Assembly: GCA_911728435.2 (NCBI GenBank)
Contig: OU452199.1
Span: 37,087,253-37,151,252 of the forward strand
Direction: 5' to 3'
DNA from: Apoderus coryli
Lineage: Eukaryota; Arthropoda; Insecta; Coleoptera; Attelabidae
DNA length: 64,000 nucleotides
Shown one piece after another: positions 1 to 64,000 of this stretch. The position numbers and the translations under genes were made by a program. Numbering within the stretch: the first letter of the stretch is position 1; each line of letters begins with the position of its first letter. A model generated the notes under the pieces. The model saw nothing but the letters and a program-made list of their open reading frames with translations, did no database searches and had not been told where the DNA came from.

Positions 1-405
1 AAAACGCATTAGATGGTCAGTTGGCTTCAACGCCTGAACCAATTGGACTTTGTATGGCGTCATACCAAGGTCTTTATACAAAATTCGTCTCAATGATGTC
101 TCCGAAATGTTCAATTGTTGAGACCGACGGTGAATTGATGTTGATGGCGCTTCACGCACACTTTCTGCCACAGCAGCAATATTCTCGGGTATACGCACCG
201 TTTTTGGCTTTTCACGCTTTGGTTTATCGATGAGGATGCCAGTTTCTTTCACTTTTTTCACGATATAACGAACATACGGAGCTGACGGTGCTTCTCTTCT
301 TCCAAAATCCGTACGCAATTTTCGCACACATTCTGCAACATTACCATGATTTTCAAAGTAATGTCGCAATATTTCCCAGCGTTGTTCAAGCGTATACACA
401 ACCAT
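1..405 (-). pseudogene. Tc1/mariner-type transposase, N-terminal part, cut by window edge
   Basis: Reading leftwards from the ATG at 405 (a second in-frame ATG lies at 411), about 135 codons stay open to base 1. The protein starts MVVYTLEQRWEILRHYFENH, a helix-turn-helix start typical of the insect Tc1/mariner-like group annotated with a DUF4817-like N-terminus, and continues with NISETSLRRILYKDLGMTPY, the second DNA-binding helix region. The catalytic half would lie outside the window, so intactness cannot be judged. Between 411 and about 500 there is a short leader but I could not fix the terminal repeat. Family assignment is from motif recognition only. Confidence 0.75.
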
Positions 406-499
406 ATTCATTCAGCGGAAGGATAAAACTAATTATCTGTCAAATCAGACATGAGCTAAGTGTTACCCTTCACGAAATAAGCACTAGTTGAAAAAAAAA

Positions 500-1960
500 A
501 ACGTTAGATGGCGGACCCGATACTAATTAATGTCTACAATTTGTCATAGTTGTTGATTATTTTTGCTATCTAAAGCCATCATGGCCAACTAAAATCAATT
601 AAATTTCAAAATCATATCACTATTCTAATAGAAAAATGTAAAATTGCTAATATTTTGAAAACTATCAGTTTTTGGGATAGACATCCTTTCATAAACTTGC
701 CCTTATTTTTGATGCAAAAAAATAAAAAAAATATAAAATGGGGGGTTGTTATTTAAAAATTTTGAATTATGACACTTTTTTTAATTTGGTTTTTTACCCT
801 TTTTTTCAAATACCCTGTATTAATATTTACTAAAAAAATATACGTAGGCGGCTAAAGTAGGTCTATATCTCCTAGGATATTCTAACAAATTAAATTATTA
901 AAGCTTCCATATAATAAAAAATTGTTATTATTCTTTATTCTGAAAACGTCATTTTTGACATAAAATTTCAAATATTTCGAAAACGGCTGGCGATAGGTAT
1001 AGCATATTATGTATGAAATATGTTTAGAATTACAAGGAGAATCCAAAAAATATATAATATATATATGGTTATATTTGAAATAAGGAAGTTGACACCCATT
1101 TCTGGTATAACCGAAAGTGCTCGATTCTTGAAAACATTTTAGCCGAATTGGTCCCGTCGACCTAAGTACCACACCAGATTTTCAGATTGTTCCACAGTGT
1201 AGTTTCTCCATAATCGATCGAATACCTTCCCGGTGGGACACCCGGTATATCCAACAGAAATCAGCTTAACAATTAATTTCAAAATGCCAATGTATTTTAG
1301 CAAGACCACCATAGCACTACACACACAGATAGCTCAGATACATATATATACTTATACGCATTAGTGTGTTAGAATTCGTAATAATTAATCAGGCGCCGCA
1401 TTATCGTTTTACCTACCAAGCACATGCACGCTATGGACCATCCATTAAGAAGTACAACCAGGAAGTCATTAGACCCTTTATAGGAAAAGGCTAATGGAGT
1501 GCCCCCTCAACATACATTTGCTATAACTCACTTATGTTCCCATGTAGAAAGACGCTTTAGGTGGCCCTACATACTACGTAAACTAGATTACACATGATAT
1601 TCTGTGTGATAAGAAATTATTATTCATGAAAACATCGGTACAAATTTATTCAGAAGCTTCTTTTTACTGTTTTGATGCATAATTTTAACAGTGATTGAGT
1701 ATGCAAGACAATACTATAGGATTTATATCAATTCTAGTTTCGTCAAAAAAATCCATTTTCATCTTAAAAAAGTAGTTCCATTTTCTGTTAGATCTTCAGA
1801 ATGTGAACTTGCAAAGCTAACCAAAAACTTTATATTTTGATGAACTACAAAAAATGAGAACAATGTTGAGGAGATCGACCAAAATTTTACAATATAAGAC
1901 GAACCTTAGTTAGCTAATACATTACGAATTCTTATTATCTATTAATGATATAAATTATAT
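500..1960. other. No gene seen; MITE-like termini
   Basis: AT-rich sequence without credible coding. A terminus like those of the ACAGGGTG elements elsewhere in the window is seen at about 808-818 (ATACCCTGTATT), and a diverged one near 1236-1250 (GGTGGGACACCCGGTAT). These suggest one or two decayed MITEs, but partner ends could not be paired. Confidence 0.4.
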
Positions 1961-2143
1961 TATTAGATACGTGTACCTATTAGTTGAGATTTCTATAGAG
2001 AGAAATGTGCCTAAAAATTACCATTACATGTTTGAACTCAATTTCTGAGTTGACTATTTAATCTTTCCATTTCAAAATAACTCATTACCTAATTCTCATT
2101 CTTTGTCTTTAAAACCCGATCAACATTTTTGCTACCAGATATA

Positions 2144-3780
2144 CACTATTGGACAAAAGTAGAGCAACAAAGTGCTTTTATTTCTTTGAATTTGAAAAAC
2201 TAATTAAATATTATTGTAATCCCCAGTTAATTTCAACGAAATATTATCCCCAATATTAGTAATATTTCACAATATTTTGGTACACTTTAAACGAAATGCA
2301 GGTACAGAAATATTTATAATTATAAAGATCGACGAAATGAAGTACGACAAAAGTAAAGCAACAAATTGTGTACAGAGTATTTTATTTTACATATTACGAT
2401 AAAAAAACATTAAACACATTTAATAATTAAAATAGTTAGAAGTATTATGTTAATAATTAATAGAATATCTATTATTATTTATTATTTGCCAGCAACATCG
2501 CAGCATTGAAGCAATCAATTTGTGGACAGTATTTTCGGAAAGGTTTCTCCAAACTCCATGGATTCTACTTACCAATGATGGTTTATTTGTGAATACTTGT
2601 GTACGAATTCCACGCTCAACTTCTTCACATAGATTTTAAATAAAATAAAAGGTCCGAGGATATAGTGCCGCCCACTCCAAAACCAGAACGTTATTTTCTT
2701 GAAACCACTCTTGAACAATTCGGAAGTGTTTTGGATCGTTATCCTATTAGAAAATAAAATGCAACGGCATTTCCAACTCTGCATAAGGCAACATTTCATT
2801 TTGCATTAGATCTCTATAGACAAATCGATCCATGGTGTCATTAATCTTCATTAATCACCCACCCCATTCCATGAGAAACAACCCCATGGAAAACACTGCC
2901 TTTACCTGTGGGTGGAACGTATTTGGGATGAAACCTTGGATTGATTGGCCGTCTTATATGCTTCATTCTATCAGAATTGAACATTTTATAACGAGTTTCA
3001 TCGCTAAATAACACTTTTTCCCAATCGTCTACTGTCCAATTTAAATGTCCACGTGCAAATTCAAGTCGAGTCACTCCATTTCTTGCCGAAATAAGCGGCT
3101 TTTTAGCCGGTCGTCTACTAAATGACTTTGCATCTACCAACTTTCTTTGAACTGTCCGTGGACTATCCTCAATTTCGGGAATTTCAGCAATTATTCTAGG
3201 TGCAGACATCCAAGGATCGTTTTGGGAAATTCTTTGAAGGCGACTGTCCGTCCTAGTTGTTGTTTTTCTCGAGCTTGCCGATTTCGGTATATTCTCTAAA
3301 TGTCCCCTTTCATTGTAACTTGAAATTATTTTGGATATGCTATCTGTGGGTAAAAACAAACCGTCTTGCAAGTGGGCTTGTATTGTACCTTACAAGTGTG
3401 CAATCACTACTCTCGGTTTTAATTCTTTCGAAATTGGAATACCTCTTGACATGATTAATCCAGCACAGAAATATTAATTAAATATAAAATAAACTCAAAC
3501 GCAAAAATATTTTAACCTCTACTGTCACTAAAACCTTTCTTTTTTAGGCAAATATTAAATGTTGCTTTACTTTTGACGCATTACAATATTGTATTAAAAG
3601 TTTACGTCAATTGCAGTTAATTTGTTTTGATTGTTGGAAAAAGCTGTTGCCGTCGATAATAGCAGCCTACGTTGATATTTAAGACACGACGTATTTAAAT
3701 ACGATATCATGCATTTAATATTATAAAATTGAGATTTCTCTAATTTTTTGAAAGTGTTGCTCTACTTTTGTCCAATAGTG
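2144..3780 (-). mobile_element. Tc1-like DNA transposon inserted in satellite
   Basis: Inverted termini read CACTATTGGACAAAAGTAGA at 2144 and its reverse complement ending at 3780, flanked on both sides by TA, the standard Tc1/mariner target duplication. The element is about 1.64 kb, normal for Tc1. The host sequence on each side rejoins into an intact satellite monomer, so the insertion is younger than the array. It carries a decayed transposase on the minus strand. Confidence 0.9.
2450..3452 (-). pseudogene. Tc1-like transposase, decayed
   Basis: Starts MSRGIPISKELKPRVVIAHL, then meets an in-frame TAA and continues in the same frame. The middle reads WEKVLFSDETRYKMF, which contains the first catalytic Asp. 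After VSHGMGWVIN a 10-bp tandem duplication (ATTAATGAAG) shifts the frame; the shifted frame resumes with DTMDRFVYRD and reaches DNDPKH (second catalytic Asp), where the two codons before it have become TAA TAG. A further stop replaces the codon before NLCEEVE, which is the third acidic region of the DDE triad. At least four stops plus one frameshift make it non-functional. The element ends show it was once autonomous. Confidence 0.88.
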
Positions 3781-5003
3781 TATATTAGTGGAGATTTGGA
3801 TGCACAAAAAATTAGCTTGCAAAGTCGAAATTCTGTGATTTTTTAACTCTCTTTTTGAACTAAGTATTTAATATATTTTCAGCTTCAAAATACTCTCATG
3901 TCTACTCTTTAAGACCCTGTCAAAATTGTTGCTACCAGATACGTATTAGTTGAGATTTCTATCCACAGAAATATGCCTGCAAATTTGAAAAAACTACCCA
4001 TATTTGAACTCAATTTATGAGTTATCTATTTAATCTTTCCGCTTCAAAATAGCTCACTACATAATCCCATTCTTTATCTTGAAAACCCTATGAAAATTTT
4101 TGTACCAGATATATATTAGTGGAGATTTGGATGCACAAAAATATGCCTGCAAAGTCGAAATTCGGTGATTTTTTAATTCTCTTTTTGAACTAAGCATTTA
4201 ATATATTATCAGCTTCAAAATACTGCATTACCTAATGCCATGTTTACTCTTTAAGACCCTGTCAAAATTGTACGTACGTATTAGTTGAGATTTCTATCCA
4301 CAGAAATATGCCTGGAAATTTTGAAAAAATTACCCATGTTTGAACTCAATTTCTGAGTTGACTATTTAATCTTTTCATTTCAAAATAACTCATTACCTAA
4401 TTCTCATTCTTTATCTTTAAAACCCTATCAAAATTTTTGCTACCAGATATATATTAGTGGAGATTTGGATGCACAAAAATAAGCCTGCAAAGTCGAAATT
4501 CGGTGATTTTTTAACTCTCTTTTTGAACTAAGTATTTAATATATTATCAGCTTCAAAATACTCCATTACCCAATGCCATGTTTACTCTTTAAGACCCTGT
4601 CAAAATTGGTGCTACCAGATACGTATTAGTTGAGATTTCTATCCACAGAAATATGCCTGCAAATTTGAAAACACTACCCATATTTGAACTCAATTTATGA
4701 GTTATCTATTTAATCTTTCCGCTTCAAAATAGCTCATTACATAATCCCATTCTTTATCTTGAAAACCCTATGAAAATTTTTGTACCAGATATATATTAGT
4801 GGAGATTTGGATGCACAAAAATATGCCTGCAAAGTCGAAATTCGGTGATTTTTTAACTCTCTTTTTGAACTAAGCATTTAATATATTATCAGCTTCAAAA
4901 TACTGCATTACCCAATGCCATGTTTACTCTTTAAGACCCTATCAAAATTGTTGCTGCCAGATACGTATTAGTGGAAATTTCTATCCACAGGAATATGTCT
5001 GCA

Positions 5004-5656
5004 AACCGATTGTATCTCAAGGTAATTTTAGAATATACATTGAGGTAAAAACTCCAGATTGAAGATTATATAGAAAGCGAAATCTGACATACATACAAAG
5101 GTGATTTAATATTTTTTCTGTGCATTCAAATTTCCATCATACTTATACCACAGCAAAACTACTTATTGTCGGCACTTAGAAGTGAGAAAGTTTGAGCTCT
5201 GTGACCTTGCTTAGAGCTACAATGCATATGTACACGAAAAACCAACCTGGCGAACGGATTCATAGACTGCTAAGAATATGCGCAGCAGCATACATTCGTA
5301 CTTTTGATTTTGGACTGAGTTACTATCAACGATTAATGGATAATCTTATCGGCCATGCTGTGATTCTCTAAATTGCAAGGATAAAAGCTACATAAACGTC
5401 TATGTAATCTGCCTTGGTATACTGATGCAACATATCTTTGAAAAAAACACCTGACTCAACTTTTCGGTAATGTTAAACTATACCTGTTTTATCAGATGCA
5501 AGTAACCGCTCTTATTTCTTTGTCAAAAAAGTTTTTAACTAATTTAATGGTTAAAGGCAAAGATAAATTAGAAGCCAACAATAAAGCTGCGAAGATTGGG
5601 TATTACAATCGTGCCTTAACATTCTTCATCAGAAGTTTATTAAAACATGTCAAGAC
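5004..5656. other. No gene seen
   Basis: Unique-looking AT-rich sequence between the satellite and the hairpin at 5657. I see no open frame, repeat or splice-flanked exon that I can support. Confidence 0.5.
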
Positions 5657-5788
5657 TTAAGCGTGGTTCAGTAGGCGGTATATTATGTTCATCTCGTCCT
5701 CATGAATCAAATTTTAATTCTGACATAATAAAATTTGATTCATGAGGACGACATGAACATAATATACCGTCTACTGAACCACGCTTAA
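5657..5788. repeat. Long perfect-like hairpin (about 60-bp arms)
   Basis: The left arm starts TTAAGCGTGGTTCAGTAG and the right arm ends with its reverse complement; only about two mismatches are seen over about 60 bp, with a loop of about 10 bases (TTCTGACATA). It could be a fold-back MITE or a transcribed hairpin. It carries no recognised transposon terminus. Confidence 0.85.
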
Positions 5789-6744
5789 ATCTCTTCTCTT
5801 GCAAGATTTCCCATGTTTATCACCGACAGGAGTTACTAAAGTTGTAGATATGCCCATTGGCCTTTTAACAGTAGATCTTACTCTAATAAAACACAATAGC
5901 ACAGTTTAATACAGTTACTTCACCTCGTGTCGGCACGTTTGTAATCTCTGTCTTAAAAGCAATTCGCCGCACTTATAGTATAGTATCTTATAGTATATAT
6001 AGATATAGTAGCGGGCCAGAAATGTGGCTGGAAATGCGACGAGTCGATGCCGTTTTTAGCGTCTACTGACCCTTCTTATCTATAATTATTTATTCGATGA
6101 CAATAGATAACAATGTTTCCGATTTTGTCAATTTTCTTAGAAAAATCAAATGGAATGGTACTATTAGTCTTCATCCAGATAAATAAAATAAAAATAAGAA
6201 GGAGTTAATTTATTATCATTATTAGTATCTGTTCTGAAACTCATACAAAATTCATTATTGCATTATAGTAACAGCAACTGATTCGTCGTTATCTGATTGA
6301 AGTAAGCCACTTATAAGTTAATCCAAAACGTGTACAGAAAAGTTCTATATTATGCACATCAACACATTTGAATAATAATTACACGGAAAATAAAAGTAAA
6401 ATACATGAGATAACAAGAGGAAGATATATGCGATGAGAACTCGGGTTGTTCATTCAGGAAAACATGCTACAAAATAAGTGTTTTCCATTATACGTGGTGA
6501 TTTACAATGGAAAATTACCATCACGAAATAAAAGGTATTTATGTACCAACCGAATAGAGCTCTAACGGTTTCGTGCTAAGAGTTTCTCTAAAAGAATTGA
6601 AAAACTTGCTACGAGGACTGCCTTTTTAGTTGTGCATACTAGAGAGCGTCACTATTCAAATGTTTACTAAAACTTAGCCTGGAAGGGTTCTATCTCAATC
6701 AAAAGACTAAAAATTGTGTTTTCCATTTAATTCAAATCTTGGGG

Positions 6745-6805
6745 CACCTTTTATTATATCTTGTCGGGAAAGTTTTGGGGCGACACAACCGATTTTTTTT
6801 AAGTT
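6745..6805 (+). repeat. SINE tail fragment (same family as 13885 and 35572)
   Basis: The segment around CTTGTCGGGAAAGTTTTGGG and CGACACAACCGATTTTTT matches, in opposite orientation, the 3' part of the two tRNA-Ala-like SINEs in this window. The tRNA-like head is absent, so it is a 5'-truncated copy. Confidence 0.65.
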
Positions 6806-7547
6806 TTTGAAGACAAAAATTAACTCAACAAGAATGCTTGCTGAGTTGGTAGTTTCTGTTTTCAGCAATAAAGCAACACATCAGTCGACAATTTCGCCTT
6901 TGTATGCCAAATGTCGACGTCAAAAGAAGATGTGACATATCGTCAAATTAAGGCATTACCGACGATGCCAAAAACATCGATCAAAAAATTGTGCATGTAG
7001 AATTAATTAGTTTTTCATTGGATAGCGCATCTGCTGACCGAAGAATAGGAAACAGCTAGGGTCACAAAAGTCCTTGAAGTCTTAAACTGAACCTTAAGAT
7101 CGTAAACAAGTTAAGAAACCTGGAATGAATTGATGCTCTTTTTTCCATTAAAACAATTTACCAGATTCACAATTTCATTCTTACAATTCAAATACCTAGT
7201 TTTTTCATTTTCATAATGAGAATAACCCATGTATACCTTTTCTATACGTACGGTTTTTAACGATTTATACAAACCATTGCATAGCCTATGTTTTAATGAC
7301 ATTTAAAACAAAGCGGAACGACTCGTTTGTTAACATGTAATCTGAACAATAGAAATGGAAAATGGTGAAAGTTACTTAGTTTTAATGGCTTTTCCTGGCT
7401 ATTAACACTGCCATTATCACTTGGAAATAAGTGCCTAATAATTGTGTTTGTGTATATTAGTTAGTAGTGCTCTGGAAACAAATTTAATAAAATTATTTCG
7501 ATACATTTATTATATTCCAGAAAACGTCAAAAAAAATTCACAAATTG

Positions 7548-7652
7548 GTTACGAACGATCGCAAATTGAAGATGCACGAGCTAGCTGGCATTTTAAAGAT
7601 ATCAGATGGTAATGTTTTTACCATTTTACATGAACATATGGGCATAGAATAA
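7548..7652 (+). pseudogene. mariner transposase fragment (helix-turn-helix)
   Basis: An open stretch ending at TAA reads VTNDRKLKMHELAGILKISD followed by GNVFTILHEHMG. This matches the second DNA-binding helix of mariner transposases (pattern DRRLKIREIAEIVGIS... ILHEHLGM). A possible earlier part lies near 6959-7050. No catalytic region follows. It lies inside the 6008-7729 TIR element. Confidence 0.7.
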
Positions 7653-7734
7653 TAACTATAGAAGGGTCAGTAGACGCTAAAAACGGCATCGACTCGTCGC
7701 AATCCCAGCTACATTTCTGGCCCGCTACGATAAT

Positions 7735-9134
7735 AATAATAATAATAATCTTTATTGTCTAACAGGCATTGCTGCCCAATTACAAGACAATTATATATAA
7801 TTAAACTAAGCACAGGTATTCATATGTAAATTCACAAAATAGGAATTAATTAAAAAGAAAAATGAAAAAATCAAACAAAAATGCATTAAAGGAAAACAAT
7901 TCCATGGCGAATAATTAAATAATTAAACAATATCCATTTCGTCCGCTTGCAGACACAGACGCAAATGATCTTTAAATGAATTAAGTGAGCCATTGAAGTA
8001 ATTAACATTTTCGTGCAAATTCAGACGATTGCAGTAGGTGCAAGCCCGAAAAAGGGGGACTCTGCCTTCAGGACAGCCCAGCATATTGTTTATCAATTTA
8101 AAAATAAAAATCTGAGATGCAAAAATACATCGTTCAGCTAGCAGTCTAAGATTAAATCTATCTAATAAAATACAATGATTGTAGCCACGAGGTGGAACAT
8201 ATCCATCAATTTTAAATGACATATACTTTAAAAATTTGCGTTGGATACTCTCGAGTCTTTGTATTTGAACATGATATATAGGTGACCGAACAATTGAAGC
8301 GTACTCCAACTTGGACCTCACAAAAGAGAAGTAGAGTGTTTTAAGACATTCAATGCTATTAAAATTCCGCGTTTGTGGTAAAATAAATCCCAACATCCTC
8401 ATAGCGGCCGTCGACACCTATGAGACATGGTCATTGAAGGACAACTCGTTGTCAACATAAATGCTGAGATCTTTAATCACGTTGCATCTCTCCAATCTTA
8501 TCCCATTAAGCACATAGACGTTCAGGACTGGTTTAACACGTTTTGTAAATGTTATTAATTTACATTTAGCGGCAGTCAAAGGAAGTCGGTTTAGAGCACA
8601 CCATTCAGATAGAATATTCAAATCACTCTGAAGTCGATCACAATCGTAATCGCAATGTACGACCCTGTACAATTTCAAATGGTCTGCAAAAAGCAAGTGA
8701 TCGCCTGAAATTCTATCACCAATGCTGTTCACAAAAATTGCAAACAGCAATGGTGCCAAAGTACTGCCCTGCGGGGCTCCACTCGATACATCCAAACCGT
8801 CGGACCTATAGCCATTATACTCCACAAATTGTCGACGGGTTGTTAAATACGAGTCAAAGAAAGCAATCAAGTTTCCGCTGAAGCCGATGTCATACATTCG
8901 CTGTCGAAGCAGAGAGTAATCAAGCTTGTCAAATGCCCTTGAGAAATCTGTATATATTGCGTCGACCTGCAATCCCTGCCCAACAGCTGGATAAACATCC
9001 TGCAGAAACGTCACCAAATTACTCACAGTGGACCGTTGTCTAAAAAATCCATGCTCTTGATAGACCTATTTTGATTTTATTTGGTTGACCAATTTATTTT
9101 GTAGTACAATTTCAAAGACTTTCGAAAAATTTGG
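7735..9134 (-). mobile_element. 5'-truncated non-LTR LINE with (AAT)n tail
   Basis: On the minus strand the element runs from about 9134 to a 3' end with a short AAT microsatellite (7732-7751 on the plus strand), as in insect CR1/Jockey-group LINEs. It contains the reverse transcriptase and C-terminal region and lacks the endonuclease. At its 5' truncation point it abuts a mariner C-terminal fragment (9135-9275), so it appears to have landed in or next to a mariner. Confidence 0.82.
7923..9134 (-). pseudogene. LINE reverse transcriptase with mutated catalytic box
   Basis: In order: PNFSKVFEIVLQNKLVNQI, an in-frame TAG, YQEHGFFRQRSTVSNLVTFL, the palm motif DFSRAFDKLDY, GAPQGSTLAPLLFAIFVN, then LLFADHLKLYR. 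The last should be FADD; the second Asp is His (CAT at 8679-8681), which would abolish polymerisation. A TAG after FNDHVS separates it from a C-terminal part with SFVRSKLEYASIVRSP, a typical LINE thumb motif. Frame is otherwise kept, so decay is moderate. Clade is CR1/Jockey-like by motif style only. Confidence 0.85.
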
Positions 9135-9275
9135 TCATATGCGAATGCTTGCTAGAAAGAAATTTAAGTCCAATGGGGAAGTAATCGCTGGAACTGGGGC
9201 CTATTTTGACGAGAAAGAGAAATCGTACTATAAAAGTGGTATCGAAAAGTTGGAGAATGACTGTTATGTCTCCTG
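9135..9275 (+). pseudogene. mariner transposase C-terminus fragment
   Basis: The frame reads ARKKFKSNGEVIAGTGAYFD then EKEKSYYKSGIEKLENDCYV, close to the mariner C-terminal pattern KFKSNEEVIAETEAYF...YYKNGIEKLE. Only this end is left, and it ends at TGA near 9275. It abuts the truncated LINE on its left. Confidence 0.78.
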
Positions 9276-9560
9276 ACCGTCTTTAAAAAAACTATGAACG
9301 ATAGAGTAAAAACGAACTCAAAACACAAACATATTTTCGATACAAATAACCGACATCATCAATAATTTGATACACTCTATATACAGAAGAAGCGTTAGTT
9401 GCGTATCAATGTAGACCTATAAAATCGGCGCTGGCAACGTATTTATTGCATATTTCTTTTTTCTCTTTATGGTTAATTATTTAAACTAATAATGGTGATA
9501 TTTCTCTATACCAATATAAAACGTCATCATTTTCTGTGATAATTACACCAACATACTTAC

Positions 9561-9594
9561 GCGTATAGCGACGATGGTTTGTTTTTCTTCACTT
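9561..9594 (-). CDS. Putative 34-nt coding micro-exon (exon 3 of a membrane protein gene)
   Basis: On the minus strand the acceptor TTTACCACTTGCAG precedes the exon and a strong donor GTAAGTATG follows (9552-9560). A branch-point-like TCTAATT lies upstream. The exon supplies one base plus eleven codons. Joined to the two bases left over from the exon at 42558-42670 it completes Lys and reads SEEKQTIVAIR, open and hydrophilic as expected right after a transmembrane helix. It ends in phase 0. The implied intron is about 33 kb. Short length makes this weaker than the other two exons; transcript evidence would decide. Confidence 0.45.
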
Positions 9595-10689
9595 CTGCAA
9601 GTGGTAAACAGTTGGCAATTAGAGGATATTTTCTTTAACAGATAGATGACATAAATGGTTTTTTTTTATTAAATATAGGTGGCTAGTTTTTGCGCATCTT
9701 CTCGGAAGCATTAAGAAATACTCAAGAATACGATATTCATTTTTCAACCTTTATTCGATTTAATAGTTGATTTTTTGAGCTATGTATCGATAAAGATGTA
9801 GTTTACATGCATTTATTTCCAAATTAAAATTAATTTTAGTGGACGTGACATGAGTTTTATCTCCAAATTGATTGGAGATTTACAGAAATTTGGCGATTTC
9901 ATTAAAAAACGGTTATTTAGCAGCCGAGACCACTGCTCGGACAATGGATAAACGATGACTAGTTTTCCTGTTCCATGAGATGTTCTAGCGTGTTGTGTAA
10001 TTTGTACTGTACGCTGTACGCAAAACGTAACAGTTATGTGAGTTGAAGTTACTCGTCTAAAACTTAACATAGCAAGAGCCCATCAATCTCATTTGAAGAA
10101 ATACTCGCCCGGACACACTTTCTCCTCTGGTGCTCAATCGTAAGAAAAAGCATCACTCACCATCGCCCAATATTAAAATCAAATCTTAACACACACATTT
10201 CTCGTTCTATATAAAGAAACAAATATTGCAGAGAAATCCATGCCTTAAAATAGTATCTAATGTTATAAAATTCATCTTAAAATTAATAAAATAAAATAAA
10301 AAAAAACACAAGATTTCAACCGACCGGATTCTTAGTTCAATTTCACGGAGGCTTCTAGAGAGGATGTCCCGAATTGCAACTGCTAAAATTGAACAGAAGG
10401 GGACCACCCACCCATGGTCAATTTTAAAAAACCATGTTATCAGTCATAAAATGGTTAGTTAGTGTACAAAATTTCTCATTTGTTTATTATGTACCGTTTC
10501 GACAACATCCTTAAAAAACAACCGGATGTAACTTTTAACACGCTGTAACTCGAAAAGCAAGCTTTTTCAGACATAGACTCTCCTAAACTCTGGGCAGTGA
10601 GTTTCATTTCTTGAAGTTTTTTCGGAGTTTATATAGAAATAAGAGTAAAGTAAACTAGTTTGCATATTCTTGTGAAATACAAAGCTCTG
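9595..10689. other. No gene seen
   Basis: AT-rich intronic-type sequence. A short minus-strand open stretch at 9813-10070 has no recognised motif. Nothing else supported. Confidence 0.45.
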
Positions 10690-11460
10690 GTTGCTTTGGA
10701 CTATCCATTATGATCACATCATCAGCATTCACTCGCTAACGCTAACTCACGTCGTCGACGCTGCTCTTCAACAACTTGATGGCCTTCGTAAATGGTGCGC
10801 CGGCATCTCGCTCTCTCGTTCGCAATCTGCTCCCAGTTGTTCTCCTTGTATCTCTTTTGCTGCGCTGCGTGATTTCGTGAGCCGACCTTAAGCTGTGAAT
10901 AAAGGATTCTCTTTGGAATGTGTTCCGTTGGCATGTGGTTTACGTGGCTAATCCATCGCAGCTGGTGTCTGACTCCAGAACGCTGATTTCCAAGAATTCT
11001 TCCAAGACATCGTTGATGGTACTTCTCTAGGGTTTTTAAATCCCTCCGATAAGTGGTCCAAGACTCACAGCCATACGTAAGGGTAGGAACGACAATCGAT
11101 GTTATGATTATCGAAGAATCTTGTCTTCACACGGCCAAAAGATGCGCTTGCCTATCTTATACGATGCTGAATTTCATCATCGATATTTGCGTTTGCCTCG
11201 AGAATGCTGCCGAGGTGAGAGAAACTCTCGATGTTCTGAAGTCTGTCTTCGTTATGCGACAGCAACAGTGTTTGGTGCAGGCTATTTAGTTCAAGCCTGA
11301 TACTCCCGTATGCGCTCTTTAATGCATTGAAGATCCTCTTCTGTATGAGCTAGGATAACATTGTCATCATAATCTTCGTCCCAGCTTGCAGTCTATGAAG
11401 GTTGAAGAGTCCGCCGCCATCAAATCTTTCGACGATCTCTATTCCCCCGGCATCGGCAGT

Positions 11461-11868
11461 TCATCCTTTTTATTTTAATATTCTGCCCCGAAAAATTTTG
11501 AGATCGACTTCACTCTTTAAATTTAAAAGCAATTTAAAATTATTCTTGGCTGTAAATTGTTTTTACACGCTGCAGGAATTTGTTGAGCTTTGCTCCCCAT
11601 GCTGTGACTTCTTTTTATTTTGCTGGTGGGCTCGTGTGCCTTGGCAGTTGTTCTATGTTAATCTATATTGTTTGTCTTTATTTGCTATTGTTTGTTTGTG
11701 TTTTATTGTGTTTTAATGTTTTAATGTTTTTGACATTTTTTAATGTTTTGATTTTAAATTTAGTTTAATTTTTATTTTTTTGTAAGTGTAATTATTGACA
11801 TGCCAATGTATACGAATTGTATACCAAGTAATGGCCAATAAAGAATTGAATTGATTGAATTGAATCCT
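11461..11868 (+). mobile_element. LINE 3' end inserted in the RTE-like LINE
   Basis: Plus strand begins in a C-terminal LINE segment: RKILRSTSLFKFKSNLKLFL followed by NCFYTLQEF, then a long T-rich 3' UTR and a tail of AATTGAATTGATTGAATTG-like units around 11838-11866. The 26745-27190 element has the same organisation. The host LINE resumes directly after the tail. No clear target-site duplication was found; the left junction is approximate. Confidence 0.72.
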
Positions 11869-12178
11869 TAACAAGTTGAATCATCGCTGCCACAAACATC
11901 AAAAACAAGGTTGATGCAATGACATAACCCTGCTTTACGCCAGAAGTTGTTATTGGAAAGGGCTGCTTTTATATTACCGTGAAGGAGTCGATGTATCCGG
12001 ATGAATTTCTAGGGACATCCGTTGAGCCTCAATATCCTCCACAGAGCCTCACGTTTAACGCAGTCGAACGCCTTGACAAGGTTTATAAAACCCATGTATA
12101 GATGCATCTCGCATTTGAGCAGGCACGGTTTCGGTGTTCCATATTTTGGTAATTAGAACATGTGAATGTTCCCATATA

Positions 12179-12744
12179 CAGGGTGATTCATCCTGAGGGG
12201 CCTATTCAAAGTTCTCGGGAACTACAAACGACATGTTGCTGAAACTTTGGGGTTCGGTAATATCGGAAAGGTTCTATATTGATGTACTATTTCTAGGTTT
12301 ATATTCCTTCCGGTTATACCGGAAGTAACTACCTACTTTGTTATTTTAAACGGAATGACCACATTTTTAATTTTTTTTCAGATTCCCTATAAAATCTAAA
12401 GGCCACTTTGTTAAGCATTCCCTATACCAAAACCTAACAGAGTTTTTCCTACAATTTTTTTTTGCGAAAAAGTTGACGTTTTTCGACTTCTACAAAAAAA
12501 TCAATATTTTCATGATTATTTCATTCAAGCAAGCAAAATTTTAGAATACATTAGAGCGAATACTGAGTATACAAATGATGTAGTCCAAGGTCGTCAGGCA
12601 GTTGCCCCTTTTAATGATATTCCCTATACCTAAAGTATTTCATTTCTTCAATATTTTGAATTTTACCGAACCCCAAAGTTTCAGTAACATATCTTTCGTA
12701 GTTCCCGAGAACTTTGAACAGGACACTCAGGATGATTCACCCTG
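12179..12744. mobile_element. MITE with about 85-bp TIRs inserted in a LINE
   Basis: Left terminus CAGGGTGATTCATCCTGAG and a right terminus that is its near reverse complement, each flanked by TA. Homology of the ends extends about 85 bp, through TTCTCGGGAACTAC and GAAACTTTGGGGTTCGG. Length is 566 bp with no coding. The LINE reading frame is broken exactly at this element and picks up on the other side, giving a clean insertion. Confidence 0.9.
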
Positions 12745-12920
12745 TATATCACTGGTCCTCCTTCTTTAAATAGCTCAGGCGATATGCCATCAAAGCCATA
12801 TGCTCTGTGGTTTTTAACTTGTCGAATAACTTTATCAACTTCTTGCAGTGAAGGTACATCTCCCAAGTGTTGTTGGGTTGGTCTATGTGGCAACTCTCCA
12901 TTATACACAACAGATGATAG

Positions 12921-13884
12921 TTATTTATTATAAAAATTTTATCAACAACAATAAAAAATAATATCTCTAAAATAAACCTTCTATTAAGCGGCAAAATTCC
13001 CGTGACAACTCTAACAAATTACTCTCCGAGGAAGCAGAGAGCGAAATAACGTTTCAAATTTAGAAAAAAGTTGCTGCGACAAAAACAGTACGCAAAAGTT
13101 GAAAATGAAGTTTAAAATTATTTTTCCGACTCACTTACCGCAATGTGAACTTTTCTACGCCATTGCCGTGAAAAATAACATTTCAGAAAGATTCTAAATC
13201 ATTTTTGGTGGGAAAACCAGACGCGTCGGCTTTTAGGTTTACATTCTGCAACAGCGATAAATCTCAGAACATTTTTTTGCACTTGGTATTTCCCAGTAGT
13301 GGGAAAATGGATCATGCAGCTATATGATGGATACGTTTTAGTATTTGCTGAAATCCAATATGGTATTTACCATGTTACAGTCAAGCAAATAGGTCTTGTT
13401 ATCTGACACCCTGAAAATGAAATTATCTCGAAAACGATTATATTAAAAATCCATAATTATTATTATCATTGTTTTGCAAAACATTTACATAATATCTATG
13501 TGTGCCAGATTTTCTGATAGCGTAAACGCGTTTCTATAAATAGCGAATCCTAAAGCCTTTTTTCTGGCGCTCGCTTCGTCGTCTATCCAGGAACATTTCA
13601 CTAATGAACAGTGGGTATGGATGTTTTTTTTTATTGGCTTTTGCATATTAATTCTCTTATCCCCATTTATCATTTGCTACGAGCTGGAACGATCTTATTT
13701 GTGTTTCCTATGTCTGTAACAAAATGAATGAACTTTCTTTTTGTTTCTCATATTTGACATTTACTGCGCAGCAAATATGAAATAAAAACAAATTATTATC
13801 CAGGTTGCGACCTCAATTTCGAATATAGCTCGCTATGTTTGATAAACTAATACAACAGAATATTAGAATGATTTTAAAAAATCG
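12921..13884. other. No gene seen
   Basis: AT-rich sequence without recognised repeat or exon. Possibly a further 5' part of the LINE at its left edge. Confidence 0.4.
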
Positions 13885-14130
13885 GAAAACTTTCCCGACA
13901 AGATATAATATTCGTATAATCATAAATATACCACCTGCGTAACGAGACATAATTTTAATAATAATTATTTTTACAATCCTATTATTTTCATTATTTCCAA
14001 TAAACTAACCGAACAAACTCTCTACTTTATTCAAAAATTAGAAGTAAAAAAAAACCTCCAGAACTGGGAATCGAACCCAGGACCTTTCGCATGCAAAGCG
14101 CACGCTATATCAATAATCCCAAAAATCCTT
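13885..14130 (-). mobile_element. SINE with tRNA-Ala-like head
   Basis: On the minus strand the head contains GCGCTTTGCATGCGAAAGG (anticodon loop TTTGCAT, anticodon TGC, Ala) and a perfect internal promoter box B, GGTTCGATTCC, followed by CCAGTTCTGGAGG. The body follows: an AT-rich stretch, then TTGTCGGGAAAGTTTTCCGA near its 3' end. A second copy with anticodon CGC lies at 35572-35830. The D-arm is diverged and the acceptor stem is poor, so this is a SINE and not a functional tRNA gene. Confidence 0.82.
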
Positions 14131-14249
14131 ATTAAATTACTTCATTATATAGGGATATTCACGCCTTATGGCGAATCTACGTGACTTTTTCATTTATTGG
14201 ACGTGTAGACATCTATTATGGCTACTTTTTAAAATTGGTTTCATATTAT

Positions 14250-15454
14250 ACAGGGTATCCCAAATAATAATAAAAGTATCAAAGTTGTGTTTTTTAACCT
14301 GTATATTATGGCACTTTTAGATCCACTGAACAAATTAAGTGTATGTTTCATTAAGGTTTATAATACCTAAACCTAAAGATTTTTTAAATAAATTAAATTT
14401 TCTCAAAATCTAATCTAATTTTCATCTTTCAAATACTTAAGAAGTATTTAATTCATGTTGACAAAATTAACTCTAAAGTATACTAATATATCATATTTAA
14501 TATTCCAATTGCAATAAACTTGCAATCTTATACAGGGTGTCCAAAAATTAAAACTACTAAAATAAGAACTTTAAGTTGCTATAACCTCATTAATTTAAAT
14601 GGAACGTCTTACTTCTGAACTTACCTAGCAATATACGAGTACTTACTATTTACCTGTCGAACGGTATTAGGGTGTACTATAGCTAAGTCTGCGCGTTTTG
14701 GCAGAAAACGCCAAATAATTGTTTTGTACACCATTTGGTTTGGAATAATCCTTTTAATGTATCTAGTAGCCTATGGAATCAGAAATGTCAAATGATCTAC
14801 AATTATAAAAGTCATTATGAATTATTCTTAATTAGGGTAAAGGATACAGTCGTTGGCCATGCGGTAGTGATTGGCCATGTTAACAGAAAATCGACATTAT
14901 TAAGAAACTTAGCTGTTTATAAAATAAATTGAATTTATAAAGTAATTTTTGCAACATTCCTTCATGCACATGCAAAGTTTTGTGTAACTAGTCTGACAAT
15001 AGAGTGCCTAAAGGGTGTGGTCATTTCTTGTCGCCGCCGTTTTGTTTATACACACAATTCTTCTTCTTCTTACGAATTTCTTAAGAACTGCTAGCTAGTT
15101 TGTGTATCATTTTGTCCTAATAATTATGAATACAAATTTGGATCGATATTAAATTAGAGTCATAATTAATCATTTTCTAGGGTCTAATTAGGTTTAGGTT
15201 AGGAAAAATCGCGCCAATTTAATATGCCAATCTTACTCCAAAAACAGTTATTGGCCGGCCGGCCTATAGCTGTATTAAATTTATAAAAAAATAATTTGGA
15301 GGTTGGGTTGTTTTCCACAATTGTATCACCTTATATTATATTATTATCATTGTTGTTTTTGTAATTTCAAAGAGTAAACAGTCGTTGGGCGAGGCCCAAT
15401 TACTATTTTTAAGAGTGGCCAATCACTATCACAGTACGTTTTTTTAGTAACAAC
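14250..15454. other. Two MITE-like ends; otherwise no gene
   Basis: TATACAGGGTATCCC begins at about 14252 and TATACAGGGTGTCCAAAA at about 14529, both plus orientation, resembling left termini of the ACAGGGTG elements. Partner ends were not identified. TAGTGATTGGCCA near 14873 and TGGCCAATCACTATC near 15416 form a short inverted pair that may bound an element next to the pogo relic. Confidence 0.4.
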
Positions 15455-16245
15455 ATGTTAAAGATATCAGAAGGTGTTTCGTACCGAAAACAATATAACA
15501 GAGCAGATGTCGTTAAGGCTTTGGAGTCTATCAAAAATTATATGAGTTAAAGAGAAGCTTCTAAGCTATACCGCATTCCTCGGGCCCCCTTCAATTCCGG
15601 ACAAGTAAAAAATCTAATGATAAAGTTTCTCTTGGACCTAACCCAATATTGACTTCGGAAGAAGAGGCAGTTCTAGAAAGATGGATTTTGAGCTCAAACA
15701 AAAAAGGGTTTCCACGTAGAATAGAAGACATTCAAGCCTCTGTGAAATATTTCCATGATGACACTCCTAGAAAAATTCGTTTAAAGATAACCTTCTAGGA
15801 AAAGGATGGTATTAACCTTATTCAAAACGCCACCCAAATTTAACGCTCAGAATCTCCGAAGGAATTACAGCAGCCAGCTCTGTTGTAGCCGAGGCAGACA
15901 TTAGAAATTGGTTTTCCAGCGTGGAAGACTATTTAAAGGAAAAACAATTATTTGATATTCTTGACGATCCCAGTCGAATATATAATGGGGACGAAACCTG
16001 CTTTTCGCTTTGTCGAAACAACAAAAAAGTTCTTGCACCGAGAGGAGCGAAAAATGTATATGAAATACAACATCATCATGTTCGACGAGTATATGTATTG
16101 GAAATGTCCTTTATCCTTACTTTAAAAAAAATAACAGAAAATTTCCAATAATCTTATATGTTGATGGCCATAGTACACATTTGACATATGAAATAAGCGA
16201 ATTATGCACAAAGTTCCAAATAATTTTAATCGCTCTTTATGTTAC
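15455..16245 (+). pseudogene. pogo/Tigger (CENP-B-like) transposase relic
   Basis: Plus-strand pieces in order: YNRADVVKALESIKNYMS and REASKLYRIP, a pipsqueak-type helix-turn-helix; LTSEEEAVLERWILSSNKKG FPRR, the CENP-B-type second DNA-binding domain; ISEGITAASSVVAEADIRNW; DDPSRIYNGDETCFSL, with the first catalytic Asp of the DDE_1 superfamily; then ILYVDGHSTH, with the second. Stops and frameshifts occur throughout, for example after the first helix and before NLTLRIS. The third acidic residue is not recovered. Inactive. Confidence 0.83.
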
Positions 16246-18715
16246 AATTTACTAAAACTTTGTTTTTTAGCAAGCAAAAAAAAAGTCCAATGTCTCTTTA
16301 AGAAATTTACATAATATAGTCTGAAAATTTAAAAACCAACACCCACAGTTTTAAGCCGCTTTACAAAAGACTTTCCCTAACATGTTTTAACAATATCCTT
16401 ACAGTTGCATAACTCTAAACTTCGAGTCCTTAACTGTAAGTTGTCTTTAGAAAAGAAATATCTCTTTCTCTTCTACACTTTTCCCTCTCTTGAGTTTCTA
16501 CTTAGTCAAAGCGTTTTCCAAGATACTTACTTGCTAAAGTAAATTCGGTGAAAATATATATATACGAGTAGGTATATATGATTCTATATAGGTATATTAT
16601 AGTATGTGTACATTGGGTGGCAGCTGGAAGAAGAAATAGAGAAGCCGGGCACAAAGCTTTCACTTATAAATTACAGTTAAAGGCATGAGCACCAGTGGAG
16701 TGCACTGTAGCAAAGCAATTAGATAATGCTGCAGTCCAAATCGTTTAGCTGCTAACTATCTACGATTACATTTCGGATTCAGATTCACAATTATTCTCTA
16801 AAAATTGGTGGCTTCTTTCTGTTCTGTGAGAAGTTTCTGTTGTTTTAAAAATATACGTACTGATCTTAGTTAAACTTATTGATGAGTGATACATTAGGAA
16901 TAGGAAAGGCGTTGACTCGTTTCAGCATTCAGTTCGTATTCTCTGGTCGCACAAAACTTGAGAAATATTTTCCATACATATTTTTTTGGTATATTATTAG
17001 ATATAATATCATTAATTGCATCGTTAGATGCAATACCAAATCTTCGCGACATTTTTAAACCTGTTGTCAGTTTGACGTTTAATTAATTTTTAATAAAAAA
17101 AACACCAAACTGAAAACACCACATGTAGGGTATTATCGCTGTAATCCAGAGGTGATCGGATGAAATTTGACACATGAGTTAAAATTGACTAATTTGATTG
17201 GTTATTATATTTAGTAAAAAATTATCAAACAAAGACCAAGTAATACCAAAACTAAGTAAAGTCGAAGTAAGGAGTGTATCGGACTGTAGAATGAAATGAG
17301 TGAAATTAGCTGTGGTAGGAGTCCACGCTGTAAACATTTGCCTAAACAATCAACATTTCATCAATGTTCCAACATATCATTGAATCATCATTGACCATAC
17401 GGAATGCTCGTTCGAGAAAATGACTTTAGAAGTTTTGAACAAAAATGATTCTTCCTACTGTTGATTTTCGTGGGGTTACTCAAAGAGGTTTCCATTCTTC
17501 ATTAGAAGAAACGTGATATAGGTACAATGATCACGAACGGCACTGGACGAGCTTCGAATGTGTGCAAGTGTTTCGCCTATGTGTACCTATTATTGCTGGC
17601 ATAATTAAATGGAATTCCCAGGAATATTTACTAATTAGACAAATATCCAGATACCGTGGAACACAAGCTGTGTGGATGTGAAAGGAAATATATACGTAAC
17701 GCGCACACAAGTATACCTAGAAATACTGTATTTGGCTGGCACTTCGCTAAATTATTGCACTTTATATTCAGTTTTCATAAATGTTCCTCTAATGTAACAT
17801 AATTGCTGTTTCCTAACTTTGCGTAGTGATTTAACAACTATCAATATGAAATCTTCTTTTTTCACAAGTGGGCTAAGGAAAAACAAAATTATATTATTAC
17901 AGACTAAAATGTCAAAAACTAATTGTTCAAATTAAGAATATTTAAAAAGCAAAAAAGGAATTAGACATTTACCTCGGACAAAAAGGGTTTTGGACATTTG
18001 TTTTTAGCAACTTTTTTCATTGTTTTGAGATGCCCTATCACCTATGTAAATGCGTCCCACATATTATGAAACACCCTGTATATTATGTATTATTAATATT
18101 TTTCGCCAAATGATTTACTAATCGATTATATCAACTTTCGTAGTTTAGTCTTGTATAATTTAAATATTTTCTTCCCTTACTTTCAATCAATCAATCAAAA
18201 TTAGTTACATAAATGTAAAAACAAAAATATCAGGCCATGCTACTAATTGAATGCTGCCTGGTAAAATCTCTTCGCGATTAATAATACTTCAAATAATAAC
18301 TGGTTGAATATTCAGAGCACAGTAGTTGCTTTCCTTTGTAATGTCAAATTGTAGTACTAGAAATAACGTTCAGCACATAAATTTTCCCTAATAATAGTGT
18401 ATTTCACAGACAATGGCATAAAGAACAAATTTTATGCCACAAAGTTACGTATCCTTTTTTTTAGTTCGCTCCACACTTTCGCGTCCTTTTTGTCTTCTCC
18501 ATCCCACAAACGATAAAACAATTTATTTTGCTTGGAATTTTAACTTAAACTATATTTAATTTGAATAATTTAGCATTTTTTCATCTAGAGAAAAACGATT
18601 CGAGTTATTATTAAATACACATTGTCATATTAGCATCTGTCGCACATAAATTTCTCTATTTTACTACGTATAAAGATTAAGGCTTACAAAAAATGTAAAC
18701 GTCATAAATTTTAGT
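16246..18715. other. No gene seen (about 2.5 kb)
   Basis: AT-rich sequence with short TA-rich tracts (16556-16600). A right-hand MITE-type terminus AACACCCTGTATATT is at about 18066. No coding or exon supported. Confidence 0.5.
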
Positions 18716-18965
18716 AATTATGAGATGCGTAAAATAAAACAACTTTAGTTTTAAATATTTCCAAACTTTTTATAATATACAAATTTATATTTCAAAATTA
18801 CACGACATGTTTCGTCCACACAGTGGCTTTATCAAGTGTAACTTAAGACTAAAATACAAAATATTTATATGGTTTATACAGGTAATAAAATATAGTAAAA
18901 GTGTAACAAAATGAAAACTAATAACTAGGTCACAGGTGCATAAAAACTACCTAGGGTTACAAAAA

Positions 18966-20454
18966 TTAAAAGAGGTTTAACAAAGGGGAATTATTTAAAT
19001 CTGTTTGGCTATTGAGTAATTTGTTAGAATATTTAAGTTTGTTTATTTCTAATGATTCTAAAAGATCCAGCTTTTTACTTTTGTTTTCTATGTGAATAAT
19101 TTTGAAATTATCGTTAAAATTATGATTATGTTCTAAAAGATGGTTAGAGTAATTAGAATTATCTTTTTTCTTGATATAACTTAAGTAGTGTTCCTTAATT
19201 CTTTTAGAAAAAACTTCGACCTGTCTGTCCTATGTAAACCCGATCGCAGTCTCCACACGTCAGTTCATACACTCCAGATTTTTCTCTCTTATCTATTTTT
19301 GATTTTGAATTTTTGATAATTTTTCCTATTGTATTGTTGGTCTTAAAAGCTATTTTTATATTATGTTGGTTAAAAAATTTTGAAATATAGGAAAAATTAT
19401 GGCCTGAGTAGGTAATTAAGCCATAATTTTGGGGATCTTTTGGGCTTTGAGGGAAAACAGTGTTGATTGTTTTTTTGTAATTAATTTTGTTTAGGATTTT
19501 TTCTACTATTGTCGGTTGATAACCATTGTTTACTGCTATTTGTTTAATTATATTAAGTTCTTTCTTGAAGTTAACTTTATTTAATGGAATATTAACAAGT
19601 CTATGGATCATACTGTGGAATGCGGCTAGTTTATGTTGGATAGGATGATTAGATGTATTATGTATAATTGTGTCTGTATGTGTAGGTTTATGAAAAATCG
19701 AAAACGAGTGTCTGTTACTTACTTTAGTGATTGTTAAATCAAGAAAATTGATAGAGTTGTTCGTTTCTTGTTGTATTGTAAATTTTATGTTAGGGTGCTG
19801 ATTGTTGATAAATTCAAAAAACTGGGTAAGTTGTCTATCAGTTCCTACAAAACAAGCAAGTACATCATCCACGTATCTATACCAATAGAGAAAGTTCTTA
19901 AAGAGAGGGTGTTGTTCTATTTTAAGTTCAAGATTGTTCATAAAAATTTCTGCTAATAGGGGACTCAAAGGATTGCCCATTATCAAACCATTGGTACTGC
20001 TGTAAATATTTTGGTTGAATTCAAAATAATTTTGGTTTAAGCATGTTTCTAAGGCTGTTAAAATATCTTGTTTAACTATGCAATTAGTTTTATTGGAATT
20101 TAGTAGGTTTTCTATGAGAGGTGTAATTTCGTTTATAGGTACACTTGGAAAGAGGTTAGTGACATCAAATGATATAAGTTTAGCATTACTAGGTAATGTA
20201 ATATTTTGTATTTTCCGAGATAATTCAAAAGAGTTTTTTATGGCATATTTAGGTGAAAATTTAGTGATATCTACGATAATTTTTGTCAGTCTTTGAGAAA
20301 CTTTATATGAGGGAGACGTGTAGAATGAGACGACAGGTCTTACAGGACAACCATTTTTATGAAGCTTCAGAAGTGAATAAAGTTTTGGAGCTTGAGGGTT
20401 CATAATATTTAAGCTTCTGGAATCATAATCGTTAAAAAATTTTTTAACCAACAT
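18966..20454 (-). pseudogene. Penelope-like RT plus GIY-YIG endonuclease, truncated and frameshifted
   Basis: An open frame of 416 codons covers the reverse transcriptase: LKLHKNGCPVRPVVS near residue 29, SFDVTNLFPSVP at 95-106, GLIMGNPLSP at 156-165 and the catalytic YRYVDDV with Asp 196 and 197. SGVYELTCGDCDRVYIGQTG starts the GIY-YIG nuclease near residue 393. One extra T in a T run (about 19207) shifts the frame inside the nuclease; the inverted copy lacks it. The frame begins at the head-to-head junction, so the N-terminal region of the family is missing. The RT core itself looks intact. Confidence 0.87.
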
Positions 20455-20460
20455 AATATA

Positions 20461-20850
20461 AAAATAGCTTTTAAGACCAACAATACAATAGGAAAAATTA
20501 TCAAAAATTCAAAATCAAAAATAGATAAGAGAGAAAAATCTGGAGTGTATGAACTGACGTGTGGAGACTGCGATCGGGTTTACATAGGACAGACAGGTCG
20601 AAGTTTTTCTAAAAGAATTAAGGAACACTACTTAAGTTATATCAAGAAAAAAGATAATTCTAATTACTCTAACCATCTTTTAGAACATAATCATAATTTT
20701 AACGATAATTTCAAAATTATTCACATAGAAAACAAAAGTAAAAAGCTGGATCTTTTAGAATCATTAGAAATAAACAAACTTAAATATTCTAACAAATTAC
20801 TCAATAGCCAAACAGATTTAAATAATTCCCCTTTGTTAAACCTCTTTTAA
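20461..20850 (+). pseudogene. GIY-YIG endonuclease fragment in the inverted Penelope copy
   Basis: The plus strand is open from the junction through KREKSGVYELTC, DCDRVYIGQTGRSFSKRIKE, LLEHNHNFNDNFKIIHIENK to the stop at 20848-20850. It holds the GVY...YIG signature, the catalytic-type Arg in GRSFSKRI and the Cys pair before it. The frame matches the minus copy without its homopolymer shift, so it shows the uninterrupted nuclease sequence. No RT precedes it, so it is a duplicated 3' piece and not a separate gene. Confidence 0.85.
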
Positions 20851-20979
20851 TTTTTGTAACCCTAGGTAGTTTTTATGCACCTGTGACCTAGTTATTAGTT
20901 TTCATTTTGTTACACTTTTACTATATTTTATTACCTGTATAAACCATATAAATATTTTGTATTTTAGTCTTAAGTTACA

Positions 20980-21015
20980 CTTGATAAAGCCACTGTGTGG
21001 ACGAAACATGTCGTG
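20980..21015 (+). other. Degenerate hammerhead-like motif in Penelope 3' region (mirror copy at 18802-18838)
   Basis: TTGATAAAGCCACTGTGTGG is followed by ACGAAACATGTC. The GAAAC box, the self-complementary ACATGT (a minimal stem III) and a GUC cleavage-type triplet fit hammerheads, and CCAC/GTGG can form part of stem II. The core CUGANGA reads TTGATAA, with U-A where C-G is expected, so activity is doubtful. Hammerheads are known in Penelope pseudo-LTRs. Confidence 0.5.
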
Positions 21016-21274
21016 TAATTTTGAAATATAAATTTGTATATTATAAAAAGTTTGGAAATATTTAAAACTAAAGTTGTTTTATTTTACGCAGTTATAATGA
21101 ATTTCCAACAAGTATCGGCTAATTCTATTCAAATTATGAGATGGTAAAGTAGTAGATTTTTATTTGTTTTTTAATTCTCACACCTATTCATTATGAGCTT
21201 GACACATTTTTGAACGTAAATCGAATCAATAGGTACCGGGTCGGACAGTACAGGGTTTGTTTTTGTATATTGTA

Positions 21275-21482
21275 CAGGGTGTCCCAATTTCTTTGTAATC
21301 GCCGGGTCTATCAGTTATTAGTGAAGATAGAAGATTGCCGTTTTTGCAATACCGTCCTACAGTGAAAACGGGTGGTAATAGAACTTTTTACGTAGAATCC
21401 AGTGGCGAACTTAGAATTTTTTCCGGAGTTACCGTTTTTGAGTTATGACCCAAACTTATAATTATTCTAATGGAACACTCTG
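21275..21482. mobile_element. MITE related to the one at 26519
   Basis: Left end CAGGGTGTCCCAATTTC, right end ATGGAACACTCTG (diverged). Internal blocks GTAATCGCCGGGT, AGATAGAAGA and TACCGTTTTTGAGTTATGAC match the reverse complement of the 26519-26661 element. It is about 65 bp longer through an internal segment. Confidence 0.78.
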
Positions 21483-22984
21483 TTTATTTTAATGGCATTA
21501 AATTGCATTATTTTTTCTCTTTGAAGTGATATATAATAGTTGGTATTTCATTGCATTTGCTGTTATTTAAGAAAATCGGTGGCTGTGCTAAAACAAGAGA
21601 CTTGAAAACTATTGACGTTTCCGTTATAGTTAGGAATCGCAGTATCGTCATTAATTCGAAACTATTCAATAAGAATTATGAACAGGAATCAAACATTTGA
21701 GAACTATACGAGAAATATGATATACTCAAGTGTTTTCTGAACACTAACGAGAACGCTAATGAAGCTTCTCAACGATACTATACAAGGTAAGATGTTTTAA
21801 TTAAAATGGTTCAAACACTAGTTATTTTGGTTTTCTCGAATTAAATCGATTATGATTAATTTTCGAAACATAAATCAAAAACTTATATCAAAGCGAACAA
21901 AGAAAAACAAATAATTCCGTTCAGTTATTGTGTAGACTGGTTTAGAGCATCTAAGGAACATGTGTTTTTAAATATGCCGCGGGCGTTCCAGAAAAGTGCA
22001 GCATATCAATCATATATTTTTCTAAATCGAACACCCTGTATTTTATTGATTTTTTTGTATACTTTGGAGTAATAAATGTAAAGTTATTATATCATATTAC
22101 AAACACAAATATTAGGTACAGAAGGATTTTAGTAAATATAGAGTTTAAAGTTTTCAAACAGAAAAAGTCATTACAGCATTGAGTTGACATACTGGGTATG
22201 CAATTTTACTTAGTTTTAATTTTGGTTTATAAAAAATAAAAATACTTTCCACTAGGTAAGAAATATAGAATAATAAACTAAACTTAAACATCAATAACCA
22301 TTTTTAGATCAGAATGTTAACAATTTAAGTGACGAGATATATAAGATACTGAAGATGGCCTTAGCTAAGGCTGAAACATGTCTGTATTGAGAAAGAATTT
22401 CGATTAGTTTATTTAAATACAAGATTTCCTGGATATGACAGTGGGTTTAATTCCTCAAGTAATTGAGAATCCACAATAATTATCGACTACTTCGTAAATT
22501 TAAAGTTATTATTATGATCCCTATACCAAAATCTATCCTATTTTTTACAAAAAAAGCACCTACCGATACTAATAATTAATGTTCTCTTTTAAATGGGATT
22601 AAAGGCTTAACTATACCTAACCGTTACCCAGGAAATACTAATTATTAATTATTTGACTTATTTACCTATTTAATTAACTTTTTTATGGTAAATAGTACAC
22701 CCTCTATTTAATGTCACTTATAATGTTTAATGTTTTGTCTCGAGTCGTATAAGATTTTTATTTCCTAGTTAAACTGCATGTAACGAGATATATTATGGCT
22801 TTGTTCCAATAATGCTGGAAAACAGTTTCTTATTCCTGAAAATCATAGGTCTGATGATAAAGATCTGAATGCGAATGCAATGACATAAAACTTTTAAATC
22901 TTTACTCTAGTTTTTTCTGATAATGACTTACATATTTTTGAACGCTATATCAAAAATGGGCAAGAAACACAAGCTGCCATGAGA
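21483..22984. other. No gene; one hammerhead-like motif at 22349-22383
   Basis: AT-rich sequence. A MITE-type right terminus AACACCCTGTATTTT is at about 22030. The only notable structure is CTGAAGATGGCCTTAGCTAA followed by GGCTGAAACATGTC: a CUGANGA-type core, a stem pairing GGCCTTAG with CTAAGGCT, the GAAAC box and a GUC triplet. One extra U after the core weakens the fit. It is probably a relic of a Penelope-type 3' end. Confidence 0.5.
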
Positions 22985-23014
22985 AATTTTCAGGTTTTGA
23001 AAGCAAAGATAGAA

Positions 23015-23155
23015 TGCAACTAGTTCATATCGACGGAACGTATAGCGGTGAAACATCTATAAAATTTGGGGCGCCTCAAGAAACTGTCTTAGGTCGGTTA
23101 CTTTTTACAGTTTACATCAACGATATGCTAAATTTTGGCCTCAACGGTACAATGG
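23015..23155 (+). pseudogene. Non-LTR reverse transcriptase fragment
   Basis: One frame reads RMQLVHIDGTYSGETSIKFG then APQETVLGRLLFTVYINDML, close to the LINE motif VPQGTVLGPLLFIIYINDL (Gly to Glu and Pro to Arg changes). Only this central palm segment survives. It is in another frame from a short open stretch that follows. Confidence 0.75.
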
Positions 23156-24689
23156 AGTGCTGTTTTGTATGGCGAAAAGTTGGATAGATTTAGGGATATT
23201 AAAAAATTGGTTCCAACATTTAGTATTCGACCCAATTTGACGCCATGCAAAAGTAACAAATTTAGTCAAACATTAAAAATTAATCTAACACACACACAAA
23301 CACCATCATCGCTTTTAGCCAAAAACCCCACGATTACCCGAATGCTCAAATAATATCAATAGTGGAATTGCAAATTCTGCTTACACTCACAAAATATCTA
23401 TTGAAACCGATAAATTCAAATGCAAATGAAAACCATTACCACCCGTATAATATAAACTAATAAACTTTCATTTTATTATGAGAAATGCATTGAAAATGAA
23501 ATTCCCACACATTTCACAAAGTTATTTCTATACAATATTTGCTACCAATATTAAACTACTTCAACTTTGTTTTTGAACCCACAATAATTATTATTTCGTT
23601 CTTCCTTCCTATAATTTCCCGAAATTGCCCTGTCAGTCATCTGAACATTTTTTAATTTGTACGAATCGCGAATACGAAGAATGGAATGTAATAAATCCGA
23701 TGACAGATTTATAACTGAAATGTCTAGTGGAATCATCATATTTGCTGTTGAGCCTTTTACTCCAATACTTTTTATCTGCTGCTAAGTTGGTTTTGTAAGC
23801 AATTATTTTATTACGAGAGACTAGAGTCAGTGTAAATATAAGAGACAGTAAAACCACTCTGAAATCTACTGGAAATATTGCGTATCTCACTCAGCCTCGG
23901 TCGCCACTCCTGCTTGGAGGAAGTTGGTGTCTCGATTGGTTCTGATTGATACGGGTTGTCCTGCAGCATGCACAAGAGTATTATTAAACCAGTAGCACCT
24001 TCTATTGTATGAGATTAAATAGTTTTTACTAAAATAAATAATAAAAAAAATGTAATTAAAAATGAAATAATAATAATAATTTATTATAACAAAAACTTTT
24101 GCATGTTTTTCCGCTAATAATCTTATATGGCATCCAAATAGAAGGGAAGGCCTCAGAATATCTTGGGTGAATCGCAAGCCAATTATATCTGACTTATCAG
24201 ACTGGTCTGAGTCAGACTGTTAGCGTTATAGTATTACAGTCTGCTTGAAATGTGTTAGCTTCTATTTTTAAATGTCAAAGCTAAGCCGATTCTCCATTGA
24301 GCCTGTGCCTAACTAACCTAAGTTGAGTAAAAAGAAGGGTAAAATAAAAATAATGAAAATAGACACAAGTGTACATAAAAAAAAAAGGAAATACTGCAAG
24401 CCACAAAAAGTTAAATAAACTTTCAAGTCTCGTATCGTTGTCCAATATCAAATCAAAAATAACAATAACACTTCACTTATTTATTATTATCTACTAAGGC
24501 ATGTTTCGACGATATTAAGGTAAGTGATAAGGGTATCCATGAAGTTTAGATGCGATATATGAAAATCATCCTTCGAATTTTGAAGTAGAATGTTGCGCAA
24601 GGTAGCAGCAACGTACTGAGCCACACGAGATGTAACTATCTTAAACAACAAAACATAATACAAATAATAAATCAAACAGCCAGTCTAGG
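23156..24689. other. No gene seen
   Basis: AT-rich, with an AAT microsatellite near 24067-24085. Short open stretches on the minus strand (23551-24177) show no recognised motif. Confidence 0.4.
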
Positions 24690-25108
24690 TTCTTGTAAAT
24701 TTATTAGAAAAGGAGTAATATGAGCTGCAAAGGGAACTTTGCACACGAATCTAATACAACATGCATCCTGTATACGTTGCAGTGTGTTTTTATTATAATT
24801 TGCCAAATAATAGTAATATACTTGAGAACAGTAGTCAGTCAATGATTTTATTATCCCTTTGTAGTTCTATCTAGTATAAACTTTAGAAAAAAAGAATTAC
24901 TGTGTAATTATTGTGAGCAGTGACCATTAAAACTCATTTTACTATCAATTAGTATACCCAAATCCTTAACGTTATACACCCACTGCACCAAAACACCACC
25001 AGAAGCCCGAATCAACTCAGGATAGCGTTTATTCTCAATACACAGAGCGACAGCTTTCTTAAGAGAAAACAACACCCAAATTTGATCAGCAGAATATACA
25101 TATATCAA
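24690..25108 (-). pseudogene. LINE C-terminal region, decayed
   Basis: Minus strand: VYNVKDLGILIDSKMSFNGH (the thumb motif KDLGIxxDSKLSF of CR1/Jockey LINEs), then after disruption LTDYCSQVYYYYLANYNKNT LQ and RIQDACCIRFVCKVPFAAHI TPFLINL, a typical LINE C-terminus. Catalytic RT is missing. Confidence 0.75.
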
Positions 25109-25864
25109 TGGTGATGTCAGAATACGGACTACTATCTCTGAAAACCCTCAGAAGTAGAAATTAAGTTACAAAAAGTGAACTTTTAGTCAAAACTTACTTT
25201 GAAAAAAGAAAACAATATAAAATCTAATTATTATTATTGAACTATCATTAAAATTTGGCCGGCACAACTCGCCCTGAGTTGTTTGTTCTCAATCGGTTTA
25301 TTTTCCATTACGAAATTACAGTGTTTTCATAAAAATTAGCGAGGACAACAACGCTGTCTAAGGTTCTCTTTATGTAGACTGCATAATATGTCTTAAATGT
25401 TAACCAACAAACATTCTTCACTTCAGACAAACTTTGTGGCATCCACGTCGACATACTGCAATTATTTTCCACAACACCCTAAAATCCTGCAATGCAGTTT
25501 CATTCTCACTCACAGATAGAAGCGAACAAACTTTACACATCTATGTACTATCATAATATCTCTTTCTGCCTAGGTACCTCTCGCTTTCTCTCTGTCGCAT
25601 AACCAAAACTATCTACCACTACCAGTATAATAATATTTATACTAAAATTACAAATTCAAATGTCAAAACATATTCAAATAGCACAGAATATTTGCCCTGC
25701 CTAAGGCACGGTTATATTTTTAGTTTTCAGCGGACAGATTAGCATTCTATTAAAAGTTGCTTTCTCGCTTTTGATTTTTATGTCGGCGTTGACGGTTGGT
25801 CTTAAATATTATAATTGGTTCCCCAAGAATATGAGATTTTTGTTCATGGAAAACATAAAAATTA

Positions 25865-25895
25865 GGGATGCCTACAGTGTTGGCGAAACATGTCG
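25865..25895 (+). other. Hammerhead-like GAAACATGTC motif, relic
   Basis: GATGCCTACAGTGTTGGC precedes GAAACATGTCG. GCC/GGC form a short stem II and the GAAAC-ATGTC part is identical to the Penelope motif, but the CUGANGA core is not recognisable. Probably a decayed Penelope-type end. Confidence 0.4.
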
Positions 25896-26518
25896 TTATT
25901 ATTATAAAAAATAAATTGAAAATACAGTGAAGTTTACACCCATACTTTTTTTACCGGTTAAAACGATTCGGCTTATAGCGAACTTCTTTTTATTAATCTA
26001 AAATATGTGTTTTTCTTTTAAAACGAACTTGTCTCGATTGACAGACGACTGGTAACGGGGATTCACCGGCCGCACGGCCGGGAATCGAGGGACTTTCCCA
26101 AATTTGTTGGTTGAGTAGTTATAGTAACTTATTAATGTGCTTTTGTCAAGTTTGGCTTGGCAAAAAGTTAGCCGTGAAACCATTACTAACTTATTTTAAG
26201 CATATGGGGGATTTTTAATATAAAAAGGTGGATATGACTCGGATGATGATCTTCCACTTAACTAATGGTTAGAAAAACATCAGCAAGAACCAGAATCTCA
26301 TCATGAGTACGAATCCGAAAAAAATATGCAAAATTTAGTGGAAGAACAAATTAAAAGGGAATTTTGTGACTTCAGTTTTAACGAAAACGTGAGCATTGAT
26401 CATGGCAATGTAGCAAGAGAAATGTTGACCGATGAGCATATTATAGACTAAAAAATATTAACTATTATATATCACTGCCAAGAGAAAAAATAATGCAATG
26501 TAAAGACATTAAAATATA

Positions 26519-26661
26519 CAGGGTGTCCCATTAGAAAAATTATAAGTTTGAGTCATAACTCAAAAACGGTACCTCCCGAAAAATTCTTGCGAAAACGGGA
26601 CTCTTCTATCTTTACTAATAACCAAGAAACCCGGCGATTACAACGAAATTGGGACACCCTG
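26519..26661. mobile_element. 143-bp MITE with TA duplication
   Basis: Termini CAGGGTGTCCCATTAG and AATTGGGACACCCTG, flanked by TA on both sides (26517-26518 and 26662-26663). Same family as 21275-21482. Confidence 0.88.
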
Positions 26662-26744
26662 TACTTATCTAGTTATAAGACATATTTTTGATACTTTTGC
26701 ATTTTTTAAAATTTATACAAGAAGTCGCCACTATACGCGGGTTT

Positions 26745-27190
26745 ATGTTATTATAATTTGCTTCCCGATGACATGAGGAGCTGTCAATCTGAGAAGCAAT
26801 TTAGAAGACTGTTAAAGACATTTTTAACTGAAAACGCTTTCTACACCTTAACAGAGTTCCGTGAGTCACTACAATGACGACCTATGTGTTTGTTTTGTTT
26901 GCAGTTATTTTGTTTGTTTGATTTTGTTGTTGTATATTTTGTGTGTTTGACATATTTGTATTTTAATGTATTTTTATTTTCTTTTAAGTTTGGACTAAGA
27001 TATTTTTTATTTACATATTTTTTTATATCTAAATTTAATTATATTAAACTTGCCTGTTAAAACATACATATGATAGGTATTTTAAAAGCATATTATGGAT
27101 TTGTTAATTTGACTGTGATTATGAAATATTGACTTGCCTATGTACTTTCTTGTACTTATTGATGGCGAAATAAATATTTGATTTGATTAT
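26745..27190 (+). mobile_element. LINE 3' end with C-terminal codons and tail
   Basis: The C-terminus LPDDMRSCQSEKQFRRLLKT FLTENAFYTLTEF ends at TGA near 26876, followed by a T-rich 3' UTR and an AAATATTTGATTTGAT tail. The same organisation occurs at 11461-11868. It is strongly 5'-truncated. Confidence 0.75.
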
Positions 27191-27349
27191 ACTTAAGAAT
27201 ATAAAATATTTGTGTACTGTTTTTAGTTTTATTAATATTTGGTACTAATAATAAAAACAAAAGATTTGTTATCTATTACTGAATATAACGAACCCTATTC
27301 TGTTTGTTTTTGAAGTTCGTTATATGTGGACATGACTGTATTTAAAAAA

Positions 27350-28118
27350 TTGTTTGACTTCTTAAGTGAAAAAAAAAGTTAATATGAATTTCCAACAACT
27401 ATTGGCTAATTAAATTAAATTCTTAATATAGATAATAATAACATAATGCTAAACTTCACTAAAAACATTGTTGAGCACCGTAAACATCGATTAACATAAC
27501 CAAGATTTATATAATATATAATCTAACAATATTTTTTCACACATAACATAACTCAAATCCAATTTCCTTATTTTTTCTCTGCCTTATCACAAGCCGAAAA
27601 GAAACTCATATAAAAGTTACATAAAACTTTGTCATCTGAAAATATGTTTTTCTTCTCGTCATCTTTCCCAATGTTTAAACATTATACGAAAAATAAATTT
27701 GTACGCAACACCAATAAAGGGAATATAAGTTTTTTTTCCACCATTCGCTTAAAGATTTGAATTTCTTTTCGGTATCTAAAGGAATAAAAGTTTCATAAGT
27801 TAAGAAAAAAAAAGCTGCTTTTATTGAACTTCACAAAGTATACTTAATAATAATAAGGTGTTTCTCAAGAATGTACTTAAGATGAGAAGTGAACCGCGAA
27901 TATTCGGTGAAGTCAAAAGGTTTCTTTAAACAAGTATTAAAGGGAAACTGTGTCAAGATTTCTTAAAAAAGTGTGTAGGGAAGGAAAGTTGGATGATGTA
28001 GATATTCTTTCAAAATTTTAATGGGCATCAGTACATTTGCTTCAGTTCCCAACAAATATAAAAGCAATTTTATTTTGTATTTTATTATGGCATATTTTTC
28101 TTCATTCAACTTGAAAGA
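27350..28118. other. No gene; one dispersed tail repeat
   Basis: TATGAATTTCCAACAACTAT TGGCTAATT (27385-27413) closely matches the 41-bp terminal tail of the Penelope element (21094-21125). Nothing else recognised. Confidence 0.5.
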
Positions 28119-28330
28119 ACTATATTTATTTTCATTATTTATATTTCACAACACGGTTCTTAACTATTGACTATTCACTTCATTTCTGACTGTCTGTCCC
28201 TCTCACGCTGGCTTTATATATGATTTGTTTCTTTCTCGTTAATACTGGTGTGTTCTACAACATTCTGGCGCGCGTACGTCTATACCCTATTTGTACGGCG
28301 AGCGAGGCACATTCTACCAAATTCACTTTT
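28119..28330. repeat. Dispersed repeat, possible LTR (second copy at 58337-58640)
   Basis: Shared blocks with 58440-58640 include TATATTTATTTTCA, GACTGTCTGTCCCTCTC and ACATTCTGGCGCGCGTACGT. The GC-rich end contrasts with the surroundings. In the other copy TGTAAC could be a 5' LTR end and CA followed by TTCTGG could be the LTR end plus a primer-binding site, but no matching tRNA was recognised and no internal gag-pol is present. Confidence 0.5.
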
Positions 28331-29410
28331 TGAATATTCGTCACAATATAATATACTATATACAAATCAAAATGAAACCTCTAATGTTGGGAAACCCTTT
28401 AGATCAAATTAAAGAAATAAATTAAATTTGAAAGCACAAAAAATTAAGAATAAAAAAAGTTAATTAACCCATATAATATAGAAAAAATATTATTAAAATG
28501 CGTAGACGCAACACCAAAATAAAAGATCTGTCCAAAATCAGCTAACATTACAAATCTGTATTCTTAAAAACGCTGGGTGAGGTGTGTGCGGGCAACAGCG
28601 GGAGTATGTATAGCGATGCACAGATCCTTCTAAGGTAGACCAACTAGAATAGTAAAGGCTATTCGCGACGTACATGATGTTCGCTCATTTGGATAAGAAT
28701 TGTTAATATTCTGCAATATTTTGTCAATATAAAAACTGCAAGCAGAATCCCGTAATGCAATGCAATTAAAGTAATATTAACATACTTAATTTTTGGAGGT
28801 TCTGCAGCCGCCCCTGCTCTGTGTATTATCTAAAATCCATATCCGGAAATCTGGAGTGAGAAAAAGAAATTTCCAGAACTACTCAATTATGTATCTAACA
28901 TAAACTGTCGCAATGCACAGAGAACAGAGACAGTTTGAAAGTAATTTTATTTGAAACGTCTGTGTTGGAAAAAAGTTTTAAGACTAGAAAGTTTCAGTTT
29001 TTAATATTATTTTTACTTTTGTGAAAAATAAAAATTGTATCTTTCACAGAAACTGTGAAATATATTTTAACAAGATGTTCGGTAGTAAATGGAATACACA
29101 AAATGGCTGAAACTCGAAGACTAATATTCAATTATTTTTTTGATATTGAACGAATCACCACTTGAATAAACATTAATTCGAAAGCAGTCGCTCTGTAGCA
29201 AACATGGACCATAGACATAATCACAATGATTAAATTGTGATAAAACAAGCGTATTACAAAGTAAGGACTTGTTGTTCTGAAAATTTTATAGATGCTGATT
29301 AGAAAATATAATTTTCAGTTTGGAGTATCTTTTTTGGAGCAAGAAGGAGACGTGATCAACAAATTTAAGATGTATATCATTAGAACGCCGCGCTTTTTTG
29401 CCTTTAAAGA
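28331..29410. other. No gene seen
   Basis: AT-rich sequence without recognised repeat, exon or open frame. Confidence 0.45.
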
Positions 29411-30300
29411 CTGATTATAATAATAATAATAATAATAATAAATTTATTTGTAGTTCAACATAACATAAAATTCTACAATACATACATTTATAATGCATAA
29501 ACACAAAGGAACTACAAAATGGGTTAGATGGCAGTTAAAAACTGATATAGAAATCTAACCCCAAAAATCAATTACAAATTCTAAAAAAAAAAAAATACCA
29601 CTGTACACATAATTAGGGAAATATAAAGGGTGTCTCGTGTAGCGCAATCAAAAATAACCAAAAATAACTAGAAATAATCACTATCAAATACCCATGTTTA
29701 TCTATTTTTATTTTAAAATTTATCTTTAACAAACCACCAAAATATATGACACTAGACTATTCATGATTTATTCATAGGTTATGCAAATTTAACCTGCATT
29801 GATCAAAGATAGATAATTTATTGGTTTTTCTTTGGAAAGAAACAATACAATTGAGTGTCATCGGCGTACATATGAATTTTACATTTATTTAAAACAGAGG
29901 CAAAGTGGCATGTATATAAAGGGTGAAAAACAGTGGACCTAGAATAAATCCCTGTGGTACACCCCTAATTACAGATGTCGCCGATGACAATTGACCTAAA
30001 TAGGATACTCTTTGAGGCCTATTATTTAAATAATTCTTCAAAAGTAACACAGCCGACAAAATGAAATAAGGACAATAGCAAATTGTGGTTAATTGTGCCA
30101 AGTGCTTACTAAAATCGAACAGAATCCATACACCATAAAGTTTTTTATCTGGACTAGTTAGGATGCCATCCGTTATATTCAATAAAGCCGTACCACAACT
30201 ATAGCCAGCTGGAAAACCTGATTGAGTTTCGGGAAGGATACCACATTTTTGGAGATGCACATGAATTTCCTGATCTATTATCTTCTCTAGGACTTTTGGT
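29411..30300 (-). mobile_element. 5'-truncated LINE with RT and (AAT)n tail
   Basis: The minus strand opens with PKVLEKIIDQEIHVHLQKCG and ILPETQSGFPAGYSCGTAL, continues through WILFDFSKHLAQL (the first catalytic Asp region) and VIRGVPQGFILGPLFFTLYI. A frameshift follows, and HMYADDTQLYCF keeps the YADD catalytic box near 29845. The 3' end carries an AAT microsatellite at 29417-29441. Its 5' truncation point abuts a mariner relic. Inactive because of truncation and the frameshift. Confidence 0.84.
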
Positions 30301-30314
30301 TAAAAAGTCGTTAA

Positions 30315-30645
30315 CTTAGTTTCGTTGTGGTCGCACCAGTCCAAGTGACTCTGAACGTTCAGGTCGCCCCAAAAGAAGGCGTTACGCCAGAGATAGTTGA
30401 TAAAATCCATGGAATGATATTGGACGATCTCAACTGAGCGGGTGCATCACACCGCAGTACATTTCGACTATTTCCTGTTTCAAAACAAACAGATATTTTG
30501 AGGGTCTTGAGGAATCTTTTTATTTAGCAGGAATAAAAAAATTAGAAACACGTTGGACTAAATGCATGGAACTAAGAGGGGATTATGTAGAAAAATTAAA
30601 TGATTTTTGAAAAAAAATAACGGACTTATCAGACCACCCACGTAA
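30315..30645 (+). pseudogene. mariner relic with large internal deletion
   Basis: SERSGRPKEGVTPEIVDKIH GMILDD (N-terminal linker region) is followed after a short gap by DYFLFQNKQI, EESFYLAGIKKLETRWTKCM and ELRGDYVEKL, the mariner C-terminus, ending at TGA near 30609. The catalytic centre has been deleted. TATCAGACCACCCACG near 30630 resembles a right terminus. It belongs to the same family as 51294-52141. Confidence 0.78.
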
Positions 30646-31089
30646 ATAAACTTTTCTATTCTTAATATACAGTGTGTCGATGAAATAAAAATGTTTTCAA
30701 GCTATTGTAAATAATTATATTTTTTTTGTAGAGAAACGGAATGTATATAACGGAAATTTTAGAAGAGACCGAAAAGTCTTAAAATGAAATCAGCTAGTAT
30801 CACCGAAACAGTAATTTATATAGAGGGCAACAAAAATACAAACTTTTATTTACGAATCATGCGCCAGTTTTAAGTTTCTAGACATTAACAAAAGATCGCA
30901 TTTGCGTCAATACACGCCAATAATAGTAGTAACACTTAGTTCCAAAATTAGTGAAAATCGTTAAAGGCGTTTAGAAATTATTCCGGAAAAACGATCTTAA
31001 TATGAGAACTTTAGAGGCAAAACGAAGTAACATTGGATATTTAAGCTCCGTTATGCTGGCCAACCCATGAATAAAAAACCGTTTAATCT

Positions 31090-31415
31090 AAACTGAAGAT
31101 AGATGGAAAGTTACCAAAACCAGTAACCAGCGATGAAGACAATATTCTGAATGTTTTGGCTTATTTTTTGGCAAATCCTCAGTTTCATCCTTTTAAATTA
31201 ACAAAAGTTCAGCATTTGAAACCCGAGGATTACCAACGTCGAAACCAATTTTGTGAAACTATTCTGATACACATTCAAGAAGACCCAAATTAAAAAAAAA
31301 AAAATATATTGGCAGATGTAGCCAAGTTTTTTCGGGAAGGTATTCTTAATAGAAGAAATTAATATATTTGGGCTAATCAAAATCCGCATGCAGTTAGGTA
31401 ATGGGATTTCAATAA
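31090..31415 (+). pseudogene. Tc1/mariner-like transposase relic
   Basis: PVTSDEDNILNVLAYFLANP QFHPF, KLTKVQHLKPEDYQRRNQFC ETIL, then REGILNRRNYIWANQNPHA. This order matches insect transposases with FHPYH...LxEDDFxxRxxFCxW...NRHNxHYWAxxNPH. Multiple stops are present. Confidence 0.65.
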
Positions 31416-32588
31416 AAATTTAGTGTAAATGCTTTTTGCCTTTTCAAAAACAATCAAATAAAATTTTCAGCTAGGTGTCCATTATGTGTGCTAGCATTTT
31501 GGAAAAAAAAGGGGCAGCGTATCGATCCGCTTATTTTTAGTTGGGACATTTGTAGTTAAAAGTTGTACAGTGGGCACCTTGTATAAATGAGAACAATAGA
31601 CCTATAAAAGACAAATCTATCTATTTAGAAAAAGATGACCAGACTTCAAGTACATATTTTGAGGTATACTGTGAAGCTTGCGTTCACACACAAACGCTTA
31701 CTGAACCCATTATATAGTTCGCATAGTATAACCTTGTCCATTATTTACATTAAATATACCTCCTCGCTCATTAAAGACCGATATACCAAATTCGTTCTAA
31801 TGTAGGTACTATAATTACATTACTGTAACAGAATACTCGTATAAAGTTTTAATATTATATTTAGCTCTATTTCCCGTTAACAGTACCACGCTTAAACAGT
31901 TGCAAATAACTACTTAGACCCAAAAAAAATATACTTTTATATACCCGATATCTACCATCTGTTTGAATACATCATGACACTGTAATTACAATTTTATATA
32001 ATAATATATAAACAACGAAACCATGAATTTTTAAAACCGTTTGAATTATTGAGAAACTAGTATTTTATGTTGGTGTATTACTGGCTGGCAAAGCGACATT
32101 AAATCGTTTACAACATTTATTAGGTCTGGAGTAAAGGTGATCCTTAGAGAGCTGACCAAGCTGGGTACAGGAAAAACTTTTATATTCTTGGAAAATTGAA
32201 CTTTATACGATATGTATATAATAGAGGAATTTAACGGTTTAAATAATATAAAAACTAATAAACTCGAAAACTTATTTTATGAGAGAAACAAGAAAACTGG
32301 AAATACTAGGTGGTTTTATCTTCGTAGTTCACAAATAACATCAAAAGCATGATCCTACTACAAATTTTCGTCAAAATTCTTTGGAAAATGCCGACAAATA
32401 TGAATTTTAAGGTTTTTTGTGGTACTTTGCGAGGCGAGGATATTTGAATGAGGTGTTAGCCTTTAAAGCATTAGCAAAATATAGATTAGGTACTGTACAA
32501 AAACAAGGATTCATTGAAATAGTCATACAAGGAAATGGAGCAAAATATGGGGCTTGATTTTATCTGGTAGCACCCTATGGCATAGATA
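31416..32588. other. No gene seen
   Basis: AT-rich, no recognised coding or terminal repeat. Confidence 0.45.
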
Positions 32589-32967
32589 CAATGTGGTCAT
32601 TTTATCTTGATATTTTGATTGATATTTTCAAAGATAGAATGTCGAACCAAAAAACATACTTGTATTTTTTTTAATAGCTCGTTAAATAGCCTGTTTTATT
32701 CAGATTTTAATGATATACGACACTTTATTTAGGTATTGTATCAGTAGTTTTCGATTAATTTGCAAAAAAAAAAACCGAATTACCATAAAATGCTATAATC
32801 TTAATAACCCATTACCATTATTAGAATCAAATTTGTGTCAAAACTGACGTTTATCAGTGTAATTCGGATCATTTTTAGCAAATTAATCGAAAACCACTAC
32901 CTAAAGTGTCATATATCATTAAAATCAGAATAAAGCAGCCTATCAATAAACAGGGTACAAAAAATAC

Positions 32968-33018
32968 CCTGTCCAGCGGTGTTCCGCTGCTGACGAGACC
33001 AATCGAGGTCGAAACAGG
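32968..33018 (+). ncRNA. Type III hammerhead ribozyme
   Basis: All parts fit. Stem III pairs CCTGT (32968-32972) with ACAGG (33014-33018). The cleavage triplet is GTC, with cleavage expected after C32973. Stem I is CAGCGG-TGTT-CCGCTG (32974-32989), a perfect 6-bp hairpin. The core box CTGACGA (32990-32996) matches CUGANGA. Stem II is GACC-AATCGA-GGTC (32997-33010). The second box GAAA is at 33011-33014. Every invariant core position of the family is present. Activity is predicted from sequence, not shown. Confidence 0.88.
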
Positions 33019-33082
33019 AGGAGCGGATTGCACGATTGTATCGTGCGATTGCGCACTATTCGTGCACACGCATCCATCCACA

Positions 33083-33132
33083 GTTTTCGAGCTCATGGTG
33101 CTCTCATCAGTACGGTAAGGAAACCGTATAAC
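33083..33132 (-). ncRNA. Hammerhead-like motif on the opposite strand, left arm of palindrome
   Basis: Mirror copy of 33369-33418 through the palindrome (coordinates sum to 66501). On the minus strand CTGATGA occupies 33104-33110 and GAAA 33085-33088, with the same stems. No base difference from the right-arm motif is seen across the core, so both polarities of an RNA from this element would carry a hammerhead. Confidence 0.68.
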
Positions 33133-33368
33133 GTAAGAAAACAGTCCATACCGACTGTGAAACAGGTGTGTTCTTGCACATGTGTGACAGCTACCTCAAC
33201 GTACGGTCTGGGGTCTCGCGACTCCCGCCTGGTTGAGATGCTTTTCCTTTGATTAGTACTAATCTCAACCAGGCGGGAGTCGCGAGACCCCAGACCGTAC
33301 GTTGAGGTAGCTGGCACACATGTACAAGAACACACCTGTCTCACAGTCGGTATGGACTGTTTTCTTAC

Positions 33369-33418
33369 GTTATACGGTTTCCTTACCGTACTGATGAGAG
33401 CACCATGAGCTCGAAAAC
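33369..33418 (+). ncRNA. Second hammerhead-like motif, right arm of palindrome
   Basis: Stem III is short, GTT (33369-33371) with AAC (33416-33418). The cleavage triplet is TTA, with the site after A33372. Stem I TACGGT-TTCCTT-ACCGTA is 33373-33390, the core CTGATGA 33391-33397, stem II GAGC-ACCATGA-GCTC 33398-33412, and GAAA 33413-33416. The catalytic core is canonical; the 3-bp stem III and UUA triplet suggest weak or dimer-dependent cleavage. Confidence 0.7.
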
Positions 33419-33727
33419 TGTGGATGGATGCGTGCGTCCACTCTCACTGTCCACTAGATACTAATAAACAGGGTATTCCGTTAAAAAAAACGCACTTGTT
33501 GTCGTATCTTTTCCAAAATGAGTTTTCTGTTTTTTACTAATAAAAAATTTCGCAAGACGTTTTTTGGTTCGTCATGCTATTTTTGGAAATAAAAAAGTTA
33601 CATCAAAACAAAATGATATCAAGATAAAATGACCACACTGTAAACATTGATTTCGAAAATGTTTTAATTTTGGGCCAAATTTTTACTGCGATTTAGTCCA
33701 TTTTGTCGTTCTTTTTCTAAATATATA

Positions 33728-34528
33728 CACTGTGTCCAAGATAAGAATGGGATAGCATTGGAATCTTGGAAACGGTATGAGTTACAATGTCAGTTGAATT
33801 GAAAAGTTGTACAATTTAACCCCCTTTTAAATAGTGTTTTCAAAAGTAAACTAACTTTAGCCGTTTTCGAGAGTTTTTGAAAAAACAATTTTCTGCAATT
33901 TTAGTTTTTATTTATTTCTGACATTATTTTTACAGATATAAAATAATGAAAAGCACTTCGCCATTGTTACGTTTTGAGGAGCAAAATATAGGGTTTACAA
34001 ATTTTCACTAGAACGTTTCGTTTTTGAAAAACCATCATCAAATTGTTTTTTTTAAAGACGGACCTGGATTTTTTATTGTCAAATTTAAAGCCATTATCAA
34101 TTCTAAAATAGGTAGTACGTCACATGTAATAGGTTAAACACGTTTTCAGTGTTTTGAGCTGTTATTTAAAATTATTCAAGAAAAATCGTCCTAGTTTGAC
34201 TAGTAACGCAAATAAGAAAATAACAAAAAATCACCTTGTATGAAAGAAAAACATAAAACTAAAAAGCTCTCACAAAGCACAATAGGTGAAAAGGTATGTT
34301 ATGTATCATAATCGACGTAAAATTTGATGCACAACTCTCGTTAAAATAGCGTGATGTTGAGTTTGGGATAGGTATTTAGGCCGCATGCGCAGAAATTACC
34401 CGTTATTGTAAAGTTTAACGTCGAATGTGCTAAAAGTCTCTAATATAAAATTGCGTGATACCATTAAAAAATATAAGTTTTGCCATATTGAAGTTTGCTA
34501 TTTTAAAAAAATCATTTTGGACACCCTG
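33728..34528. mobile_element. About 800-bp MITE related to 47379-48390
   Basis: Left end CACTGTGTCCAAGATAAG, right end ATTTTGGACACCCTG, both TA-flanked. The left half matches the element at 47379: TTGGAATCTTGGAAACGGTA and TTTCTGACATTATTTTTACA are shared. No coding. Confidence 0.78.
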
Positions 34529-35571
34529 TATGTTATAAGCCGGCAACTTGACAATGAGTCGAAAGAACTATCCCTACGTAATCACTTGTACACAAACAAA
34601 GCTAACATGTTAATAAATTTAAGAGTATTAAATTTTTAAAGTGTGTGTATATGAAAATGCAAATTTTTTTGCAAATACCAATATATCTCAAAAATTAATT
34701 TGTATGTTATAATGCCTCGAATGAAAAATACTTGAAATAACACCCAAAATCTGAAAATAATAAACAAAAATATATAGTATAGGTCCATACACTATTTTTT
34801 GAGCTAGAACGTTCGCTCTATTGAATACATTTACTGAAAACCATAAAATCACCCTGTACACATGGTTTGAACCATTTAATCAGGGCATAGTGCGTAATAT
34901 TACACTTACTTAACTAATAAATTTAGAGCACACACACATTAATATTAAAATGAAATATTACAGTCATGCAATAAAATAAAAACTGTTGCGAGCCAACAAT
35001 AAAACCGGGAAACAGGCAAAAAATTAATCTCACATAATCACAACATGCTGATGTTCAATGCAAAAAGGGGAAAAGCAACGTGAAATAATAGAATACAACA
35101 TAAAACTCGCGCCTCAAGAAATATAATATATAAAACAACAAAAGATGTTTAGCTATATAACAAAAAAAAAACTCGCCTAAATTTCCCGTATCATCCTCGA
35201 CCATCAATCAATCTAAATTAGTAGGCGGATGAGGTGAAAGCAAGCAGAGAACAAAAACAGCTTCATTTAGCTAGTGCTGGCTTGTTTCGTCGAGAATTAT
35301 GAGAACAAGTTTGTTTAATTCCATTTTTTTTGGCTGTTTCACAGAAACTAATTGAATACATATTTTACTAGTATAATTTCATGGATATTTACCCGCAAAA
35401 AAGATGTCGTTAAGTGCATAGTGTATTTAGATAGCTTGCAACTATTCAATCGATTTGGTGATGAAGTCCGTGAATTTTTGTATTTCTCGCGCAACTTTAA
35501 AAGTGTAACCTATATGGTAAACAGTCATTTATATAAAAAGTTGAAATATGACGTATATTTAAGAAAAAAAT
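34529..35571. other. No gene seen
   Basis: AT-rich. A right-hand MITE-type terminus (ATCACCCTGTACA) is at about 34846. Short open frames near 34427 and 35352 lack motifs, and the latter runs into the SINE. Confidence 0.45.
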
Positions 35572-35830
35572 CGGTTGTGTCGCCTCAAAACTTTCCCAAC
35601 AAGATCTAATATAATAAAAAATATATGACCTGCGTAACGAAAAACAATTTTAATAATCATTATTATAATTGTATTATTTTCATTATTTCCAATAAACTAA
35701 CGTAACAAACTATTTTATTCAAAAATTGGAAAAAAAAAATATTGCCAGAGCTGGGTTCCAAACCCAGAACGTTCCGCATGCGAAGCGCACGCTCTATCAA
35801 TGACACCACAAACTCCTTATCAAATTTCTG
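35572..35830 (-). mobile_element. SINE with tRNA-Ala-like head, second copy
   Basis: On the minus strand the head shows GATAGAGCGTGCGCTTCGCA TGCGG (anticodon CGC, Ala) and GGGTTTGGAACCCAGC at the T-arm. The body and tail match 13885-14130 along GACAC AACCG and AAAACTTTCCCAACAAG (plus strand). Box B is mutated here compared with the other copy. Confidence 0.82.
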
Positions 35831-38639
35831 TATCATATTCTAATAAGTAGGTTCCTAAATGGTGAAATTTTAAACGCAATTATCTCGAGAATTATAAGCG
35901 CAAATATCAAAAGTAACCTATCGCTGTAAAGCAGATAAAAAATGCTTTAAAATAATGTATCACTCGACCCCTACTGATATATGAAAATTTGGCGGTTGTG
36001 TGACAGACAGACTTCCATCTGGAAATGGTCTTAATCGTCTCAAGGAACTTCAAAATAACCATTTTTGATCCGTCTTTATCTCAATTACACAGTAGTCCAG
36101 TACAGTGTGTCCCCGGATTGTTTGGACGACTCTTGTAAATTGATCTTTTTAACTACAAATATCCAGAAACAACGGTTTAATGAAAAATATCCAAATAAAC
36201 GGTTATAACCTCCTGGTTCGTTGAAAAACTCTGTCTTCAAAGCGCAACTGTGAGATTAGCAAACAGGAATTCTTGAATTGTGGCCATGATGACAACCGAA
36301 GTCTAAGCTATTGGGTTGTTTATCATTTTCTTCTTCTCAAATGTGGAAGATTTTTCCAGATTCTGCCTTCAGCTTATCAGGTGGTTCTCCTCTTTTCAAG
36401 ACAGTTCGTAAACAAAATTCCATGCCTTTATAACCGTTTCGCCTTGTTTTGGGAGCAAATTTCGGAACTGCCTTGATTGTTTTGTGATATTAGGAGTGTA
36501 CATACATAGTATTGGATCTACTTACAGTTATGAAAAACTCTCACCAAATAGTCTACGCCTTGAAGAGAAAATGTTTTTGATGTAAAGTGAGCAAGCGCAT
36601 ACATTTTCAATTATTCAATCAGATTTGTTTAATTTGTAGTAAACTACGAATCCTAAACAATTCCTGAAATTGCACAAAATGAAAATCACCCCTCCGAATA
36701 ATAAATTATAAAAACGGCAATGAATCACATCGATAAATAGCGAAAACAATATTTTTCTCGTTTTCCAATTCCAGATAGTTTGTGTCTCTAACTTTTCGTA
36801 AGAATGAGCAAAGCGATAAAAAAATCTTGGGGGGCAGCTAAAGTGGTTGAAAAAAAGCCGGAATGTTTGGAAAACAATGCGCATTGGGATGCGGCAAACC
36901 CCCGTGGGAACTTACGCAACCGGTCATGGATAAATCTGGTAGGGATTTTTAATCTGCCAACAGGGAGTTTTGGCAGTGTTCATGAGTTTGTCGAGTGTGG
37001 AGGGAGACCGACGATTGGATACGTGATTTTTAGAATTTATCAGGTGCTATGTCTAATAAAAAATATAAAGACGAGTAAACAGGGAAGTCATTGTTCATTT
37101 TAGTGGTACTATTTTATCTATGATGAGCACTACTCAAATGTTAAATATTTTGTTACACGAGTTCTTTTAAATCTGTTGCTGACCTTTAAATCTTAAAAAA
37201 AATATTTCTTAAAGATATTATTTTTTTAAACACATTTCTATATTTTAAAACAAATAATTAAAGTAAAGAAAAACTCATTAATCTTGTTTTTAATTAAGTA
37301 GATATTTACAAATCTCATACCTATTTTACTTCTTACAAATAGCACAACAAAAACGTGTATAATCTAATAAACTAAAACACAACTAGTTATGCGCCTCGGA
37401 GTCGTTTACGCCGTAATATATTTGTTTAAGCTTCAAACAAACCAAGGAAGATTAACCCCGGCTAGCTGCAAATCTACTTAAGGACGTGGGTAAAAGATAA
37501 ATCCATTTTGTCGCTGTTTCGCGTGAAATTTAAATATTTATCTATCATAAAATTGATAAAATTTGCATTTAGACAGTCACTTAATAATTTTATTTGCAAA
37601 AGTAATGTAGCATTTTTAAAACCTTGTTTAAAAATCAGTTTTAGCGTGAACATTTTTAAAATGTAGATTATTCTTGGCAGAAGATTAATTTATATGAATA
37701 ATGTAATGTTTTAACAGATTATCCTTGATTTTAACAAATCAATAATATCCATCCTCATTCCAAGCACGCACGCAGCTTTTAATACAGGTGCTGCTTTTAA
37801 GGCAAATAGTGTCTCCACTCGAAGTTATAATCAAGTAAGGTGCATAATGACTAGGTCCTCACTGTCGGAAGGCATTAACTCTGAACCTAAACACTGAGAC
37901 CACCCAATAGAGGCCTGGCCTTTGTTTTCAATAGAGCGAGCGGTCCAAATGTATTAAACATTGGGTTTCTCTATTCTCTATAGGTCTATTTTAATAGTTC
38001 CAAATGTACTAGATCTTGAGACTACTAGGGATTTTTAGCTATCAGGCAATATAATTGTACAAATGTTGCTGTGAATAACTCAGACTTCAGATCGGTTATT
38101 TGACAAGTTCAGGAAACGTGATTGCAAATTGAAATTACTTGATTGTTCTCCAGACTTTCAAAGGTAGTTATAAAACACAGGCAATTAGTCAGATGGTTAG
38201 CTTTACAAAATGTGTTAGCTTTTACCCTAAGTATTCATGGAGTAATTTCATATCGGTCTCACATGGATTGCAAGTCCTGCTACTGAGTAGTCATATATAA
38301 AAGAGGAATGGCCTGTGCGAAAGTGGTATATGGAGTCGACACATGTCAGCTGCTCGTTTTTGGACGGAAAATCAATGGACCCAATTTTACTCACAGACGC
38401 TTTAAATCGATATATGTTTAGGGTCAGACTATGGAAAGATATCGCTCTTAACAGCTAGTGTTGCATGTCCTTTAATTGAATTAAATTTATAAGACAAGTT
38501 TAAGTTTATCCACATTTTAGAATTTAGAAGTTTACTCTTAACAACTTTATGTTTCTATGTCTAATTGAAATTAAAATGATTGAATTATCCAATACAGATA
38601 CATTCACAATTTAATATGATTATCTTCGCAAGACAAAGG
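35831..38639. other. No supported gene (about 2.8 kb)
   Basis: A plus-strand open frame at 36804-37103 (99 codons, starting MSKAIKKSWGAAKVV) has no motif I recognise. GTGTGTCCCCGGATTG near 36104 resembles a MITE terminus. No splice-flanked exon was found. Confidence 0.35.
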
Positions 38640-39065
38640 TCGGTGCAGGATTGGGTATATTTACTGGAAACGACGGGACGCAGGACTGCATGCAATAACG
38701 TAAAAAATACGCACCTCCATCCAAGGAGTTTAAGGGTGCACAATCATCCGGAAAACTCAAGGAAAGCACCTTTAGGGACTCATATTGATTGATATAACAA
38801 TAAAGGTGTTTCTATAATAATTGGAGAATACTACGCTGCAATATTAGAACAGGAAAATAAACAATCGGAGCTCCTGCATGATAACGTCCAGTACACAAAA
38901 GTCGTGTTGCTGAGTGCCCTGCACAAAATGAGCTTCGAAATTCTAAATCACCCACTCTTTAGTCCAGACTTGGCATAGAGCGATTACTATTTGTTCCCAA
39001 GTATGGAAAAAGAACTCCGTGGGATGAAATTTACCAGCGATGCAGCAAGAAGTGAAGTTATCTAT
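38640..39065 (+). pseudogene. mariner transposase relic (catalytic half)
   Basis: Pieces in shifting frames: DWVYLLET (from the GDESWVY region), RKKYAPPSKEFKGAQSSGKL, IIGEYYAAILEQENKQ, LLHDNVQYTKVVLLSALHKM (the second catalytic Asp in HDN), SFEILNHPLFSPDLA (third Asp in SPDLA), DYYLFPSMEKELRGMKFTSD. The mariner DD34D layout is clear but stops and shifts are frequent. Confidence 0.8.
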
Positions 39066-39654
39066 TGAAAAAGAAAATAATTTTTATTCTCAACGCTTAT
39101 CCTCTACTCTGCGGAATTAAAAACCCTCCCTCGTATGTTGTCATAACAAAAATTTTAAGCAAAAACTCCGAAAGAGCATTTGGTCATGATAACGAAAAGA
39201 GACACATTAGTTACAGATAAGAGCGGCACCTAAGTACAGGATTTTTAGGTGGTCTTTGACGCGGTTTATTCTAGTTATAATATATACCTAAACCCTCAAA
39301 GTGGTTGTGTACTTTAGATAACATTCGTGTTTGTGTTTTGGTTATTCTCAGCCACGCTAAGTAGGTAGCTGTCAGTTCAAGTGGTCCTAATTATATACTA
39401 AAAAGAATGTCGTTATGTTGAAAATATGATCTCATGGCCGACGACGGTGTCACAGCAATTTTCAAGAAGTTTTATTCTAACGTCTTGATTGTTGAGTGAT
39501 TTAGGGTCAGTTTTTAATAGCTAAACAGAGTGTTTGTTTAAGGTAAAAATATGTTTTCTTTGTCATTTCACACATAAATAATAAACATAAAATGTATTTT
39601 GATGATATTATACGTATTACGTAATATTTGAACAAATACCGGTCACTCAATAAG

Positions 39655-39825
39655 TCCGTAAGATGAGTAAGAAAAAACAAAATTTTGACAAAACTCGATT
39701 TTATTAATCAACATAGTTGCCTTACAAGGCAATACAACGAATATAGCGATTTTCCAACTTTTATAGTACTATTTCTCTCGTCAAAATAGGCCTCAGTTTC
39801 AGCGATTACGTCATCATTGGACTTA
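39655..39825 (-). pseudogene. mariner transposase C-terminus
   Basis: Minus strand: SNDDVIAETEAYFDERN, then after a shift KLENRYIRCIAL, a stop, GNYVD and stops, the usual mariner end. CACTCAATAAGTCCGTAAGA at the left edge probably is the element terminus. The rest of the transposase is missing. Confidence 0.75.
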
Positions 39826-40600
39826 ACGCGTTCGCTGCTCATGACTCATTAATACGTCATGCGCTATATTTGTCATGTGCGCGCAACTTATAAATAAGTC
39901 ATCTGTCCAACAAGTTTTCAATCGAAAACGAAAAGTTAGCACTGCAGCATTCGAGTTTATTTTAGGTGAGCGTGGTCCTAAGGGTTTGAAGAATAAAAAA
40001 GCCATAGTTATGGCGGAAGATGAGGCAGGGCCTCCTAAAGCGAAAAAAGTTTATATACAACCTTTATCTGAACGGGAGTTCGAGAACAAATGTTGTATGA
40101 ATCGGAAGATGATTTTTTACGACTTCCGGCTAAATATAATCGACCAATTAGTCCCTGCCGAAGCTGCACAATGAATAACGCCGAGGGAAACTACACACAA
40201 CCCAAAGAAAAATCCCCTAGGCCCTACGGGCCACCTGGTGTTGGAATAAACTAAACAGAAGACGAAACACCTCATACCATTGTCCGGTTATGCGTGGGTA
40301 CACAATACCTTTGCAATGGAGATTCCTTTGAAAATTTCCATAATAGCAAATGAATTATAATTATTTTCATGATATTTTTATAAAAAAATATCAAAAGAAC
40401 GTTAGATCTTCTGGTTTTTTTACTTCCAAATTCAGAAATAGCTATTATAACCGGCTTGAAATAGCTTTCTGCAAAAATTAAGGCAGAAAGTGCTATGATC
40501 TATAAATAAGTCATCAGCATTATGCTACTATTATACTGCTCAGTGTGCGTGACTTATTTAGACATCATAGCCCTTTTGGCCCTAACTTTTGAAGAAACTT
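39826..40600 (+). mobile_element. Possible piggyBac-like fragment
   Basis: Begins TTAACGCGTTCGCTGC, consistent with a TTAA-flanked piggyBac-type end. ATAAATAAGTCAT recurs near 39890 and 40505, like subterminal repeats. A 99-codon frame (39875-40174) contains MAEDEAGPPKAKKVYIQPLS but no catalytic motif. No matching right TIR was found. Confidence 0.3.
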
Positions 40601-41938
40601 ATTTTAGGTCAGTTATAAAAGCAATTTCTCAAAGAAATACCTTAGATTTATGTAAAAAAGTTTGTTCGCACTAGACGCCGGCGTTCTAAACCTTCAATTT
40701 GCGATCGATCATAACCAATTTGTAAATAACACCCGTGATTTGACTGATTGTTGTTAAGTGTGATTTATTAGTATGGAAAAGAAGCAAAAAATAGACAGTG
40801 AATGCAGAACGGTCAAAGATAAAATGACACTTTCAGAATATTCAGCAATAAGGCGGTATGTTTAATTTGTAATGAAACCATAGCTGTTTGGAGAGAAGCT
40901 AAGTCTAAAAGTACCCACCCAACCATAGGATTCGTTGCAATGAGAAATGTTTATCAGGGAACATATTAACCATAAACCTATCTTCCACCACAAAGAATTA
41001 CATTCCTCACCGCACTTGATTTTAATTTTATCGCTTATATATGTCATCCCATTAGTAAGAACAATAATAACAAATGTCACATTAAGGCAAGTATTTACAG
41101 AAAAATAAAAGTGCCGGAAGTGTTTGTTAAAGACTTTGTAAACACAGCTTTATTCATTATACCTCTAATATGCGCTCTCAGTCTACCAGAGCATTTTACT
41201 ATTCTCTTACTACTATAAAAGCATGATGCCCTCAAGCACTTTGCAATAATAGCGAGCCCCATGTCGTACAAGTTCCGAGAGTAGAAAATTTATATCTATT
41301 TGCTTTAAAATAAATGAAAAAAATAAAATAAAAGAGATATATTACTTTCTGGAATATATCTGTTCAACTTTAAAAAGTTTTAATATTGATTCGGCACATA
41401 AGTTATTCTCCACTAATTTTGAAGAGGGATTACCGATAGGATTCGTCTCTCAATTTTCTGAAAGACTTAATCGTGTATCAGAGTTTTGTTTCCTTCAAAA
41501 AACGTGTGCGCACTTTGAGAGACCCTCCACAGTTAGTCATTATCAGCATTCAAGTTTTTTCTTTTTCCTATTTTTGAAAGTCCTGTGTACCTATTACAAT
41601 GAAAGACATGACAGCAGATTAAAAATACTGTTTTTAGAAGTTTAGACATAGATGAACACGTACCTAGTCCGTGTTCGAACAGCAAGGAACATACCTTTAT
41701 TATAATTAATACTATTGTTAATTCTTTTTATGCATACATACATTTATAATAATATGCTTCTGATATTATAAAATAACAACAAATTTTATCACTTAGTCAG
41801 TGACATTTTCTATAAAACGTAAAAATTTTATAGTATGTGTATTCGTCACTTCATTATTTTCAGCCTTTACACATGTAAATCTTGATGCCTAAACTCCCAA
41901 CGTGTTCCGCTCGTGTCGTATACTGGCCGTGTCTGATA
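40601..41938. other. No gene seen
   Basis: At 40690-40740 the minus strand has CAAATTGGTTATGATCGATC, matching the mariner helix region at 7540, so a short mariner scrap is likely. Otherwise AT-rich. Confidence 0.4.
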
Positions 41939-42083
41939 CAGTGACTGCAAAAAGTTTCATCCACTTGAGGTTTTATTAAAAATTAATATCTAATTTGATA
42001 GAAAATTATTTGTTTCATTCATATATTTAATTGCAAACTCTTTTTTTTCGATTAATCATTAGCCCAATATTTTGCAGTCACTG
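41939..42083. mobile_element. 145-bp MITE with CAGTGACTGCAAAA termini
   Basis: Left end CAGTGACTGCAAAAAG, right end ATTTTGCAGTCACTG, flanked by TA at 41937-41938 and 42084-42085. Tc1/mariner-type ends, no coding. Confidence 0.85.
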
Positions 42084-42557
42084 TAGTTATTTTTATTACT
42101 GTCGGTATCTGTTGGCAGGCATAATTTATTATACGTCTTATACACGAGGGAGAAATGTATCAAAAAACGCTGCATTCAATGCCCTTTTATAATGTAAAGA
42201 GGCATGAGAACGGATAGCCCCGGTAGAATCGTTAAATTTATATATTTTAAATTAACTTTGGATAAAATATACCACTGTTGGTATATTCTCTCTTATTGAA
42301 TCTTTGATTTTTTACGTATAAGGTTCAAAATTGCAGAAATAGCGACTTTCTACAATAAAGCCCTAATTTTTTCGTCGCTGCTAATATCAATTTTGCAAAT
42401 GCAATTGAAACTTTAAAGTTACTAAAAAAAAATAAATGCCTCTTTTAATTTTTACATCCGTTTCTCCTTTAAGCATGGAGGCTTTCTATTATCATTTGTT
42501 GTTAAACCAGGCTTTGAAATTAATATTATAAATTATCAGTCTAAAATATGTACTTAC

Positions 42558-42670
42558 TTCCAAACTAAGATGACAACTATAAATACAAAAAGTCCTAGTA
42601 GCACAGAACACAAAACTATCACAGCCGATGTTTGAAATGACGGACTACTCCTGTAGCTGGCGTCGATAAG
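42558..42670 (-). CDS. Putative exon 2: transmembrane segment of a host membrane protein
   Basis: On the minus strand a strong acceptor (TTTTTTTCTTTGTTGCAG) and donor (GTAAGTAC, 42550-42557) bound 113 nt. Only one frame is open: LIDASYRSSPSFQTSAVIVL then CSVLLGLFVFIVVILVW plus two bases. About 22 hydrophobic residues from AVIVL to ILVW form a clear transmembrane helix. It starts in phase 0, matching the phase-0 end of 61541-61648, and its two spare bases fit the micro-exon at 9561-9594. There is no transposon motif in it. The protein family is not recognised. Confidence 0.65.
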
Positions 42671-43144
42671 CTGCAACAAAGAAAAAAACATTTTTTAATA
42701 AAAACAACAGCATTTTAAACAGAACAACATGTTTATTTTCGTAAGAACCGATTACTGATTGCACTTGGAAGTTACCGGAAGTACCATTTCTAAATGGGAC
42801 ACCCTGTATATTTTTAATGTTCGTATATATATTTCTCATCCGACTACGACAAAAAATATCCATTTTATTGCAGTGTGAAATATGGAAAACTCGACCTACA
42901 AAAATATACAAGGTTTCCCTTTTAAAAATCACTTCCGGTGTTATCCGAAAAACATGCAAAATATAAATTGTACCTTAATCTATAGATAAATGATATTTTG
43001 TTATTCAACTTCTTTTTAATTTTGTACATTTACAAATTAGTATGTTATTGTATTTTGTTTGTTTTTATTTTCTTAATTTTTGCTCTAATTGCTGCTGGGT
43101 GCGATTTTCACTAAAAGTATATAATATCGCAGACGCGATATGTA
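42671..43144. other. Intronic sequence with a short MITE-like segment
   Basis: ATGGGACACCCTGTATAT (about 42795) with TACCGGAAGTACC before it, and CACTTCCGGTGTTATCC near 42940, suggest a small inverted element. No coding apart from the adjacent exon. Confidence 0.4.
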
Positions 43145-44541
43145 CAGGGTGAGCAAAACTCGATGTCCCAGCTCTGGGATTTAGTAAGCTCCATTTTAAG
43201 GCACATTTGATTTTGTTTCCAAATTTGGAAACTAAAGTAAATGACGTCAACAACATTTTTTTTTCAGATACATACCTATATTTTTATATAGTTCAAAAGA
43301 GCTAATTTTTCTAAGTAACTTTTGTAAAGAAAAAAATTTGCTATCTTCATTCGTTAAAAAATTAAAAGCAAATTTGTAGGAAAAACTATTATCAAAAATT
43401 CGCAACTTTCACAACTTTTAAACAAGTAGGCTTTGGAAACAAACTGCAATTATATCTGTCAATAATAAAACTAATGGATGGCAAATAGTTTTATCGTCAT
43501 TTAATGTGTGCATTTTATGTTGAATGTTTACGCATAACGAAAAAGTTGACATTTTATTTTTTGTCAATCCGATTGAAAACGAAGGACATTTTGGCATTAA
43601 CTTTGGTGTGGTATTATTAACGGGCATTTAATTGCTCCATATTTTTACGAAGGTTTTTTATGCAGTGAAGAATATTTGAAATTTCTTCAAGAGCAACTTT
43701 CTGTGCTTCCCGAAAATGTGCCATTGCAGTTACGAGCAAATATGTTTTTCCAGCATGACGGGGGCGGCGCTCCAAGTAAGAATTGCTAACACATAACTTA
43801 GAACATTTAAAGGAAAAAAACAGAAATGCATGAAATGAACTCCCAAGAGAAATGTTATGTAAGGCCTCAGGAAGAGAAGTAAGGAGGAGATTAGATAAGC
43901 GTTTACAACTAGGAGGTGGTCACATTGAAAATTTGTTGTAGTGATTGATTTCCTATAATTAATTAGTATTAAGCTATAGTATTACTATGTTTAATTCTGT
44001 GGGAATAATAGTTACTATTAAATAATATCATCTGTTTTTGTAGTGTTTAATAAGTAATTATTATTAACAACCGATGGATAATACGTATCTTCGCTCTTGA
44101 CTGAATATCAAATGTTTGACTTATATTAGAAGTTATCACACGAATACTATTTGTCAACCATTAGTTTAAGTATTGACAGATATAATTGCAGTTTGTTTCC
44201 AAAGCCTACTTGTGTAAAAGTTGTGACGGTTGCGAATTTTTCATATTAGTTTTTTCTACAAATTTGGTTATAATTTTTTAACAAATAAAGATAGCACATT
44301 TTTTTCTTTACAAAAGTTGTTTAGAAAAATTAGTTATTTTGAACTATGCAAAAATATAGGTATTTTTCTGGAAAAAAAAGTTGATGACGTCATTTACTTC
44401 AGTTTCCAAACTTGGAAACAAAATGAACTATGGGTTAAAATGGAGCTTACGTAATCCTATTTAAGAACCTCTTTTCCGAATTTTTCTATCGTTTTTCATT
44501 TTCTCATAACAGAGCTGGGACATCGAGTTTTGCTCACCCTG
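43145..44541 (+). mobile_element. Tc1/mariner-like element with about 330-bp TIRs
   Basis: Ends CAGGGTGAGCAAAACTCGAT and its reverse complement at 44541, each beside TA. The inverted homology continues for about 330 bp on each side, through GTTTCCAAATTTGGAAAC-like and AAACTGCAATTATATCTGTC segments, much longer than usual for mariners. The core keeps only pieces of a transposase. Confidence 0.87.
43631..43941 (+). pseudogene. Transposase relic inside the long-TIR element
   Basis: IAPYFYEGFLCSEEYLKFLQ, EQLSVLPENVPLQLRANMFF and QHDGGGAPSKN include the catalytic Asp of QHDGAPPH, then a stop. After a deletion VRRRLDKRLQLGGGHIENLL ends at TAG 43939-43941, the normal C-terminus of this insect Tc1/mariner-like group. 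The third acidic region (SPDLTPLDFFLWG type) is missing, so the element is an internal deletion derivative. Confidence 0.82.
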
Positions 44542-44611
44542 TACAACCTGCTTTTGGCTGTCTGAAAACATAAATAAATAAAAATCCTTAGGGTGTTATT
44601 AGGTGGACCAC

Positions 44612-45141
44612 TAGGCGAGAAGGATGGCAGTGGGTGCACCCTGGTTTGTGTCAAACGCACAGATCCGAAGGGACCTCAAACTCGACGCCCTAAGGGACCT
44701 CATGAGGTTGAGAGCCCAGAAGGTCTTTGCAAATGCAAACCCACTGATTCGCGAAGCAGTCAACTACAATGTAGAAGACGGTGCCAGGCGGTACCGGAGA
44801 CCGAGGAGTCAACTCTGACGAAGGAATCCACAGGACTAGGACACCAATTATTATTGTTTCTTTCAGGTCAGGTATACTCATCTAAATGTAGGTTTCAGAG
44901 TGTTTTCTAGGCACCACCAACAGAGGACAACAGCAACAGACGACAATCAACATCAGCAGACAACAGCAACAGAGGACAATCAAGCGAGGACATGGAAAAG
45001 GGAGGGTTCCCGAGCCATACTACAAAGATAAGGCAGAGTTTTAGTTTGGGTTAGAGTCCCACACTACCTAGGGAAGTGGTAAGGAACTCCCTAGGTGTCA
45101 TGATGATTTCTCTGCCTTGGCATAATCAAAAAAAAAAAAAA
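44612..45141 (+). mobile_element. 5'-truncated Jockey-type LINE with poly(A) and 14-bp TSD
   Basis: Direct repeats ATTAGGTGGACCAC at 44598-44611 and 45142-45155 flank it. It starts inside the ORF2 C-terminus and ends in poly(A) (45128-45141). The 3' UTR is relatively GC-rich and has CAACAGAGGACAACAGC-type repeats around 44930-44990. Intact duplication and tail indicate recent retrotransposition. Confidence 0.92.
44624..44818 (+). pseudogene. Jockey ORF2 C-terminal fragment
   Basis: 64 codons: MAVGAPWFVSNAQIRRDLKL, DALRDLMRLRAQKVFANANP and LIREAVNYNVEDGARRYRRP, the Jockey-clade tail APWFVRNxxIHxDLKxPT...NPLI. The start codon is accidental, since the real ORF was truncated on insertion. Confidence 0.85.
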
Positions 45142-45363
45142 ATTAGGTGGACCACGAAAAATTGTTCCAAAATATTTCAGTTTTTTTTTTGGAATAAAAA
45201 TAAGGGTAACAATATTAAAAATTGAAAAATAGCAATCGTTATTCGAGAAAAAAATTTTAACTTTTAAAAAGTTTTAATTTTTTGCATTTTTTTTTCTTTT
45301 TCTTGCAATGTAAGGTCCTTTCTAAAATTTAATTTTTTTAAATAGTTTGTTATTTCTTGTCAT

Positions 45364-45670
45364 GCACAACGTTTCGGCTCAAAATACTCCAGTTGAGTAA
45401 AGAATTTGCTCAAAAATTGTCCGTTTTTTTTGGAATAAAAAAACGTGCGACCGATTAGTTTTAGTATTCAGTATTTTCTACTAAAAGCGCAGTTTTATAT
45501 TTTACCTTATTCGAGAAATCTTAATACTTTTTTCTTTTTGATCTTGTATTTCTTAAACAATTTTTTTACAGCTTTTTCTTGGGATGTACGGTTATTTTGA
45601 ATTGATTTTTTTTAAAATAATTTGTATTCTTATCATGCACAACGTTTCGGCTTATTCGCCTTCTTGAGAT
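45364..45670 (-). repeat. Two direct copies of a Penelope-end-like motif
   Basis: On the minus strand GCCGAAACGTTGTGCATGA occurs at 45364-45380 and 45635-45652. The second is preceded by CTCAAGAAGGCGAATAA, in which GGC/GCC can form stem II as in the GAAACATGTC motifs. About 270 bp apart with similar downstream T-rich sequence, they look like tandem remnants of one element end. Hammerhead cores are not canonical. Confidence 0.4.
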
Positions 45671-45679
45671 ACATTATGT

Positions 45680-46130
45680 CTTACCCTTTTGGGTGTTTTG
45701 TGTTTTCGTCTGTATAAGTTGATATATTTATAGATAGGCTACACCCTGTAGTTAACTATTACTTTACTGCATTAGCAGTGTCCATGTCCAACATGAGCCC
45801 AAATACACGAGACAACCGAGACGCGACAGTGGGTCGGCTACCGTGCTCTAAATCATATACATAGAAATTAATTACATTCCGTTACCGTTATCAAGTGATA
45901 CACAAATCATGGACCCCTCCTGCTCTATCTGCTTTGTAACCGTTGGTTGTCCGATTTCGTTCTAATAGCTCGCGATGTTTGTTATTAACAAGATAAGCGG
46001 CAAACAGTTGCCATTTGGGTCCTGCTATATCCTCTACTGCATCGCATATACGATGCCCTTATTATTTATAGCTACAAACTGCGATTATGATAATGGTGAG
46101 TGATCGTCAAAAATTAATATTTAAAAAATA
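45680..46130. other. No gene seen
   Basis: Contains ACACCCTGTAG (about 45741) and a locally GC-rich block at 45780-45860. See rejected items for an exon candidate there. Confidence 0.35.
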
Positions 46131-46771
46131 CACACACCGTCAAAATTCTTCTTCTTCTTCTTTTAAAACGATATATTTATCGTGGCTGCCTTCTTAGGTA
46201 TTTAATCTTTATTTATTTCACCGTTGCTAGGCATCTAAAAATGTTGACAAAAACAATTTCCCACAATTTTAGATCGATTTAGCTTCTTGAAGTGATTGTT
46301 AAATTTTTCTTTGCAATTATTATGCCTGCCAGTGTTCCATAGAGCAAAGCCACTATTTTGCATGATGAGGGTCTGCCGAATCATCGAATCGCGGATAGAT
46401 TAGGAATTTCCCGCGCTTCAATTATCAGAATAGTGCGTTTGTACCAGGAAACTAACAGCGTTGACACAGAAACATGGAACTGGGCGTCCTAGGATAACTA
46501 GTGCAAGAGAAGATCGGTATGTAGCAGGTTATATACGTCGGAATAACGTATGATCGATTAATGTCCAGTACCACAATACGGCGGAGACTTGCTGGAGCCA
46601 ATTTGCGATCATTTTATTATGCACTATTTTTCGTTTGTATTCTTTCTTGCTCAGTTAAAATTTAATTCAGCCAATTTGCATTGGATACATAACCAAATTG
46701 AATGTACTTTGTAATTAACTTCTTGACATTTTGAAAAAAATAAGGGGGTCCAAGAATTTTGGCGATGTGTG
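46131..46771 (+). mobile_element. Tc1-like element, internally deleted
   Basis: Ends CACACACCGTCAAAATTC and AATTTTGGCGATGTGTG with TA on both sides (46129-46130, 46772-46773). At 641 bp it is less than half a normal Tc1 and keeps only the DNA-binding part of the transposase. Confidence 0.87.
46320..46610 (+). pseudogene. Tc1 transposase N-terminal relic
   Basis: TILHDEGLPNHRIADRLGIS and RASIIRIVRLYQET form the first helix-turn-helix; REDRYVAGYIRRNNV and NTAETCWSQFA cover the second. A stop splits the start and others follow. No catalytic domain. Confidence 0.78.
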
Positions 46772-46773
46772 TA

Positions 46774-47378
46774 GTAGTAATAATTAATAATTCAGCGATG
46801 AAAAGTCATGCGAATAAGACCGGTGAAATTGGGATATTAAAATTAGCTTGAATAGATATAACTCGTTGCAAGTTGTATATTTTGTACTGATAAAAATGTC
46901 AACTTCAAATATACTAATACAGAAACACAATAAATACAAAACAGATCTATCGGCCTTTATTTTTTTCCATTACACTAAATCCATTTTTTGCCTAGATACA
47001 ATCAAAATGAACATGTCAGTATATTTGTTGGCTGATATTGAAAAATGTTCGGCAACACTTATCAATGATTACAAAATATAAATGTGATACATTTCATAGA
47101 ATTATCTATACGCTTTTGCATTGTATTTCATATTACTGGAAAGATTATTCCTCGTATTGGATTTTGTTTGTTATTCGAGTTTTGATTGTTAAGAGTGGCT
47201 ATTGTTCATTTTTTTTTGGCTAAAAATACGTATAGGATGGACGCTCACGATTGAGAAGAGAGATAATAATTTTTGCATTCGGCGATTCATGCACAAAAAG
47301 CAATTTAAATGATAAAAATGCCGCTTGATATTCAAAAATTTGGATTCTGGTAACAGAAGAATTTATTTTAAGCGTATA
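46774..47378. other. No gene seen
   Basis: AT-rich, short unsupported open frames only. Confidence 0.4.
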
Positions 47379-48390
47379 CACTATGTCCAAGATAAGATTG
47401 GGATATCATTGGAATCTTGGAAACGGTAGGAGTTTCAATGTCGGTTAAATTAGATAAAAGTTGTACATTTTTAACACATTTTAAATGGTGTTTTCAAAAT
47501 GAATCTAACTTTAGCCGTTCTCGAGAAATTTTCAAAAAACAATTTTTTGCGATTTTAGTTTTTATGTATTTCTGAGATTATTTTTACAGATATATAAAAA
47601 AATGAGAAGCACTTTCTCGTTGTTACTTTTTGAGGAGAATAAGATAGCGTTTCGTTTTTGAAAAACCACTATCAACTTGGTTTGTTTCAATACGGCCCTG
47701 GATTTTTTATTGTTAAATTTAAAGCCATTTTCAATTCAAAAATAGGTGGTATATCACATGTAATGGTTTAAACAAGTTTTCAGTGTTTTTAGATGTTATT
47801 TTAGAATTATTCAAGAAAAATCTCCAAAGTTTGGCACTTAAGTGACTGAATGCATAGTAGTAGGTTTTGCAAAAACATTCATTCGTCGTTACTCACAATT
47901 ATTTATTATTATTTGACAATTTATGTCTGCCTCCGTGCAACATTTTATATTGTACGCGTTTTTTTAAATTTAGTTTAGTTGAAATCTTTGTGCTTTTTGA
48001 AGTTATTAACAAGATGCCTTTCTCAGATCAATGTTTAACGCAAAATAAGTGGCGATTTTTTTTTTAATTATTTTAAATAACAGATTAAAAATACTGAAAA
48101 GTTGTTTAAACTGTGTGATATACCACCTATTTTTGAATTGAAAATGGCTTTAAATTTAACAATAAAAACCCGGGGTCGTATTAACAAAAATAAGTTGATG
48201 ATGGTTTTTATAAAACGACACGTCGCGTCGTAGTGAAAATTGCTTTTCATTTTTTTATATCCGTAAAAATAATGTCAGAAATAAATAAATAAAAACTAAA
48301 ATCACAAAAAATGGTTTGTTCAAAAATTGTCGAAAACGCTATAGTTAATTTACTTTTGAAAACACCATTTAAAAAACCTCTAGTTTGTTG
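47379..48390 (+). mobile_element. Long-TIR Tc1/mariner-like deletion derivative
   Basis: Starts CACTATGTCCAAGATAAG after TA. Arms of roughly 330-350 bp (47470-47830 and 48060-48385) are inverted copies, sharing AAATTTAAAGCCATTTTCAA and ATAGGTGGTATATCACA. In the spacer, MPFSDQCLTQNKWRFF (48013-48066) resembles the N-terminus MPFSDAERL... of insect Tc1/mariner-like transposases. The right terminus is diverged. Family of 33728-34528. Confidence 0.72.
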
Positions 48391-49380
48391 ATGCATAAGG
48401 CATATCAATCTTAATATCATTCGATAATTAAGCAGGACATTAAGAAATTAAGTTTCATAAATTGCATCATCGTTTTCTTAAAACTACTAATTTCTACACC
48501 AAACTTATGTTATTATGGTAGCGATATGATATGCAGAGCTAAAAGAAGAATACTATACCCGTAATGTAAATTTCGAAAACTAATTATAATCAGAAGAAAA
48601 ATTCTAATCTTTATTTTAATATCTTTTAATGCCAATTCGTTAAAAAATGTCCAAGGATTTCTATGGTTTTGATCTGAACTTGTTCCCATTCTAAAATGCA
48701 TTTACCTTAACTTTAATTAAACTTTAGCGAGAAAATATTTTTACCAATAAATAATATTCTCCCACCAAATTATATCTACGCCTTCTCCACGAAGCCGAAA
48801 ACCAACCATTTGAAATTAGAGTCTCGCGCCAGATGCACGGTGCCAGGTTACAACATCGGAAACCATCCTGCCAGATTAAATAGGGAAAGTTTTCGTTAAG
48901 TTTTCGTTAGATTAAGTAGACACTGCCAGCAAGAATTAGGCACCAGCCGTGCATATACACACACTCACACAACACGTTTCAAAAGATCCTATCTTTTGGA
49001 CGGGTTAAGCGTGGAGTTCAGTTTGATTATGTAATTTTGTGAAATACAGAAACGACGAATATGTGTTTCAATTATGCAAGAAACTAAGTAAATGTATGTA
49101 TGATAAGGGTTACATTCGAATAATAAGGTTATTTTATTTGGTACGTTTTAACTTTTAACCATTTTGTTTTGTATGAATATTACAGACAGACTGCTCTATT
49201 TTTCATGCAAAAGTAAAAATGCAAATAACCAGGTTTTGTTATAAAAAGTGGTCTTTGCAGAATACGATGTTGATTTAGACCAAAAGATCACAAACAAACA
49301 TCGATGTGTGAGGATGTTCATTATCATGATGCAAAACTTAGCATTTGCTTAGTATTAATTTGTGTAAACGGCACATAAAT
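48391..49380. other. No gene seen
   Basis: AT-rich; a slightly GC-richer stretch at 48780-48900 has no open frame with splice sites. Confidence 0.4.
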
Positions 49381-50020
49381 CAGTGGCGGCTCGTGGGTAA
49401 TTTTATTAGGTACGCACTAAGTAAAAAATGGAGATGAAGGAAAAGGCGCCGCAGGTGATTTTCTTTAGATTGTCAAGGGCAAGCCTTAGATGAAAAGTAG
49501 AAAATTATAAAAGTAAAAAAGAACGCGTTAAAATACGGGTTTTGTAAGGTAAATCTTATTTTTTTTTATTTTTAAAAATTATGCCCCATTCAGTACTCTA
49601 CGAAATCCAATACATAATCAAATAAAATACAAAATTATTTGTATTGAATAAATATTAATATTACTACCTAATTACTACTTACCGCTACCGCAACAAGTTG
49701 TGCAGCACGACCACTAATCTTTACTTGTACTAGTCAAAATATTATTACTATTATTATTAAAGAATTAAATACATACACTTTAAACAAAAATACCTAACGT
49801 ACAAATCGAAATTCGTGCAAATAGTATACCTACCTATCTACTATATATAGAAGGCGGCCGGGGTAGGTGCCTAAGCTCAACGTAAACGCGATCCTACGCA
49901 ATAGAACACATATTATTTCAATAGGTATTATATAAAAGTTCTCAATCACCACCAGTTTTTTCTGTATATTTATTTAAATATATTTAAGAAAAAGTACAAC
50001 AATACGACCAGCCGCCATTG
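49381..50020. mobile_element. Non-autonomous hAT element
   Basis: Termini CAGTGGCGGCTCGTGG and ACGACCAGCCGCCATTG are inverted and of hAT style. The flanks ACATAAAT (49373-49380) and ACATAATT (50021-50028) agree at 7 of 8 positions, the 8-bp duplication expected of hAT. 640 bp, no transposase. A second, opposite-oriented relative lies at 62968-64000. Confidence 0.85.
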
Positions 50021-50042
50021 ACATAATTTCAAGGTAACATTC

Positions 50043-50450
50043 CTAGTTGACCGGACGACCTTTTGACAAGAACTCACAATGAATCACGTCATTGTCATCG
50101 AAGGAAGCAATGAGCAAAACAAAAATATTTGACCGCACTTGGGGTGCTTTTTTCAGTATTAACTCTTCTGGCCACTTCCGTTGGAATGATTGGCCTTTAG
50201 TTATGACCCTTTTGTGCAAATCTAGATCATTCAACAGCTCCTGCGCGATGCTCGTGCGACGGTTCTATTGGTCAAATTTTGCATGACATGAGCAAGGCGA
50301 TATGTCAACATCCGCAGCAACGTTTCCAATATTGCTTCAATGATGACAATTTTCTTTTCTGCACCAACGTTCTCATCGGTTGTAAAATTGCTGGGATTAA
50401 CATCTCCTCGGCGCGGCGCTCAGTGAAGGCCTTGTAACATTTCTTGTATC
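50043..50450 (-). pseudogene. mariner transposase relic (N-terminal to central)
   Basis: Minus strand: AEEMLIP and TTDENVGAEKKIVI (linker between helices, in shifting frames), a decayed helix region, DLHKRVITKGQSFQRKWPEE (degraded first catalytic region, where GDESW is lost), KKAPQVRSNIFVLLIASFDD and NDVIHCEFLSKGRPVN, which is the mariner motif KVMLTVFFDYNGVVHHEFLP GRTVN. Stop after VN. Inactive. Confidence 0.78.
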
Positions 50451-51293
50451 CACAAAACGAATTATAAATTTTTGAGGTAGCTCCGTAGGTTCCGATGGTA
50501 AGATTTGCTAGACTTTGGGAGTTACGGTTTATGATTAAAATTGTATACAATAAAAAAATGATAAATGAGATGAGAGCTGAAACACGGTTTCTGAGTAAGC
50601 TAGCAGAAAAACGGGCTACTGGCGAAACTGTATTTGCTCACTCAAAGGAAGGATAAAATACAAGAACAAGAATACTGTTAATATCTACTATAGGCAGCAC
50701 CGCATAATAAAAACTGTGGGAATGTGTCAAGAAAGATTTCAAACTCATAATTGAACAAACCAAGATCAAAGCTAACTTAATCAACAATTCAATGAATTTC
50801 TTTTACCCACGTCACTGAAAGTCTCTTTGGTTCAAAACAACATCGGGCTAGAGATATACCGAACCGCCAAAATTTAATCAAGAACTTCCGGTATGTATAG
50901 TAGAAGTAGTTGGTAGGTATATATAGTGTGAAGATCGATTGTTTTGGTAAAATGTAGTTTGGGATGCTGTCGTGCGGGCGAACTCTGACAAATAAGGATT
51001 AAATCGAAGATGTTGTGATGCAAACAAAGTTGTGTTTGTTTTAGGAATAAACACCCACTACAAAGCACAATGCTTATAAAGTAGTTTGAATTGTGCTTTA
51101 GAATAGAGGGAATTGCAAAACAATTTGGTAATGAATTTAAGGGTAATGCTAAGCAGACAAACAAGCTGATTTTCAAGGAATGTTGTTTAACACTAACTGA
51201 ATGCATCCACTTATAAACTACCCAGTAGATATCCAAGTTAAAGCTAAAATAAATGTCTTCGATTACCTCTATTTTATTATTTCTCTCATACTA
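50451..51293. other. No gene seen
   Basis: AT-rich; a minus-strand open frame at 50874-51236 has no recognised motif. Confidence 0.4.
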
Positions 51294-52141
51294 CGAGGGT
51301 GATTTGATAATTTCGTGACTTGTTGAAGTTTCCGCGCAGTAAATTTAATGGCAACACTGCTCCCATCAACTGCCATCTATCGGTAATCTAGTGTAATTGT
51401 TGAGCAATCAAGACAGCCATGGAAACCAGCTAACCTAGACCTCAATTTCAATGGTTAAAAAGTTGTTTACTGAGCTCCGTTGGGGACCACTACAGCATGT
51501 GACGCTGAACGTTCAGGTTGCCCAGAAGAAGTCGTTCCACCACAAATCGTCAACCAAATCCATGGAATGAAATTGGACGATCGAAAATTGAAAGTGCGTG
51601 AGTTCGTGAGGCTGTACGTATCTCAATTGAGCGGGTGTATCACATTTTGCATGCATATTTGGATATGATGTTGAGCCGCAATCCAAACGAGACTTTCGAC
51701 TGTTTCGTTAGCGTAGATGAGACATGGATACATCACACCACATCAGAGACTAAAGAGCAATCGAAACAGGGGTTTCTACGGGTGAACGTACCCCCAAGAA
51801 GACTAAGGTGGATCTGTTGGCCAATAAAGTCATTGAAAAGGGTAAAACGATCATGTTTTACAGCTTTGACACTGTTTTAAAGCGTGTTACATAAATTCAT
51901 CAAATAGTGGACTTCCTCAGGTGCCACCCCATCCACCATATTCCCTCCCTACGACTATTTCCTGTTTCCAAACCCCAAGAAATGGGTTGGTGGTAGGAGA
52001 TTGGGTTTTGGATAAGGGGCCATCGTTGAAACAATAAACCCTTATTTTGAGGCCCCTGCGAAAACTTATGATTTAGAAAGAATACAAAAATTAGGAACGC
52101 AACAAAACAGTTTTCCTTTAAAAGTCGCGGAATCACCCTCG
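51294..52141 (+). mobile_element. mariner element with both ends, decayed transposase
   Basis: Ends CGAGGGTGATTTGATAAT and GCGGAATCACCCTCG beside TA. Inside: VNQIHGMKLDDRKLKVREFV, NETFDCFVSVDETWIHHTTS ETKEQSKQ (first catalytic Asp, in VDETW), GERTPKKTKVDLLANKVIEK GKTI, then DYFLFPNPKKWVGGRRLGF. Between GKTI and DYFLF about 150 residues, including the second catalytic Asp, are lost. Many frameshifts. Confidence 0.86.
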
Positions 52142-52577
52142 TATTTGCTGGAAATTTTAAGGACAAAGAACCCAGTTGTGTCTACGTCATTTAGAAATGG
52201 TGGACTAAGCGGCTATATTCAACGAAACAAAACAGTAGTTAATAATTGCACTATGCTACCACGGTCCGCTGGACCTTTCCAACAGTTAAAACAGTATTTA
52301 GGGACGCAACTAGGATTATCTCCATTTACCTGAAAAAAGGTGAGAGTATTACTAAACCAATTAAGTCTGAAAAGTCACCAGTCATTTAGCTGTGTCGCCG
52401 AAGAGATTTAGCTGCTAAAGCTGTCTCCAGAAGTGAAAACTTCCCGGCTGGGACAAAAATTTAGCTCAAATGAAGACACCATCAGGAAATGAGTCATTCC
52501 AAGGCAAAACGAGTGTTAAACAAAAAATAAAATACATTTTTTAGGATTACACAAACCTATTTATTAAGCAACCCTCG
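52142..52577 (+). pseudogene. Unidentified coding relic ending in a mariner-like terminus
   Basis: One frame reads TTVRWTFPTVKTVFRDATRI ISIYLKK, and the shifted frame continues KKVRVLLNQLSLKSHQSFSC and SRLGQKFSSNEDTIRK. The codons look once-coding but I do not recognise the family. AGCAACCCTCGTA near 52579 resembles a mariner right end. Confidence 0.35.
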
Positions 52578-53165
52578 TAAAACATAATTCTAAATTCTAG
52601 GTAAGTTGTCGCAGGCTTTAGTGACGATTAAGTTTTAGGCAACAACATAAGGAGTCAGTTTTTATATGCACATGATAATATAAAGATACTTTTTATACCA
52701 TTTTATTTTTTGTAGTACCGTCTACAAAGACGACTTGATGATGAAAGGCCATCTAATAATGATGTACGTGTCAGTCAATTTTGCACGTGGTTTGACGTTT
52801 TCGCTTTCATTTCTTTAGCCCGATATGGTCATAGACGAGAAATACGTGACCTGTAAACTTCTCTATTTTAATCCATTGGCATACTGTGTTACCGCATTGC
52901 ATGACATACGAGTATACCTACTATTGGGGATTAAAGGTAAATTGTATGGGATTAAATATTATTAAAATTTGTGTTTTTCAAATAATAAATCCTTGAATTA
53001 GACTACTACATTTCGAACCTTAATTTAGCTTCACAATAAGGTGTTTTCTTAGGCTACATACACACTAGGCGAACGAAGTGACTTATAATTTTGATATATT
53101 CAATAGAAACTAATCTCCTGGAAGGGAGACCAATTGGTTGAGTTTCGCCATCACAATGTAAGACG
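52578..53165. other. No gene seen
   Basis: No recognised feature. Confidence 0.4.
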
Positions 53166-53167
53166 TA

Positions 53168-54040
53168 CGAGGGTTGGCTTTTGTATTTCGGGATTAGAGC
53201 ACAAAAACAAATATTAATCATCGAAAATCACTTTATTGTTTTTCAAAATATTCCCAATGAAGATCTATACACTTTTGCATGCGTTTGAACCAATTGTCGA
53301 AGCACTTTTGCCGCTCTGATTGAGGTATCTTCAAAACATGCATTCTGAATGTCGAAAAACGTTGACCTCTTAGTTTATTTCTTACGTGCGGGAATAAAAA
53401 GAAGTCGTTCGATGCCAAGTCAGGACTATACGGCGGATGACTCAACAAATCGATGTTTTGGGTGCTCAAAACTGCAGTTGTTTGAGGCGATGTGTGAGAG
53501 CTCGCATTGTCGTGGTGAGTGATCCGTCTTCGGCGGTTGGTTTTTCTGATTTCTTGATAGACAACTGGCAAACAAATGGTTGTGTACCACTCAGAATTGA
53601 CTGTCCTGCGTTGTTCTAGTGGTACGGTTGCGACATGTCCAGTTTTTCCGAAAAAACAGGCGACCATTTGCTTGGAAGTGCTTCGTGCACCAACAACTTT
53701 TGTTGGATTTGGCTCATCTTAAAATACCTATGCAGTCGACTGCTGTTTACTTTCGGGCTCATACGCGTAAATCCACGATTCATCACCTGTCACGATGTCA
53801 TAGACGTGTTTCGAAGCACCGCGATCGTATTTTTTGAGCATTTCTTTCCACCAATCGACACGAGCCTTCTTTTAAGCGATTGACAAATTGTGTGGAATCG
53901 AACGCAAACAAATTTTTTTGACAGTCAAATCTTTATGCAATATTGAATGTATGCTGGTACCACTAATGCCTAAAGTTGTCTCAATCTCTTGATAGGTCAC
54001 ATGACGATCTTGCAAATGACGTGGAAGTCGTAATACACTA
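53168..54040 (-). pseudogene. mariner transposase, nearly full but broken
   Basis: The left terminus CGAGGGTTGGCTTTTG follows TA; the right terminus is missing. Minus-strand coding in order: VTYQEIETTLGISGTSIHSI (helix-turn-helix), WWKEMLKKYDRGASKHVYDI, VTGDESWIYAYEPESKQQST (first Asp), MVACFFGKTGHVATVPLEQR, RRRRITHHDNASSHTSPQTT (second Asp), LSHPPYSPDLASNDFFLFPH (third Asp), and CFDNWFKRMQKCIDLHWEYF EKQ at the end. The DD34D triad residues are all visible, but stops near SIPHNLS and after QQST, lost residues after RITHH and after FSTF, and the missing N-terminus disable it. Confidence 0.87.
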
Positions 54041-55124
54041 AATCAGCTGTTGTGATATAGCCCACCAGCAAAAGCTCATACCTTCTGGCGCCATCAGGCG
54101 GGAAACTGTTGGCCTCACGAATTTGTGCGTAGACATGCGTTAGTGTGAACAGTAATGTACAAACATACACGCAGTTATGTTCATTAGCATGCGAACGCCT
54201 TGTGTGTATGCTACTTTAGAATATTTGTGCATGCACAAATGCAAAACTCTAGTTTTCAAAGTTTAATGTAATTTTTTTATGTATTAACTAAGGTTCCTAG
54301 ATTGGATACTCTTTAAAACTGCCGAAACTTAGAAAGGCACCAGGTAAAACAGTAATTCGTTTTGGTTTTCTTTAAACAAAACAAATATTATTTGAAGTAG
54401 ACAATCAAAGGTAAATTAGATGCTTGACCTCAAACATTCTACGCCTATGGTTAACGCGCACTTGGCTTTTGCCTGGGACGGATTCATTCGTTGCGACATC
54501 GGAACAATGCTTTTGTTTTCTGGAAAATTATGTGAACGTTTTTATGTTATGGGAAAGTCCTACTCGTATATGTTTGTTGTGTTGCGTTTCTTCTTTTATT
54601 TTTATTTCGTTTTTTTTTATTTGTTCGAAACGGGCTTAAAAACCACCATAGAGCGAGAGGAGAACCGCTGCTGCTTGATGCTATGTGTTGTACTTGTAGC
54701 TTCTTATAGCCGCAAATAAAAACTTATCTCTACAATACTTCATGTCGTACGATTAGGAAGATTATGCAAGGAGCTTTGTGTTTTTTTTTTCTTATTTTTA
54801 TTTCCCTAGATAATTCTTCCATGCATACTTTTAGCTATGTTGCCAATTTAGCAAAGAAAAAAGCAAATTTCATAACTTAGTTTATCTAAAATATGTAGCG
54901 AACAGCTGAACATAATAATATATTGCCTACTTAACAATATCTCGGAGGACTATGGAATTTGATGGGCGAGGCGCTAGCCCAGACGAGCAATTCGGGAATG
55001 TGCTTTTCCTATGAAGTGTACATACTATTTTCTCTGAAATCCGGATGATATTGAAGAACACTGGTCGTTATTTGGGTCCGTCGTGCTCCTGGTGGTGAGG
55101 AGATGCTAGGCTATGTACGACGAA
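54041..55124. other. No supported gene
   Basis: A 99-codon plus-strand frame at 54420-54719 has hydrophobic low-complexity sequence and no splice sites or homology I recognise. Confidence 0.35.
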
Positions 55125-55174
55125 AACATCTGGATTGGTTCGACGAAAATATTTGATTCTAGTTTTCCTGTACA
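55125..55174 (+). pseudogene. LINE linker fragment
   Basis: LGYVRRKHLDWFDENI then TGA matches the segment between endonuclease and reverse transcriptase of RTE-like LINEs (LGxxxRKHQDWFDEND). EDIEEHWSLFGSV just upstream (about 55045) fits the same protein. It is the same general LINE type as 10690-12920. Confidence 0.65.
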
Positions 55175-56192
55175 TTGCAATGTAGCTTTTTGTGATTAAT
55201 TGCATAACCACTAATAATGGAGCTTAAAGCTCCCAAACATGTTCGGTAGAGTAAATATTTTGTAGACTTTTATTCCTATTAAATAAAAAATAAATAAAAT
55301 ATTAACAATATATAATAAGCGGTCATACAACAAACGTTTCGGTTAATTTGATAAATTATAACAACCGGATGGATATTCTTAGTAATTTACTACCTTAAAA
55401 ATTGTGTTAATTGAAACTGAACATAATTTAAACGTGTCAAAACTTCATTTCCATACGAAGTTCTTTTTGTGCATCCAATTATTTTCACCAGGTTAACACA
55501 ACAAAATAACATAAAACATACGAAATATCTTTATTACAAGGTTCCTCATACAACCATGTATTTGTCGCATGGCTCGTTAACCAGTCTGCTATTTGCAGGA
55601 CGTTATTATCAACTTATTCGTCTTCGTTGTTTCATTTTTATTTTGCAAGTATTTTATTTTTCAACTACGTTAACATGATTAAGCGTGTCCCACAAAAGAA
55701 TGCTGACACAGAAAAGCAGGATGAATAAAAATATAAAAAAAAACCCGATCCACCTGTTCAAAGTAATTATGGCAAGCAGAGGAAAAAAATGTTCCGCATT
55801 AGTGGGTAAATTGTAATTTAAAATATACTTATGCCTTTTTGCACGTAGCCTATCACTTGTTTTTACGACTCTCTTAAGAAATAGTGGGTTTACTATGTAT
55901 ATCGGATTTACATATAGGACCTTTATATCCGTAACGAACACCTCAAGCATTTCAATCATGATTTTTTTACCACCTTTTACAAATATTATTTTCAAATATT
56001 TCTAACTGCTTGGGGGTCTAATAAAGACACCGCCTCCGGTATGCTAACTGCGTAGCACATTTTAACAGAACAGCCATAACGGAGCAAGTGTATGTGAAAT
56101 GGCATCATTGTGTAGGCTTATTGTGTTAAAATAGTAAACTGTATTGTAGTGAAAAATATCAAAAGTAAGTTTAACGAAAATCTGAATAGGTT
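55175..56192. other. No gene seen
   Basis: AT-rich; short open frames only. Confidence 0.4.
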
Positions 56193-56399
56193 TTTTTTGG
56201 CCTTTGAATCTATTAGGCAATTCAGCCATATCTAATTGATTTTTAAATTTTCATACAGTCTTCTTTTATCTCAATAATTTTTTTCAATTTGCTTTTCAAG
56301 TGAGCAACTACATGTAGCTGGTCCGGGGTTCGAACCACCTACATACCAGGACAGTCTACTCAAGTCTAACGTGCTTAACCACTAGACCACCCGCCCCGA
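56193..56399 (-). mobile_element. SINE with tRNA-Ser-like head and 11-bp TSD
   Basis: On the minus strand the head reads GGTGGTCTAGTGGTTAAGCA (box A region), GTTAGACTTGAGTAGAC (Ser-like anticodon arm) and GGTTCGAACCCCGG (box B). The body ends in an A run (AAAAAAAA, 56193 side). Direct repeats CTGAATAGGTT at 56182-56192 and 56400-56410 are the target-site duplication. About 207 bp. The layout shows LINE-mediated retrotransposition and fairly recent age. Confidence 0.9.
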
Positions 56400-56410
56400 C
56401 TGAATAGGTT

Positions 56411-57158
56411 ATATATGTAAGTATTAATCTACACGCTGTGTATAAGACAAATTTCGTGGCTAGTTTTTTTTTTTTGTAAACATGAAATCTGCAGGATTAA
56501 GTACTTATAAATCTGCAGGATTAAGTATAGGTGTACCCTTTTTACCATCTTAAAACTATATTGGTATTTGAATTTGAGAAATTAATAATACAAAGTTGTT
56601 CTTTTATTTTATTTTTAGTGTAAATTTTAAATTATGGTGGAGGCGGCGGAGGCCTACAACGATACAATTTTAGATGCGTGAATATGTTGGAATACCTAAC
56701 AGTTTTTCATGGTAGGTTGACAAATTTTTGATTTTTATTTAATATTCACCGAAGTGCCAGAATTATTTTTTTCTACGACTGTCTTTAAATGCCTTTATTA
56801 TATGTTCAATCATGATTTGAAAATATAATACATTGTAATGCTGTTTTTCATTTACCGGTGCGTAATAATATTTCCTGGTAATGACAAAAGTAGCGGCGGG
56901 CATGAAAAATCACCATAGCAACGCCGAAAATACAAACACCAAATTGACAGTTCTGGTATTTAGAATTAATAATAATTATAACTAAGTATTTCGCTAATTT
57001 CAAAACACATAAACAATGATAGTGAATATAGTTTAACACCACCTAGTCATTTTAATACTTCTAATTTATACGTTAACAGGGGTAAGTTTCGAAAAACAAA
57101 TATTTTCCTAAAAATTATGTTGAATTTATTCAAAAACATTAAAACAGTCGTAGAAAAA
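56411..57158. other. No gene seen
   Basis: Contains a small direct duplication of AATCTGCAGGATTAAGTA (56486-56527). No exon supported. Confidence 0.4.
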
Positions 57159-57290
57159 GTATAGTGTGAAACTCACATGAAATGACCATTTCATACTCGT
57201 ATGATTTGCAGCACTCGCCTGCGGCTCATGCTGCAAACGATCATACTCGTAGGAAATGTATGTAATTTCACGTTCGTTGCACAATATACT
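57159..57290. repeat. Fold-back element with GC-rich tip
   Basis: Imperfect inverted repeat from AGTATAGTGTGAAACTCAC to the right end TTCGTTGCACAATATACT. CATACTCGTATGATTTGCAG pairs with CTGCAAACGATCATACTCG around a GC-rich centre (ACTCGCCTGCGGCTCATG). No coding. Confidence 0.75.
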
Positions 57291-57661
57291 ATTGTCACAC
57301 ATCATATGTAATGATAATAATGATTAATAAGTCTGATAATATAGTTACCTGTTTTTAAATTATAATTAATATTATACTTTAGTATTTGTATATATAAATA
57401 TGTAACACTCGTCATTCGGCATATGCATATTATTCTGCACTTCATTAAGACCGTTGATTTTTTATTTAGTTAGATTTATTGTGGGGAGATGTCAGAATTA
57501 TTATGTTTGAAGTTTATGTAAGTGTTTTTTTCTTAATTATGAGAATGTAGCTGTTTTTAGTTAATTAATAAATAGCAAAAAATATAAAAGTGGTATGTCC
57601 AATAATTATTCTTATAGTAAGATAGTTACCCATTTCTAATTCTATTACTTTTTTCGCTACA

Positions 57662-57731
57662 GCTAAGCGAAAATGGAAAACTGGATTTGCTCGATATAAG
57701 TAAATAGAATATACATCAAAAGTTGCCTGTC
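57662..57731 (+). other. Possible non-coding exon on the plus strand
   Basis: Acceptor TTACTTTTTTCGCTACAG and donor CAG/GTGAGTACG are both near-consensus and bound 70 nt. All three frames contain stops, so it would be a 5' UTR or lncRNA exon. It lies inside the proposed first intron of the minus-strand host gene. Splice-site strength is the only evidence. Confidence 0.35.
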
Positions 57732-58159
57732 AGGTGAGTACGTAATTCGAAATTCAATATCTGTTTTCCATCACCGTATTGCAAATTGTGGTTTTACTAA
57801 AATCTGAGAGCTGTTATTACGAAAATGGAAAAACTTTTACACACACAAAATGTCGAACACAGAAAGCACAGTAAAAGTAGAAAACATTGCGCTCAAAGAG
57901 TGCAAAAAACGTAAGCTCTTTACATTTTAGTTGACTTTTTCGCTATGTTGCCCACTTATCTGCAACGCAAGTGAATTTGTGTAAAATGGTATTTTACATT
58001 AGTAACATTATGATGATGTTTCGGTGAAAAGCAAAATATTCAGTTCTGAGAGGATGTCGACCTTTCTCTACATTCTGCTAATTAAAATGAAAGCAAATAT
58101 TATGGACAGATAATTTAAGAGAATAGGGACGATATTGTCGGATTGAAGGCCCATAGCAA

Positions 58160-58340
58160 TTGTTCCTACTCTTACTAAATTTTTAGAAAGAGCTGTTAAA
58201 GATAGGATAGCTCTCAGACTTTACCGGTATATTATGAGGTGCCCCAGGACTCGGTTTTGCTATGATATATTAATGATTTTAAAGTATGTACCAGTCATTC
58301 GAGCATCATCGTTTGCCGATGATACCACTATCTTACTGTA
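58160..58340 (+). pseudogene. LINE reverse transcriptase fragment with FADD box
   Basis: VPQDSVL, YINDFKVCTSHSS and FADDTTILL appear in changing frames, as in GVPQGSVLGPLLFLxYIND...FADDTT. A segment after SVL is deleted. It abuts the repeat that begins at 58337. Confidence 0.72.
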
Positions 58341-58640
58341 ACATTTTTCGTGGCTCGTTCTGTGAAATAATAACGAGCTGTAATTAAAACTAATTTATTT
58401 ACACTTAAACAAACTAATATCTTCAACGAACTAATATGACTATATTTATTTTCACTATTTATTTATACTATTTATTTCATTATAATTTATATGTCACAAC
58501 ACTCTTCTCAACTATGGACTATTCATGCTGATTGTCTGTCTCTCTTATACGTTGACTATTTATATGGTTTTTCTCCTTTCTCGAACGCTTCCAGTAAATG
58601 GCGTTTGTTCGACAACATTCTGGCGCGCGTACGTCCATTC
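58337..58640. repeat. Dispersed repeat, possible solo LTR (copy of 28119-28330)
   Basis: Starts TGTAACATTTTTCGTGGCTC; homologous to 28119-28330 from TATATTTATTTTCAC to ACATTCTGGCGCGCGTACGT. The start lies right against a broken LINE. LTR identity is a guess based on TG...CA-like ends. Confidence 0.5.
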
Positions 58641-58889
58641 CAGATTCCAGGTTCCGAAACTCCCCACGAAGTCTATCTAGAAGGCATATTTGATAGATTC
58701 ATTTGATGAATTTATATTAAAAGACTGACAGTGATTTTGCTGTTGAACTCTATTGACCTCTCGTTATTGTTTATCGATTTGTTTTGTTAATTTTGTATAT
58801 ATGTGTAAAGTTCTTTGTTAGTTATAAATATACACCAATATATATACACCAGTAGCCTGTGGAGATCAGTTGTTATGTGTTTGGTGTCT

Positions 58890-59170
58890 CACTCACTCTC
58901 ATATATCACATGGTAAGCTGTCTCAACTGTCCTATTGCCCAATCTACATTGCAGGTTCGTGGTATGCAACGCTATTTTATTCAGGTGCGAACTCCTTCTT
59001 AATACTAGCAGTTTTCCAGTGCGTTTTGCTGTTGTACCGCAGTTATGAATATCTTACCATGTTCCTGTTTACGAATATGTTCCCAATATCTCTGGTACTC
59101 GTTTTTGACCTAGAATTTCCGGAGTTGCCCAGTGCAGGCTCCATGCCATTAGATGGGGTTTCAAAGGCCT
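58890..59170 (-). pseudogene. Possible LINE C-terminal zinc-knuckle relic
   Basis: The minus strand contains LHTTNLQCRLGNRTVETAYH VIYESE, reminiscent of the LINE C-terminal motif CRxCxExxETxxHILxECE with the second Cys lost. Only this short segment is convincing. Confidence 0.35.
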
Positions 59171-59339
59171 GTAAACCGCCAATCCGCTCTCTCGTTTCGC
59201 TCGCCAAGGTCCTAAGTTCTCTTTATCATTCCAATACCAGTTTAGTTGTGACCTCAGGATTCTTCAGAGTCCTTAAGCCGCCTTCGCTTTACTATTTAAT
59301 TTTTAATTTAAATTTTATACAAAAATTATAATAAAAACT

Positions 59340-60339
59340 ACTGCAAGATTTTTCCAACAATGGTTTATTCTTCTATAGAAATAAAAAAATCTTGGATAAC
59401 TCTAGCGTGCAAAATGTTAACGGAGCACTATTTTAAACTATAACGACGTATAACATACATCTACGCTCTATAATTACCCTATCTCTGACTCGTGACGAAA
59501 GTAATTTTTATAGCGCCTTGTTTTACGCCATTGTGAATAAGAGAATTACACGCCATTTTAGTGTTAAGATAGGAGCTTTAAGGTGTCACGATATCGTAGT
59601 AATATAGCCACTTTATTACATGCGGACGCATAAAGTAAGTATGTATTGTCAGCATAAAAATGGGAAAATATATGAGAATGCTGGCGCCATCGTCAGTTCT
59701 TGTAAATCTTTTATAAATATAAACTATAAATTGAATTTTAGAAATATTGTGTAAAATAAAGCAAAAATATATTGTGAAACTTTCTATGAACTCATATGAG
59801 TGAAGTTTTTCTTGAATGAAATATCTTCCAAATTTCTAAAGCTGCATTTGATCATTATGTGCTTTTGTACTCGGAATCAAATTTAAAAACCGAAGATTGA
59901 GAGTGATGAGTTTCCCTTTTGAGGTCAATGGGCTATGGAACAAAACAATTGTTCGAATTCTGCCTTTTTACTTCATGAGCATATCACTTTCATGAAGTTT
60001 GATATTCAATTTAAAACTACCACCAAATCACGTTTAGTGATATGTGATTTATACTTAACGGGGGTTATTAGCCTTCGAAATATCATTCACCACGTAACAC
60101 AATCTGAAGCAACTAGGTCAGATATTAATCCCCATAGCCGTCACCCATGACAGATTCCCTAGCAAATAGAATCTTCCCCGGAGCAGTCTTTGAATGTGTG
60201 ACAAGTCTTCTGACTGCTGCTCTTTTTTTTCCCACATTAAGATTAAAATCAAGTAATGGATACACTGCGACCTAATAGTTTTTTGTGTTCTCCTGCCTTG
60301 AGTTACTTGATCTGTGTCTCAAGTTACCACTCTTCATCC
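59340..60339. other. No gene seen
   Basis: AT-rich, nothing recognised. Confidence 0.4.
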
Positions 60340-60560
60340 AATTCTAGTCCTCGTATGAATTTATGAACTCCAGTAGGTTGGCTGGTTTCAGGGCAACACA
60401 TCTCCATCTTGCACGGTTTCATGCCCCAAGTGATCCTTGCGTTGGCTTCTGATAGCGGTGCATTCTGTCATTATATGACCAGGAGTTTCTGTCTCCTCCC
60501 TACAGAATCTGCATTCGTCGCTCTCCTCTAGGCCTGTCCTGTAAGAACACGTAGCTCAGT
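60340..60560 (-). pseudogene. LINE C-terminal zinc-knuckle fragment
   Basis: Minus strand: ESDECRFCREETETPGHIMT ECTAIRSQR then KDHLGHETVQDGDVL, the CxxC...H...C motif that follows RNase H in R1/LOA/Jockey-type LINEs. Preceding catalytic parts are absent. Confidence 0.72.
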
Positions 60561-61540
60561 CTTACTGAGATCCAAATATATTTTGGATTTTCATGGATGA
60601 AATTTGCAAGTAATTTCTTGGAGTGTATCAGTCCAGGAAAATTTTGCCAGAGTATTGCTCTGTCGGTTTTCTCCTTCCAATTGTGCAACGCAACAATGAT
60701 AAGTAAGGATGCTCACCACCATTTTCAAGACCAACTTACATCCAAAAATTTGATCTCCAAAAATAATTTCCTTCCACCATGAATTATGACTATTTCTTTA
60801 AACTATTTTTTATGGTTTGAGCATCGGTGGGTCAATTTTTGGGACACGGAAACAAATTTACTTTTAGATTCATATGGGCGAAGGAAATTCCGAAGATTTA
60901 TTGGAGGGAAAGTTTAACTAACTATTTACCTAATCAATTGTTTCATGCAGGAAACTTAGAAAATTTCTATATGACTTTCTCTGTAAAATTTTCTTGTGAT
61001 GTTGCTAACAGTGTTGGCGAAACGGACTTCGAAATTTGTTTGGAGAAGTGGTAAAACGTGTCGTATGGAGAATATTAGATATCAATCCTGTGGTAGTTGA
61101 AAGAAAAGTTTAGAAAAAAAAGGGCTTTTGTTCACTAGAGTCTGGTTTTATTGGCTGTCTTGGTCGATTTATCTATATAATATACAGTTATTTATCAAAA
61201 AGAATTTGCGAAAGAAGAAATGTAAAATGAAATAGGAAACCGTTTCGGAGTATTTTCAGGGAACGTCGGAATATACCAACTATGCTTGTGGAATAACATA
61301 TTTGTATGCATTTGCTTTTATTGAAATCAATAATTATATAGAGGTGCCCCTGTTTTTAATCATACATCTATTCCATTAAGAAAATGCACTATAACTTAAC
61401 AAATTAAATTTCCTTTATAACAAAATAAAACCGTTGGATTCTATCAAATTGAATCTAGAACGAATAGTAGCACAAACAATCTGCAAGTAGATAGAGAGAG
61501 CATAAAGTTTCGTATCGCTCAACTGACCATTTCAACACAC
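60561..61540. other. No gene seen (intronic)
   Basis: A plus-strand 75-codon frame (60827-61054) has no recognised motif. If the exon at 61541 is real this is its intron. Confidence 0.4.
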
Positions 61541-61648
61541 CTCCTCTATATTACTATCCGTAAAAGCCATAACATAACGAGATTCGACATGAGTCCATTG
61601 TCGCGAAACTATTTCCCTTGTTTCATCCAGATAACCGGAACCCGCCAT
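61541..61648 (-). CDS. Putative first coding exon of the host membrane protein
   Basis: Minus strand ATG at 61648-61646 in a favourable context (GAAAATGG), then 36 codons: MAGSGYLDETREIVSRQWTH and VESRYVMAFTDSNIEE, ending at donor GAG/GTGTGT (61540 downwards). A TATATATA stretch lies about 40 bp upstream. The exon ends in phase 0, matching 42558-42670. The sequence is complex and hydrophilic, unlike neighbouring relics, and has no signal peptide, so a type II or multi-pass topology is possible. Family not recognised. The donor is weaker than those of the other exons. Confidence 0.5.
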
Positions 61649-62967
61649 TTTCCGATGCACATGAGTTGTCATCAGATCTTTCCGCATATATATAACATGT
61701 TATACAGCTATTTAAAGCTCCATCTAGTGTGTAATTAGAAGCCATAACTTTTTTTTCTGTTGTGTTAAATTGCCATTTTGTTTCCGTAGAAAATAGAGCA
61801 TTTGCCTATATTATACTAACCGGATGTATATAAAGTTTATCTGTTGAATAAGTTGAAACCGAATGCAGATAATATGTTTTTAGTGTAACGTCGTTACAAG
61901 ATATTATGCAAATATATTTAAAATGGGCGAAAATAACTTTAAAATTTACACAACATCCATTTAAGGTTAAACACAGCTATACTGATTAGCTAAATCATCA
62001 AGTGGTGGTTGATATGCTTAGACAATCAATGTATGTGTGACGAAGGACTTAGTTTGTTAATAAAAGAAGGTGATTTGTTTGGACTCTTTGACCTGCGCGG
62101 CGGTAACAGCCTTCTTTTTATAAAACTATAAGTGTGTGTAACTATATCGTCTAAATTTTGTGTAAATGACAACACCGGAGAAACTGTTTGTTAATAAAAT
62201 AAAGTGCCTTGTTGATGACTCTTGTACCGGCACGGCATAGTGTTTGTCGTATAACTAAGCGGTGGAGTTGTCTTTTGTACAAGGGTTTGTACGTATATTT
62301 AAGAATTATTATTATTGATAAATTCAGCTAGATTTTTAGGTGAGTACCTGATCGAAATAAAATTTTGTGTGTTTAAGGGAAAGATGAGATGTTAACATGA
62401 TATAAAACGTTTGATTTCTCTACTTTTCAACCAACCCATATAATTACAAAACTTCGCGTAACCAAGCTCATACTTTTAAATTTATGTTATGTTACTGCCA
62501 ATATTTGCAGAATACATATTTTATTTCGCTTAACTTTTTTTTTTCTGCAGCGTTCCAAACAGTTTACACTTCATTAATCTCTTTAAACAGAGAAATTATT
62601 TCCTAAAACTTGCGGCAACCGGTTCCCAGTGCTCAGTTAATTAAACATTTAAAAAGTACATGGCCCAAAGCAACCAAACTTTACAATCAGGGTGGTCAAA
62701 CTTTCTCCTTAAGATCGGAAAAAAATACATCAAACAAACAATACCAAAAAAATTAAAAGCCTGGGAATTAGGTACTTATATAGTTTGTCATGAAATAAAC
62801 GCGCGCGTCTTCCAACTTTAATAGGTATAGTGTTTCTAAAGTTAGTTTAAAATGATATAAAAAACAACAACTTGATATCCCTGTGTAATATCAATACTGA
62901 CTGCAGCCGTCCATAGACGCACCCTTTTAACTTTTCATTTGTATAAAAGTATACTGTATTTTCCTTT
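61649..62967. other. Upstream region of the proposed host gene; no other gene seen
   Basis: May hold the promoter and 5' UTR of the minus-strand gene. A small plus-strand frame starting MTTPEKLFVNKIKCLVDDSC (62167-62241) and a donor-like GTGAGTACC at 62340 are noted but not enough to call a gene. Confidence 0.35.
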
Positions 62968-64000
62968 CCGTGGCGGCTGGTCGGGGTAGGCAAGGTAGGC
63001 ACCACCTACCTTTAAAACTTCGCCCTAAATTAAATACTCAATTTATTATTATTGACTCCATCCCCTTTAATTCAATAATTATCTGTAGGTATAATATAAC
63101 TACCGCAAAATAGGTTTACCGCTGGTGCTCTAACCCACTACCGAGACTTCGCATTTTTACAGGCAACTGTTATCGTCGCCAACACCGTATACTCGTATAC
63201 ACTGTATACACATATACCTATGTACATATCAAAAGTTTTGCGCCACCGGTCACCGGGTAATAGTATGTACTACCAAATACGGCCTAAAATACATGTATTT
63301 TGCTCAAAATTGTTGTACTTTTTCTTGAATATATTTAAAGAAATATACAGAAAAAACTCGTGGTCATTGAGAACTTTTATATGATACCTATTGAAATAAT
63401 ATGTGTTGTATTGCGTAGGAACGTGTTTACGTTGAGCTTAGGCACCTACCTTGGCCGCCTTCTATCTATTGTAGATAGGTAGGTATACTATTTGCACGAA
63501 TTTCGATTTGTACGTTAGGTATGTTTGTTTACTGTTTTTTACATTACGTTTGAACTATTTGTTCGTTTGTTGTTTAAATACTACTGCCATTGATTAAAAA
63601 GTGTATGTATTTAATTATTTAATAATAATAGTAATAATATTTTGACTAGTACAAGTAAAGATTATTGGTTGTGCTGCACAACTTGTTGCGGTAGCGGAAA
63701 GTAGTAATTAGGTAGTAATATTAATGTTTATTCAATACAAATAATTTTGTATTTTATTTGTATTTGATTATGTATTGGATTTCGTAAAGTAGTGAATGGG
63801 GCATAATAATCGTTAAATTGATATATTTGAAATTAACTTTGGATAAACTATACCTTAAATGTTTCGAGACATAATATTATAAAATCCAACTATTAAATTA
63901 ATGTTTTTGGGGAATTTCAAATATTTTCATAAAGATGACGGTCCAGACCATCGGGACCGTTACTCAGCTAATTATTTGTGCAACCCTGTAGCAAAGGAGT
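62968..64000. mobile_element. hAT element relative, inverted with respect to 49381-50020
   Basis: Starts CGTGGCGGCTGGTCGGGG. From about 63310 to 63805 it is the reverse complement of 49570-50005: shared blocks include ACGTTGAGCTTAGGCACCTA, GCACGAATTTCGATTTGTAC and TGCACAACTTGTTGCGGTAG. It carries about 300 bp not found in the other copy (62990-63290). From about 63808 the sequence matches 42222-42270 (GTTAAAT..ATATAT..AATTAACTTTGGATAAA). The right end lies outside or is lost. Confidence 0.78.

Follow-up and report, generated by a model that had tools for sequence, protein, structure and literature searches.

Background

Every retrozyme described until 2024 has one ribozyme, according to the available part of a review of that year (PMC11721086), and a genomic retrozyme with two ribozymes would break this rule. 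The same part gives paired hammerheads for viroid-like circles (PMC11721086), and an excerpt of another paper gives them for the delta-like RNAs of toad and termite (PMC7936874). In the CC-licensed literature of PMC, searched by titles and abstract openings, we found no report of a retrozyme in a genome whose two strands each carry a hammerhead. As to what moves the retrozymes of animals, Penelope elements were put forward in 2020 as a strong candidate, in the portion of the paper by Cervera and de la Pena used here (PMC7229834). By an extract of PMC3846280, Penelope-like elements have inverted ends and a tail on one of them. In vitro, both strands of the target are cut and extended by a Penelope protein, synthesis starts at two internal RNA sites which bound the tail, and no difference in start site was seen between the top and bottom strands (PMC11167929). 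Plant retrozymes with LTRs are the subject of PMC4918200; the facts given about them below are taken from passages of PMC7229834 and PMC7761336.

We analysed a window, that is, the whole stretch of 64,000 nucleotides from the beetle Apoderus coryli to which all positions refer. A sequence-only reading of this window had pointed to a small insertion carrying a hammerhead ribozyme. We describe this insertion, its relatives in the genome and the way in which they may have been inserted.

Results

The block and its host repeat

The sequence-only reading had taken positions 32958 to 33462 as a 505-bp insertion in a MITE. Direct repeats of 13 bp (AATAAACAGGGTA) lie on both sides of this block, at 32945 to 32957 and at 33463 to 33475. 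We built an empty-site query by joining both flanks with one copy of the 13-mer, the joint being at position 378, and searched the genome with it. The window copy comes out split at the joint with an overlap of 13 bp, and the next 40 matches, all from other places, cross the joint at 72-84% identity (40 of 182 candidates were scored, and later matches are shorter pieces). Since the joined flanks are continuous elsewhere, we concluded that the block is indeed an insertion, that the 13-bp repeats are its target-site duplication and that it sits in a member of a dispersed, MITE-like repeat family. In this host (32587 to 33642) an inverted repeat of 27 nt lies close to the ends and a palindrome at 32686 to 32943 inside; about 40 relatives were scored in the genome. 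The host is MITE-like by its inverted repeats and its copy number.

The block consists of head-to-head inverted partial copies of a 397-nt unit which we call alpha. Its left end, end A (32956 to 32973, forward strand), corresponds to unit positions 1 to 18 and stands directly 5' of the expected cleavage site of the hammerhead; it begins with TA, two bases that also belong to the target duplication. A palindrome follows, with two arms of 173 nt that are 98% identical, the left one at 33067 to 33239 and the right one, which runs through the inverted unit from about 282 down to 112, at 33262 to 33434. The inversion junction between them has 22 nt (33240 to 33261). The block finishes with end B (33435 to 33462), an inverted short piece ending in ...CACTAGATACT, reached by a jump inside the unit, of which 17 nt match unit positions 310 down to 294 and continue into the duplication. 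If it were transcribed, the fold-back at 32958 to 33462 would form a near-perfect hairpin (-401.7 kcal/mol, z -36.7) and would be a likely Dicer substrate; the sub-threshold microRNA-precursor lines given by Rfam at the block come from this same hairpin.

A hammerhead motif on each strand

The hammerhead claimed by the sequence-only reading at the left end of the block is present base for base. This motif, called here HHR+ (32968 to 33018, forward strand), is a complete type III hammerhead made of a 5-bp stem III (32968-32972 with 33014-33018), a 6-bp stem I (32974-32979 with 32984-32989), CTGACGA at 32990-32996, a 4-bp stem II (32997-33000 with 33007-33010) and GAAA at 33011-33014; cleavage would be expected after C32973 of the GUC triplet.

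Rfam at its gathering thresholds has no match in the window, and at E values up to 10 it places weak sub-threshold lines at both hammerhead places described here. At HHR+ this line is Hammerhead_1 (32984 to 33026, 13.9 bits for a cut-off of 34). The hammerhead fold is absent from the minimum-energy fold of a 71-nt segment, and the complete block of 505 nt folds with stems I and II but lacks stem III. In the 53-nt core all three stems are present at minimum energy, with stem I extended by two pairs into the core (-21.3 kcal/mol, compared with -20.2 for the strict hammerhead fold). Because Rfam and the longer minimum-energy folds fail to give HHR+, its support comes from the motif scan, the shuffles and the comparison between copies. 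As Rfam was silent at the gathering thresholds, we used motif scans with shuffle controls.

The second weak line, Hammerhead_3 with 15.9 bits for a cut-off of 48.5, led us to a type III motif on the opposite strand, HHR-. It lies on the reverse strand in the left arm of the palindrome (33083 to 33132) and, inverted, on the forward strand in the right arm (33369 to 33418). Its elements are GTTA, a 6-bp hairpin TACGGT/ACCGTA, CTGATGA, GAGC/GCTC and GAAA; the triplet is UUA, and stem III has only 3 bp here. We scanned both strands of the 64 kb for such motifs, the minimum being 4 pairs in stem I, 3 in stem II and 2 in stem III, and found HHR+ and HHR-, the latter once per palindrome arm, and nothing else.

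It could be argued that HHR+ alone is functional, HHR- being decayed or due to chance, and that we are looking at an ordinary retrozyme with one hammerhead. The low Rfam score of HHR- goes in this direction, as does its stem III, which has 3 bp in most intact alpha copies. On the other hand, this loose scan finds the two motifs alone, whereas chance matches are rare: 150 dinucleotide shuffles of the window gave a total of 2 type III matches at the loosest setting, and 20000 shuffles of the element gave 2. In addition HHR- recurs, with all its stems paired, in a second family described below (beta), where stem II is different and stem III has 4 bp, and its stem I covaries. We therefore hold that reading to be quite improbable.

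Two families of copies

The genome contains two related families, with a unit of 397 nt for alpha and of about 603 nt for beta, and in both of them HHR+ and HHR- lie on opposite strands. For alpha, a 541-nt query has 97 matches (40 of 61 candidates scored), and a count from two genome searches gives about 47 places. We fetched and analysed 34 alpha loci, whose flanks differ from copy to copy. Duplications of at least 11 bp were found at 12 of the 34 and of at least 9 bp at 13, the present locus included, within a range of 9-13 bp; the other 21 have no duplication of at least 9 bp. When flanks were swapped between loci, at least 11 bp was reached in 1 of 1122 pairs and at least 9 bp in 13 of 1122. 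Different flanks with their own duplications at 13 of 34 loci bear out the direct repeats of our locus as a target duplication and not as internal sequence.

Mapped on one real unit of 397 nt, 24 of the 34 loci contain both orientations and 10 a single one. A typical locus has its outer ends at unit positions about 1 (A) and about 297 (B), which are about 100 nt apart on the unit; both ends read inwards in the plus sense and meet at a variable junction. The sequence-only reading had regarded the combination of a palindrome with a hammerhead as unusual; the fold-back proves to be a common product of insertion, in these 24 alpha loci and also in the Penelope elements of this genome. Among the 13 alpha insertions with a duplication, one (L006) is not inverted. 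Other loci are truncated, non-inverted or complex (L010, L011 and L050 for instance), and L044 has end B on both sides, between flanks that form an inverted repeat of their own, at least 24 nt long. In some insertions the sequence continues across the unit junction, over up to two units: tandem head-to-tail units of 397 nt occur by two in L003/L014, and L003 has two complete units followed by an inverted part.

We considered that both arms of a palindrome might as a general rule come from one shared template RNA, and rejected it. Among 12 loci compared, the arms are clearly closer to each other than copies from different places in L001, L015, L016 and L050, intermediate in L027 and L046, and no closer or little closer than such copies in the six others (L003, L004, L018, L044, L047 and L055).

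The beta family was found as a diverged relative beside the alpha copy of L023. In a BLAST comparison the alpha unit and this beta sequence share two 28-nt stretches only, one per hammerhead. Both motifs could be read in three beta places (L023/L085, L086 and L087), the last belonging to an 83% subfamily arranged in tandem. Judged by coordinates, beta units follow each other at a spacing of 603 bp, in rows of up to four. From coordinates alone, and with 40 of 314 candidates scored, beta forms 39 clusters, of which 24 have both orientations and 15 a single one, some of the latter owing to a query that does not cover the whole unit. Ends B and A were accepted in beta at query positions up to 9 and at 70-106, respectively. 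The stretch between A and B, which we call the tail, has 100 nt in alpha and about 84 nt in beta.

The stems differ between the families on both sides at once. Stem I of HHR+ is CAGCGG/CCGCTG in alpha, TTGCGG/CCGCAA in L086 (with one mismatch in L023) and TCGCGG/CCGCGA in L087, where HHR+ also has CTGAAGA and three pairs in stem II. Stem II of HHR- is GAGC/GCTC in alpha and GGAC/GTCC or GAAC/GTTC in beta, and the four pairs of stem III in beta HHR- join TGCT with AGCA. For stem I of HHR-, 4 of 6 pairs are changed on both sides among 30 sequences, 29 of them distinct and two from beta (each alpha locus contributes one segment, which makes 28 out of 33). One of these pairs is C-G or U-A in 13 rows each and divides the rows into two groups; for the others, the two-sided changes are confined to one to three rows each. 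The beta rows of one HHR- alignment are off by one base in stem II, and only stem I was counted. For HHR+, 4 of 15 pairs are changed on both sides among 26 sequences (24 distinct), all four from two beta rows alone. This alignment holds L086 and 25 of 32 segments; it omits the second segments of L003 and L016, both of L046, one of L047, L025 and L040. None of 500 shuffles attained the covariation score of either motif, and the number of pair types was reached in 19 of 500 for HHR- and 42 of 500 for HHR+, in a control which ignores the relatedness of the copies.

Strictly intact motifs are seen in 14 of 32 segments for HHR+ and in 14 of 33 for HHR-. Searching the 428 Mb genome for exact core patterns, we counted 40 occurrences for HHR+ (a pattern written with CTGACGA only), 20 for alpha HHR- and 4 for beta HHR-, and none for the reversed patterns used as controls. 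Exact cores of both kinds stand on opposite strands, 62-182 nt from start to start, at nine alpha and three beta places (paired by eye); the remaining cores have no exact partner at this distance. As two related families carry both motifs, one on each strand, and as their stems show compensatory changes, both motifs were probably maintained as RNA structures.

Other hammerhead matches were found in the genome with RF00008 (three matches, L031 to L033, 68 of 63124 candidates scored) and RF00163 (four matches, 73 of 52198 candidates scored), none of them at the alpha or beta places listed. L031, L032 and L033 carry, near their positions 1501-1562, another type III-like motif, TACAGTC...CTGATGA GTC..GAC GAAACTGTA, with Hammerhead_3 scores of 36-38 bits, below the cut-off; this kind is absent from the window. 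A type I motif, TCACCA CTGATGA ... GAAACGGCCGTC TGGTGA, lies at about 3286 (forward strand) of L077, in the flank of a Penelope copy. At the level of motifs, the genome thus contains at least three kinds of hammerhead.

The insertions resemble those of Penelope elements

The window itself contains a Penelope-like element (18726 to 21134) with reverse transcriptase and GIY-YIG domains. It is an inverted, fold-back insertion too, between 12-bp duplications (AATTATGAGATG), with one end at a site 1 and the other at a site 2 located 44 nt further. We examined this copy together with the 19 relatives that ranked highest among 97 matches (family 1). All 12 copies with two ends have one at site 1 and the other, inverted, at site 2 about 40 nt further, so that the two ends differ by a "tail" present on one only; 11 of these 12 have duplications of 12-15 bp, and L077 has 6. 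Seven further copies have one end in view and L073 has none. In a second family, many match ends cluster at query positions about 534 and about 577, that is, about 43 nt apart. Family 2 also forms tandem arrays with spacings of 3273 and 3485 bp, has frames of 859 aa in L084 and of 877 aa elsewhere, and shows by eye a minimal hammerhead-like motif (CCACTGATGA...GAAACATGTTTGG) upstream of the start sites. The 30 relatives of its protein include sequences of the beetle Coccinella septempunctata (42% identity) and the psyllid Cacopsylla melanoneura (31%).

Inverted ends at two fixed sites, one of each, are thus seen in 12 of the 13 alpha insertions with a duplication, in 18 of the 24 inverted beta clusters and in all 12 two-ended Penelope copies. 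The duplications are of similar length, with 9-13 bp at 13 of the 34 loci of alpha and 12-15 bp in 11 of the 12 copies of Penelope, and the targets are AT-rich, as judged by eye from these duplications. On these comparisons, an enzyme of the Penelope class probably moved the element; as regards what moves animal retrozymes, the shared two-site inverted ends and the duplications are genomic evidence in favour of Penelope. We tried to assign the retrozyme to one of the two Penelope families by the look of the start sites and dropped the attempt: A, B and the 100-nt stretch between them show by eye no clear similarity to the site regions of either family. The Penelope matches in the genome also include a third group.

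Two other origins of the fold-back were weighed against these ends. In the first, the palindrome arose at the level of DNA, as an inverted duplication or a MITE hairpin, independently of the mode of insertion, an idea suggested by the position of the block inside a MITE-like repeat with inverted repeats of its own. It is contradicted by the recurrence of A and B: the same two outer ends are found, inverted, at unrelated sites with their own duplications, the same inverted structure is found in Penelope copies, and 40 related host repeats cross the joint without the block. We rejected it as extremely unlikely. In the second, a LINE-type enzyme with frequent twin priming mobilised the element in place of a Penelope enzyme. 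Twin priming also yields inversions, and duplications of such length, which speaks for this origin; LINE inversions, however, are known with a single fixed end. In the alpha family two sites fix both ends in 12 of the 13 insertions with a duplication, and 24 of 34 loci have both orientations, as do Penelope copies of the same genome. A LINE-type mover is thus very unlikely, although slightly less so than a DNA-level origin.

Discussion

How the element may be copied and inserted

We regard it as likely that the block is a non-autonomous, non-coding retrozyme which has a hammerhead motif on either strand and was copied by Penelope machinery from RNA of minus sense. No long open reading frame was found in the one alpha and the one beta copy tested. 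The sequence-only reading had proposed a small retroelement moving through self-cleaving RNA. The analysis agrees with a retroelement that is small, non-coding, equipped with a hammerhead motif and inserted with a target duplication, and it adds copies elsewhere; we infer self-cleavage and circularisation of its RNA from the sequence. The strand that is reverse-transcribed would be the one opposite to the noticed hammerhead, which carries HHR-. This follows from the analogy with Penelope elements, because there the open reading frame gives the sense strand and the ends are cDNA starts on the sense RNA.

The following course of events can be proposed. Transcription of fold-back or tandem copies would give RNA of both polarities; a fold-back transcript, from whichever side it is read, would have a plus-sense 5' end and a minus-sense 3' end. 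Since such transcripts carry both plus and minus sequence, both polarities could arise without an RNA-copying enzyme. The hammerheads on both polarities would trim plus and minus multimers and cut them into monomers, and ligation would give circles, which as templates may extend beyond a single unit. A Penelope-type protein would bind circles or multimers of minus RNA and cut both strands of the target, and both 3' ends would prime on the minus-sense retrozyme RNA. One cDNA strand would start at A and the other at B, as those of Penelope do at the two sides of the tail, and the two cDNAs, joined in the middle of the insertion, would form a new fold-back. Against this scheme, the in vitro result of PMC11167929 leaves the rule of one end of each kind unexplained, and the tails of the retrozymes (100 and about 84 nt) are longer than those of the Penelope elements of this genome (about 40 nt). 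The 21 alpha loci lacking a duplication of at least 9 bp and the 10 with a single orientation also speak against it. The family would provide many small templates for asking why a Penelope insertion has one tailed and one untailed end.

The element might, alternatively, be an independent RNA replicon, viroid- or satellite-like, with a symmetric rolling circle, its DNA copies being occasional by-products of Penelope; as regards the insertion, this is compatible with copying from minus RNA by Penelope machinery. The hammerhead motifs on both polarities with their compensatory changes argue for it, and so does the choice of the minus strand as the likely template even though the plus strand has the stronger motif; paired hammerheads are reported, in the parts of the literature at hand, for viroid-like circles and for the delta-like RNAs of toad and termite. 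Against it, many copies with subfamilies in one genome fit a resident retroelement, and these integrated copies, some with target duplications, differ from a viroid, which has no DNA stage. The circular fold of one alpha unit is branched and not rod-like (65-68% paired, z -4.4 and -4.7), nor is that of the beta copy L086 rod-like (64-65% paired). In these two copies no stop-free frame runs round the unit, the longest being 130 and 74 aa in the alpha copy and 67 and 81 aa in L086. Plain transcription of fold-back copies could account for both polarities. Finally, a 28-nt HHR+ core pattern has no match in viral contigs, in a search that may omit near records. We consider such a replicon unlikely.

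Our preferred reading remains that of a retrozyme copied from minus RNA by a Penelope-type enzyme. It can be extended: the hammerheads of both polarities would be active, the RNA would replicate in an animal by a symmetric rolling circle, and Penelope enzymes would turn the minus RNA into fold-back DNA. We give this extension a rather low chance, though not a negligible one. If it were true, the family would be a genomic bridge between retrotransposons and viroid-like replicons, and paired ribozymes would be an unsafe mark of an infectious circular RNA.

Comparison with known systems

The RNAs with paired hammerheads, i.e. the zeta-type or viroid-like circles and the delta-like RNAs, share with our families type III hammerheads on both polarities, present here as sequence motifs. 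Beta HHR- has a CUA triplet together with a GAAAG box; in the excerpt of PMC7936874 these features are called unusual among delta-like hammerheads, GAAAg being given for those of the toad. Unlike viroid-like and delta-like RNAs, the families exist as integrated multicopy DNA with target duplications, and unlike zeta-type circles the alpha and beta copies tested have neither a rod fold nor an endless open reading frame.

The plant LTR retrozymes have likewise a type III hammerhead and a unit of several hundred nt (PMC7229834 and PMC7761336, in the passages used). The same passages give them LTRs, 4-bp duplications and an LTR retrotransposon as mover, whereas here the duplications have 9-13 bp and no LTR structure was seen, in a look which excluded the PBS and PPT.

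With Penelope-like elements the families share inverted ends with an optional tail on one of them (PMC3846280, as excerpted). Two internal start sites of synthesis and the extension of both target strands (PMC11167929) would be common to both by analogy. Both have hammerheads in their RNA, those of Penelope-like elements being described, in the text available, as minimal type I and ours being type III motifs. They differ in that our families have no long open reading frame and a longer tail, of 100 or about 84 nt.

The metazoan non-LTR retrozymes, as portrayed in the available sections of PMC7229834, are also small non-coding hammerhead units (150-450 bp there, 397 and about 603 nt here), with tandem copies, duplications of more than 4 bp and Penelope elements in the same genome. 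Penelope is their proposed mover; here the insertions carry the Penelope signature. Their description as having a type I hammerhead, one per unit, fails for our families, in which the motifs are of type III and lie on both strands. Judging from the sequences of its copies, the element probably resembles in its mode of action the metazoan retrozymes, with Penelope enzymes as movers, and it differs from described retrozymes by type III motifs on both strands.
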